From: Actinomycetota bacterium
GTDB lineage: Bacteria; Actinomycetota; Acidimicrobiia; Acidimicrobiales; Acidimicrobilacustridaceae
Reading direction: 5' to 3'
NCBI GenBank assembly: GCA_009705225.1
Contig: WLCQ01000002.1
Location: 1 to 53,430 of the forward strand
Length of the DNA stretch: 53,430 bases
The notes under the pieces were generated by a model. That model was not told the origin of the DNA. It saw only the letters and a list, made by a program, of their open reading frames with translations, and searched no databases. Below are positions 1 to 53,430 of this stretch, piece by piece. Position 1 is the first letter of the stretch; each line of letters starts with the position of its first letter. The position numbers were made by a program, and so were the translations under genes.

Positions 1-2
1 CA

Positions 3-527
3 GCTCTCAGTGGAATTGGGTTCGCCGTGATTACCGGAGGAGGTCCGGGGATCATGGAGGCGGCCAATCGTGGGGCGAAGGATGTCGACGGATTGAGCGT
101 CGGTTGCTCGATCCAACTACCGCATGAGCAGGCTTCGAATCCCTACGTCGACATCAACCTCGACTTCCGGTATTTCTTCGTCCGCAAGGTCATGTTGGTG
201 AAGTACTCCTACGCCTTCGTGGTGATGCCCGGCGGGTTCGGCACTGTCGATGAATGGTTCGAGGCACTCACCCTCATCCAGACCGCCAAGATCCACGAGT
301 TCCCGGTGATCGTTATGGGCGTTGAGTATTGGCGCCCCATCGTCGAACAATTGGAGACGATGGTCGACGCGGGCATGATCGCCCGATCTGATCTCGATCT
401 TCTGCTCGTGACCGACTCGGTGGAGGAGGCCGCTCGGTACATCGATGAGATCTGCGTCTCGCGTTTCGACCTACGCCGTAAACCGCGCCCCATCAGGGCC
501 CTCGGGGAGGGCCGTCCCGGGGCCTGA
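3..527 (+). CDS. LOG/TIGR00730-family Rossmann protein, 5' partial
   Basis: C-terminal 174 codons of a LOG-type ('lysine decarboxylase-like') nucleotide phosphoribohydrolase. The reading frame is open to the left edge, so the true start lies outside the window; the GTG at 27 is internal, because coding resemblance (ALSGIGFAVITGGGPGIME) continues upstream of it. Two family signatures are visible: the glycine-rich GGGPGIMEAANRGA segment and the PGGFGTVDE motif, which holds the arginine/glutamate-proximal phosphoribosyl-binding loop. Characterised members cleave cytokinin riboside 5'-monophosphates or other nucleotide monophosphates to base plus ribose 5-phosphate in the cytosol. The bacterial substrate here cannot be read from sequence. 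It ends 84 bp before the next gene on the same strand. Confidence 0.9.
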   Translation, partial: ALSGIGFAVITGGGPGIMEAANRGAKDVDGLSVGCSIQLPHEQASNPYVDINLDFRYFFVRKVMLVKYSYAFVVMPGGFGTVDEWFEALTLIQTAKIHEFPVIVMGVEYWRPIVEQLETMVDAGMIARSDLDLLLVTDSVEEAARYIDEICVSRFDLRRKPRPIRALGEGRPGA

Positions 528-611
528 ACGGATTGTGCAGCATCTGGCGTCGGAGGATGGGGCAGACTGTATGTACGCCTCTCACGAGGGGCGTTCCCCG
601 AACGGATAGTC

Positions 612-1895
612 ATGAACATCCTGGTGATAGGCGCAGGCGGCGTGGGAGCGTCGATGGCCTCAATCGCAGAAACACGTTCCTTCTTCCAAACGTTCACACT
701 CGCAGACATCTCCATCGAATCGGCGCAACGAGCAATTGCTGAACTCGATGACCCCGGACGGTTTGTCGCGGCCAAGGTCGACGCCCGCAGCGAGTCCGAC
801 ATCGTGCGTCTCATCGAGGCCTCCAAGTCGAACATCGTGGTCAATGCGTGCGACCCCCGACTGAACGAGCCAATCTTCAACGCTTGCTTCACCGCTGGAG
901 CGCATTACGTCGACATGGCGATGACGCTCAGCAAGCCCCATCCGAGTGACCCCTACAACCTCGTAGGCGCGCCGCTGGGCGAGGTTCAACTGGCCGCTGA
1001 TCAGCAGTGGCGCGACAAGGGCCTACTGGCGCTGGTTGGCATGGGTGTCGAGCCGGGACTTTCCGATGTGTTCGCCAAGTACGCCGCCGATGTGCTCTTC
1101 GACACGATCGACGAGATCGGCGTGCGCGATGGGTCGAACCTCTCGATCGATGGGCTCGACTTCGCGCCGACCTTCTCGATCTGGACCACGATCGAGGAGT
1201 GCCTGAACCCTCCCGTGATCTGGGAAAAAGAGCGTGGGCTCTACACCACCGACTGTTTCAGTGAGCCCGAGATCTTCCATTTCCCCTCCGGAATCGGTCC
1301 GATCGAATGCGTCAATGTCGAGCACGAAGAGGTGCTGCTCATCCCTCGCGAGGTTGACTGCAACCGGGTGACCTTCAAGTACGGGCTCGGCGCCGAGTTC
1401 ATCGACTGGCTCAAAACCTTTGCGTATCTCGGGCTCGATTCCACCGAGAAGATCAAGGTGGGCGATGCCCGTGTCGCTCCGCGCGACATGCTGGCCTCGC
1501 TGCTTCCCAATCCCGCCGAACTCGGACATCTCATGCACGGCAAGACCTGCGCCGGTACCTGGGTGCGGGGAACCTACGACGGGGAACTGCGTGAGGTGTA
1601 CCTCTATCACGTGGCCGATAACGAGACCACGATGCGCGACTGGGGTTCCCAGGCTGTTCTCTGGCAAACCGCGATCTGTCCGGTGGTGGCGCTCGAACTC
1701 ATTGCTACTGGTGGTTGGGAAGGCGTGGGAGTGCGCGGCCCCGAGGCATTCGACGCTGCTCGCTATCTCAACCTTCTCGCCGACTACGGCTCCCATCACG
1801 GCATCCTCGAGATGGGTCCGGGCCTGTGGCCCACGGCGAAACCAACCGGGGCGCCCGGCTGGGACCGACCGATCAAGCGAGCAATCAAGCCCTGA
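612..1895 (+). CDS. Saccharopine dehydrogenase-like NAD(P)-dependent oxidoreductase
   Basis: 427-residue protein with an N-terminal Rossmann fold (GAGGVG at residues 7-12) and a long C-terminal substrate domain. The TTIEECLNPPVIWE and FPSGIGPIECVNVEHEE segments resemble the saccharopine/carboxynorspermidine dehydrogenase group. Family members reduce or oxidise imino-acid C-N bonds, for example in lysine or carboxy(nor)spermidine metabolism. No polyamine or lysine genes adjoin it, so I leave the substrate open. The start ATG at 612 places the dinucleotide-binding loop at the usual position. The next gene begins about 65 bp downstream on the same strand. Confidence 0.85.
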   Translation: MNILVIGAGGVGASMASIAETRSFFQTFTLADISIESAQRAIAELDDPGRFVAAKVDARSESDIVRLIEASKSNIVVNACDPRLNEPIFNACFTAGAHYVDMAMTLSKPHPSDPYNLVGAPLGEVQLAADQQWRDKGLLALVGMGVEPGLSDVFAKYAADVLFDTIDEIGVRDGSNLSIDGLDFAPTFSIWTTIEECLNPPVIWEKERGLYTTDCFSEPEIFHFPSGIGPIECVNVEHEEVLLIPREVDCNRVTFKYGLGAEFIDWLKTFAYLGLDSTEKIKVGDARVAPRDMLASLLPNPAELGHLMHGKTCAGTWVRGTYDGELREVYLYHVADNETTMRDWGSQAVLWQTAICPVVALELIATGGWEGVGVRGPEAFDAARYLNLLADYGSHHGILEMGPGLWPTAKPTGAPGWDRPIKRAIKP

Positions 1896-1935
1896 TCGCT
1901 GGACGATCGCCACTACGGCGTCGCAAGCCACGGAG

Positions 1936-1965
1936 GGGGAGCAATGTCAAAGGGGAGCAATGTCA
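1936..1965 (+). repeat. 14-bp tandem duplication of ribosome binding site plus start codon
   Basis: GGGGAGCAATGTCA occurs at 1936-1949 and again, identical, at 1952-1965 (period 16). Each copy carries a purine-rich Shine-Dalgarno and an ATG. The first ATG (1944) opens an eight-codon frame ending at TGA 1968-1970. The second (1960) opens the enoyl-CoA hydratase. Confidence 0.85.
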
Positions 1966-2772
1966 GCTGAGGAATCGTCCATGGTCGAGGTTCTTGCGAT
2001 TGAGCCGCATATCTCCATGATCAGACTCAACCGTCCGGACCGCCTCAACGCGCTCACCTTCGAGATGGTTGCCGAGATCCATGATGCTCTCGACACGGTG
2101 GGTAACGACACCGAGTGCAAGGTGGTGATCCTGACGGGCGCTGGCCGTGGGTTCAGTGCCGGTCTCGATCTCAAGAATTGGGGAACAGCGCCCGAGCCCG
2201 GTGAGCACCCTCATGTTCGGGCCGGGATCGACGCCCAGACCTTCATCTCGAATCTCGTGGTGCATATGCGTGATCTGCCGCAGGTGATCATCGCTGCGGT
2301 GAACGGAGCGGCTTTCGGTGGTGGCCTGGCGCTGGCCTGTGCGTCCGACATCCGACTCGCCGGCCCTGATGCGCGTTTCTGCTCGGCCTTCATCCGCACC
2401 GGCCTCTCGGGAACCGATATCGGCATCACCTATCTGCTGCCCCGACTCATTGGCAACGCTCGCGCCTTCGATCTCATCCTCACCGGACGCGATATCGATG
2501 CCGCCGAGGCGTTCCAGATGGGATTGGTCTCACGGGTCGCCGACGAAGGTGGCCTCGATGAACTGGCGCTCTCCTATGCGCGTCAGATGGCGGCGTACAC
2601 CGCCACGGGACTGCGAACGACCAAGGAAGTGCTGTGGCATAACACCGACGCGCCGAGCCTCTCGAGCGCGCTTGCGGTGGAGATCCGGAACCAGAACCTC
2701 ATGCAGTACGCCCCTGATGTTCGGGAGTACATGAAGAACTATCGCCAACGCACAACCGGTTCGAAGTCCTGA
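1960..2772 (+). CDS. Enoyl-CoA hydratase/isomerase (crotonase family)
   Basis: 270 residues, the usual crotonase length. The first oxyanion-hole segment is GAGRGFSAGLDLKN and the second is GAAFGGGLALACASDIRLA; both are intact. The central GLSGTDIGITYLLPR segment is typical of actinobacterial EchA paralogues and lies where the catalytic acid of crotonases falls. Expected role: hydration or isomerisation of an enoyl-CoA in the cytosol, substrate unknown. I chose ATG 1960 because a Shine-Dalgarno (AAGGGGAGC) precedes it directly; the frame stays open far upstream, but that part overlaps the preceding gene and has no crotonase homology. The duplicated ribosome binding site just upstream is unusual. 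Confidence 0.9.
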   Translation: MSAEESSMVEVLAIEPHISMIRLNRPDRLNALTFEMVAEIHDALDTVGNDTECKVVILTGAGRGFSAGLDLKNWGTAPEPGEHPHVRAGIDAQTFISNLVVHMRDLPQVIIAAVNGAAFGGGLALACASDIRLAGPDARFCSAFIRTGLSGTDIGITYLLPRLIGNARAFDLILTGRDIDAAEAFQMGLVSRVADEGGLDELALSYARQMAAYTATGLRTTKEVLWHNTDAPSLSSALAVEIRNQNLMQYAPDVREYMKNYRQRTTGSKS

Positions 2773-2796
2773 TTGGCGGTTCCGTCGATCAGGCGA

Positions 2797-3459
2797 TCAG
2801 CGGATGGCCCCGAGGTGCACCACGTACCACTCCCCGCGCCAAGAGATCAGTGAACTCACCGGGACGACCTTGATGCTGCCACCGACGTCGAAGCGCAGTT
2901 TCGTTCCGTAGACCCGCCAGTAACCGATGAGGTTGTACTCCTCGCCGGGCTTGACCCACACGGCGGCGTTCGGGACATCGGCGCCCAGGAAGGTTGCGTT
3001 GGCAGCGCCGGTGCCCAGCAACTTGTTGGCGTCACGAGTGTCGACCCCGAACGCGGCGATGAGACGGTTTTTCCAGTCCGCTGCCGGGTCGGTGTTCTTC
3101 TTGACCTGCTTGTAGGCCTCAACCGGGAAGAACGAGGAGAGGCCTTTCGCGGAGTCTCCGGCGATGATCGCTGCGGCGAGCGCCTGCATCCGAAGATCGA
3201 ATCCTTCGCCCGTGGCAGCAGGTTTGGTATCGGTCTGGGGGAGCGTTGCCGGGTTGATCGTGGTTGTCGGAGCTTCCGTGGTCGGGGTCGGCGCCATCGT
3301 CGTTGCGGCGGTAACTGTCGTTGACGGAGATGCAGACTTCTTGAGGCTGCCGCATGCTCCGACCGCCAGAGTCAGAGCGATAGTTCCCACCGCGAGGCCA
3401 GCGACGACCGAACCACCCATTCGTGGCAGGCGGGAGGAGGTTGTGTTCGGTCGGCCCAT
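2797..3459 (-). CDS. Secreted lipoprotein of unknown function
   Basis: 220 residues. The N-terminus has an arginine-containing n-region, a hydrophobic stretch (about residues 17-33) and a lipobox ending VGAC, giving a predicted lipidated Cys36. A Thr/Pro/Ala-rich spacer (about residues 43-70) follows, as in many actinobacterial surface lipoproteins, then a globular domain of about 140 residues that I do not recognise. The start is uncertain. ATG 3459 is preferred because a TACCGT hexamer lies nine bases upstream and gives a compact signal peptide; an in-frame GTG at 3480 would add seven residues. It is convergent with the enoyl-CoA hydratase, 24 bp away. Confidence 0.75.
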   Translation of the reverse strand: MGRPNTTSSRLPRMGGSVVAGLAVGTIALTLAVGACGSLKKSASPSTTVTAATTMAPTPTTEAPTTTINPATLPQTDTKPAATGEGFDLRMQALAAAIIAGDSAKGLSSFFPVEAYKQVKKNTDPAADWKNRLIAAFGVDTRDANKLLGTGAANATFLGADVPNAAVWVKPGEEYNLIGYWRVYGTKLRFDVGGSIKVVPVSSLISWRGEWYVVHLGAIR

Positions 3460-3468
3460 GGGATGATC

Positions 3469-3474
3469 ACGGTA
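3469..3474 (-). promoter_or_regulatory. Candidate leaderless -10 (TACCGT) for the lipoprotein
   Basis: TACCGT on the minus strand lies nine bases upstream of ATG 3459 and no Shine-Dalgarno is visible. It fits a TANNNT -10 element with transcription starting at or very near the start codon. No convincing -35. Confidence 0.35.
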
Positions 3475-3498
3475 GATCACTGCGGAACCCCGATGGGG

Positions 3499-4155
3499 TC
3501 AGAGCGCCCGGTAGATGAGGTACGCCCCGAACGCGATCTCGACGGTGATGGTGATCGCTCGTTGGTGATCGGTGACGAATCGGTTGATGGTCCCGAAAAT
3601 CTGCGCAGACCGTTTCGGCAGTGCGATCCTCAGCAGCAACGGGCCCGTTGCCGGTAGCGACGTGATGAGCGCGGCAACTGCGACGGCCGTGATCTTCGCT
3701 CCGGTTGACGCTGATGATCCGCTGACCGTATGCATCGCCGGGAGGTACAGCAGGATCGTCGACAGGTTGCTGATCATGAGCCCGAACCCGAGCGCGAACA
3801 CTGCGAACAGTCCCCGATCGACTTCGGGTTTGCTGGTGTGAACCGGGGTGCCGGTATCGCTTTGGGTCCGGGAACGCAGCAGCGAGATGATGGCGAGCGA
3901 CAGCAGCACGACCCCAAGCAGGCCATAGACATCGTGGGTGATCTGAACCCGCGTGGCGCTCGGTTGTGCTCGATGGGTGATCACGAGTCCACTGACAGTG
4001 AGTCCGGCGAGAACGGTGGCGAATCCAGCGGTGAACACCAGCCCGCGCGTGATGGAGCGTCGACCGCCGAGGATGATGACGTTGGCGGCGAGCACGGTCG
4101 GGCTGACCGCTGCGCCGAGGGCGAGGGGGATGACACTGGTGAGCAGATCGCTCAT
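3499..4155 (-). CDS. SfLAP/GAP-family six-helix membrane protein
   Basis: 218 residues, almost entirely hydrophobic, with about six predicted membrane segments. The N-terminal pattern (LLTSVIPLALGAAVSPTVLA) and the central loop between helices 3 and 4 match the sulfolipid-1-addressing/GAP family of actinobacteria, a LysE-superfamily-like group tied in mycobacteria to export or addressing of surface glycolipids. Its ATG overlaps the stop of the upstream MFS gene in an ATGA arrangement (4152-4155), so the two are probably translationally coupled. Substrate unknown. Confidence 0.75.
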   Translation of the reverse strand: MSDLLTSVIPLALGAAVSPTVLAANVIILGGRRSITRGLVFTAGFATVLAGLTVSGLVITHRAQPSATRVQITHDVYGLLGVVLLSLAIISLLRSRTQSDTGTPVHTSKPEVDRGLFAVFALGFGLMISNLSTILLYLPAMHTVSGSSASTGAKITAVAVAALITSLPATGPLLLRIALPKRSAQIFGTINRFVTDHQRAITITVEIAFGAYLIYRAL

Positions 4156-5387
4156 GACGGTTGAGCCTCACTTGCGTTCATGGTTCCGGTACTTGCGGCG
4201 GGGAGGGTGGCTTCATAGGCCTGCCAGCGCAGACGAGCGATGAGCAGGAACACCAGCATGAGCACCGCAGTCGCGGTGAAGACTGTGAATCTGCCAAAGG
4301 TGCCGTAGAGAGCGGACCCACCCAATGCGGCCAGACCGGCGACTGCGAGTCCAGTAGCTCCGAGCAGTCCCTGACCCGTGGCGAGTTGCTCGGGCGGACT
4401 ACTCATTGCGACTGCGACTTGGTTGCCCGGCATCGTGAAGGCATCTGCGCTGGCGTGGATGCCCGACACCACAATGAGCAGCCAGAGTGGGCCGATGCCA
4501 TAGCTGAACGTGCAGATCGCCGCGATGGCGATACTTATCGTGAGAATTCGAATGGGACCGCGTGATTGCGCGAGTGCGCCACCTCGGGAGGCGAAGAAGA
4601 TCATCGGCAGGGTGAAGGCGCTGACCGTGACCCCGATCAGCCAGGTGGGGGCGTCGAGGTCGCGCAGCAGGATTGCCCAGATGGCCTCGAACGTTCCGAT
4701 CGTGAGATAGAACGCGATCGCCGCGGCGAGCGCGGACTGCATGGCCGGCTGGGTGATGAGAGTACGCAACGCCCGATGGGTCGTGTCCTGAGCTCCGGAG
4801 TGCAGATCGATTCGACCGATCAGTCCGAAGACAGCGACGTAGGTGACGAAGAGGAAGAGGAAGGGCGCCCGGAGATCAATCAGTTGCGCAAGCACAGCAG
4901 CGATGAGCGGGCCGAGCACGAATCCGCCGACGTCGAATGCCGTCTGGCGGCCGAGGTTGGCGCCGACGCGCGCTGGGTCGCGGGCGATCACGACCCGGCG
5001 GATTGCCGGGGCGACCATGCCGGTGCCGAGTCCGAACAGCAGGCGTCCGCCCACCCATTGCCAGAGATCGTTGGCGAAGACCATCCACAGCATGCTTGAT
5101 GCCGCGATCGCCATTCCGATGCGCACCATGAGGGCGGTATGCCCTCGATCAGCGAATCGGGACAGAAACATCTGTGACGCGAAGCCGCTGGCGAACCCGG
5201 CGAATGCGATGAGCCCGACGTCGCCGTCGCTGAATCCGAACCGGTCTCGGATATCGGCCAACAGTGTGAAGACGATGCCGTAGCCGATTGACATCAGAGC
5301 GGTGACGATGAACAGCAACCACAGGGCGGTGGGTGGTGATGCGTCTGATGCCCCATCGGGCGCGGTGCTCTCATGCGGCTGCGTCAT
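4152..5387 (-). CDS. Major facilitator superfamily transporter
   Basis: 411 residues with about twelve hydrophobic segments. The MFS loop 2-3 signature is recognisable around SRFADRGHTALMVRIG, followed by the helix-4 motif GRLLFGLGTGMVAPAIRR, which favours a drug/small-molecule proton antiporter. A cytoplasmic central loop follows helix 6 (around HSGAQDTTHRALRTL). It is the first gene of a two-gene minus-strand unit with the SfLAP protein (ATGA overlap). The pairing suggests joint export of a lipid or hydrophobic compound, which is inference. Substrate unknown. Confidence 0.88.
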   Translation of the reverse strand: MTQPHESTAPDGASDASPPTALWLLFIVTALMSIGYGIVFTLLADIRDRFGFSDGDVGLIAFAGFASGFASQMFLSRFADRGHTALMVRIGMAIAASSMLWMVFANDLWQWVGGRLLFGLGTGMVAPAIRRVVIARDPARVGANLGRQTAFDVGGFVLGPLIAAVLAQLIDLRAPFLFLFVTYVAVFGLIGRIDLHSGAQDTTHRALRTLITQPAMQSALAAAIAFYLTIGTFEAIWAILLRDLDAPTWLIGVTVSAFTLPMIFFASRGGALAQSRGPIRILTISIAIAAICTFSYGIGPLWLLIVVSGIHASADAFTMPGNQVAVAMSSPPEQLATGQGLLGATGLAVAGLAALGGSALYGTFGRFTVFTATAVLMLVFLLIARLRWQAYEATLPAASTGTMNASEAQPS

Positions 5388-5499
5388 GGTCCCCCCTGCG
5401 GTGCCGTGAACCTAGCCGCATGGAGTCAGGGAAGGACCGGATATGAACACCGTCGGTGGGTGTTGTTCTGCGTCGGTCTGTCTGTGAGGCTGGGCAGAG

Positions 5500-6387
5500 A
5501 TGACCTCGACGGAGTTGCGGGACGCGATCACCCTCGGCGTGATGGCGTTCGTGGTGCTCCCGCTGATGCCGGATCGTGCGCTCGGTCCCTATGGCGCGCT
5601 CAACCCGCATCGGATCTGGTTGGCGGTCGTCGCATTCACCGCCATCTCATGGTTCGGGTATCTCGCGGTTCGTGCGGTCGGCCCCCGTCGTGGATCAGTG
5701 GTGGCAGGGTTCGCCGGTGGATTCGTTTCCGCGACTGCAACCACTGCGACCATGGCGCGTCGGTGTCACGATGGTGAGCGGCTCTCGGTGATGGTGTCGG
5801 CGGCACTGCTGGCCAGCGTGGCCACCTTCTTGCAACTGATCGGGGTGCTTGCGGTGGTCGATGGTGCCCTCGCAGGGCAGTTGCTGCCGGCCTGCATTCT
5901 TGGCGCCGTCGTCTTGGTCGGGCTGGGCCTGTTCGGACTGAGGGCGTACCGGGAACCCGAGCCTCTCGAGGGGATCGCCGTTCCCGCTCTAGCGAGCGCG
6001 CCGGATGACCATGCCCGACGATCAGCACCTACGCACCCGTTCTCCCTTCGGGCAGCGTTTCTTTTCGCCGCGGTGCTCACAATCGCGTCGCTCGTGGGGG
6101 AGTGGGCCGCTGCCCTCGTCGGCGATGGTGGGGCGGTGTTGGTGGCCGGACTCACCGGCCTCGCTGATGCCCACGCCGGAGCATTGGCGGCCGCATCGAT
6201 GTCCGTGGCTGGCGATCTTCCGGCGTCGACGACTGCACTCGCGGTCGGTGCCGCGGTGTTCGGGAACATGGTCGTGAAGGTGGTGGTGTCGTTCGTGGTC
6301 GGGGGACGGAGGTTCGGTGCCCGGTTCGCCGCGGCTGTGGTGCCCGCTACTGCGGTGTTCGTGCTGTGCGCGGCGCTCTCAGGGTGA
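5500..6387 (+). CDS. DUF4010 membrane protein lacking the MgtC domain
   Basis: 295 residues, highly hydrophobic. The protein begins at what is normally the junction after an N-terminal MgtC/SapB domain: ELRDAITLGVMAFVVLPLMPDR, the ALNPHRIW turn, GPRRGSVVAGFAGGFVSATATTATMARR, then a second membrane block ending in the SMSVAGDLPASTTALAVGAAVFGNMVVK segment. These are DUF4010 features. Full-length relatives are about 400-430 residues with MgtC first. Here an in-frame TGA at 5485-5487 and the divergent MFS gene leave no room for MgtC, so this is a stand-alone C-terminal half. Possibly a transporter; function unknown. Confidence 0.75.
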   Translation: MTSTELRDAITLGVMAFVVLPLMPDRALGPYGALNPHRIWLAVVAFTAISWFGYLAVRAVGPRRGSVVAGFAGGFVSATATTATMARRCHDGERLSVMVSAALLASVATFLQLIGVLAVVDGALAGQLLPACILGAVVLVGLGLFGLRAYREPEPLEGIAVPALASAPDDHARRSAPTHPFSLRAAFLFAAVLTIASLVGEWAAALVGDGGAVLVAGLTGLADAHAGALAAASMSVAGDLPASTTALAVGAAVFGNMVVKVVVSFVVGGRRFGARFAAAVVPATAVFVLCAALSG

Positions 6388-6402
6388 ACGCGACGTGCGC
6401 GG

Positions 6403-6408
6403 TAGCGT
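6403..6408 (+). promoter_or_regulatory. Candidate -10 (TAGCGT) for the FrnE gene
   Basis: TAGCGT within GGTAGCGT, 60 bases upstream of ATG 6469. The same GGTAGCGT octamer lies about 60 bases upstream of the P450 gene and, on the minus strand, directly upstream of the PhnY-like gene. -35 not evident. Confidence 0.35.
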
Positions 6409-6468
6409 GCACTGCAACGACAACCAAGAACAGCATGGCGCCGCAGGGATGGGCCGGGAGGAGCACCG

Positions 6469-7197
6469 ATGTCTGGAATCGCTGGTGATGAGGACTCCGT
6501 GATGCGTATCGATATCTGGTCCGATGTGGTGTGCCCGTGGTGTGCCATCGGCAAGGCTCATCTCGACGAAGCGCTGACGCAGTTCGCCCACGCTGACGAG
6601 GTCGTCATCCGCTGGCACAGCTTCGAACTCGACCCGAGTGCGCCAGCAGTGCGGTCGGGCAACTACGCCGGCATGATCGCCAAGAAGTACGGGATGGACA
6701 CCGAGCAGGCGCAGACCATGGTGGACCAGATGACCGCTCGCGGCGAGAGCGTCGGCGTCGACTTCCGTTTCGATCGCGTACAACCCGGCAACACCTTCGA
6801 TGCGCATCGAGTGATCCACCTCGGTGGGCTTCGCGGTATTCAGGACGAGGTGAAGACGCGGATGCTGCGCGGCTATCTCAGCGACGGCGAGGCGATCGGA
6901 CTTCCCGAGGTGGTGCACAAGCTCGGGGTGGAAGCCGGCCTCGATCCCGATGAGGTCACCGCCGTGCTCGAGACCGATGCGTTCGCCGATGACGTGCGCG
7001 CCGATGAACTGCTCGCTTCCCAACTGCAGGTCACCGGGGTGCCGTTCTTCGTGTTCGACGGGCGTCTGGCCGTGGCCGGGGCGCAGCCGCCAGAGGTGCT
7101 GCTCGAGGTGCTCGAGCGGGCCTGGTCCGATCGAGCACCACAACTCGAGGTTCTCGCCGACGGAGACGCGTGCGGCCCTGACGGCTGCGAGATCTGA
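6469..7197 (+). CDS. DsbA/FrnE-family thioredoxin-fold oxidoreductase
   Basis: 242 residues. The CPWC redox motif lies at residues 22-25 in the strand-turn-helix of a DsbA-like fold, and the helical insertion and the cis-proline loop (VTGVPFFVFDGR) are present, as in FrnE (2-hydroxychromene-2-carboxylate isomerase/DsbA family). There is no signal peptide, so it is cytosolic. FrnE-like proteins act as dithiol oxidoreductases; the partner is unknown. The start at 6469 follows a good Shine-Dalgarno (GGGAGGAGC); an in-frame ATG at 6502 is a weaker alternative. The Cys-rich tail (ACGPDGCEI) is odd for the family and could bind metal or form an extra disulfide. Confidence 0.9.
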   Translation: MSGIAGDEDSVMRIDIWSDVVCPWCAIGKAHLDEALTQFAHADEVVIRWHSFELDPSAPAVRSGNYAGMIAKKYGMDTEQAQTMVDQMTARGESVGVDFRFDRVQPGNTFDAHRVIHLGGLRGIQDEVKTRMLRGYLSDGEAIGLPEVVHKLGVEAGLDPDEVTAVLETDAFADDVRADELLASQLQVTGVPFFVFDGRLAVAGAQPPEVLLEVLERAWSDRAPQLEVLADGDACGPDGCEI

Positions 7198-7237
7198 TTG
7201 ACCTGTTGACCTGTTGACCTGTTCGACTGTTGATCTG
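7198..7237. repeat. 8-bp tandem repeats at the end of the FrnE gene
   Basis: TTGACCTG is repeated three times exactly (7198-7221), followed by two degenerate copies, TTCGACTG and TTGATCTG (to 7237). The array begins at the base right after the FrnE stop codon. Confidence 0.85.
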
Positions 7238-7249
7238 GTCGAACAGGTC
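7216..7249. terminator. Bidirectional terminator-like hairpin between convergent genes
   Basis: Perfect 11-bp inverted repeat, GACCTGTTCGA (7216-7226) with TCGAACAGGTC (7239-7249), loop of 12 bases. It sits between the convergent FrnE and Ddn-like genes and overlaps the 8-bp tandem array. There is no strong U-tract, as is common in high-G+C actinobacteria. Confidence 0.65.
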
Positions 7250-7254
7250 CGGGT

Positions 7255-7737
7255 TCAGACCTGGCGGGTCTCAGGAAGTCGCACCAACGGGATCGTGCGT
7301 TCGGTCTTCGCCTGATAGTCGGCATACCAAGCCCGATCGGCGATGAGGAGGTCCCAGAGTCGGTCGTGTTCAGCGCCCTCGGCGAGGATGTCAGGAGCGG
7401 ACCAGAACTCGCCGTTCTGCACCCGCACATACACCTCGGGATTGGCATCGGTGTCGCGCAGGTTGATGTACCAGGACGGATGCGTGGGGAAGCCGGCATA
7501 GGACGCCACGACGACCCGAACACCATCGGGATCGACCCAGTACGGCAGGGCGATCTTGTGCTCCTTGCCGGACTTGCGCCCAATCGTGCGGATCATCACA
7601 TGGTGCATATCGGCGACGACCCACACGGCGTCGTCATTGCTGGTCTCGAGCGCGGCGACATGCATCTCGGTGATCTTGGGGATGTCCTCATGTGAGGGGG
7701 TGTCCCAACCCTGCTCGACCTTCTGCTCACTGGTCAT
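7255..7737 (-). CDS. F420-type deazaflavin-dependent nitroreductase (Ddn family)
   Basis: 160 residues. The core TIGRKSGKEHKIALPYWVDPDG, followed by VVVASYAGFPTHPSWYINLRDT and ANPEVYVRV, is diagnostic of the F420H2-dependent quinone reductase/Ddn split-barrel family. These enzymes use reduced deazaflavin F420 to reduce quinones or nitro compounds, usually near the membrane. Its presence implies the cell makes F420, although no F420 biosynthesis gene is in the window. ATG 7737 overlaps the stop of a possible 18-codon leader frame (ATGA). Confidence 0.88.
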   Translation of the reverse strand: MTSEQKVEQGWDTPSHEDIPKITEMHVAALETSNDDAVWVVADMHHVMIRTIGRKSGKEHKIALPYWVDPDGVRVVVASYAGFPTHPSWYINLRDTDANPEVYVRVQNGEFWSAPDILAEGAEHDRLWDLLIADRAWYADYQAKTERTIPLVRLPETRQV

Positions 7738-7790
7738 GGTGTGTCTCCGTTCTTGTGATTCGCGTGGTTCATGGTGTTCACGGTGTTCAT
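7734..7790 (-). other. Possible 18-codon leader ORF overlapping the Ddn-like start
   Basis: Minus-strand ATG 7790 opens a frame rich in Asn, His and Thr (MNTVNTMNHANHKNGDTP) that stops at TGA 7736-7734, overlapping ATG 7737. It coincides with four imperfect 9-bp repeats (7764-7799; unit close to GGTGTTCAT on the plus strand). There is no good Shine-Dalgarno for it, so coding is unproven. Confidence 0.25.
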
Positions 7791-7851
7791 GCTGTTCGAG
7801 TTGTCCCCATCAGTGCCACTGTTGGCGCTGTCGATGATGCCTGAGCATTGC

Positions 7852-8634
7852 TCAGAGCATGATCTCCCCGCCGTTGACGTTGAGATCGGCGCCGGTGATC
7901 ACGCTCGCGTAATCGGAAGCGAGGAATGCCACGGCATTCGCGCAGTCGGCGTCGTCGGGGATGATGCCGAGCGGAATGTCCTTGGTGATCTCAGCGATGA
8001 CGTCGTCGCGAGTGCGACCCGATGACACGGAGAAATCCACGTACATCTCGACCGGAGGTCCCCACATCCAGCCCATCGAGGCGGTGTTGACCCGGATGCC
8101 GGATGGGCCGAGTTCCTTCGCCAGCATGCGGGCGGCAGCGGTGAGAGCACCCTTCGAAGACGCGTATCCGGCCTGAGCCATGAGCGGCTTCTTCTGGATC
8201 ATCGAGTTGATGAACACGATCGAGCCACGTCCGGCCGGTTGCATGGCCTTCGCCACTTTCTGGGTGAGATCGAGCGTGCCGAACACGGTGACGTCGAAGG
8301 CCTTCTTCCAGTTGGCGAAGTCCGCATCGGTGAACATGGTGAACGCAGGCGGGATGAATGCACTGTTGACCAAACAATCGATCCGGCCGAACTCAGCGAG
8401 CGTGGCATCTACGAGATGCTGGGTGCGCTCGGGATCGGAGATATCGGTGGGGCACACGAGCACCCGACGTTCGGGCCACTGACGCTTGATCTCGTCGGCA
8501 ACCTCTTCCAGTTTGGATTCGGTGCGGGCGGCGAGCACCACATCGGAGCCCTCGCGGGCGAAGACGTAGGCGAGTTCCTGTCCGAGTCCCGGGCCGATAC
8601 CCGAGATGATCGAGACCTTGTCCTTGAGCATCAT
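7852..8634 (-). CDS. Short-chain dehydrogenase/reductase
   Basis: 260 residues, classical SDR. The NAD(P)-binding loop reads SGIGPGLG near the N-terminus. The usual NNAG is replaced by VNSAF. The catalytic Ser lies around FINSM and Tyr/Lys are in GYASSKG. The C-terminal GADLNVNGGEIML closes the fold. Acidic-to-basic pattern AARTESKLEE after strand 2 suggests NADP(H) use is possible. A Shine-Dalgarno (AAGGGGAA) precedes the ATGATG start. Divergent from the epimerase-like gene. Substrate unknown. Confidence 0.88.
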   Translation of the reverse strand: MMLKDKVSIISGIGPGLGQELAYVFAREGSDVVLAARTESKLEEVADEIKRQWPERRVLVCPTDISDPERTQHLVDATLAEFGRIDCLVNSAFIPPAFTMFTDADFANWKKAFDVTVFGTLDLTQKVAKAMQPAGRGSIVFINSMIQKKPLMAQAGYASSKGALTAAARMLAKELGPSGIRVNTASMGWMWGPPVEMYVDFSVSSGRTRDDVIAEITKDIPLGIIPDDADCANAVAFLASDYASVITGADLNVNGGEIML

Positions 8635-8713
8635 GCGTGTTCCCCTTCACGTGTCGGCCCTCATCAGTGGGCAGTGCTTGCTACCACGGATCACCACCCG
8701 TCGTGGCACTTGA

Positions 8714-8740
8714 GGACCCGCCGGTAGTCTCGGCGGGTCC
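8714..8740. promoter_or_regulatory. 10-bp perfect inverted repeat upstream of the epimerase-like gene
   Basis: GGACCCGCCG (8714-8723) pairs with CGGCGGGTCC (8731-8740) around a seven-base centre GTAGTCT that contains TAGTCT, a possible -10. It lies 12 bases before ATG 8753 in a divergent intergenic region. It could be an operator covering the promoter or a hairpin occluding the ribosome binding site. Confidence 0.5.
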
Positions 8741-8752
8741 ACTGGGGGTGCG

Positions 8753-9862
8753 ATGCGAACAAGTCTGGTCATCGGAGGAACAGGTCCCACCGGGATCCAT
8801 ATCGTGCAGGGCCTCGTTGATCGCGGCGACCATGTCACGATCCTGCACCGCGGCACCCACGAGCGTCCCGAGACCCCGGCGTCGGTGGAGCATCTCCATG
8901 CCGATCCCTATGACGTCGATTCATTGACCGCCGCGCTTTCCGGTCGTCAGTTCGATCTCATCGTCGCTATGTACGGCCGTCTGCGCCGCATCGCGGAACT
9001 CACGGTTGGCCTGACCGATCAGTTCGTTTCGGTGGGAGGTGTGCCAGCGATCCGTGGATGGATGAATCCGTGGCTGTTCGAGCCCAGCGGCTTGCCGGTA
9101 CCGGTCGATGAACACGCCGGAACCGTGCGCGCCTCCGAAGAGGACGAAAAGGGCTTCCGGGTGGCGCGCACCGAGGAGTTCGTGTTCGATAATCATCCGA
9201 ATGCGGCCCATTTCCGTTACCCGTACGCCTACGGTCCGTTGCAGGTGGTTCCGCGGGAGTGGAGCATCGTGCGGCGGGTGCTCGATGGCCGTACGCGCAT
9301 GATCATCCCGGACGATGGTCTTACCCTGCATCACCACGGGTACACCGAGAACCTCGCCCACGCCGTGCTGTGTGGCATCGATCATCCCGATCGCGCCGGT
9401 GGTCATATCTTCAACTGCGGCGACGACGAGGTGCTCTCGATTCGACAGGTGATCGAACTCGTCTGCACCGAACTCGGTCACGAGCTGTCATTGGTGTCGA
9501 TGCCGTTCGAGATCGCCACCCCGGCGCATCCGTTGGTGGCCCAACCAGCGCCGACGCACCGGGTGCTCGACACCTCGTTGCTACGAGAGCGGCTTGGGTA
9601 TCGCGATCTCGTGCCGGCCCGGGAGGCCGTGGCGCGCACTGCCCGTTGGCTGGTTGAGAACCCGATCGCACCGGGAGCTCCGGAGGAGTTCGTTCTCACC
9701 GATCCGTTCGATTATGAGGCCGAAGATTCGCTGATGGATGCCTGGTCGGCAGCGATCTCAAAGATTGCGCCGCCAGTATTCGGCGGTCGAGCCCCCGGGT
9801 TCGGCCTCGCCTACAGCGGTCCCGGCGGACGACCCCGGTCACAGGCCACATTCGACAACTGA
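8753..9862 (+). CDS. NAD-dependent epimerase/dehydratase-like protein (atypical extended SDR)
   Basis: 369 residues. The N-terminal GGTGPTG loop (residues 8-14) and the extended-SDR architecture, with a C-terminal substrate domain carrying YGPLQ and the later NCGDDEVLSIRQV segment, resemble the CSP41/isoflavone-reductase-like branch. The usual YxxxK catalytic pair is not seen; the equivalent stretch reads FRVARTEE, so Tyr and Lys appear replaced by Phe and Arg. The protein may bind rather than convert its ligand, or use a different mechanism. Monocistronic or first gene; the following DapB-like gene is on the same strand 79 bp later. Confidence 0.78.
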   Translation: MRTSLVIGGTGPTGIHIVQGLVDRGDHVTILHRGTHERPETPASVEHLHADPYDVDSLTAALSGRQFDLIVAMYGRLRRIAELTVGLTDQFVSVGGVPAIRGWMNPWLFEPSGLPVPVDEHAGTVRASEEDEKGFRVARTEEFVFDNHPNAAHFRYPYAYGPLQVVPREWSIVRRVLDGRTRMIIPDDGLTLHHHGYTENLAHAVLCGIDHPDRAGGHIFNCGDDEVLSIRQVIELVCTELGHELSLVSMPFEIATPAHPLVAQPAPTHRVLDTSLLRERLGYRDLVPAREAVARTARWLVENPIAPGAPEEFVLTDPFDYEAEDSLMDAWSAAISKIAPPVFGGRAPGFGLAYSGPGGRPRSQATFDN

Positions 9863-9929
9863 GACCTCCACTGAGGGAGCACGCCTAGCGGTCGGGTTCG
9901 ATTCACCGGCGAGCCGCCAGCGTCACAAC

Positions 9930-9935
9930 TAGGGT
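9930..9935 (+). promoter_or_regulatory. Candidate leaderless -10 (TAGGGT)
   Basis: TAGGGT ends six bases before ATG 9942, with no Shine-Dalgarno between. Consistent with transcription beginning at the start codon of the DapB-like gene. Confidence 0.45.
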
Positions 9936-9941
9936 CCGGAT

Positions 9942-11018
9942 ATGACCTACAAAGTTGTCGTCTGGGGAACAGGGAACGTGGGCCGACCCGCTATCCGGGC
10001 AGTGGCCGCACATCGGGATCTCGAACTGGCCGGGGTGATCGTCGCCAACCCGGACAAGGTCGGCCGCGACGCCGGTGAGCTCGCCGGCATCGCCCCGCTC
10101 GGGGTGCTCGCCACCGACGACACCTCCATCGCGTTCGCCGATGACATCGACGCCATCGTCTACGCCGCCACCGCCGACACCCGACCCATGGAGGCCTACA
10201 TGGACCTCGAACGATGCTTGCGTTCGGGGCGCAATGTGGTGTCCACCTCGTTCTACCCGTTGCTGCATCCGGCGAGCATGCCGTCGGAGCTCACTGGTCT
10301 GCTCGAACCAGCCTGGACCGCCGGTGGGTCGTCGGTGTTCGTGTCCGGCATCGACCCGGGTTGGGCGCTCGACATCCTGCCGGGACTCGTGAGCGGTGTC
10401 GGGGCGGGCATCACCGAGATCCGCATCCAGGAAGTCTTCAATTACGCGCTCTATGACCAGCCTGATGTGGTGCGCAACATGATCGGGCTCGGCGGTCCCA
10501 TGGACGTCAAGCCCCAGATGTTGCAGGACATCTCGCTGAACATGGTGTGGGCGCCGATGGTGCGAATTGTGGCCGAGATGCTCGAGGTTGAACTCGACGG
10601 CATCACAACCTCAGTCGAGATGCTCCCGCTGGAACGAACCATCGAGGTTGATGGCATGGGCACCTTCGAGGAAGGCACCCTCGGGGCGTTCCGGTTCGAT
10701 GTCACCGGCGTCGTGAAGGGTCACCCGCTCATCGTGGTCGAGCATGTCACCCGCATCGACGATGAGTGTGCGCCTCATTGGCCGCAGCCACTCTCGCCCG
10801 GTGGCGAGCATCGGGTGGTCATGTCCGGCCACCCGCATCTCACCGTGAGCGTGCATGGCACCGAGCCCGGCGAACCCGGCGCAGCCGGTGGTGGCAATGC
10901 AACAGCGGCGAACCGCATCGTGAATGCCATTCCCGCGGTATGTGCGGCGCCTCCCGGACCGGTGAGTCCGATCGATCTTCCGCTCATCACCGGGGCGGCT
11001 CAATTGCGTCTGGGCTAA
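9942..11018 (+). CDS. Dihydrodipicolinate-reductase-like NAD(P)H dehydrogenase
   Basis: 358 residues. The N-terminal Rossmann domain starts KVVVWGTGNVGRPAIRAV, followed by the DDIDAIVYAATAD segment and the strand NVVSTSFYPLLHP, as in DapB-fold proteins. At this length it belongs with the 2,4-diaminopentanoate dehydrogenase/'amine dehydrogenase' branch common in actinobacteria rather than with lysine-pathway DapB (about 250 residues). The C-terminal part is Gly/Ala-rich (EPGEPGAAGGGNATAAN) before a final conserved-looking IDLPLITG segment. Substrate unknown. Convergent with the PhnZ-like gene with only three bases between stop codons. Confidence 0.8.
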   Translation: MTYKVVVWGTGNVGRPAIRAVAAHRDLELAGVIVANPDKVGRDAGELAGIAPLGVLATDDTSIAFADDIDAIVYAATADTRPMEAYMDLERCLRSGRNVVSTSFYPLLHPASMPSELTGLLEPAWTAGGSSVFVSGIDPGWALDILPGLVSGVGAGITEIRIQEVFNYALYDQPDVVRNMIGLGGPMDVKPQMLQDISLNMVWAPMVRIVAEMLEVELDGITTSVEMLPLERTIEVDGMGTFEEGTLGAFRFDVTGVVKGHPLIVVEHVTRIDDECAPHWPQPLSPGGEHRVVMSGHPHLTVSVHGTEPGEPGAAGGGNATAANRIVNAIPAVCAAPPGPVSPIDLPLITGAAQLRLG

Positions 11019-11026
11019 CGGCTAAC
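11013..11026. repeat. 7-bp tandem duplication containing both stop codons
   Basis: GGCTAAC occurs twice in tandem. The first copy supplies TAA (11016-11018) of the plus-strand gene and the second supplies the minus-strand TAG (11022-11024) of the PhnZ-like gene. Confidence 0.7.
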
Positions 11027-11573
11027 AGCTGGCGGCGAGGCGGTTGAGCATCTCGATATGGCTGTCGAGGGGTTCGACCACGAGTCCCTCGACCTTGCCG
11101 AGATCGTCCCAGCGGCGCAGGGAGCAGGCATCGGCGAACCCGGGGTTGGTCTCGAAGCTGGCCAGTTCCTCGGCAGACATCGGACCGCCCTGACGCCCGA
11201 GGCTCGCGAGTGACCCTGCGGAGAGCCCGGCGATGTACCCGGGTTCGGTGGCGGCGAGGTAGCGCTTGGCGCGCACATGCAACGCAATGGGAGCAGTGAC
11301 GGCGGCCGGGAAGAGCACCGAAAGAGCCGCTGCGCCGACGTCCTCATGGCGTTGCGAGATTGGTTGCTCGACAGTGCCACCGGCATTGAGATCGATGAGG
11401 TGTCCGATGTCGTGGAGCAGCGCGGCGGCGGTGAGCGCATCGGTCTCACCCGAGGAGCGGGCGTGGGCTGCGCATTGCAGGGCGTGGTCGAGTTGGGTGA
11501 TGTCCTCGTCGTAGTGATCGGTTCCCCACCTGTGGAAGAGGTCGAGGATCGAGTCGATCGAATCGAAGGTCAT
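11022..11573 (-). CDS. phnZ: PhnZ-like HD-domain di-iron oxygenase (phosphonate degradation)
   Basis: 183 residues, the length of PhnZ-type proteins. The HD ligands are visible as His30, His54-Asp55, His76, His99 and an Asp in LRRWDD (156/157). Their spacing matches what I recall for PhnZ (34, 58, 59, 80, 104, 161). HVRAKRYL and the QGGPMSAEE/LRRWDDLGKV segments are hallmarks of phosphonate-associated HDIG proteins. PhnZ oxidatively cleaves the C-P bond of an alpha-hydroxyphosphonate, releasing phosphate. The start ATG overlaps the stop of the PhnY-like gene (11570-11573), so the two are coupled. The lid segment reads H20-Y-D-E23, so substrate may differ from 2-aminoethylphosphonate. Assignment is by motif and neighbourhood. 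Confidence 0.8.
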   Translation of the reverse strand: MTFDSIDSILDLFHRWGTDHYDEDITQLDHALQCAAHARSSGETDALTAAALLHDIGHLIDLNAGGTVEQPISQRHEDVGAAALSVLFPAAVTAPIALHVRAKRYLAATEPGYIAGLSAGSLASLGRQGGPMSAEELASFETNPGFADACSLRRWDDLGKVEGLVVEPLDSHIEMLNRLAASC

Positions 11574-12346
11574 CGGATGATGGTTCCTTCGAAATCGCCG
11601 ATGAGCGAGATGCGACCGCTCCCGTTGTCGTCAGCGGCGAACTCGGCCATCTTCTGCTCGTAATAGGCCTCGCGGAGATCACCCTCACGGGCAGCGTTGT
11701 AGGTGGGATACATGGCCCGGCGACTCGCTCGTGAATTGTTCGGTCCGCTGCGATGCGGAGTGCGGGAGTGGAACCACAAGGTCTGGCCGGCCCACATGGG
11801 TACGGGCGTCCATTCGAACCTCTCAGCGAGATCCTCACGGATGCATCCGCGGTCGTTCATCGGGAGTACCTCGGCGTGCATTCCTGACACCACTTCGAGG
11901 CAGCCGTTGTCGAGCGTGACATCGTCGATCGCCACAAGGCACGAGACATGCGTGTCGACGAAGCGGTATGCCGGCGCATCCTGATGAGGAGCGAAACCGG
12001 CGCCGCCGATGAGCTTGTAGTTGATCTTCTCCTTGTAGAGCACTGCCCGCTCGCCCAACAGCATCGACGCAGTGTCGAGAAGTTCGCCCCGGGTGAGTAC
12101 CTCGCGCAGGCCGGCATGGAACGGCAGGAAGTTCTCGGTGCGGCACAGCTGCGGGCCGTGCGCGGTCATCTCACGATGGTGCAGGACACCGGACTCATCG
12201 GGCCATGAGGCCAACTCGTCGACCCAGTCCCGCAGCTCGGCGGTGACCTGGGGATCAAAGGGTTCGGTGAGCACCCAACCAGTGCGGCGGAAGTGCTCCA
12301 CCGCCCCGGGACCGAGTTCATGGACGGTCATGTCGGCGGCGTTCAC
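11570..12346 (-). CDS. phnY: PhnY-like Fe(II)/2-oxoglutarate dioxygenase (PhyH family)
   Basis: 258 residues, PhyH fold. The iron triad is seen as HQD in GFAPHQDAPAYRF and the distal His in TPHRSGPNNS, with the following Arg placed to bind 2-oxoglutarate. The KEKINYKLIGGAGFAPHQDAPAY stretch resembles PhnY/TmpA-type phosphonate hydroxylases. Proposed role: alpha-hydroxylation of a phosphonate, whose product the coupled PhnZ-like enzyme cleaves. The GTG start at 12346 is favoured because TAGCGT lies exactly six bases upstream (leaderless pattern); ATG 12331 is the alternative. Divergent from the phosphonate-ester-hydrolase-like gene. Confidence 0.8.
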   Translation of the reverse strand: MNAADMTVHELGPGAVEHFRRTGWVLTEPFDPQVTAELRDWVDELASWPDESGVLHHREMTAHGPQLCRTENFLPFHAGLREVLTRGELLDTASMLLGERAVLYKEKINYKLIGGAGFAPHQDAPAYRFVDTHVSCLVAIDDVTLDNGCLEVVSGMHAEVLPMNDRGCIREDLAERFEWTPVPMWAGQTLWFHSRTPHRSGPNNSRASRRAMYPTYNAAREGDLREAYYEQKMAEFAADDNGSGRISLIGDFEGTIIR

Positions 12347-12352
12347 GTTGTC

Positions 12353-12358
12353 ACGCTA
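12353..12358 (-). promoter_or_regulatory. Candidate leaderless -10 (TAGCGT) for the PhnY/PhnZ pair
   Basis: Minus-strand TAGCGT six bases before GTG 12346. It lies back-to-back with TACGCT (12399-12404) on the plus strand, 40 bases between, so the two -35 regions overlap and the cassette could be co-regulated. Confidence 0.45.
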
Positions 12359-12398
12359 CCGGCCGCGATCTGGCCGACCCCGACACCTTCGTCTGTCC

Positions 12399-12404
12399 TA
12401 CGCT
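12399..12404 (+). promoter_or_regulatory. Candidate leaderless -10 (TACGCT) for the phosphonate hydrolase operon
   Basis: TACGCT ends six bases before ATG 12411, the start of an eight-codon frame that runs into the TTG start of the sulfatase-fold gene. Confidence 0.45.
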
Positions 12405-12410
12405 CGGCCG

Positions 12411-12437
12411 ATGGTCTGCATCGGGAACCAGCGTTGA
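12411..12437 (+). other. Eight-codon mini-ORF overlapping the TTG start of the next gene
   Basis: ATG 12411 encodes MVCIGNQR and stops at TGA 12435-12437, which overlaps TTG 12434-12436 (sequence TTGA). With TACGCT six bases upstream of its ATG, the mRNA would begin at the mini-ORF, suggesting translational coupling to the weakly initiated TTG gene. Not proven to be translated. Confidence 0.4.
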
Positions 12438-13849
12438 ACTTCCTCATCATCACCCTCGATGAGTTCCGGGGCGACTCCATGTCGTGTGCCGGACATCGCG
12501 TGGTCCGAACACCGGCACTCGATGCGCTTGCCTCGCAGGGTGTGCGCTTCGCCCGTCATTACAGCCAGGCTGCGCCCTGTGCCCCCGGTCGTGCGGCGCT
12601 CTATACGGGCACGTATCAGATGAACAACCGGGTTGTTTTCAACGGTTCACCGCTCGATGACCGTTTCGACAACATGGCCCGTGCGGCCCGGCGCGCCGGA
12701 TATGCGCCGGCGCTGTTCGGCTACACCGATCAGGCCATCGACCCGCGAACAGTCGACTCGGATGATCCCCGACTGTTCACCTACGAGGGTGTGCTCCCGG
12801 GCTTCGACTGCATCGTGGATCTCACCGATCAGCGTCTGCCCTGGGCTGAGTGGGTACGGGCCAACGGCTTCGAAATCCCCGAAGACCCCGACGACGCACT
12901 GGCCACCGAGTCGGAGCGTCCCGCTGAGTTCGGGGTGAGTGCCTTCCTCACGAACGAGTTCCTCGACTGGCATGCACAGCAGAACGGCGCGTGGTTCGCG
13001 CATGTGAGTCACCTTCGCCCGCATCCGCCCTTCAGCGCCGCAGGGCACTGGGCCGAGGCCTTCGATCCAGCGGACGTGGACCTTCCGATTCCGACCCCGG
13101 AACCGGCGCATGCGCTCCATGAACTGTTGCTCTCGTTCCCGTTCAGTGCATCCCCGGCCGATGAAGCGGGCGTGCGCGAGATGCGAGCCCAGTACTACGG
13201 CATGATCGGCGACGTCGATGAACAACTGGGTCGGATCTGGCAGGCGCTGCGTGATGCCGACCAATGGGATGACACGGTGATCATCGTCACCAGTGATCAC
13301 GGCGAGCAGTTGGGCGACCACGGACTGCAGCAGAAGATGGGTTGGTTCGAGCAGAGCTACCACGTGCCGGCGATCATCCGAGACCCCCGACGTCCTGCGG
13401 GTCACGGCAGCACCGTGAACGCGTTCACCGAGAACGTCGATCTCTTCCCCACGTTGTGCGATGCCATGGCGATCGATATTCCTCGTCAGGTCGATGGAAG
13501 ACCACTCACCGAGTTCCTCGACGGCGGCGAACCCACCGACTGGCGCACCCATGCCCACTGGGAATTCGACTGGCGGTTCTTCATGCCCGGCGCCAACACC
13601 TCTGGTTGGCCCGATGATCGTCGGGGCGCCCACAACCAACTCGCCGCACAGCGCTCGGACACCACCGGCTTCGTGCAGTTCGCCGATGGCACCTCGCTGC
13701 TCTATGACCTTGTTGCCGATCCGACCTGGTCGTCGCCGATCGCTGATCCAGCCATGGCATTGACGGAAGCACAGCAGATGCTTGTGTGGCGCGCCGAGCA
13801 TGCTGAGCGAACACTCACCGATCAGTTCCTGTACCCGAGGCCGTCATGA
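12434..13849 (+). CDS. Sulfatase/alkaline-phosphatase-fold hydrolase, phosphonate monoester hydrolase-like
   Basis: 471 residues from TTG 12434. The formylglycine signature CAPGR lies at residues 49-53 inside PCAPGRAALYTGTYQMNNR, so Cys49 should be matured by a formylglycine-generating enzyme (none in this window). Metal ligands are expected at Asp9 (TLDEFRGD) and in TSDHGEQLGDHG. The NGSPLDDRFDNMARAARRAGY and LFGYTDQAIDPRT segments resemble phosphonate monoester hydrolases/phosphodiesterases more than arylsulfatases. TTG is chosen because the fold's first strand (NFLIITLDE) begins there; the frame remains open upstream but overlaps the PhnY-like gene. Next to phnY/phnZ, it could release free phosphonate from its esters. 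It overlaps the next gene by ATGA. Confidence 0.8.
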   Translation: MNFLIITLDEFRGDSMSCAGHRVVRTPALDALASQGVRFARHYSQAAPCAPGRAALYTGTYQMNNRVVFNGSPLDDRFDNMARAARRAGYAPALFGYTDQAIDPRTVDSDDPRLFTYEGVLPGFDCIVDLTDQRLPWAEWVRANGFEIPEDPDDALATESERPAEFGVSAFLTNEFLDWHAQQNGAWFAHVSHLRPHPPFSAAGHWAEAFDPADVDLPIPTPEPAHALHELLLSFPFSASPADEAGVREMRAQYYGMIGDVDEQLGRIWQALRDADQWDDTVIIVTSDHGEQLGDHGLQQKMGWFEQSYHVPAIIRDPRRPAGHGSTVNAFTENVDLFPTLCDAMAIDIPRQVDGRPLTEFLDGGEPTDWRTHAHWEFDWRFFMPGANTSGWPDDRRGAHNQLAAQRSDTTGFVQFADGTSLLYDLVADPTWSSPIADPAMALTEAQQMLVWRAEHAERTLTDQFLYPRPS

Positions 13850-14853
13850 GCACTGACCGCTTCGGTTGGCGTCATCGTCCCGGGGTAAAGGTCCTCGGCC
13901 TGTGCGTCGCGGTTCTTGCGGTAGTCATCCTTTCGAGCGCGTGTTCGTCGGAGTCGCCCGCGGCGACAACGGATTCAACGACCTCCTCGGTGTCGGTTGC
14001 GCCCACATCAACTGTCGCCTGTTCGACGCGAACCACCGAGCAGTACGCGCAGATCCCAGGTGTCGATCCGAACCTCACCAGTCTCGAGGTCTTCACACCA
14101 GCGGCGGAGGAGGATGGTTGTGTCGGACGCCCACTCGTGGTGTGGATTCATGGTGGGGGATGGACCAGCGGTGATCGCAGTGAGTACCTCGATGACAAGG
14201 TCGCATTGTTCACTGATGCAGGATTCGTCTTCGCGACCATCAACTACCGGCTCACCGACGCAGCTGTAGCCCCGCCGGCACCGCAGTACCCGGTGCATGA
14301 TCAGGACTCCGCCGACGCGATCGCGTGGCTCGTGGAAAACGCAGAAACCTATGGGATCGACGCGCGTCGGATCGCCGTGCTCGGCCACAGCGCGGGTGGT
14401 GGAATCACTGCAGCGATCTCAACCGATGAGACGTACCTCGGCCGTCATGGGCTGCCCCTCAGCACCATCCGCTGTGCGGCATCCATGGACGGCGAGGGAT
14501 ACGACGTGGTCGCCGGTGCGTCGTCAACGAACGCGTTCGCGGCGGGTACCTATCAGAACGCATTCGGCACTGATCCTGCTCTCTGGGCTGAGGCCTCACC
14601 GATTCGGCACGTTGCGGCCGGTAAGGGGATCCCGAAATTCTTCATCGCTGCTCGCGGTGCTGAATGGCGCATGGAGCAGCACAACGCGTTCATCGATGCG
14701 CTCGACGCTGCTGATGTGGTGACGACGGTGCTCGACGTGACCACGCTCGAACACGCCGACCTCACGACCCAGATCGGCCGGCCCGACGACACCCTCGTCA
14801 CTCCGGCCCTCATGGACTACCTCGGCGGTTGCTTCACGAGCCGCCGCCGCTGA
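13846..14853 (+). CDS. Lipoprotein alpha/beta-hydrolase (HSL-type esterase)
   Basis: 335 residues. Signal sequence with a hydrophobic run (about 14-29) and a lipobox ending LSSAC, predicting lipidated Cys33; then a Ser/Thr-rich linker and an alpha/beta-hydrolase domain. The oxyanion motif HGGGW and nucleophile elbow GHSAGGG place it in the hormone-sensitive-lipase-like group; the catalytic His is probably in LEHADL. It should be anchored outside the membrane. Its ATG overlaps the stop of the phosphonate-hydrolase-like gene (13846-13849), so the two form one operon. It might de-esterify an organophosphonate-containing molecule before uptake, which is inference from context. Confidence 0.82.
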   Translation: MSTDRFGWRHRPGVKVLGLCVAVLAVVILSSACSSESPAATTDSTTSSVSVAPTSTVACSTRTTEQYAQIPGVDPNLTSLEVFTPAAEEDGCVGRPLVVWIHGGGWTSGDRSEYLDDKVALFTDAGFVFATINYRLTDAAVAPPAPQYPVHDQDSADAIAWLVENAETYGIDARRIAVLGHSAGGGITAAISTDETYLGRHGLPLSTIRCAASMDGEGYDVVAGASSTNAFAAGTYQNAFGTDPALWAEASPIRHVAAGKGIPKFFIAARGAEWRMEQHNAFIDALDAADVVTTVLDVTTLEHADLTTQIGRPDDTLVTPALMDYLGGCFTSRRR

Positions 14854-14855
14854 AC

Positions 14856-15767
14856 TCAGGCGAACGGGTGGAGATCGGTGAGGCTCTCCGAGACGTTCCA
14901 GAGCAGTTCGGCATCGGCGCTGTTGCGGGCCTTCCGACTGGGGGTTTCGGCTACGGCATGACCACGCACGAGATAACGCGGGCCGTAATACCAGCCACCC
15001 TTCACGCCCGGTTCGGTTGCCGCCCGCAAGAACGGCAGTGCTCCGATCGCTGCTGACTGGCTGAACAACTTTCCGAAGGGTTCGAGCATGCGGTTGAGCA
15101 TGCCGGTCCCCTCAGCGCCGAGATCGGTATGGCTGGCGCCCGGGTGCGCGGTCACGGCAATAGTGGGTGCACCGCTGGTGGCGAAACGCTTCTGAAGTGC
15201 CGCGCTGAACAACAGGTTCGAGAGCTTGCTCTGGAAGTACGCGCCCCACCGCTGGTAGCGGTGGTGATCGAACATGAGGTCGTCGAAGTGCATGCGGCCG
15301 GGGCGATGACCCATGCTCGACATGCTCACCACCCGAGAGCCCTCGGTCGCGCGCAGGATGGGCACGAGGTGCGCAGTGAGCGCGAAGTGGCCGAGATGGT
15401 TCACGCCGAACTGGGTTTCGAAGCCGTCTTCGGTCTTGGATTGGTCCAGTGCCATGAGCCCGGCGTTGTTGCCGAGGATGTCGAGTCGGGTGGCCCCAGC
15501 CGCGAACTCTTCGGCGAAGGTCGCAACGGAAGCGAGGCTGGCGAGGTCGAGTTTGCGCACGTCAAGCGATGCGTTCGGCACGACCGCGCGCACCAGACCG
15601 GCGGCGGCTTCGGCCTTGTCGAGGTTGCGGCAGGCCATGATGACTGTGGCACCGGCTCCGGCGAGTCCCTTGGTGATCTCGAGGCCGAGCCCTGCGTTGG
15701 CGCCGGTGACGATGGCCACCCGGCCGGTCTGATCGGGGATGTCCTTGGTGGTCCAATGCGCAGCCAT
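14856..15767 (-). CDS. SDR oxidoreductase (protochlorophyllide-reductase-like subgroup)
   Basis: 303 residues. Cofactor loop TGANAGLG near residue 22, structural NNAG (GNNAGLM), catalytic Ser in VSMSSMGH and Tyr/Lys in YFQSK. The NRHLGHF-type helix reads GVNHLGHFALT. This pattern is typical of the retinol/protochlorophyllide-like SDR group in actinobacteria, which act on lipophilic alcohols or ketones; the name does not imply chlorophyll synthesis. It is convergent with the lipoprotein esterase (two-base gap) and lies 14 bp downstream of the alpha/beta-hydrolase on the same strand, so these may be co-transcribed. Confidence 0.87.
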   Translation of the reverse strand: MAAHWTTKDIPDQTGRVAIVTGANAGLGLEITKGLAGAGATVIMACRNLDKAEAAAGLVRAVVPNASLDVRKLDLASLASVATFAEEFAAGATRLDILGNNAGLMALDQSKTEDGFETQFGVNHLGHFALTAHLVPILRATEGSRVVSMSSMGHRPGRMHFDDLMFDHHRYQRWGAYFQSKLSNLLFSAALQKRFATSGAPTIAVTAHPGASHTDLGAEGTGMLNRMLEPFGKLFSQSAAIGALPFLRAATEPGVKGGWYYGPRYLVRGHAVAETPSRKARNSADAELLWNVSESLTDLHPFA

Positions 15768-15781
15768 GATTCTCCTCGGGT

Positions 15782-16678
15782 TTACGAAAGTGCGAATTTG
15801 CGGATGATTTCTGCCAGTTCGACTGGCTGATCGCCCTGCACGCTATGTCCTGCTTCGACAACGTGGATGATCTGCGCGTCGGGTCGACGTCGTCGAACCT
15901 CGGCTTCGTCCTCATCGGACACGACTGATTGGGGTCGCAGACCCCGCACCAGCATGAGCTCGCACGACGCTGCTTCGAGGGCATCCCAAAGATCGGACAT
16001 GTCCGGGCGTTCGGTGCCACCACCGAATCGCTGATAGCGCCAGACCCACGAGCCATCCTCACGCTGCAATGCGTTGTGCAGGATGCCGCGCCGCAGCGAG
16101 CTCTCCGAGCGGGTCGGGTTGAACTCAATCGTGCGGGCCAGAAGTTCGTCGAAATCGGGGAAAGAGTCGGGTCCGTTCACGAAGGCCACGATGGCCTTGG
16201 ACTTGGTCTCGTCCACGCCGGGAGTGATGTCGACCAGCACCAGTTTCGAAACGAGCGTCGGTGCATGTCGGGTGAGAGCAAGCGCAGTGATTCCTCCGAG
16301 CGACATTCCAATGACTGCCTGGGCCCGGGGAGCCAGCGCTTCGATCGCGATCGCGATGTCCGCGGCATTCGAGCCGGTGTCGAGCGTGCCGCCCCGACCA
16401 CCATCGGAATGACCATGGCCGGGAAGATCAATGGCCACGAGTGAGCAGCCGAGTGCGAGCGCAACGGTGTCCCAGGTATGGGCGTTCTGGGCTCCGCCGT
16501 GTAAGAACACGAGTTCCGGCTCGGTCTCCCCCCACACGAGCGCGCTGAGTGACCGTCCGGGTTCGACCTCGACCGTGACACGGCGCACGACGGGAGGCGC
16601 GTCGAACGGGAGGTCGAACTCGGCGGCGTTCTCATGGAAATAGGAGAACTCGTCATAGGGCACTCGTTCGATGGTCAT
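15782..16678 (-). CDS. Alpha/beta-hydrolase
   Basis: 298 residues, typical for the fold. The oxyanion segment is FLHGGAQNAHTW and the nucleophile elbow GMSLGG. The acid is likely the Asp in LVDITPG or later, and His is in VEAGHSVQGD. The DLPGHGHSDGG motif is classical. No signal peptide, so cytosolic. Start ATG 16678 has GGAG about eight bases upstream. It stands just before the SDR and after the aldo/keto reductase on the same strand; together they look like a small set of detoxification or catabolic enzymes, with no defined pathway. Confidence 0.88.
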   Translation of the reverse strand: MTIERVPYDEFSYFHENAAEFDLPFDAPPVVRRVTVEVEPGRSLSALVWGETEPELVFLHGGAQNAHTWDTVALALGCSLVAIDLPGHGHSDGGRGGTLDTGSNAADIAIAIEALAPRAQAVIGMSLGGITALALTRHAPTLVSKLVLVDITPGVDETKSKAIVAFVNGPDSFPDFDELLARTIEFNPTRSESSLRRGILHNALQREDGSWVWRYQRFGGGTERPDMSDLWDALEAASCELMLVRGLRPQSVVSDEDEAEVRRRRPDAQIIHVVEAGHSVQGDQPVELAEIIRKFALS

Positions 16679-16722
16679 AATGCGCTCCGAGAGGAAGGGC
16701 CGGAATTCCGGGCGAGGTTGTT

Positions 16723-16754
16723 GTGTCGACAGGATGCGGTGTCGACGGGATGCG
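16723..16754. repeat. 16-bp tandem duplication between the AKR and hydrolase genes
   Basis: GTGTCGACAGGATGCG is followed directly by GTGTCGACGGGATGCG (one mismatch), and a degenerate third start (TTGACGATGGG) follows. It lies in the 96-bp space between the aldo/keto reductase stop and the hydrolase start. Confidence 0.75.
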
Positions 16755-16774
16755 TTGACGATGGGTGGAGTCGG

Positions 16775-17806
16775 TCAGCGATAGCTGCGACGGTTGCGGG
16801 CCAGCAGTGAGGGCGGATCCACCGAGGGGTCCTCCTCGACAACATCGGTGCCCGGTGCGGCGATGGCATCGATGGCATCGAGCAGCGCGGGATCGAGGCG
16901 GAGATCGGCGCACTCAAGAAGATCGTCGAGCTGTTCCATGGTTCGCGGCCCGATGATGACCGAGGTGATCTGCGGATGTTCCATGGCCCATGCCGTGGCC
17001 ATATGGGCGAGCGGGATGCCCGCTTCATCGGCGAGGTCCTGGAGCGCCAGCACTGCTTCGAGGCGGGCCCGGTTGGCCGGGGTGTCGAGTTCGAGCCCCC
17101 ATCGCTTGGCCATGAGGTTGAGTCGTGAGCTCTCCGGCACATCGCCGACCGTGCGGTAGCGGCCCGAGAGCCAGCTGCCGGCCAGCGGGCTGTAGGTGAT
17201 GACGCCCATGCCGTAGCGGTCGCAGGTGGGCAGCACCGAGCGTTCGATACGACGCTTGAGGATCGAATAAGAAGCCTGCTCGCAGCGGAAGCGGTTGTAG
17301 CCCATGCGATCTGCGGTCCAGTGGGCTTCGACGATGCGCTCGGCGGGCCACATCGAATGGCCGATCGTGCGGATCTTTCCTGCCCGCACGGCGTCGTCGA
17401 GTGCGCCCATGGATTCCTCGATGTCGACGGTCTCGTCGAATCGATGAAGTTGATAGAGATCGATGTAGTCGGTGTTGAGTCGACGGAGGCTGTCGTCGAG
17501 CGCCCGGGTGATCCAGCGCCGCGAGTTGCCCTTCATGTTGCGATCGGCACCCATCGGATGGAAGACCTTGGTGGCGAGGATGATGTCGTCGCGTCGGCCG
17601 GCCAGCGCCTTACCCACGATCTCCTCGCACTCGCCGCCGGAGTAGGCATCGGCGGTGTCGACGAAGTTGATGCCACTGTCGAGGGCCTTGTGCATGATCC
17701 GAACGCACTCGTCGTGGTCGCGATTACCCATCAATCCGAACATCATCGTGCCGAGGCAGTAGCGGCTGACTGACACTCCGGTGCGGCCGAGCATGCGGTA
17801 CTTCAT
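16775..17806 (-). CDS. Aldo/keto reductase
   Basis: 343 residues, (beta/alpha)8 NADPH-dependent reductase. The catalytic tetrad is seen as Asp in FVDTADAY, Tyr in the same segment (AYSGG), Lys in ILATKVFHP and His in YQLHRFD. The cofactor-binding C-terminus has TSVIIGPRTMEQLDD. The family is the AKR11/12-like 'YajO/Tas' type. A Shine-Dalgarno (GGGGGATC) precedes ATG 17806. Substrate not deducible. Confidence 0.9.
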   Translation of the reverse strand: MKYRMLGRTGVSVSRYCLGTMMFGLMGNRDHDECVRIMHKALDSGINFVDTADAYSGGECEEIVGKALAGRRDDIILATKVFHPMGADRNMKGNSRRWITRALDDSLRRLNTDYIDLYQLHRFDETVDIEESMGALDDAVRAGKIRTIGHSMWPAERIVEAHWTADRMGYNRFRCEQASYSILKRRIERSVLPTCDRYGMGVITYSPLAGSWLSGRYRTVGDVPESSRLNLMAKRWGLELDTPANRARLEAVLALQDLADEAGIPLAHMATAWAMEHPQITSVIIGPRTMEQLDDLLECADLRLDPALLDAIDAIAAPGTDVVEEDPSVDPPSLLARNRRSYR

Positions 17807-17878
17807 GTGATCCCCCGATCATGGTGTCGCGCTGTGGAGCGACGCGATCACCGCAGAACGTAGTGCGATCCGGGCGGA

Positions 17879-19366
17879 CTAGCGCCATGCCCGGCGCACA
17901 GCGCCGTTGGGGTCGTCGACCCATCGAACATCTCGATCAAGGATGAGCGTTGCTCGTCGGTCGGTGTCGAACCGGGGCCACTCGATCGAACTCGCAGCGG
18001 GAGTACCCGAGCGGGCGAAGCTCGACCACAGCGTCTGGATCACGCGGGCGAGTTCGTGGGCGCCGTTCGGATCGCTGATGAATGAATCCCAGCCACCGAC
18101 ATCGATGGTGTCGAACGGGAAGGGGATATCGACCCCATGCGGTGCGCCGAGCGAGGTGAGAGCAGCGGGCCAGTCGAACCGATAGGTCCAGACCGGCGAA
18201 TGGGCGCTGTAGGCGTCGATGAATCGAAGTGCCGGGAACCACATGGCGTTGTCGGTGTTGATGCGTCCCCAGACCGCCGGTGGTTCGTGGGTACCCGTCT
18301 CTGCGTAGGCGGCGATCAAGGCGTCGGGGTCCTGTCCCAGATGAGCGATTCGGGCTCGCAGTCCCGCATCATTGAGCGTGGCGGCGGCCGGATCGAAGCT
18401 GGCGAAGAGTGACATCTCGTCTCGGGTGGTACCGATGATGATGGGCACATCGGACACGCCTGCCTCGGCGGCGCCTTGCCAGGTGAATGGCAGCACCTCG
18501 CCATCGACACATGGATGGAACGGCATGGTGCCGACCGTGGCGAAGAGTTCGCCGCCGGCCTGGGCCTGCGCGGCCAGTACCTGTTGGGGTGTGAGAGAGC
18601 GCAGAGCCGCCGTGTCATCGGGGTCGACGCCGGCACAACGGGCGAAGGCTTCGAGCACGAGCCGGGCCCGATCGCGGTCGAGCACAAGATCGGTGGCGCC
18701 GCTCTGCACGATCGCCCGATGGAACAGCCCCCGGGCGCTCGGTGCCGACAGCAGCGAGAGCACACTGCCACCGCCGGCGGATTCACCGAAGATGGTGACG
18801 TTGTCGGGGTCGCCACCGAAAGCTTCGATGTTGTCTCGCACCCAGCGCAGTGCGGCGATCTGATCGAGGATGCCGGCATTGGCCACAGCGGTGTCGTCAT
18901 CGAGCACGAGGAATCCCAACGCGCCGACGCGATAGTTGATGGTGACAACGACGGTGTCGGTCCGGGTGCACAACGTGGTGCCGTCATAGGCGGAGAGTGA
19001 TCCAGCACCGAGCGAGAACGCTCCCCCGTGGATCCAGACCATCACCGGTCGCCGGGCGTCGTCATTGGCCGGGGTCCAGATGTTGAGCGAGAGGCAGTCG
19101 TCGCCCTGGTCATCGCTGCCCATGCCCGGCACCAGACCATCGAGGGGGCCACCGGTGGATTGCCAGGCCGCGGGACCGAAGGTCGTGGCATCGCGAACCT
19201 CGTTCCACCCTGCGGGCGACTGCGGGGCTGCCCAGCGCAGTTCGCCAACCGGGGCGGCGGCGTAGGGGATCCCGAGGAACCGTGCATACGAGGGCCCGTC
19301 GGATCCGCGCACCGGACCTTGGGCGGTCACAGCGATGGGCCCTGCAGCGGTTTCGGCAGTCGTCAT
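17879..19366 (-). CDS. Type-B carboxylesterase/lipase
   Basis: 495 residues. All family signatures are present: GDDCLSLNIWTP (the EDCLYLN motif with Asp for Glu), oxyanion WIHGGAF, nucleophile elbow FGESAGGGSV, and the His in LGAPHGVDIPF. Such enzymes hydrolyse carboxylic esters of varied substrates. I place the start at ATG 19366 (MTTAETAAGP), since the frame upstream would run into the divergent class II aldolase promoter and has no homology. No signal peptide is evident, which suggests cytosolic action. Confidence 0.9.
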   Translation of the reverse strand: MTTAETAAGPIAVTAQGPVRGSDGPSYARFLGIPYAAAPVGELRWAAPQSPAGWNEVRDATTFGPAAWQSTGGPLDGLVPGMGSDDQGDDCLSLNIWTPANDDARRPVMVWIHGGAFSLGAGSLSAYDGTTLCTRTDTVVVTINYRVGALGFLVLDDDTAVANAGILDQIAALRWVRDNIEAFGGDPDNVTIFGESAGGGSVLSLLSAPSARGLFHRAIVQSGATDLVLDRDRARLVLEAFARCAGVDPDDTAALRSLTPQQVLAAQAQAGGELFATVGTMPFHPCVDGEVLPFTWQGAAEAGVSDVPIIIGTTRDEMSLFASFDPAAATLNDAGLRARIAHLGQDPDALIAAYAETGTHEPPAVWGRINTDNAMWFPALRFIDAYSAHSPVWTYRFDWPAALTSLGAPHGVDIPFPFDTIDVGGWDSFISDPNGAHELARVIQTLWSSFARSGTPAASSIEWPRFDTDRRATLILDRDVRWVDDPNGAVRRAWR

Positions 19367-19455
19367 GAGTGCAGTCGACCACATGGGGTGAACTGGTGCA
19401 GGGCAATCGGGCCTATCGTGGGGATTTCGACAGCGACCGCCGGGGGGAGGCCACG

Positions 19456-20289
19456 ATGTCCGCAGATACGACACACGGAACGACAACGGGTGCAGGATTC
19501 GCCACTGCCGACGTTCCCGAGGGTGTCGAGCTTTCCGCCGGTGGTGCAGCGGTGTGGTCGCCCAGCATCACCCCGCCCATCGGGGTCGAGCTCACCGAAC
19601 ATCAGGCACTCGCTTGTGCATTTCGCATCCTCGCCCGCGACGGTTTCTCCGAGAACATTGCCGGGCACATCACCTGGGCCACTGAGGACAACACCTCCAT
19701 GCTCGTGAACCCATGGGGACTGTGGTGGGAGGAGATGACCGCCTCCGACGTCTGTCGGGTCGATCCTGATGGCGCGGTGCTCGAGGGTCGCTGGGATGTC
19801 ACCCCCGCGGTGCACATTCACACCGAGCTGCATCGTCGCCGGCCCGAGGCCCGCGTCGTTGTGCATAACCACCCCTACTACGCAACGGTGCTCGCCGCGT
19901 TGGGTGTGCTGCCGGAGTTCCTTCACCAGACCTCAGCCATGTTCGACGGCGAACTCGGGTTCGTGAGCGAGTACGGCGGCGAGGTTGATTCCGCCGAGCT
20001 CGGTGCCGACCTCGCCGATCGCATCGGCAACGCTTCGGTGGTGTTCCTCGCCAACCATGGTGTGATCGTCACCGCCGCCACGATCGAAGAGGCCACCTAC
20101 AAGTCGGCAACGCTCGATCGCCAGTGCCGACTCATGGTCGACGTGCTGCTCGCCGGCCGCGCGGCAACCACAGTTCCGCCCATCGTGCGCCCGGCCATGA
20201 AGGCCTCATTGCTCGAACGCGGCACCGAAGTCTTCTGGGCCGGCGCCGTGCGCCGCATTATCCGTGAAAATCCCGACGTACTGGAGTAA
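19456..20289 (+). CDS. Class II aldolase/adducin-family protein
   Basis: 277 residues. The metal-binding histidines characteristic of the FucA/AraD fold are visible as His120 and His122 (AVHIHTELH), a further HNHP at 137-139 and His in LANHGVIV. Family enzymes cleave or epimerise phosphorylated sugars, but many relatives in catabolic operons act on other hydroxy acids or ketones. ATG 19456 is supported by a strong GGGGGGAGG ribosome binding site. It is the first of five genes running 19456-24821, with a two-base gap to the amidohydrolase. Confidence 0.88.
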   Translation: MSADTTHGTTTGAGFATADVPEGVELSAGGAAVWSPSITPPIGVELTEHQALACAFRILARDGFSENIAGHITWATEDNTSMLVNPWGLWWEEMTASDVCRVDPDGAVLEGRWDVTPAVHIHTELHRRRPEARVVVHNHPYYATVLAALGVLPEFLHQTSAMFDGELGFVSEYGGEVDSAELGADLADRIGNASVVFLANHGVIVTAATIEEATYKSATLDRQCRLMVDVLLAGRAATTVPPIVRPAMKASLLERGTEVFWAGAVRRIIRENPDVLE

Positions 20290-20291
20290 CG

Positions 20292-21557
20292 ATGTCGATC
20301 AGTCTCGATGACCTCTCTGCGAACACAAACTTCACGATCGGCGGTAAGTCGGTCACCGGTGAGGTCACGTTCCTGCCCGAGCCGGAGCGTCGACCCCGGC
20401 AGTACACGATCATCTCCGCCGATGATCACATCGTCGAACCGCCCGACACCTTTGCCGGCCGTATCCCCGCCGCGCTCGTCGATCGCGCCCCCAAGGTCGT
20501 CGAGAAGGACGATGGTGCCGAGGTGTGGGTCTACGACGGTGTCGAGATCCCCAACGTGGGGTTCAACGCCGTGGTGGGACGTCCGGTCTCGGAGTATTCG
20601 TTCGAGCCGGCCCGTTTCGATGAGATGCGTCGTGGTGCATGGGACATCGACGCTCGTGTCGCAGATATGGATCTCAACGGCGTCTATGCCTCGGTGAACT
20701 TCCCGTCGTTCCTGCCGGGTTTCTGTGGCCAGCGACTGCAGCTCACCACCACCGACACCGACCTTGCGCTTGCCACGGTGCGGGCGTGGAACGACTGGCA
20801 TATCGAGTCCTGGGCCGGTTCACATCCCGATCGCATCATCCCGTGCCAGATCCCGTGGCTGCTCGATCCGCAGGTCGCGGCCGACGAGGTGCGTCGTAAC
20901 GCCGAGCGCGGCTTCAAGGCGATCACGTTCTCCGAAGCACCGCACATGCTCGGCCTTCCGTCGCTGCACACCGGCTACTGGGACCCACTGATGGCTGCCT
21001 GTGCCGAAACCGAGACTGTTGTGAACCTGCACATCGGTTCCTCGGGTACCTCGCCGGCCACTGCCCCCGACGCACCGGCCGACACGGTGGGCGTGTTGTT
21101 CTTCGGATACGCCATGTTCGCCGCCGTTGACTGGCTCTACTCGATGCTGCCCGTGCGCTTCCCCGATCTGAAGCTGTGCATGTCCGAGGGGGGCATCGGA
21201 TGGGTGGCCGGTCTCATGGACCGCCTCGACCACATGCTCTCGTACCACGAGATGTACGGAACTTGGGTGGGCACGGACCTCACGCCGGCCGAGGTGCTGC
21301 GTCGAAACTTCTGGTTCTGTGCGGTCGAGGATCCCTCGGCGTTCGTGCAGCGCGAGCGCATCGGTATCGAGAACATCCTCATCGAGAGCGATTATCCGCA
21401 TTGCGATTCCACCTGGCCGAACACGCAGTCGGTGGTGGCCCATGAGATTGGCTCGCTTCCCGCCGACGACATCGCGCGCATCACCTGGCGAAATGCCGCT
21501 GAGCTCTATCGGCATCCGGTGCCGCAGTCGGTGATCGACAACCCCGAGTCGTACTGA
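20292..21557 (+). CDS. Amidohydrolase-2 family metal-dependent hydrolase/decarboxylase
   Basis: 421 residues. The TIM-barrel metal motif SADDHIVEPPD near residue 43 (the DxHxxEP pattern), the later NLHIGSSG His and the C-terminal ESDYPHCDSTWP Asp identify the amidohydrolase-2/ACMSD-like family. Members decarboxylate aromatic acids or hydrolyse C-C or C-N bonds. It lies second in a catabolic run; co-occurrence with a VOC protein and a P450 favours a hydroxylated ring compound as substrate, which is inference. Confidence 0.88.
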   Translation: MSISLDDLSANTNFTIGGKSVTGEVTFLPEPERRPRQYTIISADDHIVEPPDTFAGRIPAALVDRAPKVVEKDDGAEVWVYDGVEIPNVGFNAVVGRPVSEYSFEPARFDEMRRGAWDIDARVADMDLNGVYASVNFPSFLPGFCGQRLQLTTTDTDLALATVRAWNDWHIESWAGSHPDRIIPCQIPWLLDPQVAADEVRRNAERGFKAITFSEAPHMLGLPSLHTGYWDPLMAACAETETVVNLHIGSSGTSPATAPDAPADTVGVLFFGYAMFAAVDWLYSMLPVRFPDLKLCMSEGGIGWVAGLMDRLDHMLSYHEMYGTWVGTDLTPAEVLRRNFWFCAVEDPSAFVQRERIGIENILIESDYPHCDSTWPNTQSVVAHEIGSLPADDIARITWRNAAELYRHPVPQSVIDNPESY

Positions 21558-21569
21558 GGGGAATGCGCG

Positions 21570-22490
21570 ATGGCCATCAACGGATCGCGGATCTATCACG
21601 TCAACTCGAATTGCTCGGATCTTGAACGATCCGCGCTGTTCTATGAAGCACTCGGTCTCACCCGCGTGCTTCGTACGGTGCCGAGTGCATCGCAGTCGGG
21701 TGAGGCGTTCGGACTCGCCGAGGTCGCGTGGGATGCATGGATGATGCATTCCGACGATGGCATGGACGGACTTTCTCTCGATCTGCTCGAGTGGAAGGTT
21801 CCGGAACCATCTGGCGCACCGGCGTCGCTCGATGGTGAGCCCGGGTACAACCGCCTGATGATCACCACGCCTGACCTTGCGGCAACCTTGGAGCGGGCGC
21901 TCGCGGCGGGAGGCACGCTGGTGGGCGGGCCGATCGAGGTTGAAGCCGGCCCTGATCGACCGATGCTGGCCATGGTGCTCGATCCTGATGGAGTGCCGGT
22001 GCAGTTGCTGGCCTCGGATCGAGTTTCCATCGCCCAGGTCGTGGTCAACTGCGACGACATCGATGCCACTCTCGCCTACTACACCGATGTCATGGGTCTC
22101 ACCGTGCAGCACGATGTCTCGGAGATGGTCTGGAGCCATGAGTTGTTCGGTGGCGACTCCGATATCCGCGTGCGGGCCGCCATCCTCGCCGATGGCGGTT
22201 CCGTGTTCACGGTTGCACTGGTGCAATGGCTCGATCCGGCGCCCGTCGGCGGTGTCCGTGTGCGCGGTGCCAACGAACTCGGACTCTTCCGCATGGCGTG
22301 GTCAACCACGGATTGCGCCGGTGATGAAGCCATCGTGCGTGCGGCTGGGTCCACGCCGTTCGCTCCCACTGGTGAACTCTCGGTGGGTGACGACCTCCCA
22401 TTGCTGAAGGTGCTGTTCTGGCCCGGACCCAACGGGGAATGTCTTGAAGTCATCGAGGTCACCGACCGCTCAGGATCACTTTCTTCCTGA
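21570..22490 (+). CDS. Double-VOC protein (glyoxalase/extradiol dioxygenase-like)
   Basis: 306 residues made of two vicinal-oxygen-chelate halves. Half one covers about 5-145 (YHVNSNCSDLERSALFYEALGL) and half two about 155-295 (AQVVVNCDDIDATLAYYTDVMGL); each contains the VOC beta-alpha-beta-beta-beta pattern. The overall length equals that of type-I extradiol dioxygenases, but the usual two-His/one-Glu metal triad is not obvious to me. It could be a dioxygenase, isomerase or binding protein. Third gene of the 19456-24821 run. Confidence 0.82.
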   Translation: MAINGSRIYHVNSNCSDLERSALFYEALGLTRVLRTVPSASQSGEAFGLAEVAWDAWMMHSDDGMDGLSLDLLEWKVPEPSGAPASLDGEPGYNRLMITTPDLAATLERALAAGGTLVGGPIEVEAGPDRPMLAMVLDPDGVPVQLLASDRVSIAQVVVNCDDIDATLAYYTDVMGLTVQHDVSEMVWSHELFGGDSDIRVRAAILADGGSVFTVALVQWLDPAPVGGVRVRGANELGLFRMAWSTTDCAGDEAIVRAAGSTPFAPTGELSVGDDLPLLKVLFWPGPNGECLEVIEVTDRSGSLSS

Positions 22491-22509
22491 GTCGAAACGG
22501 TCGCGCTGG

Positions 22510-22515
22510 TAGCGT
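22510..22515 (+). promoter_or_regulatory. Candidate internal -10 (TAGCGT) before the P450 gene
   Basis: GGTAGCGT lies in the 85-bp space before the P450, the only sizeable gap in the five-gene run, 60 bases ahead of GTG 22576. An internal promoter is plausible. Confidence 0.3.
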
Positions 22516-22575
22516 CACCCGCACTGCGTCCGGTCATGATGGCCGGCGACTCGTATCGACGCTGGAGTGCAAACC

Positions 22576-23817
22576 GTGAACCTCGAAGACATCAACATCT
22601 CCGATATCGAGTTCTGGGCCCGACCCTGGACCGAACGAAACGCCGCGTTCGCCACTCTGCGACGAGAGCGTCCCATTGCGTTCTTCCCCGAACCCCCGAT
22701 CGGCAATTTCCCGGAGGGCCCCGGCTACTACGCCATCACCCGTCACGCCGACATCCTCACCGTGAGTCGAAATCCCGACGTGTTCTCCTCAGCCCAGGGT
22801 GCGGTCTCGATCCTCGACATGCCGGCCGAGATGAACGAGTTCTACGGCTCGATGATCTCGATGGACGATCCCCGCCATGCCCGGCTGCGACGCATCGTGT
22901 CGGGAACCTTCACCCCGAAGATGCTGGGCAAGATCCTCGAAGACGTCCAGAAGACTGCTATCGAAACTGTTGATGCGGTGATGGACAAGGACGAGTTCGA
23001 TCTGGTCGAAGAGATCTCAAGCCCGTTCCCGCTCATCGTCATCTGCGACATGATGGGCATTCCGGCAAGCGAGCGGTCCATGGTGCTGGCGCAGTCCAAC
23101 ATCATCCTCTCCGGCGGCGATCCCGAGTTCATCCCCGAGGGTGAAGATCCGGTGATGGCCTTCATCGGAGCGGGCATGATGCTCGCCGAACTCATGAACG
23201 GTCTCGCTGCCGAGCGCCGCATCACGCCAACCGACGATCTGCTCTCCGCGCTGGTCAACACCTCGGTCGAGGGTGAGCAGCTCACTCCGGAAGAGCTCGC
23301 CTCGTTCTTCATCCTGCTGGCTGTTGCCGGTAACGAGACCACCCGCACCGCCATCAGCCATGGTGTGGCCAATCTCGGACTCAATCCTGATCAGCATCGG
23401 ATCTGGCTCGACGACATCGAGGGTGTCATGCCGACGGCGGTCGAGGAGATCGTGCGCTTCGCCTCACCGGTGGTCTGGATGCGCCGCACGCTCACCCAGG
23501 ACTTCGAACTCTCCGGTTTCCAGTTGAAGGCAGGGGAGAAGGTCGTGCTCCATTACGGCTCGGCCAATCGTGATGAATCGGTGTTCGCTGATCCTGACCG
23601 ATTCGATGTGCGCCGCGACCCGAATCCACATGTCGGTTTCGGCGGTCCCGGCCCACATTTCTGTCTTGGTGCACATCTCGCCCGTCGTGAGATCACGCTC
23701 ATGATGACCGAACTGCTCACCCGCCTGCCCGGTCTCGAACTCGCCGGCCCGCCTGAGCAGCTGCGTTCGAACTTCGTGAACGGCATCAAGCACCTTCCGG
23801 TGCGCGTCAAGCGCTGA
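22576..23817 (+). CDS. Cytochrome P450 (CYP125/CYP142-like)
   Basis: 413 residues. The I-helix oxygen-binding motif AGNETTR, the ExxR in EEIVRFASPV, and the heme loop FGGPGPHFCLGAHLAR with Cys363 as thiolate ligand are all intact. The overall pattern resembles the actinobacterial CYP124/125/142 group, which hydroxylates sterol side chains or branched lipids. GTG 22576 is chosen because GGAG lies eight bases upstream; an in-frame GTG at 22567 would add three residues and overlap that site. It needs ferredoxin and reductase partners not found in this window. Two bases separate it from the next gene. Confidence 0.92.
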   Translation: MNLEDINISDIEFWARPWTERNAAFATLRRERPIAFFPEPPIGNFPEGPGYYAITRHADILTVSRNPDVFSSAQGAVSILDMPAEMNEFYGSMISMDDPRHARLRRIVSGTFTPKMLGKILEDVQKTAIETVDAVMDKDEFDLVEEISSPFPLIVICDMMGIPASERSMVLAQSNIILSGGDPEFIPEGEDPVMAFIGAGMMLAELMNGLAAERRITPTDDLLSALVNTSVEGEQLTPEELASFFILLAVAGNETTRTAISHGVANLGLNPDQHRIWLDDIEGVMPTAVEEIVRFASPVVWMRRTLTQDFELSGFQLKAGEKVVLHYGSANRDESVFADPDRFDVRRDPNPHVGFGGPGPHFCLGAHLARREITLMMTELLTRLPGLELAGPPEQLRSNFVNGIKHLPVRVKR

Positions 23818-23819
23818 CC

Positions 23820-24821
23820 ATGTCCGTGCACGCAGCGTCCTGGCCATCGATCGCAGGCGACCCGCGCGAGGTCTATGCCCCCGAGGTGCTCGCCGCGCTC
23901 CGCTCGGCCGCGGCTTCGGTGCGTGCTGCGGCACCGGCCGCTGCACTTGAACTCCTGCGACTCCGCCTGGCAACCCTGCTCGGGCACAACGCCGAGCTCG
24001 ATGCGCCGGCCTGGGGAACGCCGACCCCCGCGCAGTGCGCTGAGCTCGGCGACTGGGCCTCTGCCGGGAGCTTCGACTCCAGTGATCGCGCTGCTTTGGC
24101 GCTGGGCGAACAGTTCGCCATCGACATCACCGGTGTTTCCGGTGGTCCGCTGGCCGATGCCGCCGCAGCCCATGGCGCCTCCGTGCTGGCGCTGGTGCAG
24201 GGCGTGTTCCTCCTCGATCTCGGGCACCGCTGTGCCAAGGCCCTCGGGAGACTCTTCGACACCTCGATCACGTCGGCTGATTGGGCCTGGCCGGTGTCGG
24301 GTGATGCGGCCGACGAGGCCGACGCGCAGTGCGTCGAAGCACCTGGTGCCGATCCGATGGCAGCCATCGGCGAACTGCTCAGGGTCACGGCCAAGCTGCA
24401 GACGCTTGATCCCGTGCTGCGCGAACTCGTGCGGATGCGCGGTGCGCATCATCATCAGTGTCGGCGCTGTCAGTCAGTGCGCAGCGTGGCCGCGATCGAG
24501 TCTGGTCTCGACGAGGCAGCGCTCGAGGCCGCCCGTCCGGGATCCACGGTGAGTTCGGGTCGGCAACAGGCGGCACTGGCGCTGACCGACGCCGTTCTGG
24601 TCGGCAGGGTCGAACTCTCTGACGCTCTCGTTGAGCAGATCCACACAGAACTCACCGCAGCCGAAGCTGTCGAGATGGTCTGCTACCTGATGCGCAATTC
24701 GGCCAACAAGATCGCCGTGGCGTTCGGGGCCGATGCGGCGATCGTGTCGGAGGGCTTCGAGTATCAGGTGATCGACGCCGAGGGCGAGACCATCACGGTC
24801 GATCACCCGCAGCCGGCTTGA
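23820..24821 (+). CDS. Carboxymuconolactone decarboxylase/AhpD-like tandem protein
   Basis: 333 residues, about twice the AhpD unit. The C-terminal half carries an AhpD-type redox motif, HHHQCRRCQS, with Cys214 and Cys217. The Ala-rich N-terminal half has the same helical repeat pattern but no CxxC. AhpD-like proteins act as peroxidase-linked disulfide reductases; CMD proteins decarboxylate lactones of aromatic degradation. Lack of a lipoyl-linked partner leaves this undecided. Last gene of the catabolic run; an 8-bp tandem repeat follows the stop. Confidence 0.78.
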   Translation: MSVHAASWPSIAGDPREVYAPEVLAALRSAAASVRAAAPAAALELLRLRLATLLGHNAELDAPAWGTPTPAQCAELGDWASAGSFDSSDRAALALGEQFAIDITGVSGGPLADAAAAHGASVLALVQGVFLLDLGHRCAKALGRLFDTSITSADWAWPVSGDAADEADAQCVEAPGADPMAAIGELLRVTAKLQTLDPVLRELVRMRGAHHHQCRRCQSVRSVAAIESGLDEAALEAARPGSTVSSGRQQAALALTDAVLVGRVELSDALVEQIHTELTAAEAVEMVCYLMRNSANKIAVAFGADAAIVSEGFEYQVIDAEGETITVDHPQPA

Positions 24822-24842
24822 ACGACTGAACGACTGAACGAC
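24820..24842. repeat. 8-bp tandem repeats overlapping a stop codon
   Basis: GAACGACT occurs twice and then as GAACGAC. The first two bases (GA) of the array are the last two bases of the TGA stop at 24819-24821. Confidence 0.75.
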
Positions 24843-24850
24843 GGGCCGAA

Positions 24851-24863
24851 TCCCCGTGGGGGA
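24851..24863. terminator. Short G+C hairpin between convergent genes
   Basis: TCCCC (24851-24855) and GGGGA (24859-24863) around a GTG loop, between the AhpD-like gene and the desaturase. No U-tract, short stem. Confidence 0.35.
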
Positions 24864-24872
24864 GATCGGTGA

Positions 24873-26042
24873 TCAGTCGAGGTCGGCGGCGAGAGCAGGA
24901 GCTTCAGCGGTGCTGACCGCCCCTGCGTACTTCTCGGTCATTGCTTCGTCGTAAGTGATCCAGTGACCCTCATCGAAGTCGTAGAGCTTGCACTGGCGGG
25001 TGTTGGACACGAAGTCGCGGAAGCGAAGTGGTTCATCGTGCACGACGCCCGGGAACGCCTCTTTGATGGCTTCGGTGGCCATCTCGAGGTTGTACATGGG
25101 GATGCGCATGTCGACGTGGTGGGGCAGATGCACCATGATCCAGTGGAAGAAGAAGTTGAGTCCGAATCGGGCCCGCAGCACGGTGGTGCCTTCCATCTGA
25201 CCGCGGAACTTGGTCCATTCCCGGCGCTTCCACCAGCGAATGCTGGGCTGCACATGGTGCACATGCACGAATGATCCGATGATGTACCCGAAGATCAGGA
25301 ACGGGATGACGAGCACCTTGATGGGCAGCCAGACGACTGCCAGCACCGTGCCCGATTGCATCCAACCAATGAGGCCCAGCAGCACCGAAGAGATGCCGAC
25401 GAAAGACCACACAAAGGTGCGATCACGACGAATGGCCTTGGCCCAACGTGCCGGTGGGGTGCCGACGATCATCTTCTGCCACCACACCTCACGCAGGAAG
25501 TAGGAGCCGGATCCGAGCCAGGACCACTCGAAGCGGTGACGGGCCCGTTCGAAGCGCGACATCGAGCGGTACTGCGCTGCGGTGTAGGGATGCCACACGA
25601 AATCGAAACCCTCGCGCACCGTGTAGTTGTGGTGGATGCGGTTGTGGCCGAGCACCCAGCCCTCGTAGACATGCCAGGAAGGCAGCATGGCGACGGTTCC
25701 AACCACTCGATTGATGCGCTTGCTCGAGAACAGTGCGCCATGTGCCGCGTCGTGGGCGATGACGAACAGGCCGGAGATCACAAGGCCCGAAAGCACCCAG
25801 AGGGCGATCGTGGCGAAAGGATTGTGGATGAGGATCAGGCCGGCCATGGTGGCGGCGTAGATCACGAGGTCGCGGGCGAAATACGCCAGGCCCTTCCACG
25901 TGGGGTTGTCGTAGGCGGCCTCGGGGATGATGTCGATCACCGGCAGCAGCGAACCCTTACCGACCGCCTTCTCGCGCTCGATGTCGGGACGCTCGGTTTC
26001 GCGGGTGTCTGTATCGGCGAGAGCTGATTCCGGGGGGACCAT
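24873..26042 (-). CDS. Membrane fatty acid desaturase
   Basis: 389 residues. The three di-iron histidine boxes are HDAAH (97-101), HNRIHH (133-138) and HLPHH (305-309), with an additional HVHH (260-263). Hydrophobic segments flank them as expected for an integral acyl-lipid desaturase. It introduces a cis double bond into membrane fatty acids and needs ferredoxin or a similar donor. A TANNNT hexamer six bases before ATG 26042 and a TetR-type palindrome immediately upstream suggest a tightly repressed leaderless promoter. Confidence 0.92.
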   Translation of the reverse strand: MVPPESALADTDTRETERPDIEREKAVGKGSLLPVIDIIPEAAYDNPTWKGLAYFARDLVIYAATMAGLILIHNPFATIALWVLSGLVISGLFVIAHDAAHGALFSSKRINRVVGTVAMLPSWHVYEGWVLGHNRIHHNYTVREGFDFVWHPYTAAQYRSMSRFERARHRFEWSWLGSGSYFLREVWWQKMIVGTPPARWAKAIRRDRTFVWSFVGISSVLLGLIGWMQSGTVLAVVWLPIKVLVIPFLIFGYIIGSFVHVHHVQPSIRWWKRREWTKFRGQMEGTTVLRARFGLNFFFHWIMVHLPHHVDMRIPMYNLEMATEAIKEAFPGVVHDEPLRFRDFVSNTRQCKLYDFDEGHWITYDEAMTEKYAGAVSTAEAPALAADLD

Positions 26043-26048
26043 GGGACG

Positions 26049-26054
26049 AGTCTA
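26049..26054 (-). promoter_or_regulatory. Candidate leaderless -10 (TAGACT) for the desaturase
   Basis: Minus-strand TAGACT six bases upstream of ATG 26042; no Shine-Dalgarno. Directly abuts the palindrome at 26055-26070. Confidence 0.5.
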
Positions 26055-26070
26055 CCTACCGGTCGGTAGG
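26055..26070. promoter_or_regulatory. TetR-family-type operator upstream of the desaturase
   Basis: CCTACCG (26055-26061), GT, CGGTAGG (26064-26070): a perfect 7-bp inverted repeat with a two-base centre. The TACCG/CGGTA half-sites resemble operators of actinobacterial TetR regulators of lipid metabolism. Position between -10 and -35 predicts repression. The regulator gene is not in the window. Confidence 0.6.
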
Positions 26071-26116
26071 CAGGGGACACCAAGGGGGAGACGGGACCTC
26101 CGCGAATTTCGGTATT

Positions 26117-27355
26117 TCAGGCTGAGGGGTCAGAACCCTCACCGAGGGGAGGGTCGGTGGGCACGTCGAGGAGCTCTGGGGCCGAGAACAATCTGGTGGT
26201 GAGGTCAAGGGGTTGGAGCGGTTCGATCTCGGTGGGTACCTGGACCCCCTTCTCACGGAAACGGCGGGCCGAGACCAGCACCCGCGACTCCAGCGAGCCG
26301 ATTGCCTCGTTGTAGTTCTTGGTGGCAGTGGTGAGGCCGGCGCCGACCTTCACGAGCTTGTCGGCGAAGGTGACGAGTCGTTGATGCATCTCGGCCCCGA
26401 TGGCGGCGATCTCTTCGGCGTTCTGGGCGAGGCGGTCCTGCTGCCATCCATACGAGATGGCTCGTAGCAGCGCGATGAGGGCCCCCGGGGAGGCCGGAAG
26501 GACGCCTCGGGAGATCGCGTCGTCGAACCATGAGGGCTTCGCCTCGAACGCGGCATTGAGGAAGGTGTCGCCGGGGACGAACATGACCACGAAATCAAGC
26601 GCACCCTCGACGTAGGTGCTGTAGTTGCGGCGCTGCAGTTCGTTGACGTGGGCAAGGAGGTCGCGGGTGTGCTGTTGCATCAGGGCGGAGCGTCGATCGG
26701 GGTCATCGGCGCCAACGGCGTCGAGGTATGCCGACATCGGAACCTTCGCATCGATGACGATGGATCGTGACTGCGGAAGTTTCACGACGAGATCCGGACG
26801 GAGCCGACCGTCGTCGCCCTCGACGGTTGTCTGCGTGACGAAGTCGCAATGTTCGATCATGCCGGCGAGCTCGACGACCCGTTGCAGCTGCATTTCGCCC
26901 CACGAGCCGCGTGCCCGGTTGTCTTTCATCGCAGTGGCAAGTGTGTGGGTTTCGGCCTGCAACGACTTGGTGATCTGATCGAGGCCGGTGATGGTGGTGC
27001 GGAGTTCGGCGGAGTCCTTGGTTCGCGATTGTTCGATCTCGACGAGTTTCTCGCTGAGTTGACGAAGGTTGGTGTCGATGGGTTCCACCAGCGAGCGAAC
27101 GGTCTTCTCTCGTTGCGAGTCCTCGCGGGCAGTGGCCTCGGTGAGTTCGCGCATGCGGGTGGCGTTCATGTCGACGAGCTTCTGCTGGCTCTCGGCGAGG
27201 ATCGATGCCGACAGCTCCCGGAAGCGTTCGGCTTCGGCGGCCGATGTGGCCGACCGCGAGCGTTCGGCCCTGGCGGCGCCGATGAGGAGGCCGGCGAGAA
27301 CGCCGACGAGGGCGCCGGCCAGCAGGGCGATGAGGATCGCGACAGAGGAACTCAT
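26117..27355 (-). CDS. rmuC: DNA recombination protein RmuC
   Basis: 412 residues. An N-terminal membrane segment (about 5-28) precedes a long coiled coil rich in Glu/Arg/Gln (about 30-150), then the PD-(D/E)XK-like nuclease core (GSWGEMQLQRVVELAGM, RPDLVVKLPQSRSIVIDAKVPMSAY, FVPGDTFLNAA). RmuC limits inversions at short inverted repeats; its biochemical activity is poorly known. ATG 27355 is chosen because the membrane anchor begins there and TACCGT lies seven bases upstream; the frame extends upstream but enters the carotenoid oxygenase gene. Confidence 0.9.
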   Translation of the reverse strand: MSSSVAILIALLAGALVGVLAGLLIGAARAERSRSATSAAEAERFRELSASILAESQQKLVDMNATRMRELTEATAREDSQREKTVRSLVEPIDTNLRQLSEKLVEIEQSRTKDSAELRTTITGLDQITKSLQAETHTLATAMKDNRARGSWGEMQLQRVVELAGMIEHCDFVTQTTVEGDDGRLRPDLVVKLPQSRSIVIDAKVPMSAYLDAVGADDPDRRSALMQQHTRDLLAHVNELQRRNYSTYVEGALDFVVMFVPGDTFLNAAFEAKPSWFDDAISRGVLPASPGALIALLRAISYGWQQDRLAQNAEEIAAIGAEMHQRLVTFADKLVKVGAGLTTATKNYNEAIGSLESRVLVSARRFREKGVQVPTEIEPLQPLDLTTRLFSAPELLDVPTDPPLGEGSDPSA

Positions 27356-27362
27356 GACGCCG

Positions 27363-27368
27363 ACGGTA
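27363..27368 (-). promoter_or_regulatory. Candidate leaderless -10 (TACCGT) for rmuC
   Basis: Minus-strand TACCGT seven bases before ATG 27355, no Shine-Dalgarno. Confidence 0.4.
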
Positions 27369-27451
27369 CTGATCGGGTGCGACAGCGCTGCGGACGCTCT
27401 ACGGTACGGGCGGGCCTCCACGGGGGTGAAGGTCCGTCGGGAGGCGATGTC

Positions 27452-28828
27452 ATGTCCAACACCACGTACCTTGAGGGCAATTTCGCTCCGGTGCCTGACG
27501 AGATCGACGCTGTCGAGCTCGAGATCACCGGCACGCTGCCCGAGGCACTCGAGGGCCGGTTCATCCGCACCGGCCCCAACCCCATCAACCCTGATCCCTC
27601 GAACCACCACTGGTTCATCGGTGAGGGCATGGTCCATGGCGTGTCGCTGCGTGGCGGCAAGGCCGAGTGGTACCGCAACCGTTGGGTGCTCGGCCCGAGT
27701 GCCGCCGCTCATCTGGATCGCACGCCCACCATTCCCGCCGCCGGTGGCGTGTTCCCCGGTGATGGCAACACCAACCTCGTGCATCACGCCGGCATGGTGC
27801 TCGCGCTCGAAGAGTTGAGTTGCCCCTACGTGATTGGTCGCGATCTACAGACCCTCGGTCAGACCGACTTTGGTGGTCCGTTGCCGTTCGGCATCAACGC
27901 GCATCCCAAGTTCGATGCCGCCACCGGCGAGATGCATGTAATGGGTTACTCGTTCGCTGCGCCGTTCATGCGATACCAGGTGATCTCCGCCGAGGGTCAG
28001 GTCGTGCACGGCGTCGATGTCGATATTGCCGGCCCTGTCATGGTGCACGACATGGGTCTCACCGAGCGTTTCGCCATCGCGCTCGATCTTCCCGTGCTGT
28101 TCGACATCGAACTGGCGATGACCGGGCGTCGTCTTCCGTACCGGTGGTTCGACGACTACACGCCGCGGGTCGGATTCATCCCGCGCGGTGGAATGGGCGG
28201 CGGGCTCCGTGCCGGTGCACCTGCGCCGACCGTCTGGATCGAAATCGATCCCTGTTATGTGTTCCATCCGCTCAACGCCTACGACGATGGAGCGAACGTC
28301 GTCATGGACGTGGTGCGTCATCCCACGATGTTCCGTGAGGAACTCGAAGGCCCCAACGATGGCGATCCGTGGCTCGAGCGCTGGGTGTTCGATCTCGATC
28401 GTCGCTCGTTCTCGTCCACGGTCATCGACGATGCCGTTCAGGAGTTCCCCCGCATCGACGAGCGGCTCACCGGCCTGCGTCATAGCTATGGCTGGTCAGC
28501 GGGAGCAAGTCTGAGCACGCTCGGGTCCACCGATGTCGAAGTGGGTGGCTCGGTGTTCAAGCACGATCTCGTGGCCGGCACCACCGAGCGTCGTGAACTC
28601 GGCAAGGGTCGCATCGGCGGCGAGTTCGTCTTCGTGCCAGCCAGCGACGACGCAGCCGAGGGCGAGGGCTGGTTGATGACCTATCTGAACGATCTGCCCA
28701 GCGGCACCGGCGAACTCGTCGTGCTCGACGCCCAGGATCTCAGCGATGTCGCCCGGGTGCATCTTCCCCGCCGTGTACCGGTCGGATTCCACGGCAACTG
28801 GATCCCCGATTCGGCCGTGCGCGACTAA
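27452..28828 (+). CDS. Carotenoid oxygenase (RPE65/CCD family)
   Basis: 458 residues. The four iron-binding histidines of the seven-blade propeller are identifiable: His151 (NAHPKFD), His199 (MVHDMG), His272 (FHPLNAYDDG) and His447 (GFHGNWI). The N-terminal FIRTGPNPINPDP motif is also typical. Enzymes of this family cleave double bonds of carotenoids, apocarotenoids or stilbenes with O2. The start at ATG 27452 follows GGGAGG; the frame continues upstream across rmuC antisense sequence, which I reject. A terminator-like inverted repeat follows, then a beta-oxidation-type pair. Confidence 0.92.
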   Translation: MSNTTYLEGNFAPVPDEIDAVELEITGTLPEALEGRFIRTGPNPINPDPSNHHWFIGEGMVHGVSLRGGKAEWYRNRWVLGPSAAAHLDRTPTIPAAGGVFPGDGNTNLVHHAGMVLALEELSCPYVIGRDLQTLGQTDFGGPLPFGINAHPKFDAATGEMHVMGYSFAAPFMRYQVISAEGQVVHGVDVDIAGPVMVHDMGLTERFAIALDLPVLFDIELAMTGRRLPYRWFDDYTPRVGFIPRGGMGGGLRAGAPAPTVWIEIDPCYVFHPLNAYDDGANVVMDVVRHPTMFREELEGPNDGDPWLERWVFDLDRRSFSSTVIDDAVQEFPRIDERLTGLRHSYGWSAGASLSTLGSTDVEVGGSVFKHDLVAGTTERRELGKGRIGGEFVFVPASDDAAEGEGWLMTYLNDLPSGTGELVVLDAQDLSDVARVHLPRRVPVGFHGNWIPDSAVRD

Positions 28829-28845
28829 GCCGCTCGCGACCCCGC

Positions 28846-28878
28846 CGACAGCACGACTCCCCGGCGCCGATGCTGTCG
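28846..28878 (+). terminator. Terminator-like inverted repeat after the carotenoid oxygenase
   Basis: CGACAGCA (28846-28853) pairs with TGCTGTCG (28871-28878), 8 bp perfect, 17-base loop that itself contains GGCGCC. A second small hairpin (GCGTGTCC/GGACGCGC, 28901-28919) follows before the SDR gene. Confidence 0.4.
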
Positions 28879-28939
28879 AACATGACACAATCGTCGCTTC
28901 GCGTGTCCGTCGGACGCGCACGATCGCAGGGAGAGCGCG

Positions 28940-29842
28940 ATGGCTGGATTGTGTGAAGGACGGGTATGCATCGTCACTGGCGCCGGGCGTGGCATCGGGC
29001 GTGAGCATTCGCTGATGTTGGCTGCTGAAGGCGCCAAGGTCATCGTGAACGATCTCGGTGGTTCTCGTGATGGAACCGGCACTGATCGCGGTCCGGCCCA
29101 GGAAGTTGTTGACGAGATCATCGCCGCTGGTGGCGAGGCTGTCGTCAACACCGACGACATCAGCGATTGGGCTGGTGCTGAGCGCATTGTTCAACAGGCC
29201 ATCGACACCTACGGTCGCCTCGACGTGCTCATCAACAACGCCGGCATCCTGCGCGATCGCATGCTCACCAACATGAGCGAAGCCGAATGGGATGCCGTCA
29301 TCAAGGTGCATCTCAAGGGCACCGCCGGCCCCGCGCATTTCGCGGCGGCGCACTGGCGTGATCGTTCGAAGGCAGGCGAGACCGTCGATGCTCGAATCAT
29401 CAACACCACCTCGCCCTCGGGCATCTACGGCAACATCGGCCAGACCAACTACGGCGCCGCCAAGGGTGGTATTGCCTCGTTCACGATCATTGCTGCTGAT
29501 GAACTCGCCCGCTACGGCGTCACTGTCAACGCCATCGCCCCGGCTGCGCTTACTCGTCTCACTGCTGATCTCGGTATCGGCGATGCTCCCGATGAGGTCA
29601 AGGAAGCAATGTCGGCGAAGTGGATCGCCCCGATCGTGGTGTGGCTGGCCAGCGAGGAGTCGCGTGGCGTCACCGGGCGCGTGTTCGATGTGCGTGGCGA
29701 TCTGCTCGCGGTGTCCGAGGGCTGGCATCAGGGCCCGAAGGTCACCAACGTGCTCGACCCATCCGCCATCGGCCCGCTGGTCGAGGAACTCATGAACACT
29801 GCCCGCCCCAATGCCGACATGCTCGGTAACGATCGAGTCTGA
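28940..29842 (+). CDS. SDR 3-hydroxyacyl-CoA dehydrogenase, MFE-2/Hsd4A-like
   Basis: 300 residues. Cofactor motif TGAGRGIG, the NDLGGSRDGTG insertion after strand 2 that marks peroxisomal multifunctional enzyme 2-type dehydrogenases, NNAG (INNAGILRDRML), and catalytic Tyr/Lys in NYGAAKGG. These oxidise (R)-3-hydroxyacyl-CoA, including steroid side-chain CoA esters in mycobacterial Hsd4A. The adjacent MaoC-type hydratase supplies the other MFE-2 activity. AGGGAGAG precedes ATG 28940. Confidence 0.88.
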   Translation: MAGLCEGRVCIVTGAGRGIGREHSLMLAAEGAKVIVNDLGGSRDGTGTDRGPAQEVVDEIIAAGGEAVVNTDDISDWAGAERIVQQAIDTYGRLDVLINNAGILRDRMLTNMSEAEWDAVIKVHLKGTAGPAHFAAAHWRDRSKAGETVDARIINTTSPSGIYGNIGQTNYGAAKGGIASFTIIAADELARYGVTVNAIAPAALTRLTADLGIGDAPDEVKEAMSAKWIAPIVVWLASEESRGVTGRVFDVRGDLLAVSEGWHQGPKVTNVLDPSAIGPLVEELMNTARPNADMLGNDRV

Positions 29843-29852
29843 GGAAACCATC

Positions 29853-30701
29853 ATGCCCATCAATCACGACGTCGTCGGCGCCACCGGAGCGCCGGTCACC
29901 CATAGCTGGACCTCACGCGATTCACTGCTCTACGCGCTCGGTGTGGGGGCCGGGCTCGACGAGCTCGCTTTCACCACCGAGAACAGCCACGACATCACTC
30001 AGCGCACACTGCCGACCATGGCTGCGGTGATCGGTGGGGGCATCGCCGGAGCGGTAGCCGCCATTGGCGAGTTCAATTTCGCCATGCTGGTGCACGGTGA
30101 GCAGTCCTTCGTGCAGCACCGTGAGATCCCGGTGGAGGGTTCGCTCACCGCAACCGGACGCATCACTGGTATCTACGACAAGGGCTCCGGCGCCGTGGTG
30201 GCCTTCGAGGGTGACTGCATCGACGATGCCACCGGCGACGCGTTGCTCACTGTCGGCAGTGCCATCTTCATCCGAGGCGAGGGCGGCTGGGGTGGCGACC
30301 GCGGCCCATCCGGCGATCGCAACGCCGCTCCCGATCGTGGCGCTGATCATTCGGTCACCTACAGCACCCGTCCCGATCAGGCGCTCATCTACCGGCTCTC
30401 CGGCGATCGCAATCCACTGCACTCAGATCCGTGGTTCGCAGCACTGGCCGGGTTCGACCGACCGATCCTTCACGGTCTGTGCACCTACGGGTTCACCGGT
30501 CGTGCCCTGCTGCACACCCTGTGCGATTCCGATCCGGCCCGCTTCCGTTCCATGGAAGGTCGCTTTGCTTCGCCGGTGTACCCGGGCGAGGACCTCACCG
30601 TCGAGATGTGGCGCCTCGGTGCTGGCGAGTGCGTGTTCCAGACCCGCGGCCAGGACGGCCGTGTGGTGTTCGCCGGTGGACGACACACCTTCGCCGAGTA
30701 G
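29853..30701 (+). CDS. MaoC-type enoyl-CoA hydratase 2, Hsd4B-like
   Basis: 282 residues, double hot-dog. The hydratase-2 signature is YRLSGDRNPLHSDPWFAALAGFDRPILHGLCTYGF, split here as the catalytic Asp/His in SGDRNPLHSD and the following GFDRPILHGL helix. The N-terminal half is the degenerate hot-dog. It makes (R)-3-hydroxyacyl-CoA from 2-enoyl-CoA. ATG 29853 has GAGGAAA upstream and lies ten bases after the SDR stop; an earlier in-frame ATG at 29811 overlaps the SDR. Together the pair equals the two core domains of eukaryotic MFE-2. Confidence 0.9.
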   Translation: MPINHDVVGATGAPVTHSWTSRDSLLYALGVGAGLDELAFTTENSHDITQRTLPTMAAVIGGGIAGAVAAIGEFNFAMLVHGEQSFVQHREIPVEGSLTATGRITGIYDKGSGAVVAFEGDCIDDATGDALLTVGSAIFIRGEGGWGGDRGPSGDRNAAPDRGADHSVTYSTRPDQALIYRLSGDRNPLHSDPWFAALAGFDRPILHGLCTYGFTGRALLHTLCDSDPARFRSMEGRFASPVYPGEDLTVEMWRLGAGECVFQTRGQDGRVVFAGGRHTFAE

Positions 30702-30713
30702 AACTGCAGATCT

Positions 30714-31373
30714 TCAGAACAGGCGAAGCTCGTTGGATTCGATGCCGCGCAGCTCGTCGTAGTCGACCTCGACGCACGCGATGCCGCGAGCCTCAGCCAT
30801 CACCTTGGCCTGTGGCTTGATCGACTGGGCTACGAAAATGCCGCGCACCGGTCGCAGCAACGGGTCGAGATCGAGCCGTTCGAGATAGCGGGCGAGTTGC
30901 TCCACGCCATCGATATCGCCCCGGCGCTTCACCTCGATGGCCACGGCCACACCGTTAGCGTCGCGGCACAGAAGATCTACCGGGCCGATGTCAGTGGGCC
31001 ACTCCCGACGCACAAGCGTGAGACCCTCGCTGATGCTGTGGGGATGTTGGGCCAACAGCACCTGGAGATGAGCCTCGACACCGTCCTTCTGCAGACCGGG
31101 GTCGATGCCGAGCTCATGGGCCGAATCGTGCAGTAGCTCCTCGATGGTGATCGTGAGGGTTTCGCCCTTGGGGTTGGTCACGATCCAGCAGGACTCCTCC
31201 TCGACCACATGGTTCGGGGCGTTCATCCAGTTGAGCGGCTTGTAGGCGCCACCATCGGAGTGGATCGCCACGCAGCCGTCGGCCTTCACCATGATGAGGC
31301 GGGTGGCGCTGGGCAGATGGGCCGAGAGGCGTCCGGCGTAGTCCACGGAGCAGCGAGCGATGACGAGGCGCAT
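30714..31373 (-). CDS. nucS: Mismatch-specific endonuclease NucS/EndoMS
   Basis: 219 residues. N-terminal dimerisation/DNA-binding half (to about residue 100) and a C-terminal RecB-like nuclease core with Asp133, Glu147-x-Lys149 (VAIEVKRRG) and Gln159 (GVEQLARY). The C-terminus ends LRLF, resembling the beta-clamp-binding tail of actinobacterial NucS. In actinobacteria lacking MutS/MutL this enzyme provides non-canonical mismatch repair by cutting both strands at mismatches. TAGAGT lies nine bases before the ATG. Confidence 0.93.
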
Positions 31374-31382
31374 GAAGTGGCC

Positions 31383-31388
31383 ACTCTA
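31383..31388 (-). promoter_or_regulatory. Candidate near-leaderless -10 (TAGAGT) for nucS
   Basis: Minus-strand TAGAGT nine bases before ATG 31373, in the 40-bp gap after the UbiB-family gene. Confidence 0.35.
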
Positions 31389-31413
31389 CGTGGCCGGACT
31401 CGTTGACGAACCG

Positions 31414-33003
31414 CTACTTCACGCCGCGGCGTTCGAAACGCGACTTGATGAGTTCACGACGTTCCTGCAGTTCGCGATAGGTGAGGCGGTTCGTCGAGGC
31501 ATCGACACCCACCGCATCCTTGAGGCCGGTGAGATCAACCTGGAACGTGGCGGGGTTCACGCCGACATCGGCGAAGAGCTTCTCGCCATGGGTCTGGGCG
31601 AAGTACATCGAGATCGACGTGATCTCGGCGAAGAGATCGAGATCGGGGGCCAGCCGAGCGATAGCGCCGTCGAGGAAGACCAGGTTCTTCACATAGAGCA
31701 TGAGCTCCTTGGGAAGGCGAGCGCCGTAGCCCATGAGCAGCTTGACGACCTTCTGGATCTCTTTGATCATCTCGTCGGGGGAGAGCTGGGTGGGATCGAG
31801 CGGCGGACCGTCGAGTCCGAGATCAGCGATGACGACCTCAAGATCGGTATCGAGCGGCAGTGCACCGAGATCACGCAGGGCGCCGAGCTGGATGCGCACA
31901 TCGTTGGTGGTGGCGCCGAGCATGAGTCGCAGGAACGCACGACGCTTGGCCTCGGAGAGTCGGGCGGTGATGCCGAAATCGAGCAGCGCCACGCGCCCGT
32001 CTGGCAGCACGAACAGATTGCCGCCGTGCAGATCGCCATGGAAGATGCCTTCGATCATGGCGCCCTCCATGAACCCGATCATCCCGGTGCGGATGACCGC
32101 ATGGGTGTCGACACCGGCGGCGAGCATGGAGTCGACGTCATCGAAGTTGAAACCATCGAGCCGTTCCATGACCAGCACCCGTCGGGTCACGAGCGTGGGG
32201 TGCGGGCGGGCGATCACATAGCCGCGCTGGCCGAGATTCACGAAGCTTTGAGCCACGTCGAGCATGTTCTGCCCTTCGAGGCGGAAGTCGAGTTCCTCGC
32301 TGATGGTCTCGGCGAACAGTTCGACCAGCGCCGGCGGATTGGCAAGCGCCGCGAATGGCAACCGACCCACGAGGAACGGCGCCAACCAAGCCATGACCCC
32401 GAGGTCCTTGCGCACGAGATCGGAGACCGTGGTGCGCTGCACCTTCACCACGACCCGCTCGCCGGTGTGCAGGGTGGCGGCATGTACCTGGGCGATCGAT
32501 GCGGCGGCCAGTGGCTTCTGGTCGAACTCGGAGAACAGGTCTTCGATGGTGCGACCGAACTCGCTCTCGACGGTGGCCCGTACCGAGCTGAACGGTTCGG
32601 CGGGCACCTGATCGCGACATTTCTTGAACTCGGTGACCAGCTCCTCGGGGAACAGCCCCTCGCCGGACGAAATGATCTGGGCGAGCTTGATGTAGGTGGG
32701 GCCGAGGTGTTCGGCGGCGATGCGCAGGCGGCGTGAGAGATCAGCCCGACTGTTGTCCTTGCCCCTCGCCCGCAGATACCAGAGGCCAACGGCCGTGCCG
32801 AAGTGACGCAGGACGCTGAACACCCGGGTGCCGCGGGGTAGACGTCGGGGCGCGATGAGCTCGGGCAGTCGGTGCTGCGTGAGCCAACGGATGTCGTCGA
32901 CATGGGCCCGCCAGGGCATCTCGTCGGGGACGACGATCCATTCGGGGGTATCAGAAAAAGAGCCGAGTTCGAGATCGGCCGGAGCTGTGGGGGGAGCTTC
33001 CAT
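31414..33003 (-). CDS. ABC1/UbiB (AarF)-family atypical kinase
   Basis: 529 residues. Features in order: KxGQ-type helix reading YIKLAQIISSGEG (Gly replaced by Ala), Ala-rich nucleotide loop AAASIAQVHAA, Lys in VVVKVQR, catalytic loop HGDLHGGN and metal motif LLDFG. The C-terminus lacks an obvious membrane anchor at the extreme end but has hydrophobic segments. UbiB proteins are ATPase/kinase-like factors for isoprenoid quinone or other lipid handling; in a menaquinone-using actinobacterium the exact role is unknown. TACACT is eight bases upstream of ATG 33003. Confidence 0.88.
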   Translation of the reverse strand: MEAPPTAPADLELGSFSDTPEWIVVPDEMPWRAHVDDIRWLTQHRLPELIAPRRLPRGTRVFSVLRHFGTAVGLWYLRARGKDNSRADLSRRLRIAAEHLGPTYIKLAQIISSGEGLFPEELVTEFKKCRDQVPAEPFSSVRATVESEFGRTIEDLFSEFDQKPLAAASIAQVHAATLHTGERVVVKVQRTTVSDLVRKDLGVMAWLAPFLVGRLPFAALANPPALVELFAETISEELDFRLEGQNMLDVAQSFVNLGQRGYVIARPHPTLVTRRVLVMERLDGFNFDDVDSMLAAGVDTHAVIRTGMIGFMEGAMIEGIFHGDLHGGNLFVLPDGRVALLDFGITARLSEAKRRAFLRLMLGATTNDVRIQLGALRDLGALPLDTDLEVVIADLGLDGPPLDPTQLSPDEMIKEIQKVVKLLMGYGARLPKELMLYVKNLVFLDGAIARLAPDLDLFAEITSISMYFAQTHGEKLFADVGVNPATFQVDLTGLKDAVGVDASTNRLTYRELQERRELIKSRFERRGVK

Positions 33004-33011
33004 CGCCCCGG

Positions 33012-33017
33012 AGTGTA
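33012..33017 (-). promoter_or_regulatory. Candidate leaderless -10 (TACACT) for the UbiB-family gene
   Basis: Minus-strand TACACT eight bases before ATG 33003, no Shine-Dalgarno. Confidence 0.4.
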
Positions 33018-33088
33018 CGAGTGGCCCGGCGTTGAACCTCAGTCGGGTTCCACGATGGAGGCGCAGGAGTCGAGCGCGCCGGCCCGGG

Positions 33089-33817
33089 TCAGCTCAATGA
33101 CTGGGTTGGTTCGTCGTGCAGGCCGCACTCGGTGCGGTTCTGTCCGGCCCAACGACCCGAGCGGGAGTCGTCGTCGTTGCGGGGCGGGATGGTGCAGGGC
33201 CAGCAACCGATCGAGGTGTAGCCGCGACCGGTCATCGGGTGCACCGGCAGGCAATGTTCGATCGTGTAGGTATCGACATCGGCGTCGGTCCAGTTGGCCA
33301 TGGGGTTGACCTTGACGATGCCGCGCATGAGATCGTTGGCGACGATGGGAGCGGTGGCCCGGCTGAGGCTGTCGTCGCGTCGCAGGCCGGTGACCCACGC
33401 AGCGTTGCCGACAAGCGCCCGGTTGAGCGGCTCCACCTTGCGGCGGGCACAGCAGCCGGCGGTGTCCTCGAGCCACTGGTTGTCAGGGGCGACATCGTCG
33501 GCCGGGGAGATCACGCGGATGCGACCATCGAAGAGATCCGCGGAATGATCGGCGAACCAGAGGGTCTCGGCGAACAGGTACGTGGTGTCGATGAGCACCA
33601 CTTCGATGCCAGGAACCGCGGACCATGCCAGATGCGCCAGCACCGAGTCAGCGAAACTCGAGGTGACCACGAGTTGGTCGCCGAAACGATCGGCGGCCCA
33701 AGCGATGATCTCACCGGGAGTCGCTGATTCGAACTCGATATTGAGGCGGTTGAGTTCGTCGCGGGGAAGCAACAGCGAGTCGCCCGAATCGATCGGGGTG
33801 AGTTCCGTGGTGCTCAT
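33089..33817 (-). CDS. cysH: [4Fe-4S] adenylyl-sulfate reductase CysH
   Basis: 242 residues. Cys122-Cys123 (GCCARRKVEPL) and Cys205/Cys208 (GCWPC) form the cluster ligands, and the catalytic Cys231 is in ECGLH. The CC...CxxC set indicates an iron-sulfur APS reductase rather than the cluster-free PAPS type. It reduces APS to sulfite and AMP with thioredoxin. ATG 33817 overlaps the upstream sulfite reductase stop (ATGA at 33814-33817), which decides the start over an in-frame GTG at 33826. Last gene of the sulfite/siroheme arm. Confidence 0.92.
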   Translation of the reverse strand: MSTTELTPIDSGDSLLLPRDELNRLNIEFESATPGEIIAWAADRFGDQLVVTSSFADSVLAHLAWSAVPGIEVVLIDTTYLFAETLWFADHSADLFDGRIRVISPADDVAPDNQWLEDTAGCCARRKVEPLNRALVGNAAWVTGLRRDDSLSRATAPIVANDLMRGIVKVNPMANWTDADVDTYTIEHCLPVHPMTGRGYTSIGCWPCTIPPRNDDDSRSGRWAGQNRTECGLHDEPTQSLS

Positions 33818-35604
33818 GTTGCGCACTCCGACTCGGCCACCTCAGCCACGTACGGTCCGGTCTCGTCGAAGTCGACGTAGTAGTCGGGAGCTTCGTCGGG
33901 GGTCGGCACGACATCGAAATGGCGCAGTGTGTCGGCAATGGCTCCGGCGCCACCCGAGCGGATCAACCACTCGGAGAATGGCTCGCCGGCCTTGCGACCA
34001 CCGGCGAACTGCGACACCACGTTGGCAACAGCCTCGGGAGCAGACTTGGCCGGCAGACGCAGCGCCTTCTGGCCGAACACGATGGACTCGTCGCCGACAT
34101 AGCCGCCCAGCAGCAACTGGTAGCCGGGAAGTGAGCGACCGTTGGCCCGACGCTCAGCACCGAACAGGCCGATGTCGGCAGCATGGTGTTGGCCGCAGCT
34201 GTTGGTGCAGCCGGAGATGTTGATGCGGATACCACCAACCTCGGCGAGACCCTCTTCTTCGAGACGGTCACCGATGGCCTTGGCCAGACCGCGGGATTGC
34301 GTGACCGCGATGTTGCAGGTATCGGCACCGGGGCAGGCCACGACATCGCGGGCCAGTTCGGCACCGGGGCGCGCCATCTCGATCTCGACGAGGCGGGCGT
34401 ACAGCGTGGGCAGTTGGGCATCGGTGAGATTGCGGAACACCACGTTCTGACGGTTGGAGAGGCGCACATCGGCTCCAAGTTCGCGCTGGATGGACGCGAG
34501 CGAACGGAACTGCGAAGCGGTGATATCGCCGAGCGCGGCATAGGCCACAGCGGAGACGGTGCCATTGGCAGTGCCGCGGATGACACTCGACTCGACCCAA
34601 CGCTCGTACGGATCGGTTGAACGGATGGTGACGGCTACGCCCTGGCCCACTGCAGTGACCTCACCGGATTCGATGCGACCGGCGGCAGCATCGCCAGCGG
34701 CGACAACCTCCGGCGGAATGCCACCGGGCCATGACGACGAGGCCGGAAGGGTGTGACGAACCTTGAGCACCCGACGACGAACCTCGTCGATGCCGAGTTG
34801 GTCGACGACCCACTTCATGCGGGCCCGCAACTTGTTGTCGCGGTTGCCGGTCTGCTCGAACACGCGCAGGGCGGCTTCGATGGTGGGAAGGAGATCCTCA
34901 CGCGAGGTGAAGTCCTCGAGGGACATGGCTGGATGCGGCGTGGCACCGAGACCACCGGCGATGTACACCCGGAAACCGGCCTCGACAGTGCCGTCTTCGA
35001 GCGTGCGGGTCACGCCCACCGCGCCGATGTCGTTGAACATGGCCTGGCCGCAGTCGGAGGAGCAGCCCGAGAAGTTGACCTTGAACTTGCGGGGCAGACG
35101 CTGGCCGAGCGGATTGCGCACGAAATGACGGAAGGTGGCCTCGGCCCATGGCGTGACGTCGAGCTTCTCGTGCGGGCAGGCGCCGGCGAGATGGCAGGCC
35201 ATGACATTGCGCACGGTGTCGCCACAGGCCTCACGGGTGGTGAGGTTGACCTCGGCGAGGCGGCGCAGAAGGTCGGGCACCTTGGTGAGTTCCACGTAAT
35301 GGAACTGGATGTTCTGGCGAGTGGTGATGTGACCCCAACCTCGGGAGAACTCGTCGGCCAGTACGCCCATGAGGTCGAACTGCTCGGGAGTGATGGTGCC
35401 GGCCGGCAACTTGATGCGCACCATCTGATTGGTGCCGCCCTGGCGCTGGCCGTAGATGCCGTTGTTGAGGCGCATTACGCGGAAGACATCCTCGGGGATC
35501 TCTTCAGCGAGATATTGGGCGATGGCGATCTCGAAGCGTTCGATATCGGCCTGTTGCTCGGCGTCGAGGTCGCGGTTCTGGGGGGCGGGGACGATCGTCG
35601 TCAT
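33814..35604 (-). CDS. sir: Siroheme [4Fe-4S] sulfite (nitrite) reductase
   Basis: 596 residues, two half-repeats of the ferredoxin-dependent sulfite/nitrite reductase fold. Cluster/siroheme cysteines are Cys424 and Cys430 (ACPGADTC) and Cys466 and Cys470 (SGCTNSC). The repeat-one equivalents (ACPH, FSGCSSDCGQ) are also conserved. It performs six-electron reduction of sulfite to sulfide. Sulfite rather than nitrite is favoured by the surrounding cys genes. It is translationally coupled to cysH. Confidence 0.92.
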   Translation of the reverse strand: MTTIVPAPQNRDLDAEQQADIERFEIAIAQYLAEEIPEDVFRVMRLNNGIYGQRQGGTNQMVRIKLPAGTITPEQFDLMGVLADEFSRGWGHITTRQNIQFHYVELTKVPDLLRRLAEVNLTTREACGDTVRNVMACHLAGACPHEKLDVTPWAEATFRHFVRNPLGQRLPRKFKVNFSGCSSDCGQAMFNDIGAVGVTRTLEDGTVEAGFRVYIAGGLGATPHPAMSLEDFTSREDLLPTIEAALRVFEQTGNRDNKLRARMKWVVDQLGIDEVRRRVLKVRHTLPASSSWPGGIPPEVVAAGDAAAGRIESGEVTAVGQGVAVTIRSTDPYERWVESSVIRGTANGTVSAVAYAALGDITASQFRSLASIQRELGADVRLSNRQNVVFRNLTDAQLPTLYARLVEIEMARPGAELARDVVACPGADTCNIAVTQSRGLAKAIGDRLEEEGLAEVGGIRINISGCTNSCGQHHAADIGLFGAERRANGRSLPGYQLLLGGYVGDESIVFGQKALRLPAKSAPEAVANVVSQFAGGRKAGEPFSEWLIRSGGAGAIADTLRHFDVVPTPDEAPDYYVDFDETGPYVAEVAESECAT

Positions 35605-35667
35605 GACGTGCTCCGGTCGGTGGTCGGTTGCGTGAAGGGGAACTGGTTGATGTGCAGGCGATGGAAT

Positions 35668-35925
35668 TCAGCGGCCATGGTCCTCGCCGATCTCTCGCAG
35701 GGCGTCGTGCAGGGCGCCGCGCAGGCGTCGGGCGTGGTCGGGGTCGAGGTGCACGACGATGCCGGTGCCGGGACGTCCGAGTTCTTCAACGGTGAGAACG
35801 AGACGCGGCTCGGCGTCGTCGTAGTCGTCGCAGATGGCCACGGCCCACGAAACCGGAGTGGCGTCGTCGGCACCTTCGGGAAGGTCGGCTTCGGTGAGCG
35901 GCTGATCGTCGATGGAGCGGCGCAT
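35668..35925 (-). CDS. Small acidic protein of unknown function in the sulfur operon
   Basis: 85 residues, no motif that I recognise. Sequence is rich in Asp/Glu and ends with a helix-like ARRLRGALHDALREIGED. The core (VSWAVAICDDYDDAEPRLVLTVEEL, then GIVVHLDPDHARRL) looks like a small alpha/beta unit. ATG 35925 begins one base after the cobA stop, and the next gene is sir, so it is almost certainly co-transcribed. Codon-position G+C pattern fits coding on this strand. A function in sulfite reduction or siroheme handling is only contextual. Confidence 0.65.
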   Translation of the reverse strand: MRRSIDDQPLTEADLPEGADDATPVSWAVAICDDYDDAEPRLVLTVEELGRPGTGIVVHLDPDHARRLRGALHDALREIGEDHGR

Positions 35926-35926
35926 G

Positions 35927-36667
35927 TCAGAGACCTCCGCCGGCGAGTTCGCGTTCGGTGCGGGCACCGAGTTCGAAGGCCGCCACGGCACCGATGACGA
36001 TGGTGCAGGGAGACTCGAGATGGGTGACCCCGAGTTCGCCGAGCGTGGTGCGCACGGTGTGCTGATTGGGGCGGGTGCCCCAGCGCACGGCGGCCACCGG
36101 GGTTGTGGTGTCGAGTCCGCCAGCGATCAGGCGCTCGGCGATGGCGGCCCGCTCGGACACACCCATGAGGATGACGATGGTGGAACCGACCTGGGCAAGC
36201 GCCTCCCAGTTGATGGAACGCGAGCCGCCCTTCTCGCGATGGCCGGTGACCACGGTGAACGATGCCGAAACGCCGCGATGGGTGACCGGGATACCAGCGG
36301 CGGCGGGAACGCTCACGGCGGAGGTGATGCCGGGCACCACGGTGAACTCGAGACCGGCGGCTATGAGGGCCTCGGCCTCCTCGCCACCGCGACCGAACAC
36401 GAAGGGATCGCCACCCTTCAGGCGAACGACCTCAAGACCCTGACTGCCCAGATGCACCAGCAGGGCGTTGATGGTCTCCTGCGGAGTGGGGCGGCCGGGT
36501 CGCTTGCCGACGTCGATGATCTCGGCGTCGGGGCGGCCAAGGGCGAGGATGGATGCATCGGCGAGGTGATCGTGCACGATGACATCAGCGGCGGCGATGA
36601 GGCGCGACGCACGGATGGTGAGTAGCTCGGGATCGCCCGGGCCGGCGCCGACGAGATGCACGGTCAT
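35927..36667 (-). CDS. cobA: Uroporphyrinogen-III C-methyltransferase
   Basis: 246 residues. SAM-binding signatures: HLVGAGPGDPELLT at the N-terminus, VVRLKGGDPFVFGRGGEE, and VVPGITSAVSVPAAAGIPVTHRG. It methylates uroporphyrinogen III at C2 and C7 to precorrin-2, the siroheme/cobalamin branch point. Its start overlaps the precorrin-2 dehydrogenase stop (36664-36667). Placed beside the sulfite reductase, it supplies siroheme. Confidence 0.95.
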   Translation of the reverse strand: MTVHLVGAGPGDPELLTIRASRLIAAADVIVHDHLADASILALGRPDAEIIDVGKRPGRPTPQETINALLVHLGSQGLEVVRLKGGDPFVFGRGGEEAEALIAAGLEFTVVPGITSAVSVPAAAGIPVTHRGVSASFTVVTGHREKGGSRSINWEALAQVGSTIVILMGVSERAAIAERLIAGGLDTTTPVAAVRWGTRPNQHTVRTTLGELGVTHLESPCTIVIGAVAAFELGARTERELAGGGL

Positions 36668-37257
36668 GATGCAACCGCCCCGGTACGGACGGCGAAGCCC
36701 TCGATGCCATGCCGGGCGGCGATGGCGGTGATGATGGGGCGCCAGTCGGTGTCCTCGGTGCTGGCGCCCGTGGCGTGGATCCGGGCCCGCTCGGCCGACA
36801 ACTCGGCGGCGATGAGTTCGAACTCCGGCGTGATGACCTCGCCGAGTTGCTGGCGCAGCCAGGTGGACAGCGCCGGGCTGATGCCACCGGTGGACGCCGT
36901 GACCATGACATCGCCGCGACGAATGACGGCGGGAAGAGTGAAGGAGCAGCGGGCCGGATCGTCGGCGGAGTTCACCCAGATGCCGAGTCGCTCGGCCTCT
37001 TCGAAGATCTGCTGATCGACGACGGGATCAGCGGTGGCGGTGACGACGAGACGGAAACCCTCGAGATCGCCAGCGGCATAGCGACGCTCAATGATGGTGA
37101 CCGGCCGGGAGCGGAGTTCGTCGGTGATCTCCGGGGCGATCACGGTGAGGTCGGCGCCGCAGGCCAGCAGTTGGGCGGCCTTACGGGTGGCGATCGGGCC
37201 GCCGCCGATGAGGAGGCAGGCCCGGCCGTTGAGGTTCAGATTTATCGGGAACTGCAT
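36664..37257 (-). CDS. Precorrin-2 dehydrogenase/sirohydrochlorin ferrochelatase (CysG N-domain type)
   Basis: 197 residues. Begins MQFPINLNLNGRACLLIGGGPIATRKAAQLL, a NAD-binding CysG/Met8-type domain, and continues with NSADDPARCSFTLPAVIRRGDVMVTASTGGISPALSTWLRQQL. It oxidises precorrin-2 to sirohydrochlorin and may insert iron. Start ATG 37257 is preferred to ATG 37287 because a good -10 hexamer (37290-37295) would overlap the upstream choice. First gene of the arm sirC-cobA-85 aa-sir-cysH. Confidence 0.9.
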   Translation of the reverse strand: MQFPINLNLNGRACLLIGGGPIATRKAAQLLACGADLTVIAPEITDELRSRPVTIIERRYAAGDLEGFRLVVTATADPVVDQQIFEEAERLGIWVNSADDPARCSFTLPAVIRRGDVMVTASTGGISPALSTWLRQQLGEVITPEFELIAAELSAERARIHATGASTEDTDWRPIITAIAARHGIEGFAVRTGAVAS

Positions 37258-37289
37258 GGGCGGCCTTCGCGTCTGGGGCGGGGCCATTC

Positions 37290-37317
37290 AGCATAAGGGG
37301 TAAAACCCGATCAGAAA
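37290..37317 (-). promoter_or_regulatory. Candidate promoter of the siroheme/sulfite reductase operon
   Basis: Minus-strand TATGCT (37290-37295) with TTTCTG (37312-37317) 16 bases upstream; TTGACT also begins just beyond at 37318-37323. A small GGGTTTTACCC palindrome lies in the spacer and may bind a regulator. Confidence 0.4.
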
Positions 37318-37349
37318 AGTCAACAATTGGATCTGGGCGCTCCAGCACT

Positions 37350-37376
37350 GCCCCTGAGCGTTTCGGGATCAGGGGC
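37350..37376 (-). terminator. Terminator-like hairpin after cysQ
   Basis: GCCCCTGA (37350-37357) and TCAGGGGC (37369-37376), perfect 8-bp stem with 11-base loop, 22 bp downstream of the cysQ stop and upstream of the siroheme operon promoter. Confidence 0.55.
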
Positions 37377-37397
37377 CGAAGGAGGTCCGGTGGTGCC

Positions 37398-38147
37398 TCA
37401 GTCGGCCGCCTCACTGACGATTCGAAGCACCTCGGAGGCCAGTTCCGGCCGACAGATCACGAGATCAGGCAGGTAGGGATCGGCGTTGTTGTAGCGCAAC
37501 GGTGAACCATCGAGTCGAGACACATGGAGTCCGGCGGCGATGGCCACAGCAGCGGGAGCGCAGTTGTCCCATTCGTACTGGCCTCCTCCGTGCACGTAGA
37601 CATCGACCTCGCCTCTCACCACGGCCATGGCCTTGGCTCCGGCAGAACCCATCGGAACAAGCTCACCGCTGAGTTGTTCGGCGACGGCCACCGCGATCGC
37701 GGGCGGGCGGGTGCGGCTCACGACCACCTGAACTGGCCGGCCAGCAGGCCGCGGCGGCACCGTGGGTGGGTTGGCGGTCGAGAGCACGAGGTCGAGTCCG
37801 GGCAGTGCGACAGCGCCGACAGCGGGTTCGCCATCGATGGAAAGGGCGATATGGACCGCCCAGTCGTCGCGGATCTCGCTGAATTCACGGGTGCCGTCGA
37901 GCGGGTCGACGATCCAGGCCCGTGAGAAGGCCAGGCGGGCCTGATCGTCCTTGCCCTCCTCGGAGAGCACTGCGTCGTCGGGGCGCAGGGCGGCGAACTG
38001 TTCCATGAGCCAGTCATGGGAACGAAGATCGCCCGTGTCCTTGATGGTGCGTTCATCGGCTCCCGCAGCAACCAGTTCGGCCCGAACTTCGAGCAGGAGG
38101 GCGCCGGCGCGTTGGGCAAGGTCGACTGCCAAGGCGTGGTCGCTCAT
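37398..38147 (-). CDS. cysQ: 3'(2'),5'-bisphosphate nucleotidase CysQ
   Basis: 249 residues, inositol-phosphatase superfamily. Metal-binding residues are in SEEGKDD, VDPLDGTREF and the C-terminal EWDNCAPAAV. It dephosphorylates 3'-phosphoadenosine 5'-phosphate, the by-product of sulfotransfer or PAPS reduction. ATG 38147 (MSDHALAVDL) matches the family start; the extra 33 upstream codons include a Gly/Ser-rich stretch without homology. Divergent from cysD. Confidence 0.9.
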   Translation of the reverse strand: MSDHALAVDLAQRAGALLLEVRAELVAAGADERTIKDTGDLRSHDWLMEQFAALRPDDAVLSEEGKDDQARLAFSRAWIVDPLDGTREFSEIRDDWAVHIALSIDGEPAVGAVALPGLDLVLSTANPPTVPPRPAGRPVQVVVSRTRPPAIAVAVAEQLSGELVPMGSAGAKAMAVVRGEVDVYVHGGGQYEWDNCAPAAVAIAAGLHVSRLDGSPLRYNNADPYLPDLVICRPELASEVLRIVSEAAD

Positions 38148-38200
38148 GGCAGACTCATCGCTTGCGCTGCCGCCGCCGCCCTCGCGGGCCGGTGCCGAAA

Positions 38201-38219
38201 CCTGACTAGTGTGGTCAGG
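38201..38219. promoter_or_regulatory. Inverted repeat in the cysQ/cysD divergent region
   Basis: CCTGAC (38201-38206), TAGTGTG, GTCAGG (38214-38219): perfect 6-bp half-sites, in the 119-bp gap between the two sulfur-assimilation arms. A plausible operator for a sulfur regulator; no regulator gene is nearby. Confidence 0.4.
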
Positions 38220-38266
38220 AATTAGAGACGTATGGGATCGCTGCATCCCCGAACACTAAGGCCTTG

Positions 38267-39172
38267 ATGGACTACGAACTTTCACATCTGGCAACGCTTG
38301 AGGCTGAGTCGATCCACATCTTCCGGGAGGTGGCCGCCGAGTTCGAGCGGCCCGTGCTGCTCTACTCGGGTGGCAAGGACTCCGTGGTGATGCTGCATCT
38401 GGCACTCAAGGCGTTTGCGCCCTGTTCGCTGCCGTTCCCGGTCATGCATGTCGACACCGGGCATAACTTCCCTGAGGTCATCGAGTACCGCGACGCAGCG
38501 GTGGTTCGCGCCGGTGCCCGACTCGTCGTCGCCTCCGTCGAGGAGTCCATCCGCAAGGGTCGAGTGGTGGAGGAGACAGGTCCGCGTGCCAGTCGTAATC
38601 GCCTGCAGACCACCACGCTGCTCGACGCCATCGAAGAGCACCGTTTTGACGCGGCGTTCGGTGGCGGTCGCCGTGATGAGGAGAAGGCCCGGGCCAAGGA
38701 GCGCGTGTTCTCGTTCCGAGATGAATTCGGTCAGTGGGATCCCAAGAATCAACGCCCCGAGCTGTGGAGCCTCTACAACGGCCGTCACAAGCAGGGTGAG
38801 CACATCCGGGCGTTTCCGCTTTCCAACTGGACCGAGCTCGACATCTGGCAGTACATCGCTGCCGAGAACATCGAGCTGCCCACGATCTACTACGCCCATC
38901 GTCGCGAGGTGTTCAAGCGCGATGGCATGTGGCTGGCTGTCGGCCCGTATGTCACGGTTATGGAGGGTGAGGTACCCGTCGAGATGACCGTGCGCTATCG
39001 CACTGTGGGTGATGCCTCATGCACCGGCGCCGTCGAGTCCACTGCGACCACGGTCGAAGAGGTCATCGAAGAGGTCGCCGCTACTCGCATCACTGAGCGC
39101 GGTGCCACCCGCGCTGACGATCGCGCAACTGAAGCCGCTATGGAAGACCGAAAGAAGGAGGGCTACTTCTAA
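38267..39172 (+). CDS. cysD: Sulfate adenylyltransferase subunit 2
   Basis: 301 residues. PP-loop SGGKDSVV (residues about 35-42), the GGGRRDEEKARAKERVFSFRD motif and the C-terminal RTVGDASCTG/EDRKKEGYF are all typical of CysD. With CysN it makes APS from ATP and sulfate. AAGG lies five bases before ATG 38267; an in-frame TTG at 38264 is unlikely. The stop TAA overlaps the ATG of cysN (TAATG). Confidence 0.95.
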   Translation: MDYELSHLATLEAESIHIFREVAAEFERPVLLYSGGKDSVVMLHLALKAFAPCSLPFPVMHVDTGHNFPEVIEYRDAAVVRAGARLVVASVEESIRKGRVVEETGPRASRNRLQTTTLLDAIEEHRFDAAFGGGRRDEEKARAKERVFSFRDEFGQWDPKNQRPELWSLYNGRHKQGEHIRAFPLSNWTELDIWQYIAAENIELPTIYYAHRREVFKRDGMWLAVGPYVTVMEGEVPVEMTVRYRTVGDASCTGAVESTATTVEEVIEEVAATRITERGATRADDRATEAAMEDRKKEGYF

Positions 39173-40434
39173 TGGCAGAACTTCTTCGTTTCGCCACTGC
39201 TGGATCCGTCGACGACGGGAAGTCAACCCTCATCGGTCGACTTCTGTACGACTCGAAGGCCATCTTCGAGGATCAGCTCGAAGCCGTCGAGGCCACCAGT
39301 GCCTCACGCGGTGATGAATACACGAACCTCGCGCTGCTCACCGACGGCCTTCGCGCCGAACGCGAGCAGGGCATCACCATCGACGTCGCGTATCGCTACT
39401 TCGCCACGCCGAAGCGCAAATTCATCATCGCCGACACCCCCGGCCATATCCAGTACACCCGCAACATGGTCACCGGTTGTTCCACCGCCGATCTCGCCCT
39501 CGTGCTGGTCGATGCCCGCCATGGTCTTGTCGAACAGTCCCGCCGCCATGCGTTCCTTGCGTCGCTGTTGAGGGTGCCGCACCTTGTGCTGTGCGTCAAC
39601 AAGATGGATCTCGTCGATTACGACCAGAAGATCTTCGATGACATCTGCGACGAGTTCCGTTCGTTCGCCAGCAAACTTGACGTGAACGATCTCACGTTCG
39701 TGCCGATCTCGGCACTCAACGGCGACAACGTCGTGCATCGCAGCGAGAACATGCCGTGGTACGAGGGCACGTCGCTGCTGCACCATCTCGAAAACGTGTT
39801 CATCGCCTCAGACCGCAACTTGATCGATGCCCGCTTCCCGGTGCAGTACGTGCTGCGCCCCATGCAGAACGCGCATCACGATTACCGCGGCTATGCCGGC
39901 ACTGTGGTCGGCGGCGTTCTGAAGCCGGGCGACGACGTGGTGGTCCTGCCCTCTGGATTCACCTCCACCATCGCCAGTATCGACACAGCCGACGGTCCGG
40001 TTGATGAAGCGTTCCCACCCATGTCGGTGAGCGTTCGCCTTTCGAGTGAGATCGACATCTCCCGGGGCGACATGATCTGCCGGCCCGCCAATCAACCGAA
40101 TGTCGGTCAGGACATCGACGCCATGGTCTGCTGGATGAGTGAGGCCTCATCGCTTACGCCTGGTGCCAAGATCGGGATCAAGCACACCACCCGTTCGGCC
40201 CGTGCGCTGGTGAAGAACCTCCACTACCGACTCGATGTCAACACGTTGCATCGTGAGAACGAGATCAACGCCCTCGCGCTCAATGAGATCGGTCGCGTGA
40301 CACTACGAACCACGGTGCCGTTGTTCTTCGACGACTACCGACGCAATCGTGAGACTGGGTCGTTCATCCTCATCGACGAGGCCACCAATGCCACAGTCGG
40401 TGCGGGCATGATCCTCGGTCCGACCCAGGCGTGA
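39172..40434 (+). CDS. cysN: Sulfate adenylyltransferase subunit 1, GTPase
   Basis: 420 residues, EF-Tu-like. G1 GSVDDGKST, switch region GITIDVAYRYF, G3 DTPGHIQY, G4 NKMDLVDY, then two beta-barrel domains. GTP hydrolysis drives APS formation by CysD. There is no fused APS kinase domain (CysC is separate). It overlaps cysD by one base and cysC by four (GTGA). Confidence 0.95.
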   Translation: MAELLRFATAGSVDDGKSTLIGRLLYDSKAIFEDQLEAVEATSASRGDEYTNLALLTDGLRAEREQGITIDVAYRYFATPKRKFIIADTPGHIQYTRNMVTGCSTADLALVLVDARHGLVEQSRRHAFLASLLRVPHLVLCVNKMDLVDYDQKIFDDICDEFRSFASKLDVNDLTFVPISALNGDNVVHRSENMPWYEGTSLLHHLENVFIASDRNLIDARFPVQYVLRPMQNAHHDYRGYAGTVVGGVLKPGDDVVVLPSGFTSTIASIDTADGPVDEAFPPMSVSVRLSSEIDISRGDMICRPANQPNVGQDIDAMVCWMSEASSLTPGAKIGIKHTTRSARALVKNLHYRLDVNTLHRENEINALALNEIGRVTLRTTVPLFFDDYRRNRETGSFILIDEATNATVGAGMILGPTQA

Positions 40435-41057
40435 GTGAGCCGGTCGTGAGCGAACCGCAGACCGTCACCCCTGGTGCGGTTTGGCATCCGGGCACTGTTT
40501 CACGGTCGCAGCGATGGGCCTCCGCCACGAGCGGTGGGGCCACATTGTGGTTCACCGGACTCTCCGGATCGGGTAAGTCCTCAGTCGCAGTCGAGGTCGA
40601 ACGTCTGCTGGTTGAGGCGGGTCGAAGTGCGTACCTGCTCGACGGTGACAATCTTCGCCACGGTCTCAATGGCGATCTCGGATTCTCCGATGCTGATCGC
40701 ACTGAGAACGTGCGGCGGGTCGGTGAGGCCGCCCGCCTCTTTGCCGACGCGGGTGTCGTGGCGCTGGTGCCGCTTATTTCGCCGTTCCGTGAAGGTCGCG
40801 ACCGCGCTCGTACCGTGCACGCAATCGCCGAGGTGCCGTTCGCCGAGATCTTCGTCGATACACCGCTTGAGATCTGCGAACAACGCGACCCGAAGGGTCT
40901 CTATGCGCAAGCCCGAGCCGGTTCGCTTACCGGGATGACTGGTATCGACGCACCCTATGAGCCGCCGGTGAACCCCGAGTTGCGACTGGTGCCCGCCGAC
41001 GGCGATGTCACCACAATGGCGCGTCGAGTCATCGAACTGCTCGACACGCTGAACTGA
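40431..41057 (+). CDS. cysC: Adenylyl-sulfate kinase
   Basis: 208 residues. Walker A GLSGSGKSS, the DGDNLRHGLNGDLGFSDADRTENVRR segment in the substrate site, and FVDTPLEICEQRDPKGLYAQAR. It phosphorylates APS to PAPS. GTG 40431 overlaps the cysN stop. With an iron-sulfur APS reductase in the same locus, PAPS would serve sulfation rather than reduction (inference). Confidence 0.94.
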   Translation: MSEPVVSEPQTVTPGAVWHPGTVSRSQRWASATSGGATLWFTGLSGSGKSSVAVEVERLLVEAGRSAYLLDGDNLRHGLNGDLGFSDADRTENVRRVGEAARLFADAGVVALVPLISPFREGRDRARTVHAIAEVPFAEIFVDTPLEICEQRDPKGLYAQARAGSLTGMTGIDAPYEPPVNPELRLVPADGDVTTMARRVIELLDTLN

Positions 41058-41129
41058 ACCCGTCGCTGGGCCAGATCGGTCAGCGGGCGTCGGAGTCGGG
41101 CCCCACGCTGGTCGGAAGGCCGGAAGAGT

Positions 41130-41501
41130 TCAGGCGCCGCCGCGGCCGTACTCGATCGATCGACTCACCAGGCGCCGCACCTGATCCTCGTCGGCTCCCG
41201 CATCAACGAGCGACGTGATCCGCTCCTCGAGGTCGGCGGCTACTCGATCATCGACGATGTCTGTTGCCGAACCTGACCCGGGCTTGGCCAGCGCTCCCGG
41301 CGGGGAGACCGAAGTGACCAGCACGAGAGCGATGGCGGCTACTGCTGTGACGAGCCCGAAGGTGATGGCGCCACCGGTGCTGTCGAGGATGGAACTCACG
41401 ATCATGCTTATGATGCCGCCGACAAAGACGCCGAGTACTGCCCGTCGCACAAGTCGCGGGCTGATCCGAGGTGGTTGCTGGACCGGCAGCGTGGAGGTCA
41501 T
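41130..41501 (-). CDS. Small two-helix membrane protein of unknown function
   Basis: 123 residues with two hydrophobic segments (about 20-38 and 43-62), a Gly/Ser linker, and a charged C-terminal helix with the repeat-like ATDIVDDRVAADLEERITSLVDAGADEDQVRRLVSRSIEYGRG. ATG 41501 overlaps the ettA stop in an ATGA arrangement, which fixes the start and suggests coupling. I do not recognise the family; the C-terminus resembles small 'short C-terminal' helix pairs. Confidence 0.65.
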   Translation of the reverse strand: MTSTLPVQQPPRISPRLVRRAVLGVFVGGIISMIVSSILDSTGGAITFGLVTAVAAIALVLVTSVSPPGALAKPGSGSATDIVDDRVAADLEERITSLVDAGADEDQVRRLVSRSIEYGRGGA

Positions 41502-43174
41502 CGGGCCAGTGGCTTGTACTTGATGCGATGGGGTTGATCGGCGTCTGCTCCGAGTTCCTTCTTGCGGAAGGATTCGTACTCGCTGAAATTGCCCTCGAAC
41601 CAACGCACTTGGCTGTCGCCCTCGAAGGCGAGCACGTGGGTGGCGACCCGGTCGAGGAACCAGCGATCATGGCTGATCACCACGGCACAGCCGGCGAAGG
41701 ATTCGAGACCTTCTTCGAGCGCTCGCAGCGTGTCGACGTCGAGATCGTTCGTGGGCTCATCGAGCAGCAGCACGTTGCCGCCGCGGGCGAGAACCTTGGC
41801 GAGGTGCACGCGGTTGCGTTCACCGCCGGACAGCACGCCGACCTTCTTCTGCTGGTCAGAACCCTTGAAGTTGAACGACGCAACATACGCACGACCGTTC
41901 ATCTCCCGACTGCCCAGCTTGATGATGTCGTTACCGCTGGTGATTTCTTCGTACACGGTCTTTTCGGAATCGAGGCTGTCGCGACTCTGGTCCACATAGG
42001 CGAGATTGACGGTGGGTCCGATGCGCATCGCACCGCCATCGGGATCCTCCTGTCCGGTGATCATGCGGAACAACGTGGTCTTGCCGGCACCGTTGGGGCC
42101 GATGACCCCGACAATTCCCGCTCGGGGAAGATTGAAGGAGAGGTCTTCGACAAGGAGTCGATCGCCGAAGCCCTTCGAGATCCCCTCGGCTTCGATGACG
42201 ACATCACCGAGACGATCTCCGGACGGGATGTAGATCTCGAGGCCATCGCCGCGACCCTGCGCCGATTGTGATTCGGCGAGCAATTGCTCGTACGCAGAGA
42301 GCCGGGCCTTGCCCTTGGCCTGGCGGGCTTTCGGAGCCATCCGCACCCAGTCGAGCTCATGGGCGAGTGTTCGGGCCCGAGCGGACTCCTGCTTCTCCTC
42401 CATGCGGAGGCGTTCCTGTTTCTGCTCGAGCCAGCTGGTGTAGTTGCCCTCGAACGGGAAACCCTTGCCATGGTCGAGTTCGAGGATCCACTGCGCAACG
42501 TTGTCGAGGAAATAACGATCGTGAGTGATGGCCACAACGGTGCCGGGGTAATCACGTAGGAACCGTTCGAGCCAAGCAACTGATTCGGCGTCGAGATGGT
42601 TGGTGGGCTCGTCGAGCAGCAGGAGATCGGGTTTGCTCAGCAGCAGGCGGCACAGTGCAACACGTCGGCGTTCGCCACCGGAGAGATTTGTGACCTCGCC
42701 GTCGGAGGGGGGCAGTCGAAGCGCGTCCATGGCGATCTCGATCGTGCGCTTGAGGTCCCATGCACCACTTGCTTCGATCTTTGCCTCGAGCTCGGCCTGT
42801 TCCTCACCGAGCTTCTCGTAGTCGGCTTCGGGGTCGGCCCACTTGGCGAGTACGGCGTCGTAGCGCTCGAGCAGCGTGGCGGTCTCCCCGAGTCCGTCCA
42901 TCACATTGCCCATGACGTCTTTGGAGTCATCGAGTTGGGGTTCCTGCTCGAGCAGGCCCACCGTGAATCCTGGTGAAAGTCGTGCCTCGCCGGTGTAGCC
43001 GTCGTCGAGACCGGCCATGATGCGCAGCAACGAGGACTTGCCCGAACCGTTGGATCCGATCACGCCGATCTTGGCGCCCGGGTAGAACGACAGGCTGATG
43101 TTCTTGAGCACCTCGCGGTCAGGTGGGTAGAACCGATCGACCTTGTGCATGGTGAAGATGTACTGAGTGCTCAT
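41498..43174 (-). CDS. ettA: ABC-F translation factor EttA
   Basis: 558 residues with two ABC ATPase domains. Domain one: GSNGSGKSSLLR, LSGGERRRVAL; domain two: GPNGAGKTTLFR, LSGGERNRVHL. The interdomain P-site tRNA-interaction linker is rich in Lys/Arg/Glu (WLEQKQERLRMEEKQESARAR). EttA binds the ribosomal E site and gates the first peptide bond according to ATP/ADP ratio. ATG 43174 has TACCCT eight bases upstream; an open frame further upstream has no homology. Confidence 0.94.
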   Translation of the reverse strand: MSTQYIFTMHKVDRFYPPDREVLKNISLSFYPGAKIGVIGSNGSGKSSLLRIMAGLDDGYTGEARLSPGFTVGLLEQEPQLDDSKDVMGNVMDGLGETATLLERYDAVLAKWADPEADYEKLGEEQAELEAKIEASGAWDLKRTIEIAMDALRLPPSDGEVTNLSGGERRRVALCRLLLSKPDLLLLDEPTNHLDAESVAWLERFLRDYPGTVVAITHDRYFLDNVAQWILELDHGKGFPFEGNYTSWLEQKQERLRMEEKQESARARTLAHELDWVRMAPKARQAKGKARLSAYEQLLAESQSAQGRGDGLEIYIPSGDRLGDVVIEAEGISKGFGDRLLVEDLSFNLPRAGIVGVIGPNGAGKTTLFRMITGQEDPDGGAMRIGPTVNLAYVDQSRDSLDSEKTVYEEITSGNDIIKLGSREMNGRAYVASFNFKGSDQQKKVGVLSGGERNRVHLAKVLARGGNVLLLDEPTNDLDVDTLRALEEGLESFAGCAVVISHDRWFLDRVATHVLAFEGDSQVRWFEGNFSEYESFRKKELGADADQPHRIKYKPLAR

Positions 43175-43182
43175 GGTCGTCA

Positions 43183-43188
43183 AGGGTA
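43183..43188 (-). promoter_or_regulatory. Candidate leaderless -10 (TACCCT) for ettA
   Basis: Minus-strand TACCCT eight bases before ATG 43174, no Shine-Dalgarno. Confidence 0.45.
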
Positions 43189-43265
43189 GTGATGGTTGCG
43201 CTGTGGTGTGAACCGATGGTCGTTGAGCCGTGTCGACTTCGAGAGTTGCACTGGGCTTGGACGCG

Positions 43266-43293
43266 ACGATGCCCCGCCGAAGCGGGGCATCGT
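43266..43293 (-). terminator. Strong terminator with UUCG tetraloop
   Basis: 12-bp perfect stem, ACGATGCCCCGC with GCGGGGCATCGT, closing a four-base loop that reads TTCG on the minus strand (C-UUCG-G, an exceptionally stable tetraloop). It lies 23 bp downstream of the histone-tail gene stop. Confidence 0.75.
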
Positions 43294-43315
43294 GCACTAC
43301 TGGTTTCGCTGGGAA

Positions 43316-43633
43316 TCAGCGACGACCGGTAGCCCTCTTGGCGGGTGCCTTCTTGGCTGCGGTCTTGCGTGCGGGTGCCTTCTTGGCGGTTGCCTTCTTC
43401 ACCGTGCGCTTGGCTGCAGTCTTCTTGGCGGGTGCCTTCTTGGCTGCGGTCTTGCGTGCGGGTGCCTTCTTGGCGGTTGTCTTGCGAGCCGGTGCCTTCT
43501 TGGCAGCGGTCTTGCGTGCGGGTGCCTTCTTGGCAGCGGTCTTGCGAGCCGGTGCCTTCTTTGCGGTTGCCTTCTTGGCCGGTGCTTTCTTGGCAGCGGT
43601 CTTCTTGGCAGGTGCCTTCTTCTTTACAGCCAT
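43316..43633 (-). CDS. Putative internally initiated histone-H1-like protein (tail alone)
   Basis: 105 residues, in frame with the C-terminus of the long nuclease fusion. ATG 43633 encodes [16 protein letters not shown], the typical start of stand-alone actinobacterial H1-like nucleoid proteins. GAGGAGG lies five bases upstream (43639-43645) inside the GCC GAG GAG GCG codons, a better ribosome binding site than that of the long frame. Highly basic (about 45% Lys/Arg), Ala/Pro/Thr for the rest. Either a nested gene product or chance; two products from one locus are testable. Confidence 0.5.
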
Positions 43634-44830
43634 CTTCGCCTCCTCGGCGTGTTCATGGTGTTGTTCGGCGGATCCGACAACGACATCGACATGAGTTGAC
43701 ATGTCATGCGCAACCGCGGTCGAAACCTCCATGTCTGATGGATCAATGTGCTGCGCAGCGGAAACGCTAGTCACATCAGCACTGTTACGCGCGGACTTCT
43801 TTGCGTTGCGCTGTTCGCGAGGTGCAACGTCGGCAGACTTCGAAGGTGCTCGCAACACAAGTGCGAGGTCGATTCCGCGTCGCGGTGTGTCAATCGAAAA
43901 CACTGCGAAGGTAGTGACGTCGCCGAGCTTGAGGACATCGCGTGCCGTGCGCGGAGCCGGATCACCCAGAAGTTTCAAGGGTGAATAGCACCTGGCGTTT
44001 CCCACGCGCACATACGCGCCATGAGACGAGAAGGATTCAACAGTGCCTTCGAGTGTGCTGCCGATCGGGTGGTTGGCGACGAACTCGAGGAAGTGCAGTG
44101 GCTCGTTGAGCGGCTCTGCAGGCTTCCGTGATGCACCGCGTCGATCGCCGCGAAGTTCGTTGTTGTTCGCGTTGTTGTTCGCGTTGGTCTCTGCGTTGTT
44201 ACTGCGGCCGCGTGTTGAGTTGCTGCTCCGCGGAGCACCGCGCTGCTCGTCGCGTGCACCGTTGTTCGACTTCTCAATTGCCGTGTTCGCGCTCTTTGCT
44301 CCGCGTCGACGCGGTGATTTCGTTTCGGCTTGATCGACACCGGTTACCTCGGTTTGCTGACGGGGTCGATCCTTGGTTCGCGCGTCTCGGGTGGTGCGTC
44401 GGCTCACCGGACCGCGCACTGGAGTGCGAAGAGAGAAGACCCAGCCAACCCCGGGCACCGGCTTTCCGCCGATGAGCCGGCCCTCGTCGAAGATCCATGG
44501 ACGGGCGACGTGGAGTTCTTGGAACGAGTCGTTCGACAGCACGGTGGCGTTGACCTTCTCGGCCACCTGGAGGATGAATGCATCGCCGCGACCGATTGTG
44601 CCTGCTGGTGGCGTGACGAGTTCTCCGGCGAGGAGTGCTGCTTCGTACTCGGCCCGCTCGGACTGATCGATGCGATTGGGGAAGGTGGCATCGACGACCA
44701 CGGTGATGGTGTCGACCTGATGTTCCTCCATGAAGGAGGTAACCGCGTCGTCGAGCTGACGCAGGCTGGGGGTTGTGCGGCCCTCGGTGGCGATGTTGGA
44801 GCCATCGACGACCACATGGGATCGGATCAT
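43316..44830 (-). CDS. PIN/NYN-like ribonuclease, S1-like domain and histone-H1-like Lys/Ala tail
   Basis: 504 residues in a single open frame. Residues 1-130: a Zc3h12a/NYN-type PIN-like nuclease with four acidic residues Asp9 (VVVDGSN), Asp47 (VVVDATF), Asp83 (GRGDAF) and Asp101 (SNDSF). About 140-235: an Asn/Arg/Thr-rich disordered linker. About 240-325: an S1/OB-like RNA-binding domain ([21 protein letters not shown]). About 325-399: acidic/mixed linker. 400-504: ten copies of a 10-residue [10 protein letters not shown]-type unit, like histone H1 or bacterial HU extensions. Proposed role: an RNA-processing or degrading enzyme held on nucleic acid. An internal ATG with strong Shine-Dalgarno could produce the tail alone. 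Confidence 0.8.
43319..43615 (-). repeat. 30-bp coding repeats of the Lys/Ala tail
   Basis: Ten tandem units of about 30 bp (one of 27 bp), encoding APA(K/R)KTAAKK variants. Copies differ at several positions, so length may vary between strains by recombination or slippage. Not a CRISPR array: no spacers and continuous coding. Confidence 0.9.
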
Positions 44831-44989
44831 GGGGATGAACGTTCTTTTCGTTTGGGGGAATGCCGACGGCAGTTCCGGAGTGAGGCCGGTCGCTCGCTAC
44901 GGGCTCCTCGCCATCGAACCCTTGAGTGGGTCGAATGGGAGTGGCCGCTGATGCAGGGCGGATCCATACCTCTTTGACGTCTCCAAGCC

Positions 44990-44995
44990 TACGCT
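44990..44995 (+). promoter_or_regulatory. Candidate leaderless -10 (TACGCT) for the M20 peptidase
   Basis: TACGCT seven bases before ATG 45003, same hexamer as in front of the mini-ORF at 12411. The rest of the 172-bp gap 44831-45002 shows no gene. Confidence 0.45.
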
Positions 44996-45002
44996 GCGAT
45001 CC

Positions 45003-46355
45003 ATGAACGAGGACATTCGTGGTCGTGAAGCCGAATGCACGGAGCTGCTCCAGGGGCTTATCCGCAATGCGTGTGTAAATGACGGGTCGGTGACCTCGGG
45101 TGGCGAAATTCGCAGCACAGACCTGTTGCGCACGTATCTGGAGGGCCCGGGGATCGACATCGAGACCTACGAAGCGGCTCCGGGCCGTAACAGCCTGGTG
45201 GCCCGGATCGAGGGAACTGATCCCGACGCTCCCACCCTGCTGCTGATGGGACACACCGATGTTGTCCCGGTGAACCCGGAGCACTGGACCCATGATCCCT
45301 TTGGGGGCGAACTCATCGACGGTGAGGTGTGGGGTCGGGGAGCAGTCGACATGCTGAACCTCACGGCCTCAATGGCGGTTGCTACCAAACGGCTGGCCCG
45401 CTCAGGTTTTGCTCCTCGCGGAACACTCATCTACCTGGCCGTTGCTGATGAGGAAGCCTTCGGCGACTACGGCGCCGCTCATCTCATGACCCATGAACGC
45501 GATGCAGTGCTCGCCGATTACGTCATCACTGAATCCGGGGGAATCCCGCTTCCGAGTCCGAGCGGGCTCAAGCTCCCGGTCATCGTTGGTGAGAAGGGCG
45601 TGTTCAACATGCGACTCACAGTGCAGGGAACTGCGGGTCACGGTTCGCAGCCATATCGCACCGACAATGCACTTGTCACCGCGGCGGAGGTCGTGCGCCG
45701 TATCGACGCGTTCGAGCCGGCGACGCAGATCCATGAGATCTGGAAACGTTTCATCGGTTCGATGGGATACCCCGATGAGATCACCCAGCCACTTCTGTCA
45801 GTCGATGCGCTCGACACGATGCTCGGTGAACTTCCGATCGGGATGGGCCGTCAGTTCCACGCCTGCACGCATAACACCTATGCCCCGACGATGATGCAGG
45901 CCGGAACAAAGATCAATGTGATACCTGACCAGGTGAGCCTCGAGATCGACATCCGTACCCTTCCCGGGCAGGGTGTCGACGATGTCATGGCGGAGTTGCG
46001 TCTCGCACTCGGCGATCTCGCGGATCGCGTCGAGTTCCACCCGGGTGTTTACGACGCTTCCAGTGCATCGCCGATCGACACGCCGCTGTGGGACACCCTC
46101 TCCCGAGTTACACAACGTTGGTACCCGGGATCAGAGACCGTTCCGTTCCTGACGGTGGGCGCTACTGACTCGCGCTTCTTCCGGCGGGAGGGCCGCACTG
46201 CGTATGGCTTCGGTCTCTTCAGTCAGAACATGAGTTTCGAGGACTATGGCGCGATGTTCCACGGTGATGATGAACGGATCGACACCGAGTCGCTCGGGTT
46301 GTCGACTGAACTGTGGGAGGTCGTCGCCGGCGACCTTCTCACCGCACGCGACTGA
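45003..46355 (+). CDS. M20-family metallopeptidase (dipeptidase/deacylase)
   Basis: 450 residues. Zinc ligands and catalytic residues are visible: His84 (MGHTDVVP) with Asp86, Asp116 (GRGAVDM), Glu150-Glu151 (ADEEAFGD), and the C-terminal His in AMFHGDDER. The lid domain starts around GEKGVFNMRLTV. M20 enzymes cleave dipeptides or N-acyl amino acids in the cytosol. TACGCT directly upstream suggests a leaderless message. An imperfect hairpin follows the gene. Confidence 0.92.
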   Translation: MNEDIRGREAECTELLQGLIRNACVNDGSVTSGGEIRSTDLLRTYLEGPGIDIETYEAAPGRNSLVARIEGTDPDAPTLLLMGHTDVVPVNPEHWTHDPFGGELIDGEVWGRGAVDMLNLTASMAVATKRLARSGFAPRGTLIYLAVADEEAFGDYGAAHLMTHERDAVLADYVITESGGIPLPSPSGLKLPVIVGEKGVFNMRLTVQGTAGHGSQPYRTDNALVTAAEVVRRIDAFEPATQIHEIWKRFIGSMGYPDEITQPLLSVDALDTMLGELPIGMGRQFHACTHNTYAPTMMQAGTKINVIPDQVSLEIDIRTLPGQGVDDVMAELRLALGDLADRVEFHPGVYDASSASPIDTPLWDTLSRVTQRWYPGSETVPFLTVGATDSRFFRREGRTAYGFGLFSQNMSFEDYGAMFHGDDERIDTESLGLSTELWEVVAGDLLTARD

Positions 46356-46394
46356 GGCACCGGTTCCGCCAGTCGCAGCGGGAACGATGCCTCA
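46353..46394. terminator. Imperfect hairpin between convergent peptidase and kgd genes
   Basis: TGAGGCA (46353-46359, containing the peptidase stop) pairs with TGCCTCA (46388-46394); GTTCC (46363-46367) and GGAAC (46381-46385) extend the stem after an internal bulge. Candidate bidirectional terminator. Confidence 0.45.
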
Positions 46395-46444
46395 GCAAGA
46401 GCTGCTGCTTCACGACGGCCTGAAGCGAGCGGCCAGATAGCGGT

Positions 46445-50044
<3,600 letters not shown>

Positions 50045-50052
50045 GAGGAGTC

Positions 50053-50058
50053 AGCCTA
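50053..50058 (-). promoter_or_regulatory. Candidate leaderless -10 (TAGGCT) for kgd
   Basis: Minus-strand TAGGCT eight bases before GTG 50044. It stands back-to-back with TAGATT for the exonuclease, 46 bases apart, so -35 regions abut. Confidence 0.45.
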
Positions 50059-50104
50059 TCGGCGCCCGCGAGGGCATCGGAGACTCGGGGGCGACCACGA
50101 CCGA

Positions 50105-50110
50105 TAGATT
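50105..50110 (+). promoter_or_regulatory. Candidate leaderless -10 (TAGATT) for the exonuclease III gene
   Basis: TAGATT eight bases before GTG 50119, no Shine-Dalgarno. Confidence 0.45.
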
Positions 50111-50118
50111 CCTCGATC

Positions 50119-50895
50119 GTGCTCAGATTGGCGACGTGGAACGTGAATTCGCTCAAGGCCCGGCTTCCGCGGGTCACCGAATGGGTGGCCGAGGCCGCCC
50201 CGGATGTCCTGTGCATGCAGGAGACGAAGATGAAGCAGGAGGTGTTCCCGGCCGAGGTTTTCGCTGATCTGGGCTACGAGAGCGCGCATTACGGCCAGGG
50301 TCAGTGGAACGGCGTCGCCATCATCTCCCGGGTGGGCCTCACCGACGTGGTCGCCGGTTGGGACGACGATGGCCCCGAAGACCCGGAGGCCCGTCTGCTC
50401 TGGGCGACCTGCGCCGGGATTCGGGTTGCGTCGGCCTATGTACCCAACGGTCGAGCCCTCGACAACGATCACTACACCTACAAGTTGGGATGGATGGCGC
50501 GACTTCGCGACGCACTCGACCGCCATGAGGATCCTGCCGCGGAACTGGCGGTGCTCGGTGACTACAACATCGCCCCCGAGGATCGTGATGTCTGGAGCAT
50601 GGCGGCGTTCGCTGGTGCCACGCATGTGAGCGAACCTGAGCGTGAGGCGCTGCGCTCTCTCGAGCGATGGGGGCTCACCGATGTGTTCCGTCGGTTTCAC
50701 GATGAGGACAAGGTGTACTCATGGTGGGACTACCGCGGCGGCGACTTTCATCAGGGACGCGGTATGCGCATCGACCTGATCATGGCAACCGAGGCGCTCG
50801 CTGCCCGGGCTGCCGACTGCACCATCGACCGGAATGCCCGCAAGGGAAAGCAGCCCAGTGACCATGCGCCGGTTGTCATTGAGTTGGCCGACTGA
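50119..50895 (+). CDS. xthA: Exodeoxyribonuclease III
   Basis: 258 residues, EEP phosphohydrolase fold. Catalytic motifs: Asn in TWNVNSLKAR, Glu in QETK, YVPNG, GDYNIAPED (Asp/Asn pair) and the C-terminal SDHAPV. It removes 3'-blocking groups and cuts abasic sites in base excision repair. GTG 50119 is the start, since it places WNVNS at residues 7-11 as in the family. Divergent from kgd; the stop TGA shares its A with the next ATG. Confidence 0.94.
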   Translation: MLRLATWNVNSLKARLPRVTEWVAEAAPDVLCMQETKMKQEVFPAEVFADLGYESAHYGQGQWNGVAIISRVGLTDVVAGWDDDGPEDPEARLLWATCAGIRVASAYVPNGRALDNDHYTYKLGWMARLRDALDRHEDPAAELAVLGDYNIAPEDRDVWSMAAFAGATHVSEPEREALRSLERWGLTDVFRRFHDEDKVYSWWDYRGGDFHQGRGMRIDLIMATEALAARAADCTIDRNARKGKQPSDHAPVVIELAD

Positions 50896-51638
50896 TGGCA
50901 GGGGACAGCGCTTCTCCCGTTTTCACCGACGGCAATGTCTTCGGCGTCGGGGCCACCGCGAATGCCTTTGGAGTCGATGCGGTACTTGATGTCACCATCG
51001 AGGAAGAGGCCGCCCGACGCGCGGCCGCGGCGGTTCGTCGCCTCATTGTTGCGTTATCGGCTACCTCGGCGTCGATCGAAGACCTCGACCGGATCGCCGA
51101 TGCCGTTGATGCCATAACGGCCAGCGTTCCTGCCGGCGCTCCTGATGACCTCGTGGTGCCGGGCGATTTCTCGGTGATCAGTGACACGGCCATCCGTCAG
51201 TCGCACCGTCTGCGTGAGCGCAGCCCGTTCATTGGTCAGGCCAATCCGGTGGCCCCCCCGATGCACGTTGTCTTCACCGAGGATGCGATCGAGGCGACCG
51301 TCACGCTTGGGTCGCTCTTCGAGGGCCCCCCGGGCTGTGTGCATGGTGGGTTCGTGGCTGCGATGTTCGATGAGGTGCTCGGGGCGGCCCAGGTGCATTC
51401 GGGGAAGGCAGGCATGACCGGCCGACTCACGGTGCACTATCGAAGCCCCACGCCGCTGAACGAGGAGTTGCGTCTTGCCGCGAAACTGATTCGGGTGGAG
51501 GGCCGCAAGATCCTGTGCACCGCAACGCTGCATGCCGGCGAGCGCCTGTGCGCCGATGCCGAAGGGCTGTTCGTCACCGTGAATCTCGACAAGATGCGCG
51601 CAATGCTCGAGGCCGGCGGCGGCTCAGCTTCTGGTTGA
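50895..51638 (+). CDS. PaaI-type hot-dog thioesterase with N-terminal extension
   Basis: 247 residues. The C-terminal hot-dog domain (about 120-240) carries GPPGCVHGGFVAAMFDEVLG, with the HGG loop and catalytic acid helix typical of PaaI/YbgC-like acyl-CoA thioesterases, then GRLTVHYRSPTPL and the RKI strand. The first roughly 110 residues form an Ala-rich helical region that I do not recognise; similar extensions occur in actinobacterial thioesterases. It shares one base with the xthA stop. A 15-bp tandem duplication covers its own stop codon. Confidence 0.86.
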   Translation: MAGDSASPVFTDGNVFGVGATANAFGVDAVLDVTIEEEAARRAAAAVRRLIVALSATSASIEDLDRIADAVDAITASVPAGAPDDLVVPGDFSVISDTAIRQSHRLRERSPFIGQANPVAPPMHVVFTEDAIEATVTLGSLFEGPPGCVHGGFVAAMFDEVLGAAQVHSGKAGMTGRLTVHYRSPTPLNEELRLAAKLIRVEGRKILCTATLHAGERLCADAEGLFVTVNLDKMRAMLEAGGGSASG

Positions 51639-51677
51639 GGAGCTTCTGGTTGAGGAATCAGCAGTTCAGGAATCAGC
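51626..51677. repeat. Two 15-bp tandem duplications across the thioesterase stop codon
   Basis: AGCTTCTGGTTGAGG at 51626-51640 and 51641-51655 (identical), then AGGAATCAGC at 51653-51662 and 51668-51677 (again period 15). The first array contains the TGA stop at 51636-51638; the second reaches the stop of the convergent helicase gene. Confidence 0.85.
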
Positions 51678-53429
51678 GCTCGGAGTTCCGGCCACAATTG
51701 CGAGCAGTTCTGGCCCGAATCGTGCTGCCTTGACCTCACCGAAGCCGTAGACCGAGAGCAGTTCGGTGGCGGAGGATGGCCGGGTCATGGCGATCTCGAT
51801 CAGGGTGCGGTCGTTGCAGATGACGAAGGCCGGGGTGGCGGCAGCGCGGGCCCGGGCGAGGCGCCAGGATCGAAGCGCTTCGAGCAGTTCGCGACCGGCA
51901 TCATCGAGTTGGTCGGCAGTGCGAATGCCGTTGGTGCGTGCCGTGGTGGAGCGGGTGCTTGTTGTTCGCGATCCACCGCTGCGAGCCGGGCCGCGACGGG
52001 ACGTGCTGGACGAGCCGGCGGGCTTGGGCAGCACCTCGCCCCGGCCCACCGCCTCGGGGGTCAGGCCGGCGCTCATGGCGGCACAGGCGGCGGACACGGT
52101 TTCGAGATACGGCGATGGTTCGCGGGTCATGTTCTTTGAGCCGTAGCGACGTTGCCGCGCCCAGGTGCAGATGAGCTCGCGTTCTGCGCGGGTGACCGCC
52201 ACATAGAACAGGCGGAGCTCCTCGTGCAGGGCTTCTTCGGTGCGGGCATGCACGATGGGGGTGAGTCCGACCTCGAGACCTGCGGCATGGACGACGGGCC
52301 ACTCCAGACCCTTGGCGGCATGGAAGGTGCAGAGTTCGACAGCGTCGCCGTTGCGATCGGGTTGATCGGCCCGTGTGGTGGTGGCCAACCAGGCCATGAA
52401 TCCGGCGCTGGTGGGCCCGGGCTCGACGGCGACGTAGTCGCGACCCAACTGCACGAGGGCATCGACGTTGGCCTGCCGTTCAGCGGCTCCCTCCCCCTCG
52501 ACCTCGGCATCGTCGAGTGAGGTGGCGAGATCGGCGAGGGCATCGGTGAAGGCGCCGCTGGACTGGCGGATCTGACCCAGTGCGGCTTTGACCTCAGGCT
52601 GCTCGAGCAGTGGGGCTGCACCACGGACCCGGTACGGGATCTTCACGGCGTTGAGTGCTTCTTCGATGGCGGGGATCTGGGCGTTGGTACGCACGAGGAT
52701 CGCTTGTGATGACCAGCGCTCGCCGGGGCCGTGGTGGTCGCGAACGGCCCGGGCGATCCCGGTGGCCTCGTCCCTCTCGTCGAGGTAGGCGACGACTCTC
52801 GGCACGGGGCCATCGGGGCGATTTGCTTCGAGTACGCCGCCGCGGTCGACCGCGTCGGCTCCGGTGGCGAGAAGGGCGTTAGAAACACCGAGGATCTGGG
52901 GGGCCGAGCGGAAGTTCTGGGTGAGCCGCACCACCTGGGCGGTGGGAAAACGATCGGGGAACTGGCGCAGCAGGTTCGGGTCGGCGCCGTTCCAGCTGTA
53001 GATGGCCTGGTTTGGATCGCCGACGACGCAGAGATCGAGGCGGTCGCCCCGCCAGGCGTCGAGAAGGTGCTGCTGCAGCGGGTTGACGTCCTGAAATTCG
53101 TCGACGAAGAGATGCTGGAACCGCCAGCGCTGCGCTGCGGCGAACTCGGGGTCGTTGCGGAGATCGCGGGCGCAGACCCTCAGGAGATCATCGAAGTCGA
53201 TCAGGCGCTGTTCACGGCGAAGAGACTCGTAGCGGGCGAAGACGTCGGCGACCAATGAGCCGGCTATGGGAGGGCGACGACCAGCACGATCGGCGGCCTC
53301 GGTATACGCGGCGGGTTCGATCATGCGGGCCTTGGCCCATTCGATCTCAGCGATGAAGTCGCTGGCGGGGATGGCCGCGACGTTCTTCGGGAACTGGGCG
53401 AGAAGGCGGCCGACGAACCCGACCTTGCG
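51666..53429 (-). CDS. UvrD2-like superfamily 1 helicase with HRDC domain, 5' partial
   Basis: C-terminal 588 codons; the frame is open to the right edge (RKVGFVGRLLAQFPKN...), so the gene starts beyond the window. Helicase motifs seen: DFDDLL, VDEFQDVNP (Walker B, motif II), VVGDPNQAIYSWNGA (motif III), LTQNFRS (motif IV), CTFHAAKGLEW (motif V), FYVAVTRAERELI (motif VI). The final approximately 80 residues form an HRDC domain. Order matches mycobacterial UvrD2. The tetracysteine motif that precedes HRDC in mycobacterial UvrD2 is absent; a Ser/Arg/Thr-rich linker occupies that place. Confidence 0.9.
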   Translation of the reverse strand, partial: RKVGFVGRLLAQFPKNVAAIPASDFIAEIEWAKARMIEPAAYTEAADRAGRRPPIAGSLVADVFARYESLRREQRLIDFDDLLRVCARDLRNDPEFAAAQRWRFQHLFVDEFQDVNPLQQHLLDAWRGDRLDLCVVGDPNQAIYSWNGADPNLLRQFPDRFPTAQVVRLTQNFRSAPQILGVSNALLATGADAVDRGGVLEANRPDGPVPRVVAYLDERDEATGIARAVRDHHGPGERWSSQAILVRTNAQIPAIEEALNAVKIPYRVRGAAPLLEQPEVKAALGQIRQSSGAFTDALADLATSLDDAEVEGEGAAERQANVDALVQLGRDYVAVEPGPTSAGFMAWLATTTRADQPDRNGDAVELCTFHAAKGLEWPVVHAAGLEVGLTPIVHARTEEALHEELRLFYVAVTRAERELICTWARQRRYGSKNMTREPSPYLETVSAACAAMSAGLTPEAVGRGEVLPKPAGSSSTSRRGPARSGGSRTTSTRSTTARTNGIRTADQLDDAGRELLEALRSWRLARARAAATPAFVICNDRTLIEIAMTRPSSATELLSVYGFGEVKAARFGPELLAIVAGTPSADS

Positions 53430-53430
53430 G

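What the first reader, a model, noticed from the sequence alone, without database searches (positions are those of the whole stretch)
11022..14853. Compact divergent phosphonate-ester to phosphate cassette
Four genes form two coupled pairs read from one short divergent promoter region. One pair is a PhyH dioxygenase with HQD...H and a PhnZ-type HD oxygenase (ATGA overlap). The other is a CAPGR formylglycine hydrolase resembling phosphonate monoester hydrolases and a lipoprotein esterase (ATGA overlap). Motifs are seen directly. PhnY/PhnZ oxidative C-P cleavage is established. The pathway 'ester cleavage outside or inside, hydroxylation, C-P cleavage to phosphate' for this locus is inference. 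The pairing of PhnYZ with a PMH-type enzyme and a surface esterase, without transporter or C-P lyase, looks unusual.
Basis: partly seen in the sequence, partly recalled or inferred. Interest (0 to 1): 0.75.

Follow-up and report, generated by a model that had tools for sequence, protein, structure and literature searches.

The report
Three-gene phosphonate-ester-to-phosphate cassette
A freshwater-type actinobacterium carries, side by side, the two enzymes that oxidatively break carbon-phosphorus bonds and a hydrolase of the kind that cuts phosphonate esters; this pairing recurs in relatives in three different arrangements, so the three probably form one route from esterified phosphonates to phosphate without releasing methane.

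Summary
Three form a recurrent unit; the fourth does not.

HD (11022-11573) is a PhnZ-family oxygenase. PhyH (11570-12346) is its PhnY-type partner, 43-46% identical to six planctomycete methylphosphonate hydroxylases that exceed NCBI's equivalog cut-off. The + strand hydrolase is a D-type phosphonate monoester hydrolase (PMH), not an arylsulfatase; it starts at TTG 12434.

PMH-PhyH-HD is adjacent in every genus mate sampled (5/5). It is also adjacent in another genus of the family, in two genomes of another family with a divergent HD clade, and in a Lake Baikal genome where it is one operon between unrelated genes. The lipoprotein esterase is absent from all of these.

The genomes lack C-P lyase and any above-cut-off PhnE permease. 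Most also lack every known formylglycine generator, so the PMH's maturation is unexplained.

Best reading: an imported phosphonate monoester is cut by PMH, hydroxylated by PhyH and split by HD to phosphate plus formate (if methylphosphonate). The substrate and the order of steps are inferred. No paper in the library names PMH and PhnZ together. New variant of a known kind.

The parts
11022..11573 (-). PhnZ-type HD-domain mixed-valent di-iron oxygenase (183 aa); predicted to cleave an alpha-hydroxyphosphonate to phosphate
   Evidence: TIGR03276 198 bits; PDB 6npa TmpB 2.7e-30, 4mlm PhnZ 1.2e-24; ligand set H30, H54-D55, H76, H99, D156 invariant in 12 relatives; Y21-D-E23 loop as in Gimesia-type PhnZ
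11570..12346 (-). PhnY-type Fe(II)/2-oxoglutarate dioxygenase (PhyH family, 258 aa; GTG start, alternative ATG at 12331); predicted to hydroxylate the alpha carbon of a phosphonate
   Evidence: PF05721 94 bits; NF052437 251 bits, curated cut-off 500; H121-x-D123...H198; 43-46% identity to planctomycete PhnY over the NF052437 cut-off; ATGA overlap with HD
12347..12433 (.). divergent promoter region with two opposite TAnnnT -10-like elements (12353-12358 for PhyH-HD, 12399-12404 for PMH)
   Evidence: Recurrence by eye in most of the aligned relatives; no sigma-70 consensus pair found
12434..13849 (+). D-type phosphonate monoester hydrolase / phosphodiesterase (PMH, PehA family, 471 aa, no signal peptide seen, CAPGR nucleophile motif)
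   Evidence: PehA NF045661 396 bits; PDB 4uph 3.3e-118, 2w8s, 2vqr above arylsulfatases 4upl/4upi; RlPMH residues D12 C57 R61 N78 Y105 H218 D324 H325 K337 kept, D at 107, E at 13
13846..14853 (+). lipoprotein-like alpha/beta-hydrolase esterase (335 aa); overlaps PMH stop but is a local addition, not part of the conserved cassette
   Evidence: BD-FAE / Abhydrolase_3; no ortholog beside PMH in any relative

Best explanation
A three-enzyme phosphorus-scavenging cassette. A small phosphonate monoester is imported by an unidentified carrier. The cytosolic PMH cuts its P-O ester bond, giving an alcohol and a free alkylphosphonate, most likely methylphosphonate. The PhyH enzyme hydroxylates the alpha carbon, and the HD enzyme splits the C-P bond to phosphate plus formate, so no methane is made. 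Shown: families, active-site residues, recurrent linkage in three layouts, no C-P lyase. Inferred: catalytic activity of each protein, methylphosphonate as the core substrate, PMH acting first on an ester of the same phosphonate. The lipoprotein esterase is not part of it.
For: HD and PhyH fall in PhnZ and PhnY families, with pairing and ligands intact. Closest characterised kind by sequence is the Gimesia methylphosphonate pair: six planctomycete genomes exceed the NF052437 cut-off (505-565 bits), their PhnY is 43-46% identical to the window's, and the neighbouring PhnZ has the same 3-residue YDE loop, whereas aminophosphonate PhnZ and TmpB have YxxE. PMH diagnostic residues are met. Linkage: 5/5 genus mates, G127, G245, G045, L165, L166, L174, L184, L185, L188, L197, and L218 as one operon between unrelated genes. 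The HD clade of G245/G045 is separated from the window's by a 99% branch, so PMH joined such pairs at least twice. By random placement about 0.01 adjacent pairs are expected among the 36 genomes holding both genes; at least two lineages of that sample, plus L218, have them. PMH and PhnZ co-occur across the order outside the genus, odds ratio 4.8, p 9e-7, not corrected for kinship. PhnJ absent from 13 cassette genomes.
Against: PMHs hydrolyse phosphodiesters too, so linkage to PhnYZ does not fix the substrate. Most PMH orthologs in the order are not beside PhnYZ. HD and PhyH miss the curated equivalog cut-offs. No aminophosphonate-type PhnY sequence was at hand for contrast. No importer is identified. 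Known formylglycine generators are missing in most cassette genomes.
Confidence: 0.5

Rival explanations
1. The PMH is a phosphodiesterase for small phosphate diesters and shares only phosphate-starvation control with PhnYZ: two parallel phosphorus-scavenging activities, not consecutive steps.
For: PMHs of Burkholderia and Rhizobium are reported as specific for both phosphonate monoesters and phosphodiesters (PMC5649143). R. johnstonii PMH lies among sugar ABC transporter genes with no PhnYZ nearby. Most PMH orthologs in the order are unlinked to PhnYZ.
Against: PMH is fixed beside PhyH-HD in three layouts, including a bare three-gene operon, more than shared control alone would usually need.
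Confidence: 0.28
2. The phosphonate is 2-aminoethylphosphonate (or another aminophosphonate), released from a lipid or glycan ester, giving glycine plus phosphate rather than formate.
For: 2-Aminoethylphosphonate is the commonest biogenic phosphonate (PMC8154272 abstract). Gimesia PhnZ itself also cleaves the hydroxylated aminophosphonate (PMC10574752). The HD scores are near-equal for the methyl- and trimethylamino-type models, 149 versus 147 bits.
Against: Of phosphonate-type models the PhyH matches only the methylphosphonate hydroxylase, though whether an aminophosphonate PhnY model exists in that library was not checked. The HD loop is YDE like the planctomycete proteins, not YxxE.
Confidence: 0.17
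3. The reader's full four-gene pathway, with the surface esterase opening an ester outside the cell before PMH.
For: ATGA overlap of esterase and PMH. In one other family a different esterase overlaps the PMH start in six genomes.
Against: Esterase absent beside PMH in all genus mates and in L165, 90% identical in PMH; no sequence similarity to the other family's esterase at 1e-5.
Confidence: 0.04
4. Chance adjacency or inherited gene order with no functional link between PMH and PhyH-HD.
For: Within the genus the whole neighbourhood is conserved, so those cases are not independent.
Against: In G127 and L218 the flanking genes differ while the three genes stay together; G245 and G045 have another order and a different HD clade.
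Confidence: 0.01

Closest known systems
Gimesia maris PhnY/PhnZ (methylphosphonate to formate and phosphate)
   Same: PhyH plus HD pair, 43-46% identity to six planctomycete PhnY over the NF052437 cut-off, YDE loop, no C-P lyase needed
   Different: No PMH within the stretch of about 1.5 kb held on each side of those planctomycete genes; the window proteins are below the curated equivalog cut-offs
HF130 PhnY/PhnZ (2-aminoethylphosphonate) and TmpA/TmpB
   Same: HD di-iron oxygenase family and ligand set
   Different: YxxE loop in both versus YDE; those systems are described as enzyme pairs with no ester hydrolase
Phosphonate monoester hydrolases of Rhizobium, Burkholderia and Ruegeria (PehA/PMH)
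   Same: All catalytic residues; D at the RlPMH Thr107 position as in most PMHs
   Different: Glu at position 13 instead of Gln in the window's subclade; genome lacks known formylglycine generators; linked to PhnYZ, whereas the Rhizobium and Ruegeria plasmid copies read here are not
PMH plus C-P lyase in marine Sulfitobacter (Sosa et al. 2017, PMC5649143)
   Same: PMH proposed to free phosphonates from esters of dissolved polysaccharides
   Different: C-P lyase releases methane or ethylene; in the cassette genomes PhnJ is absent. The link reported there is presence in the same genomes, not one gene cluster

Membership tests
PhnZ / phosphonate-degrading HD oxygenase | H...HD...H...H...D di-iron ligand set | tested here: met
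   H30, H54, D55, H76, H99, D156 invariant in 12 relatives, aligned with PhnZ and TmpB
PhnZ / phosphonate-degrading HD oxygenase | TIGR03276 curated cut-off 214.6 bits | tested here: not met
   198 bits; only 2 of 298 genomes of the order pass
PhnZ / TmpB aminophosphonate type | YxxE substrate loop | tested here: not met
   Loop is Y21-D22-E23, one residue shorter, as in Gimesia-type PhnZ
PhnZ / phosphonate-degrading HD oxygenase | C-P cleavage of an alpha-hydroxyphosphonate | not testable with these tools
   needs enzyme assay
PhnY methylphosphonate hydroxylase | Fe(II)/2OG facial triad and adjacency to PhnZ-type HD | tested here: met
   H121-x-D123...H198, overlap with HD
PhnY methylphosphonate hydroxylase | NF052437 equivalog cut-off 500 bits | tested here: not met
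   251 bits; six planctomycete genomes pass with 505-565
Phosphonate monoester hydrolase (PMH) | Tyr at RlPMH 105 and Asp/Thr at 107 (Lys/His in arylsulfatases) | tested here: met
   Y and D, criterion from PMC5488252
Phosphonate monoester hydrolase (PMH) | CxPxR nucleophile, Asn78, metal ligands | tested here: met
Phosphonate monoester hydrolase (PMH) | PehA equivalog cut-off 900 bits | tested here: not met
   396 bits
Phosphonate monoester hydrolase (PMH) | Cys matured to formylglycine | tested here: inconclusive
   CAPGR present, but no FGE or anSME found in own genome
C-P lyase pathway | PhnJ | tested here: not met
   absent from 13 cassette genomes
PhnCDE phosphonate transporter | PhnE permease over cut-off | tested here: not met
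   none over cut-off in 8 genomes; PhnD and PhnC not tested

The most novel reading that the evidence does not exclude
A dedicated, methane-free pathway for esterified phosphonates that gives PMHs a physiological substrate, run by a PMH that becomes active without any known formylglycine-generating enzyme (an unknown maturase, or an unmodified cysteine nucleophile).
Probability: 0.3. Interest if true: 0.75.

Novelty: new variant of a known kind. Interest (0 to 1): 0.52.

Why it matters
Marine dissolved organic matter holds methyl- and 2-hydroxyethyl-phosphonate as esters of polysaccharides, and the enzyme freeing them has only been postulated (PMC5649143). A conserved PMH-PhnY-PhnZ cassette would join ester cleavage to oxidative C-P cleavage in one testable unit, offer a natural role for PMHs, and mark a sink for methylphosphonate that does not yield methane. 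It occurs in genomes whose named relatives include Lake Baikal and, judging by isolate names, other lakes and reservoirs.

Tried and rejected
Hydrolase start at 12435 (wrong frame; searches failed, corrected to 12434). Hydrolase as arylsulfatase: rejected by residues and PDB ranking. Esterase as a cassette member: rejected by absence in relatives. PMH and PhnZ on shared plasmid records: none of the 37 and 28 records is shared. Planctomycete search centred on a locus id failed and was rerun with a genome handle. Literature: no paper holds both 'phosphonate monoester hydrolase' and 'PhnZ', and none pairs phnZ with pehA. PhnZ structure paper not held. No structure prediction was run, because sequence homology already settled the folds.

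Full report
WHAT IS THERE. The window holds, on the minus strand, HD (11022-11573) and PhyH (11570-12346), and on the plus strand a sulfatase-fold hydrolase and an esterase (13846-14853). Both pairs overlap by ATGA. The hydrolase ORF as listed begins with a GTG inside PhyH; alignment with relatives places the real start at TTG 12434, where several relatives have ATG. The divergent gap is then 87 bp. In that gap two TAnnnT elements in opposite directions (12353-12358 and 12399-12404) recur in most of the aligned relatives, by eye. A sigma-70 consensus scan found nothing, so the promoters are suggested, not shown.

FAMILIES. HD: TIGR03276 198 bits, Gimesia PhnZ1 model 149 bits, TmpB model 147 bits; in PDB only TmpB and PhnZ match. 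PhyH: Pfam PhyH, and in NCBIfam the methylphosphonate hydroxylase model at 251 bits against a cut-off of 500. Hydrolase: PehA 396 bits; PDB order is 4uph (3.3e-118), 2w8s (B. caryophylli PMH), 2vqr (R. leguminosarum PMH), 4upk, and only then the arylsulfatases 4upl and 4upi. PMC5488252 gives Tyr105 and Asp/Thr107 (RlPMH numbering) as the PMH signature against Lys/His in arylsulfatases. The window has Tyr and Asp, plus Cys57, Arg61, Asn78, His218, Asp324, His325 and Lys337; position 13 is Glu instead of Gln in the window's subclade. It is a D-type PMH. It starts MNFLIITLDEF, with no sign of a signal peptide, and is probably cytosolic.

WHICH PHOSPHONATE. Their PhnY is 43-46% identical to the window's PhyH, and the neighbouring PhnZ has a Y-D-E loop, as the window's HD does. 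PhnZ and TmpB, which act on aminophosphonates, have YxxE, whose Glu contacts the substrate amine (PMC8177086). This leans towards methylphosphonate but does not prove it. No aminophosphonate-type PhnY was available for comparison, and Gimesia PhnZ also takes the hydroxylated aminophosphonate (PMC10574752).

IS THE LINKAGE REAL. Sixty neighbourhoods of PhnZ matches in the order were read. PMH-PhyH-HD stands together in the window, all five genus mates, and G127 of another genus whose flanking genes differ. G245 has PMH>HD>PhyH on one strand, and G045 (another genus of that family) the same order. In a scan of named genomes the triad occurs again in L165, L166, L174, L184, L185, L188 and L197, and in L218 (Acidimicrobiia, Lake Baikal) as a single operon PMH>PhyH>HD whose neighbours on both sides look unrelated. 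The HD tree separates G245/G045 from the window's clade by a 99% branch, so PMH was joined to such a pair at least twice. Among 298 genomes, 82 have a strong PhnZ match, 62 a PMH and 36 both. Random placement predicts about 0.01 pairs within 500 bp, and at least two independent lineages of that sample have one, with L218 a further case outside it (lineage counting is mine). Co-occurrence outside the genus has odds ratio 4.8 and p 9e-7, without correction for kinship. Most PMH orthologs lie elsewhere, in mixed company: beside glycoside hydrolase family 3 genes in L148 and L154, and overlapping an Abhydrolase_3 esterase in six genomes of one family. The R. johnstonii PMH lies among sugar ABC transporter genes. 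These contexts fit a sugar-linked ester, weakly.

WHAT IS NOT PART OF IT. The lipoprotein esterase has no counterpart beside PMH in any relative, including L165 with 90% identical PMH, where SDR and PMH are 70 bp apart. The flanking dehydrogenase, epimerase, SDR, hydrolase and aldo-keto reductase genes are genus synteny and vanish in G127, G245 and L218.

WHAT IS MISSING FROM THE GENOMES. PhnJ is absent from 13 cassette genomes. PhnE permeases are all far below cut-off in the eight genomes searched; PhnD and PhnC were not searched. FGE-type proteins (PF03781) are absent from the own genome, five genus mates, G127 and G245. An anaerobic-type maturase is present in G053 and G180 and partly in G226, but not in the own genome, G155 (99% complete), G246, G127 or G245. 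Across the order, 23 of 27 genomes with this PMH clade lack any PF03781 protein against 83 of 271 others, and 15 of 27 have neither kind of generator (my tally). The Cys is nevertheless conserved in every ortholog read. Replacing the nucleophile by Ser costs PMHs only about tenfold (PMC5488252), so an unmodified enzyme might still work. This is an open question.

MECHANISM. Most likely an imported phosphonate monoester is cut by PMH to the free phosphonate, PhyH hydroxylates the alpha carbon with O2 and 2-oxoglutarate, and HD splits the C-P bond with O2, giving phosphate and, for methylphosphonate, formate. Established elsewhere: PhnY/PhnZ chemistry and PMH chemistry. Shown here: homology, residues, linkage. 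Inferred: activity, substrate, order. Sosa et al. proposed that alkaline-phosphatase-like enzymes, among them a PMH, free methylphosphonate from polysaccharide esters before C-P lyase (PMC5649143), and Prochlorococcus PhnYZ was suggested to feed on such esters (PMC6581173). The cassette would supply both steps in one place, but a cytosolic PMH implies small imported esters, not intact polysaccharide.

VERDICT. Observation confirmed; interpretation partly supported: three genes, not four. I found no description of a PMH-PhnYZ cassette in the library. New variant of a known kind.

Noticed in passing
L204:7751-9877, L216:7765-10014, L241:3739-5865: In Sphingomonas, Gluconacetobacter and a Rhizobiales genome, PhnZ-type HD genes without any PhyH partner lie close to phospholipase C genes (L204 is phosphocholine-specific PLC, TIGR03396 714 bits): a possible second ester-cleavage plus HD pairing, perhaps for phosphonolipids.
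   Followed up: partly
L230:8358-9779: In a Mariniblastus genome a PhnZ-type HD gene is next to an aminophosphonate oxidoreductase (TIGR03329 743 bits), with no PhyH nearby.
   Followed up: partly
L248:5992-6552: On a Nostoc plasmid a PhnZ-type HD gene lies inside a C-P lyase operon between phnM-like and phnJ genes.
   Followed up: no
genomes: Fifteen of 27 genomes with the PMH clade have neither FGE nor anSME, although the nucleophile Cys is invariant: unexplained maturation.
   Followed up: partly
L155:7971-8921 and L157, L160-L163: An Abhydrolase_3-type esterase overlaps the PMH start by 4 bases in six genomes of one family (GTGA in L155), unrelated in sequence to the window's lipoprotein esterase at 1e-5.
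   Followed up: partly
L148:10079-12295 and L154:6184-8928: PMH is followed on the same strand by a glycoside hydrolase family 3 gene in two genomes of one family, hinting at sugar-linked substrates.
   Followed up: partly
several matches (e.g. G291:C128:17745-18236, open frame 1012 aa): Many PhnZ-type HD matches lie in open frames of 690-1012 aa: possible fusion proteins or only long open frames in high-GC DNA.
   Followed up: no
L117, L118: The PMH match in G246 and G226 is reported with one in-frame TGA; probably the natural stop near the end of the alignment, not checked.
   Followed up: no
L092:8168-9495, L150:7317-8497: In G245 and G045 the HD and PhyH are divergent (HD loop lacks the usual Tyr; PhyH branch length 2.9), so their substrate may differ.
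   Followed up: partly
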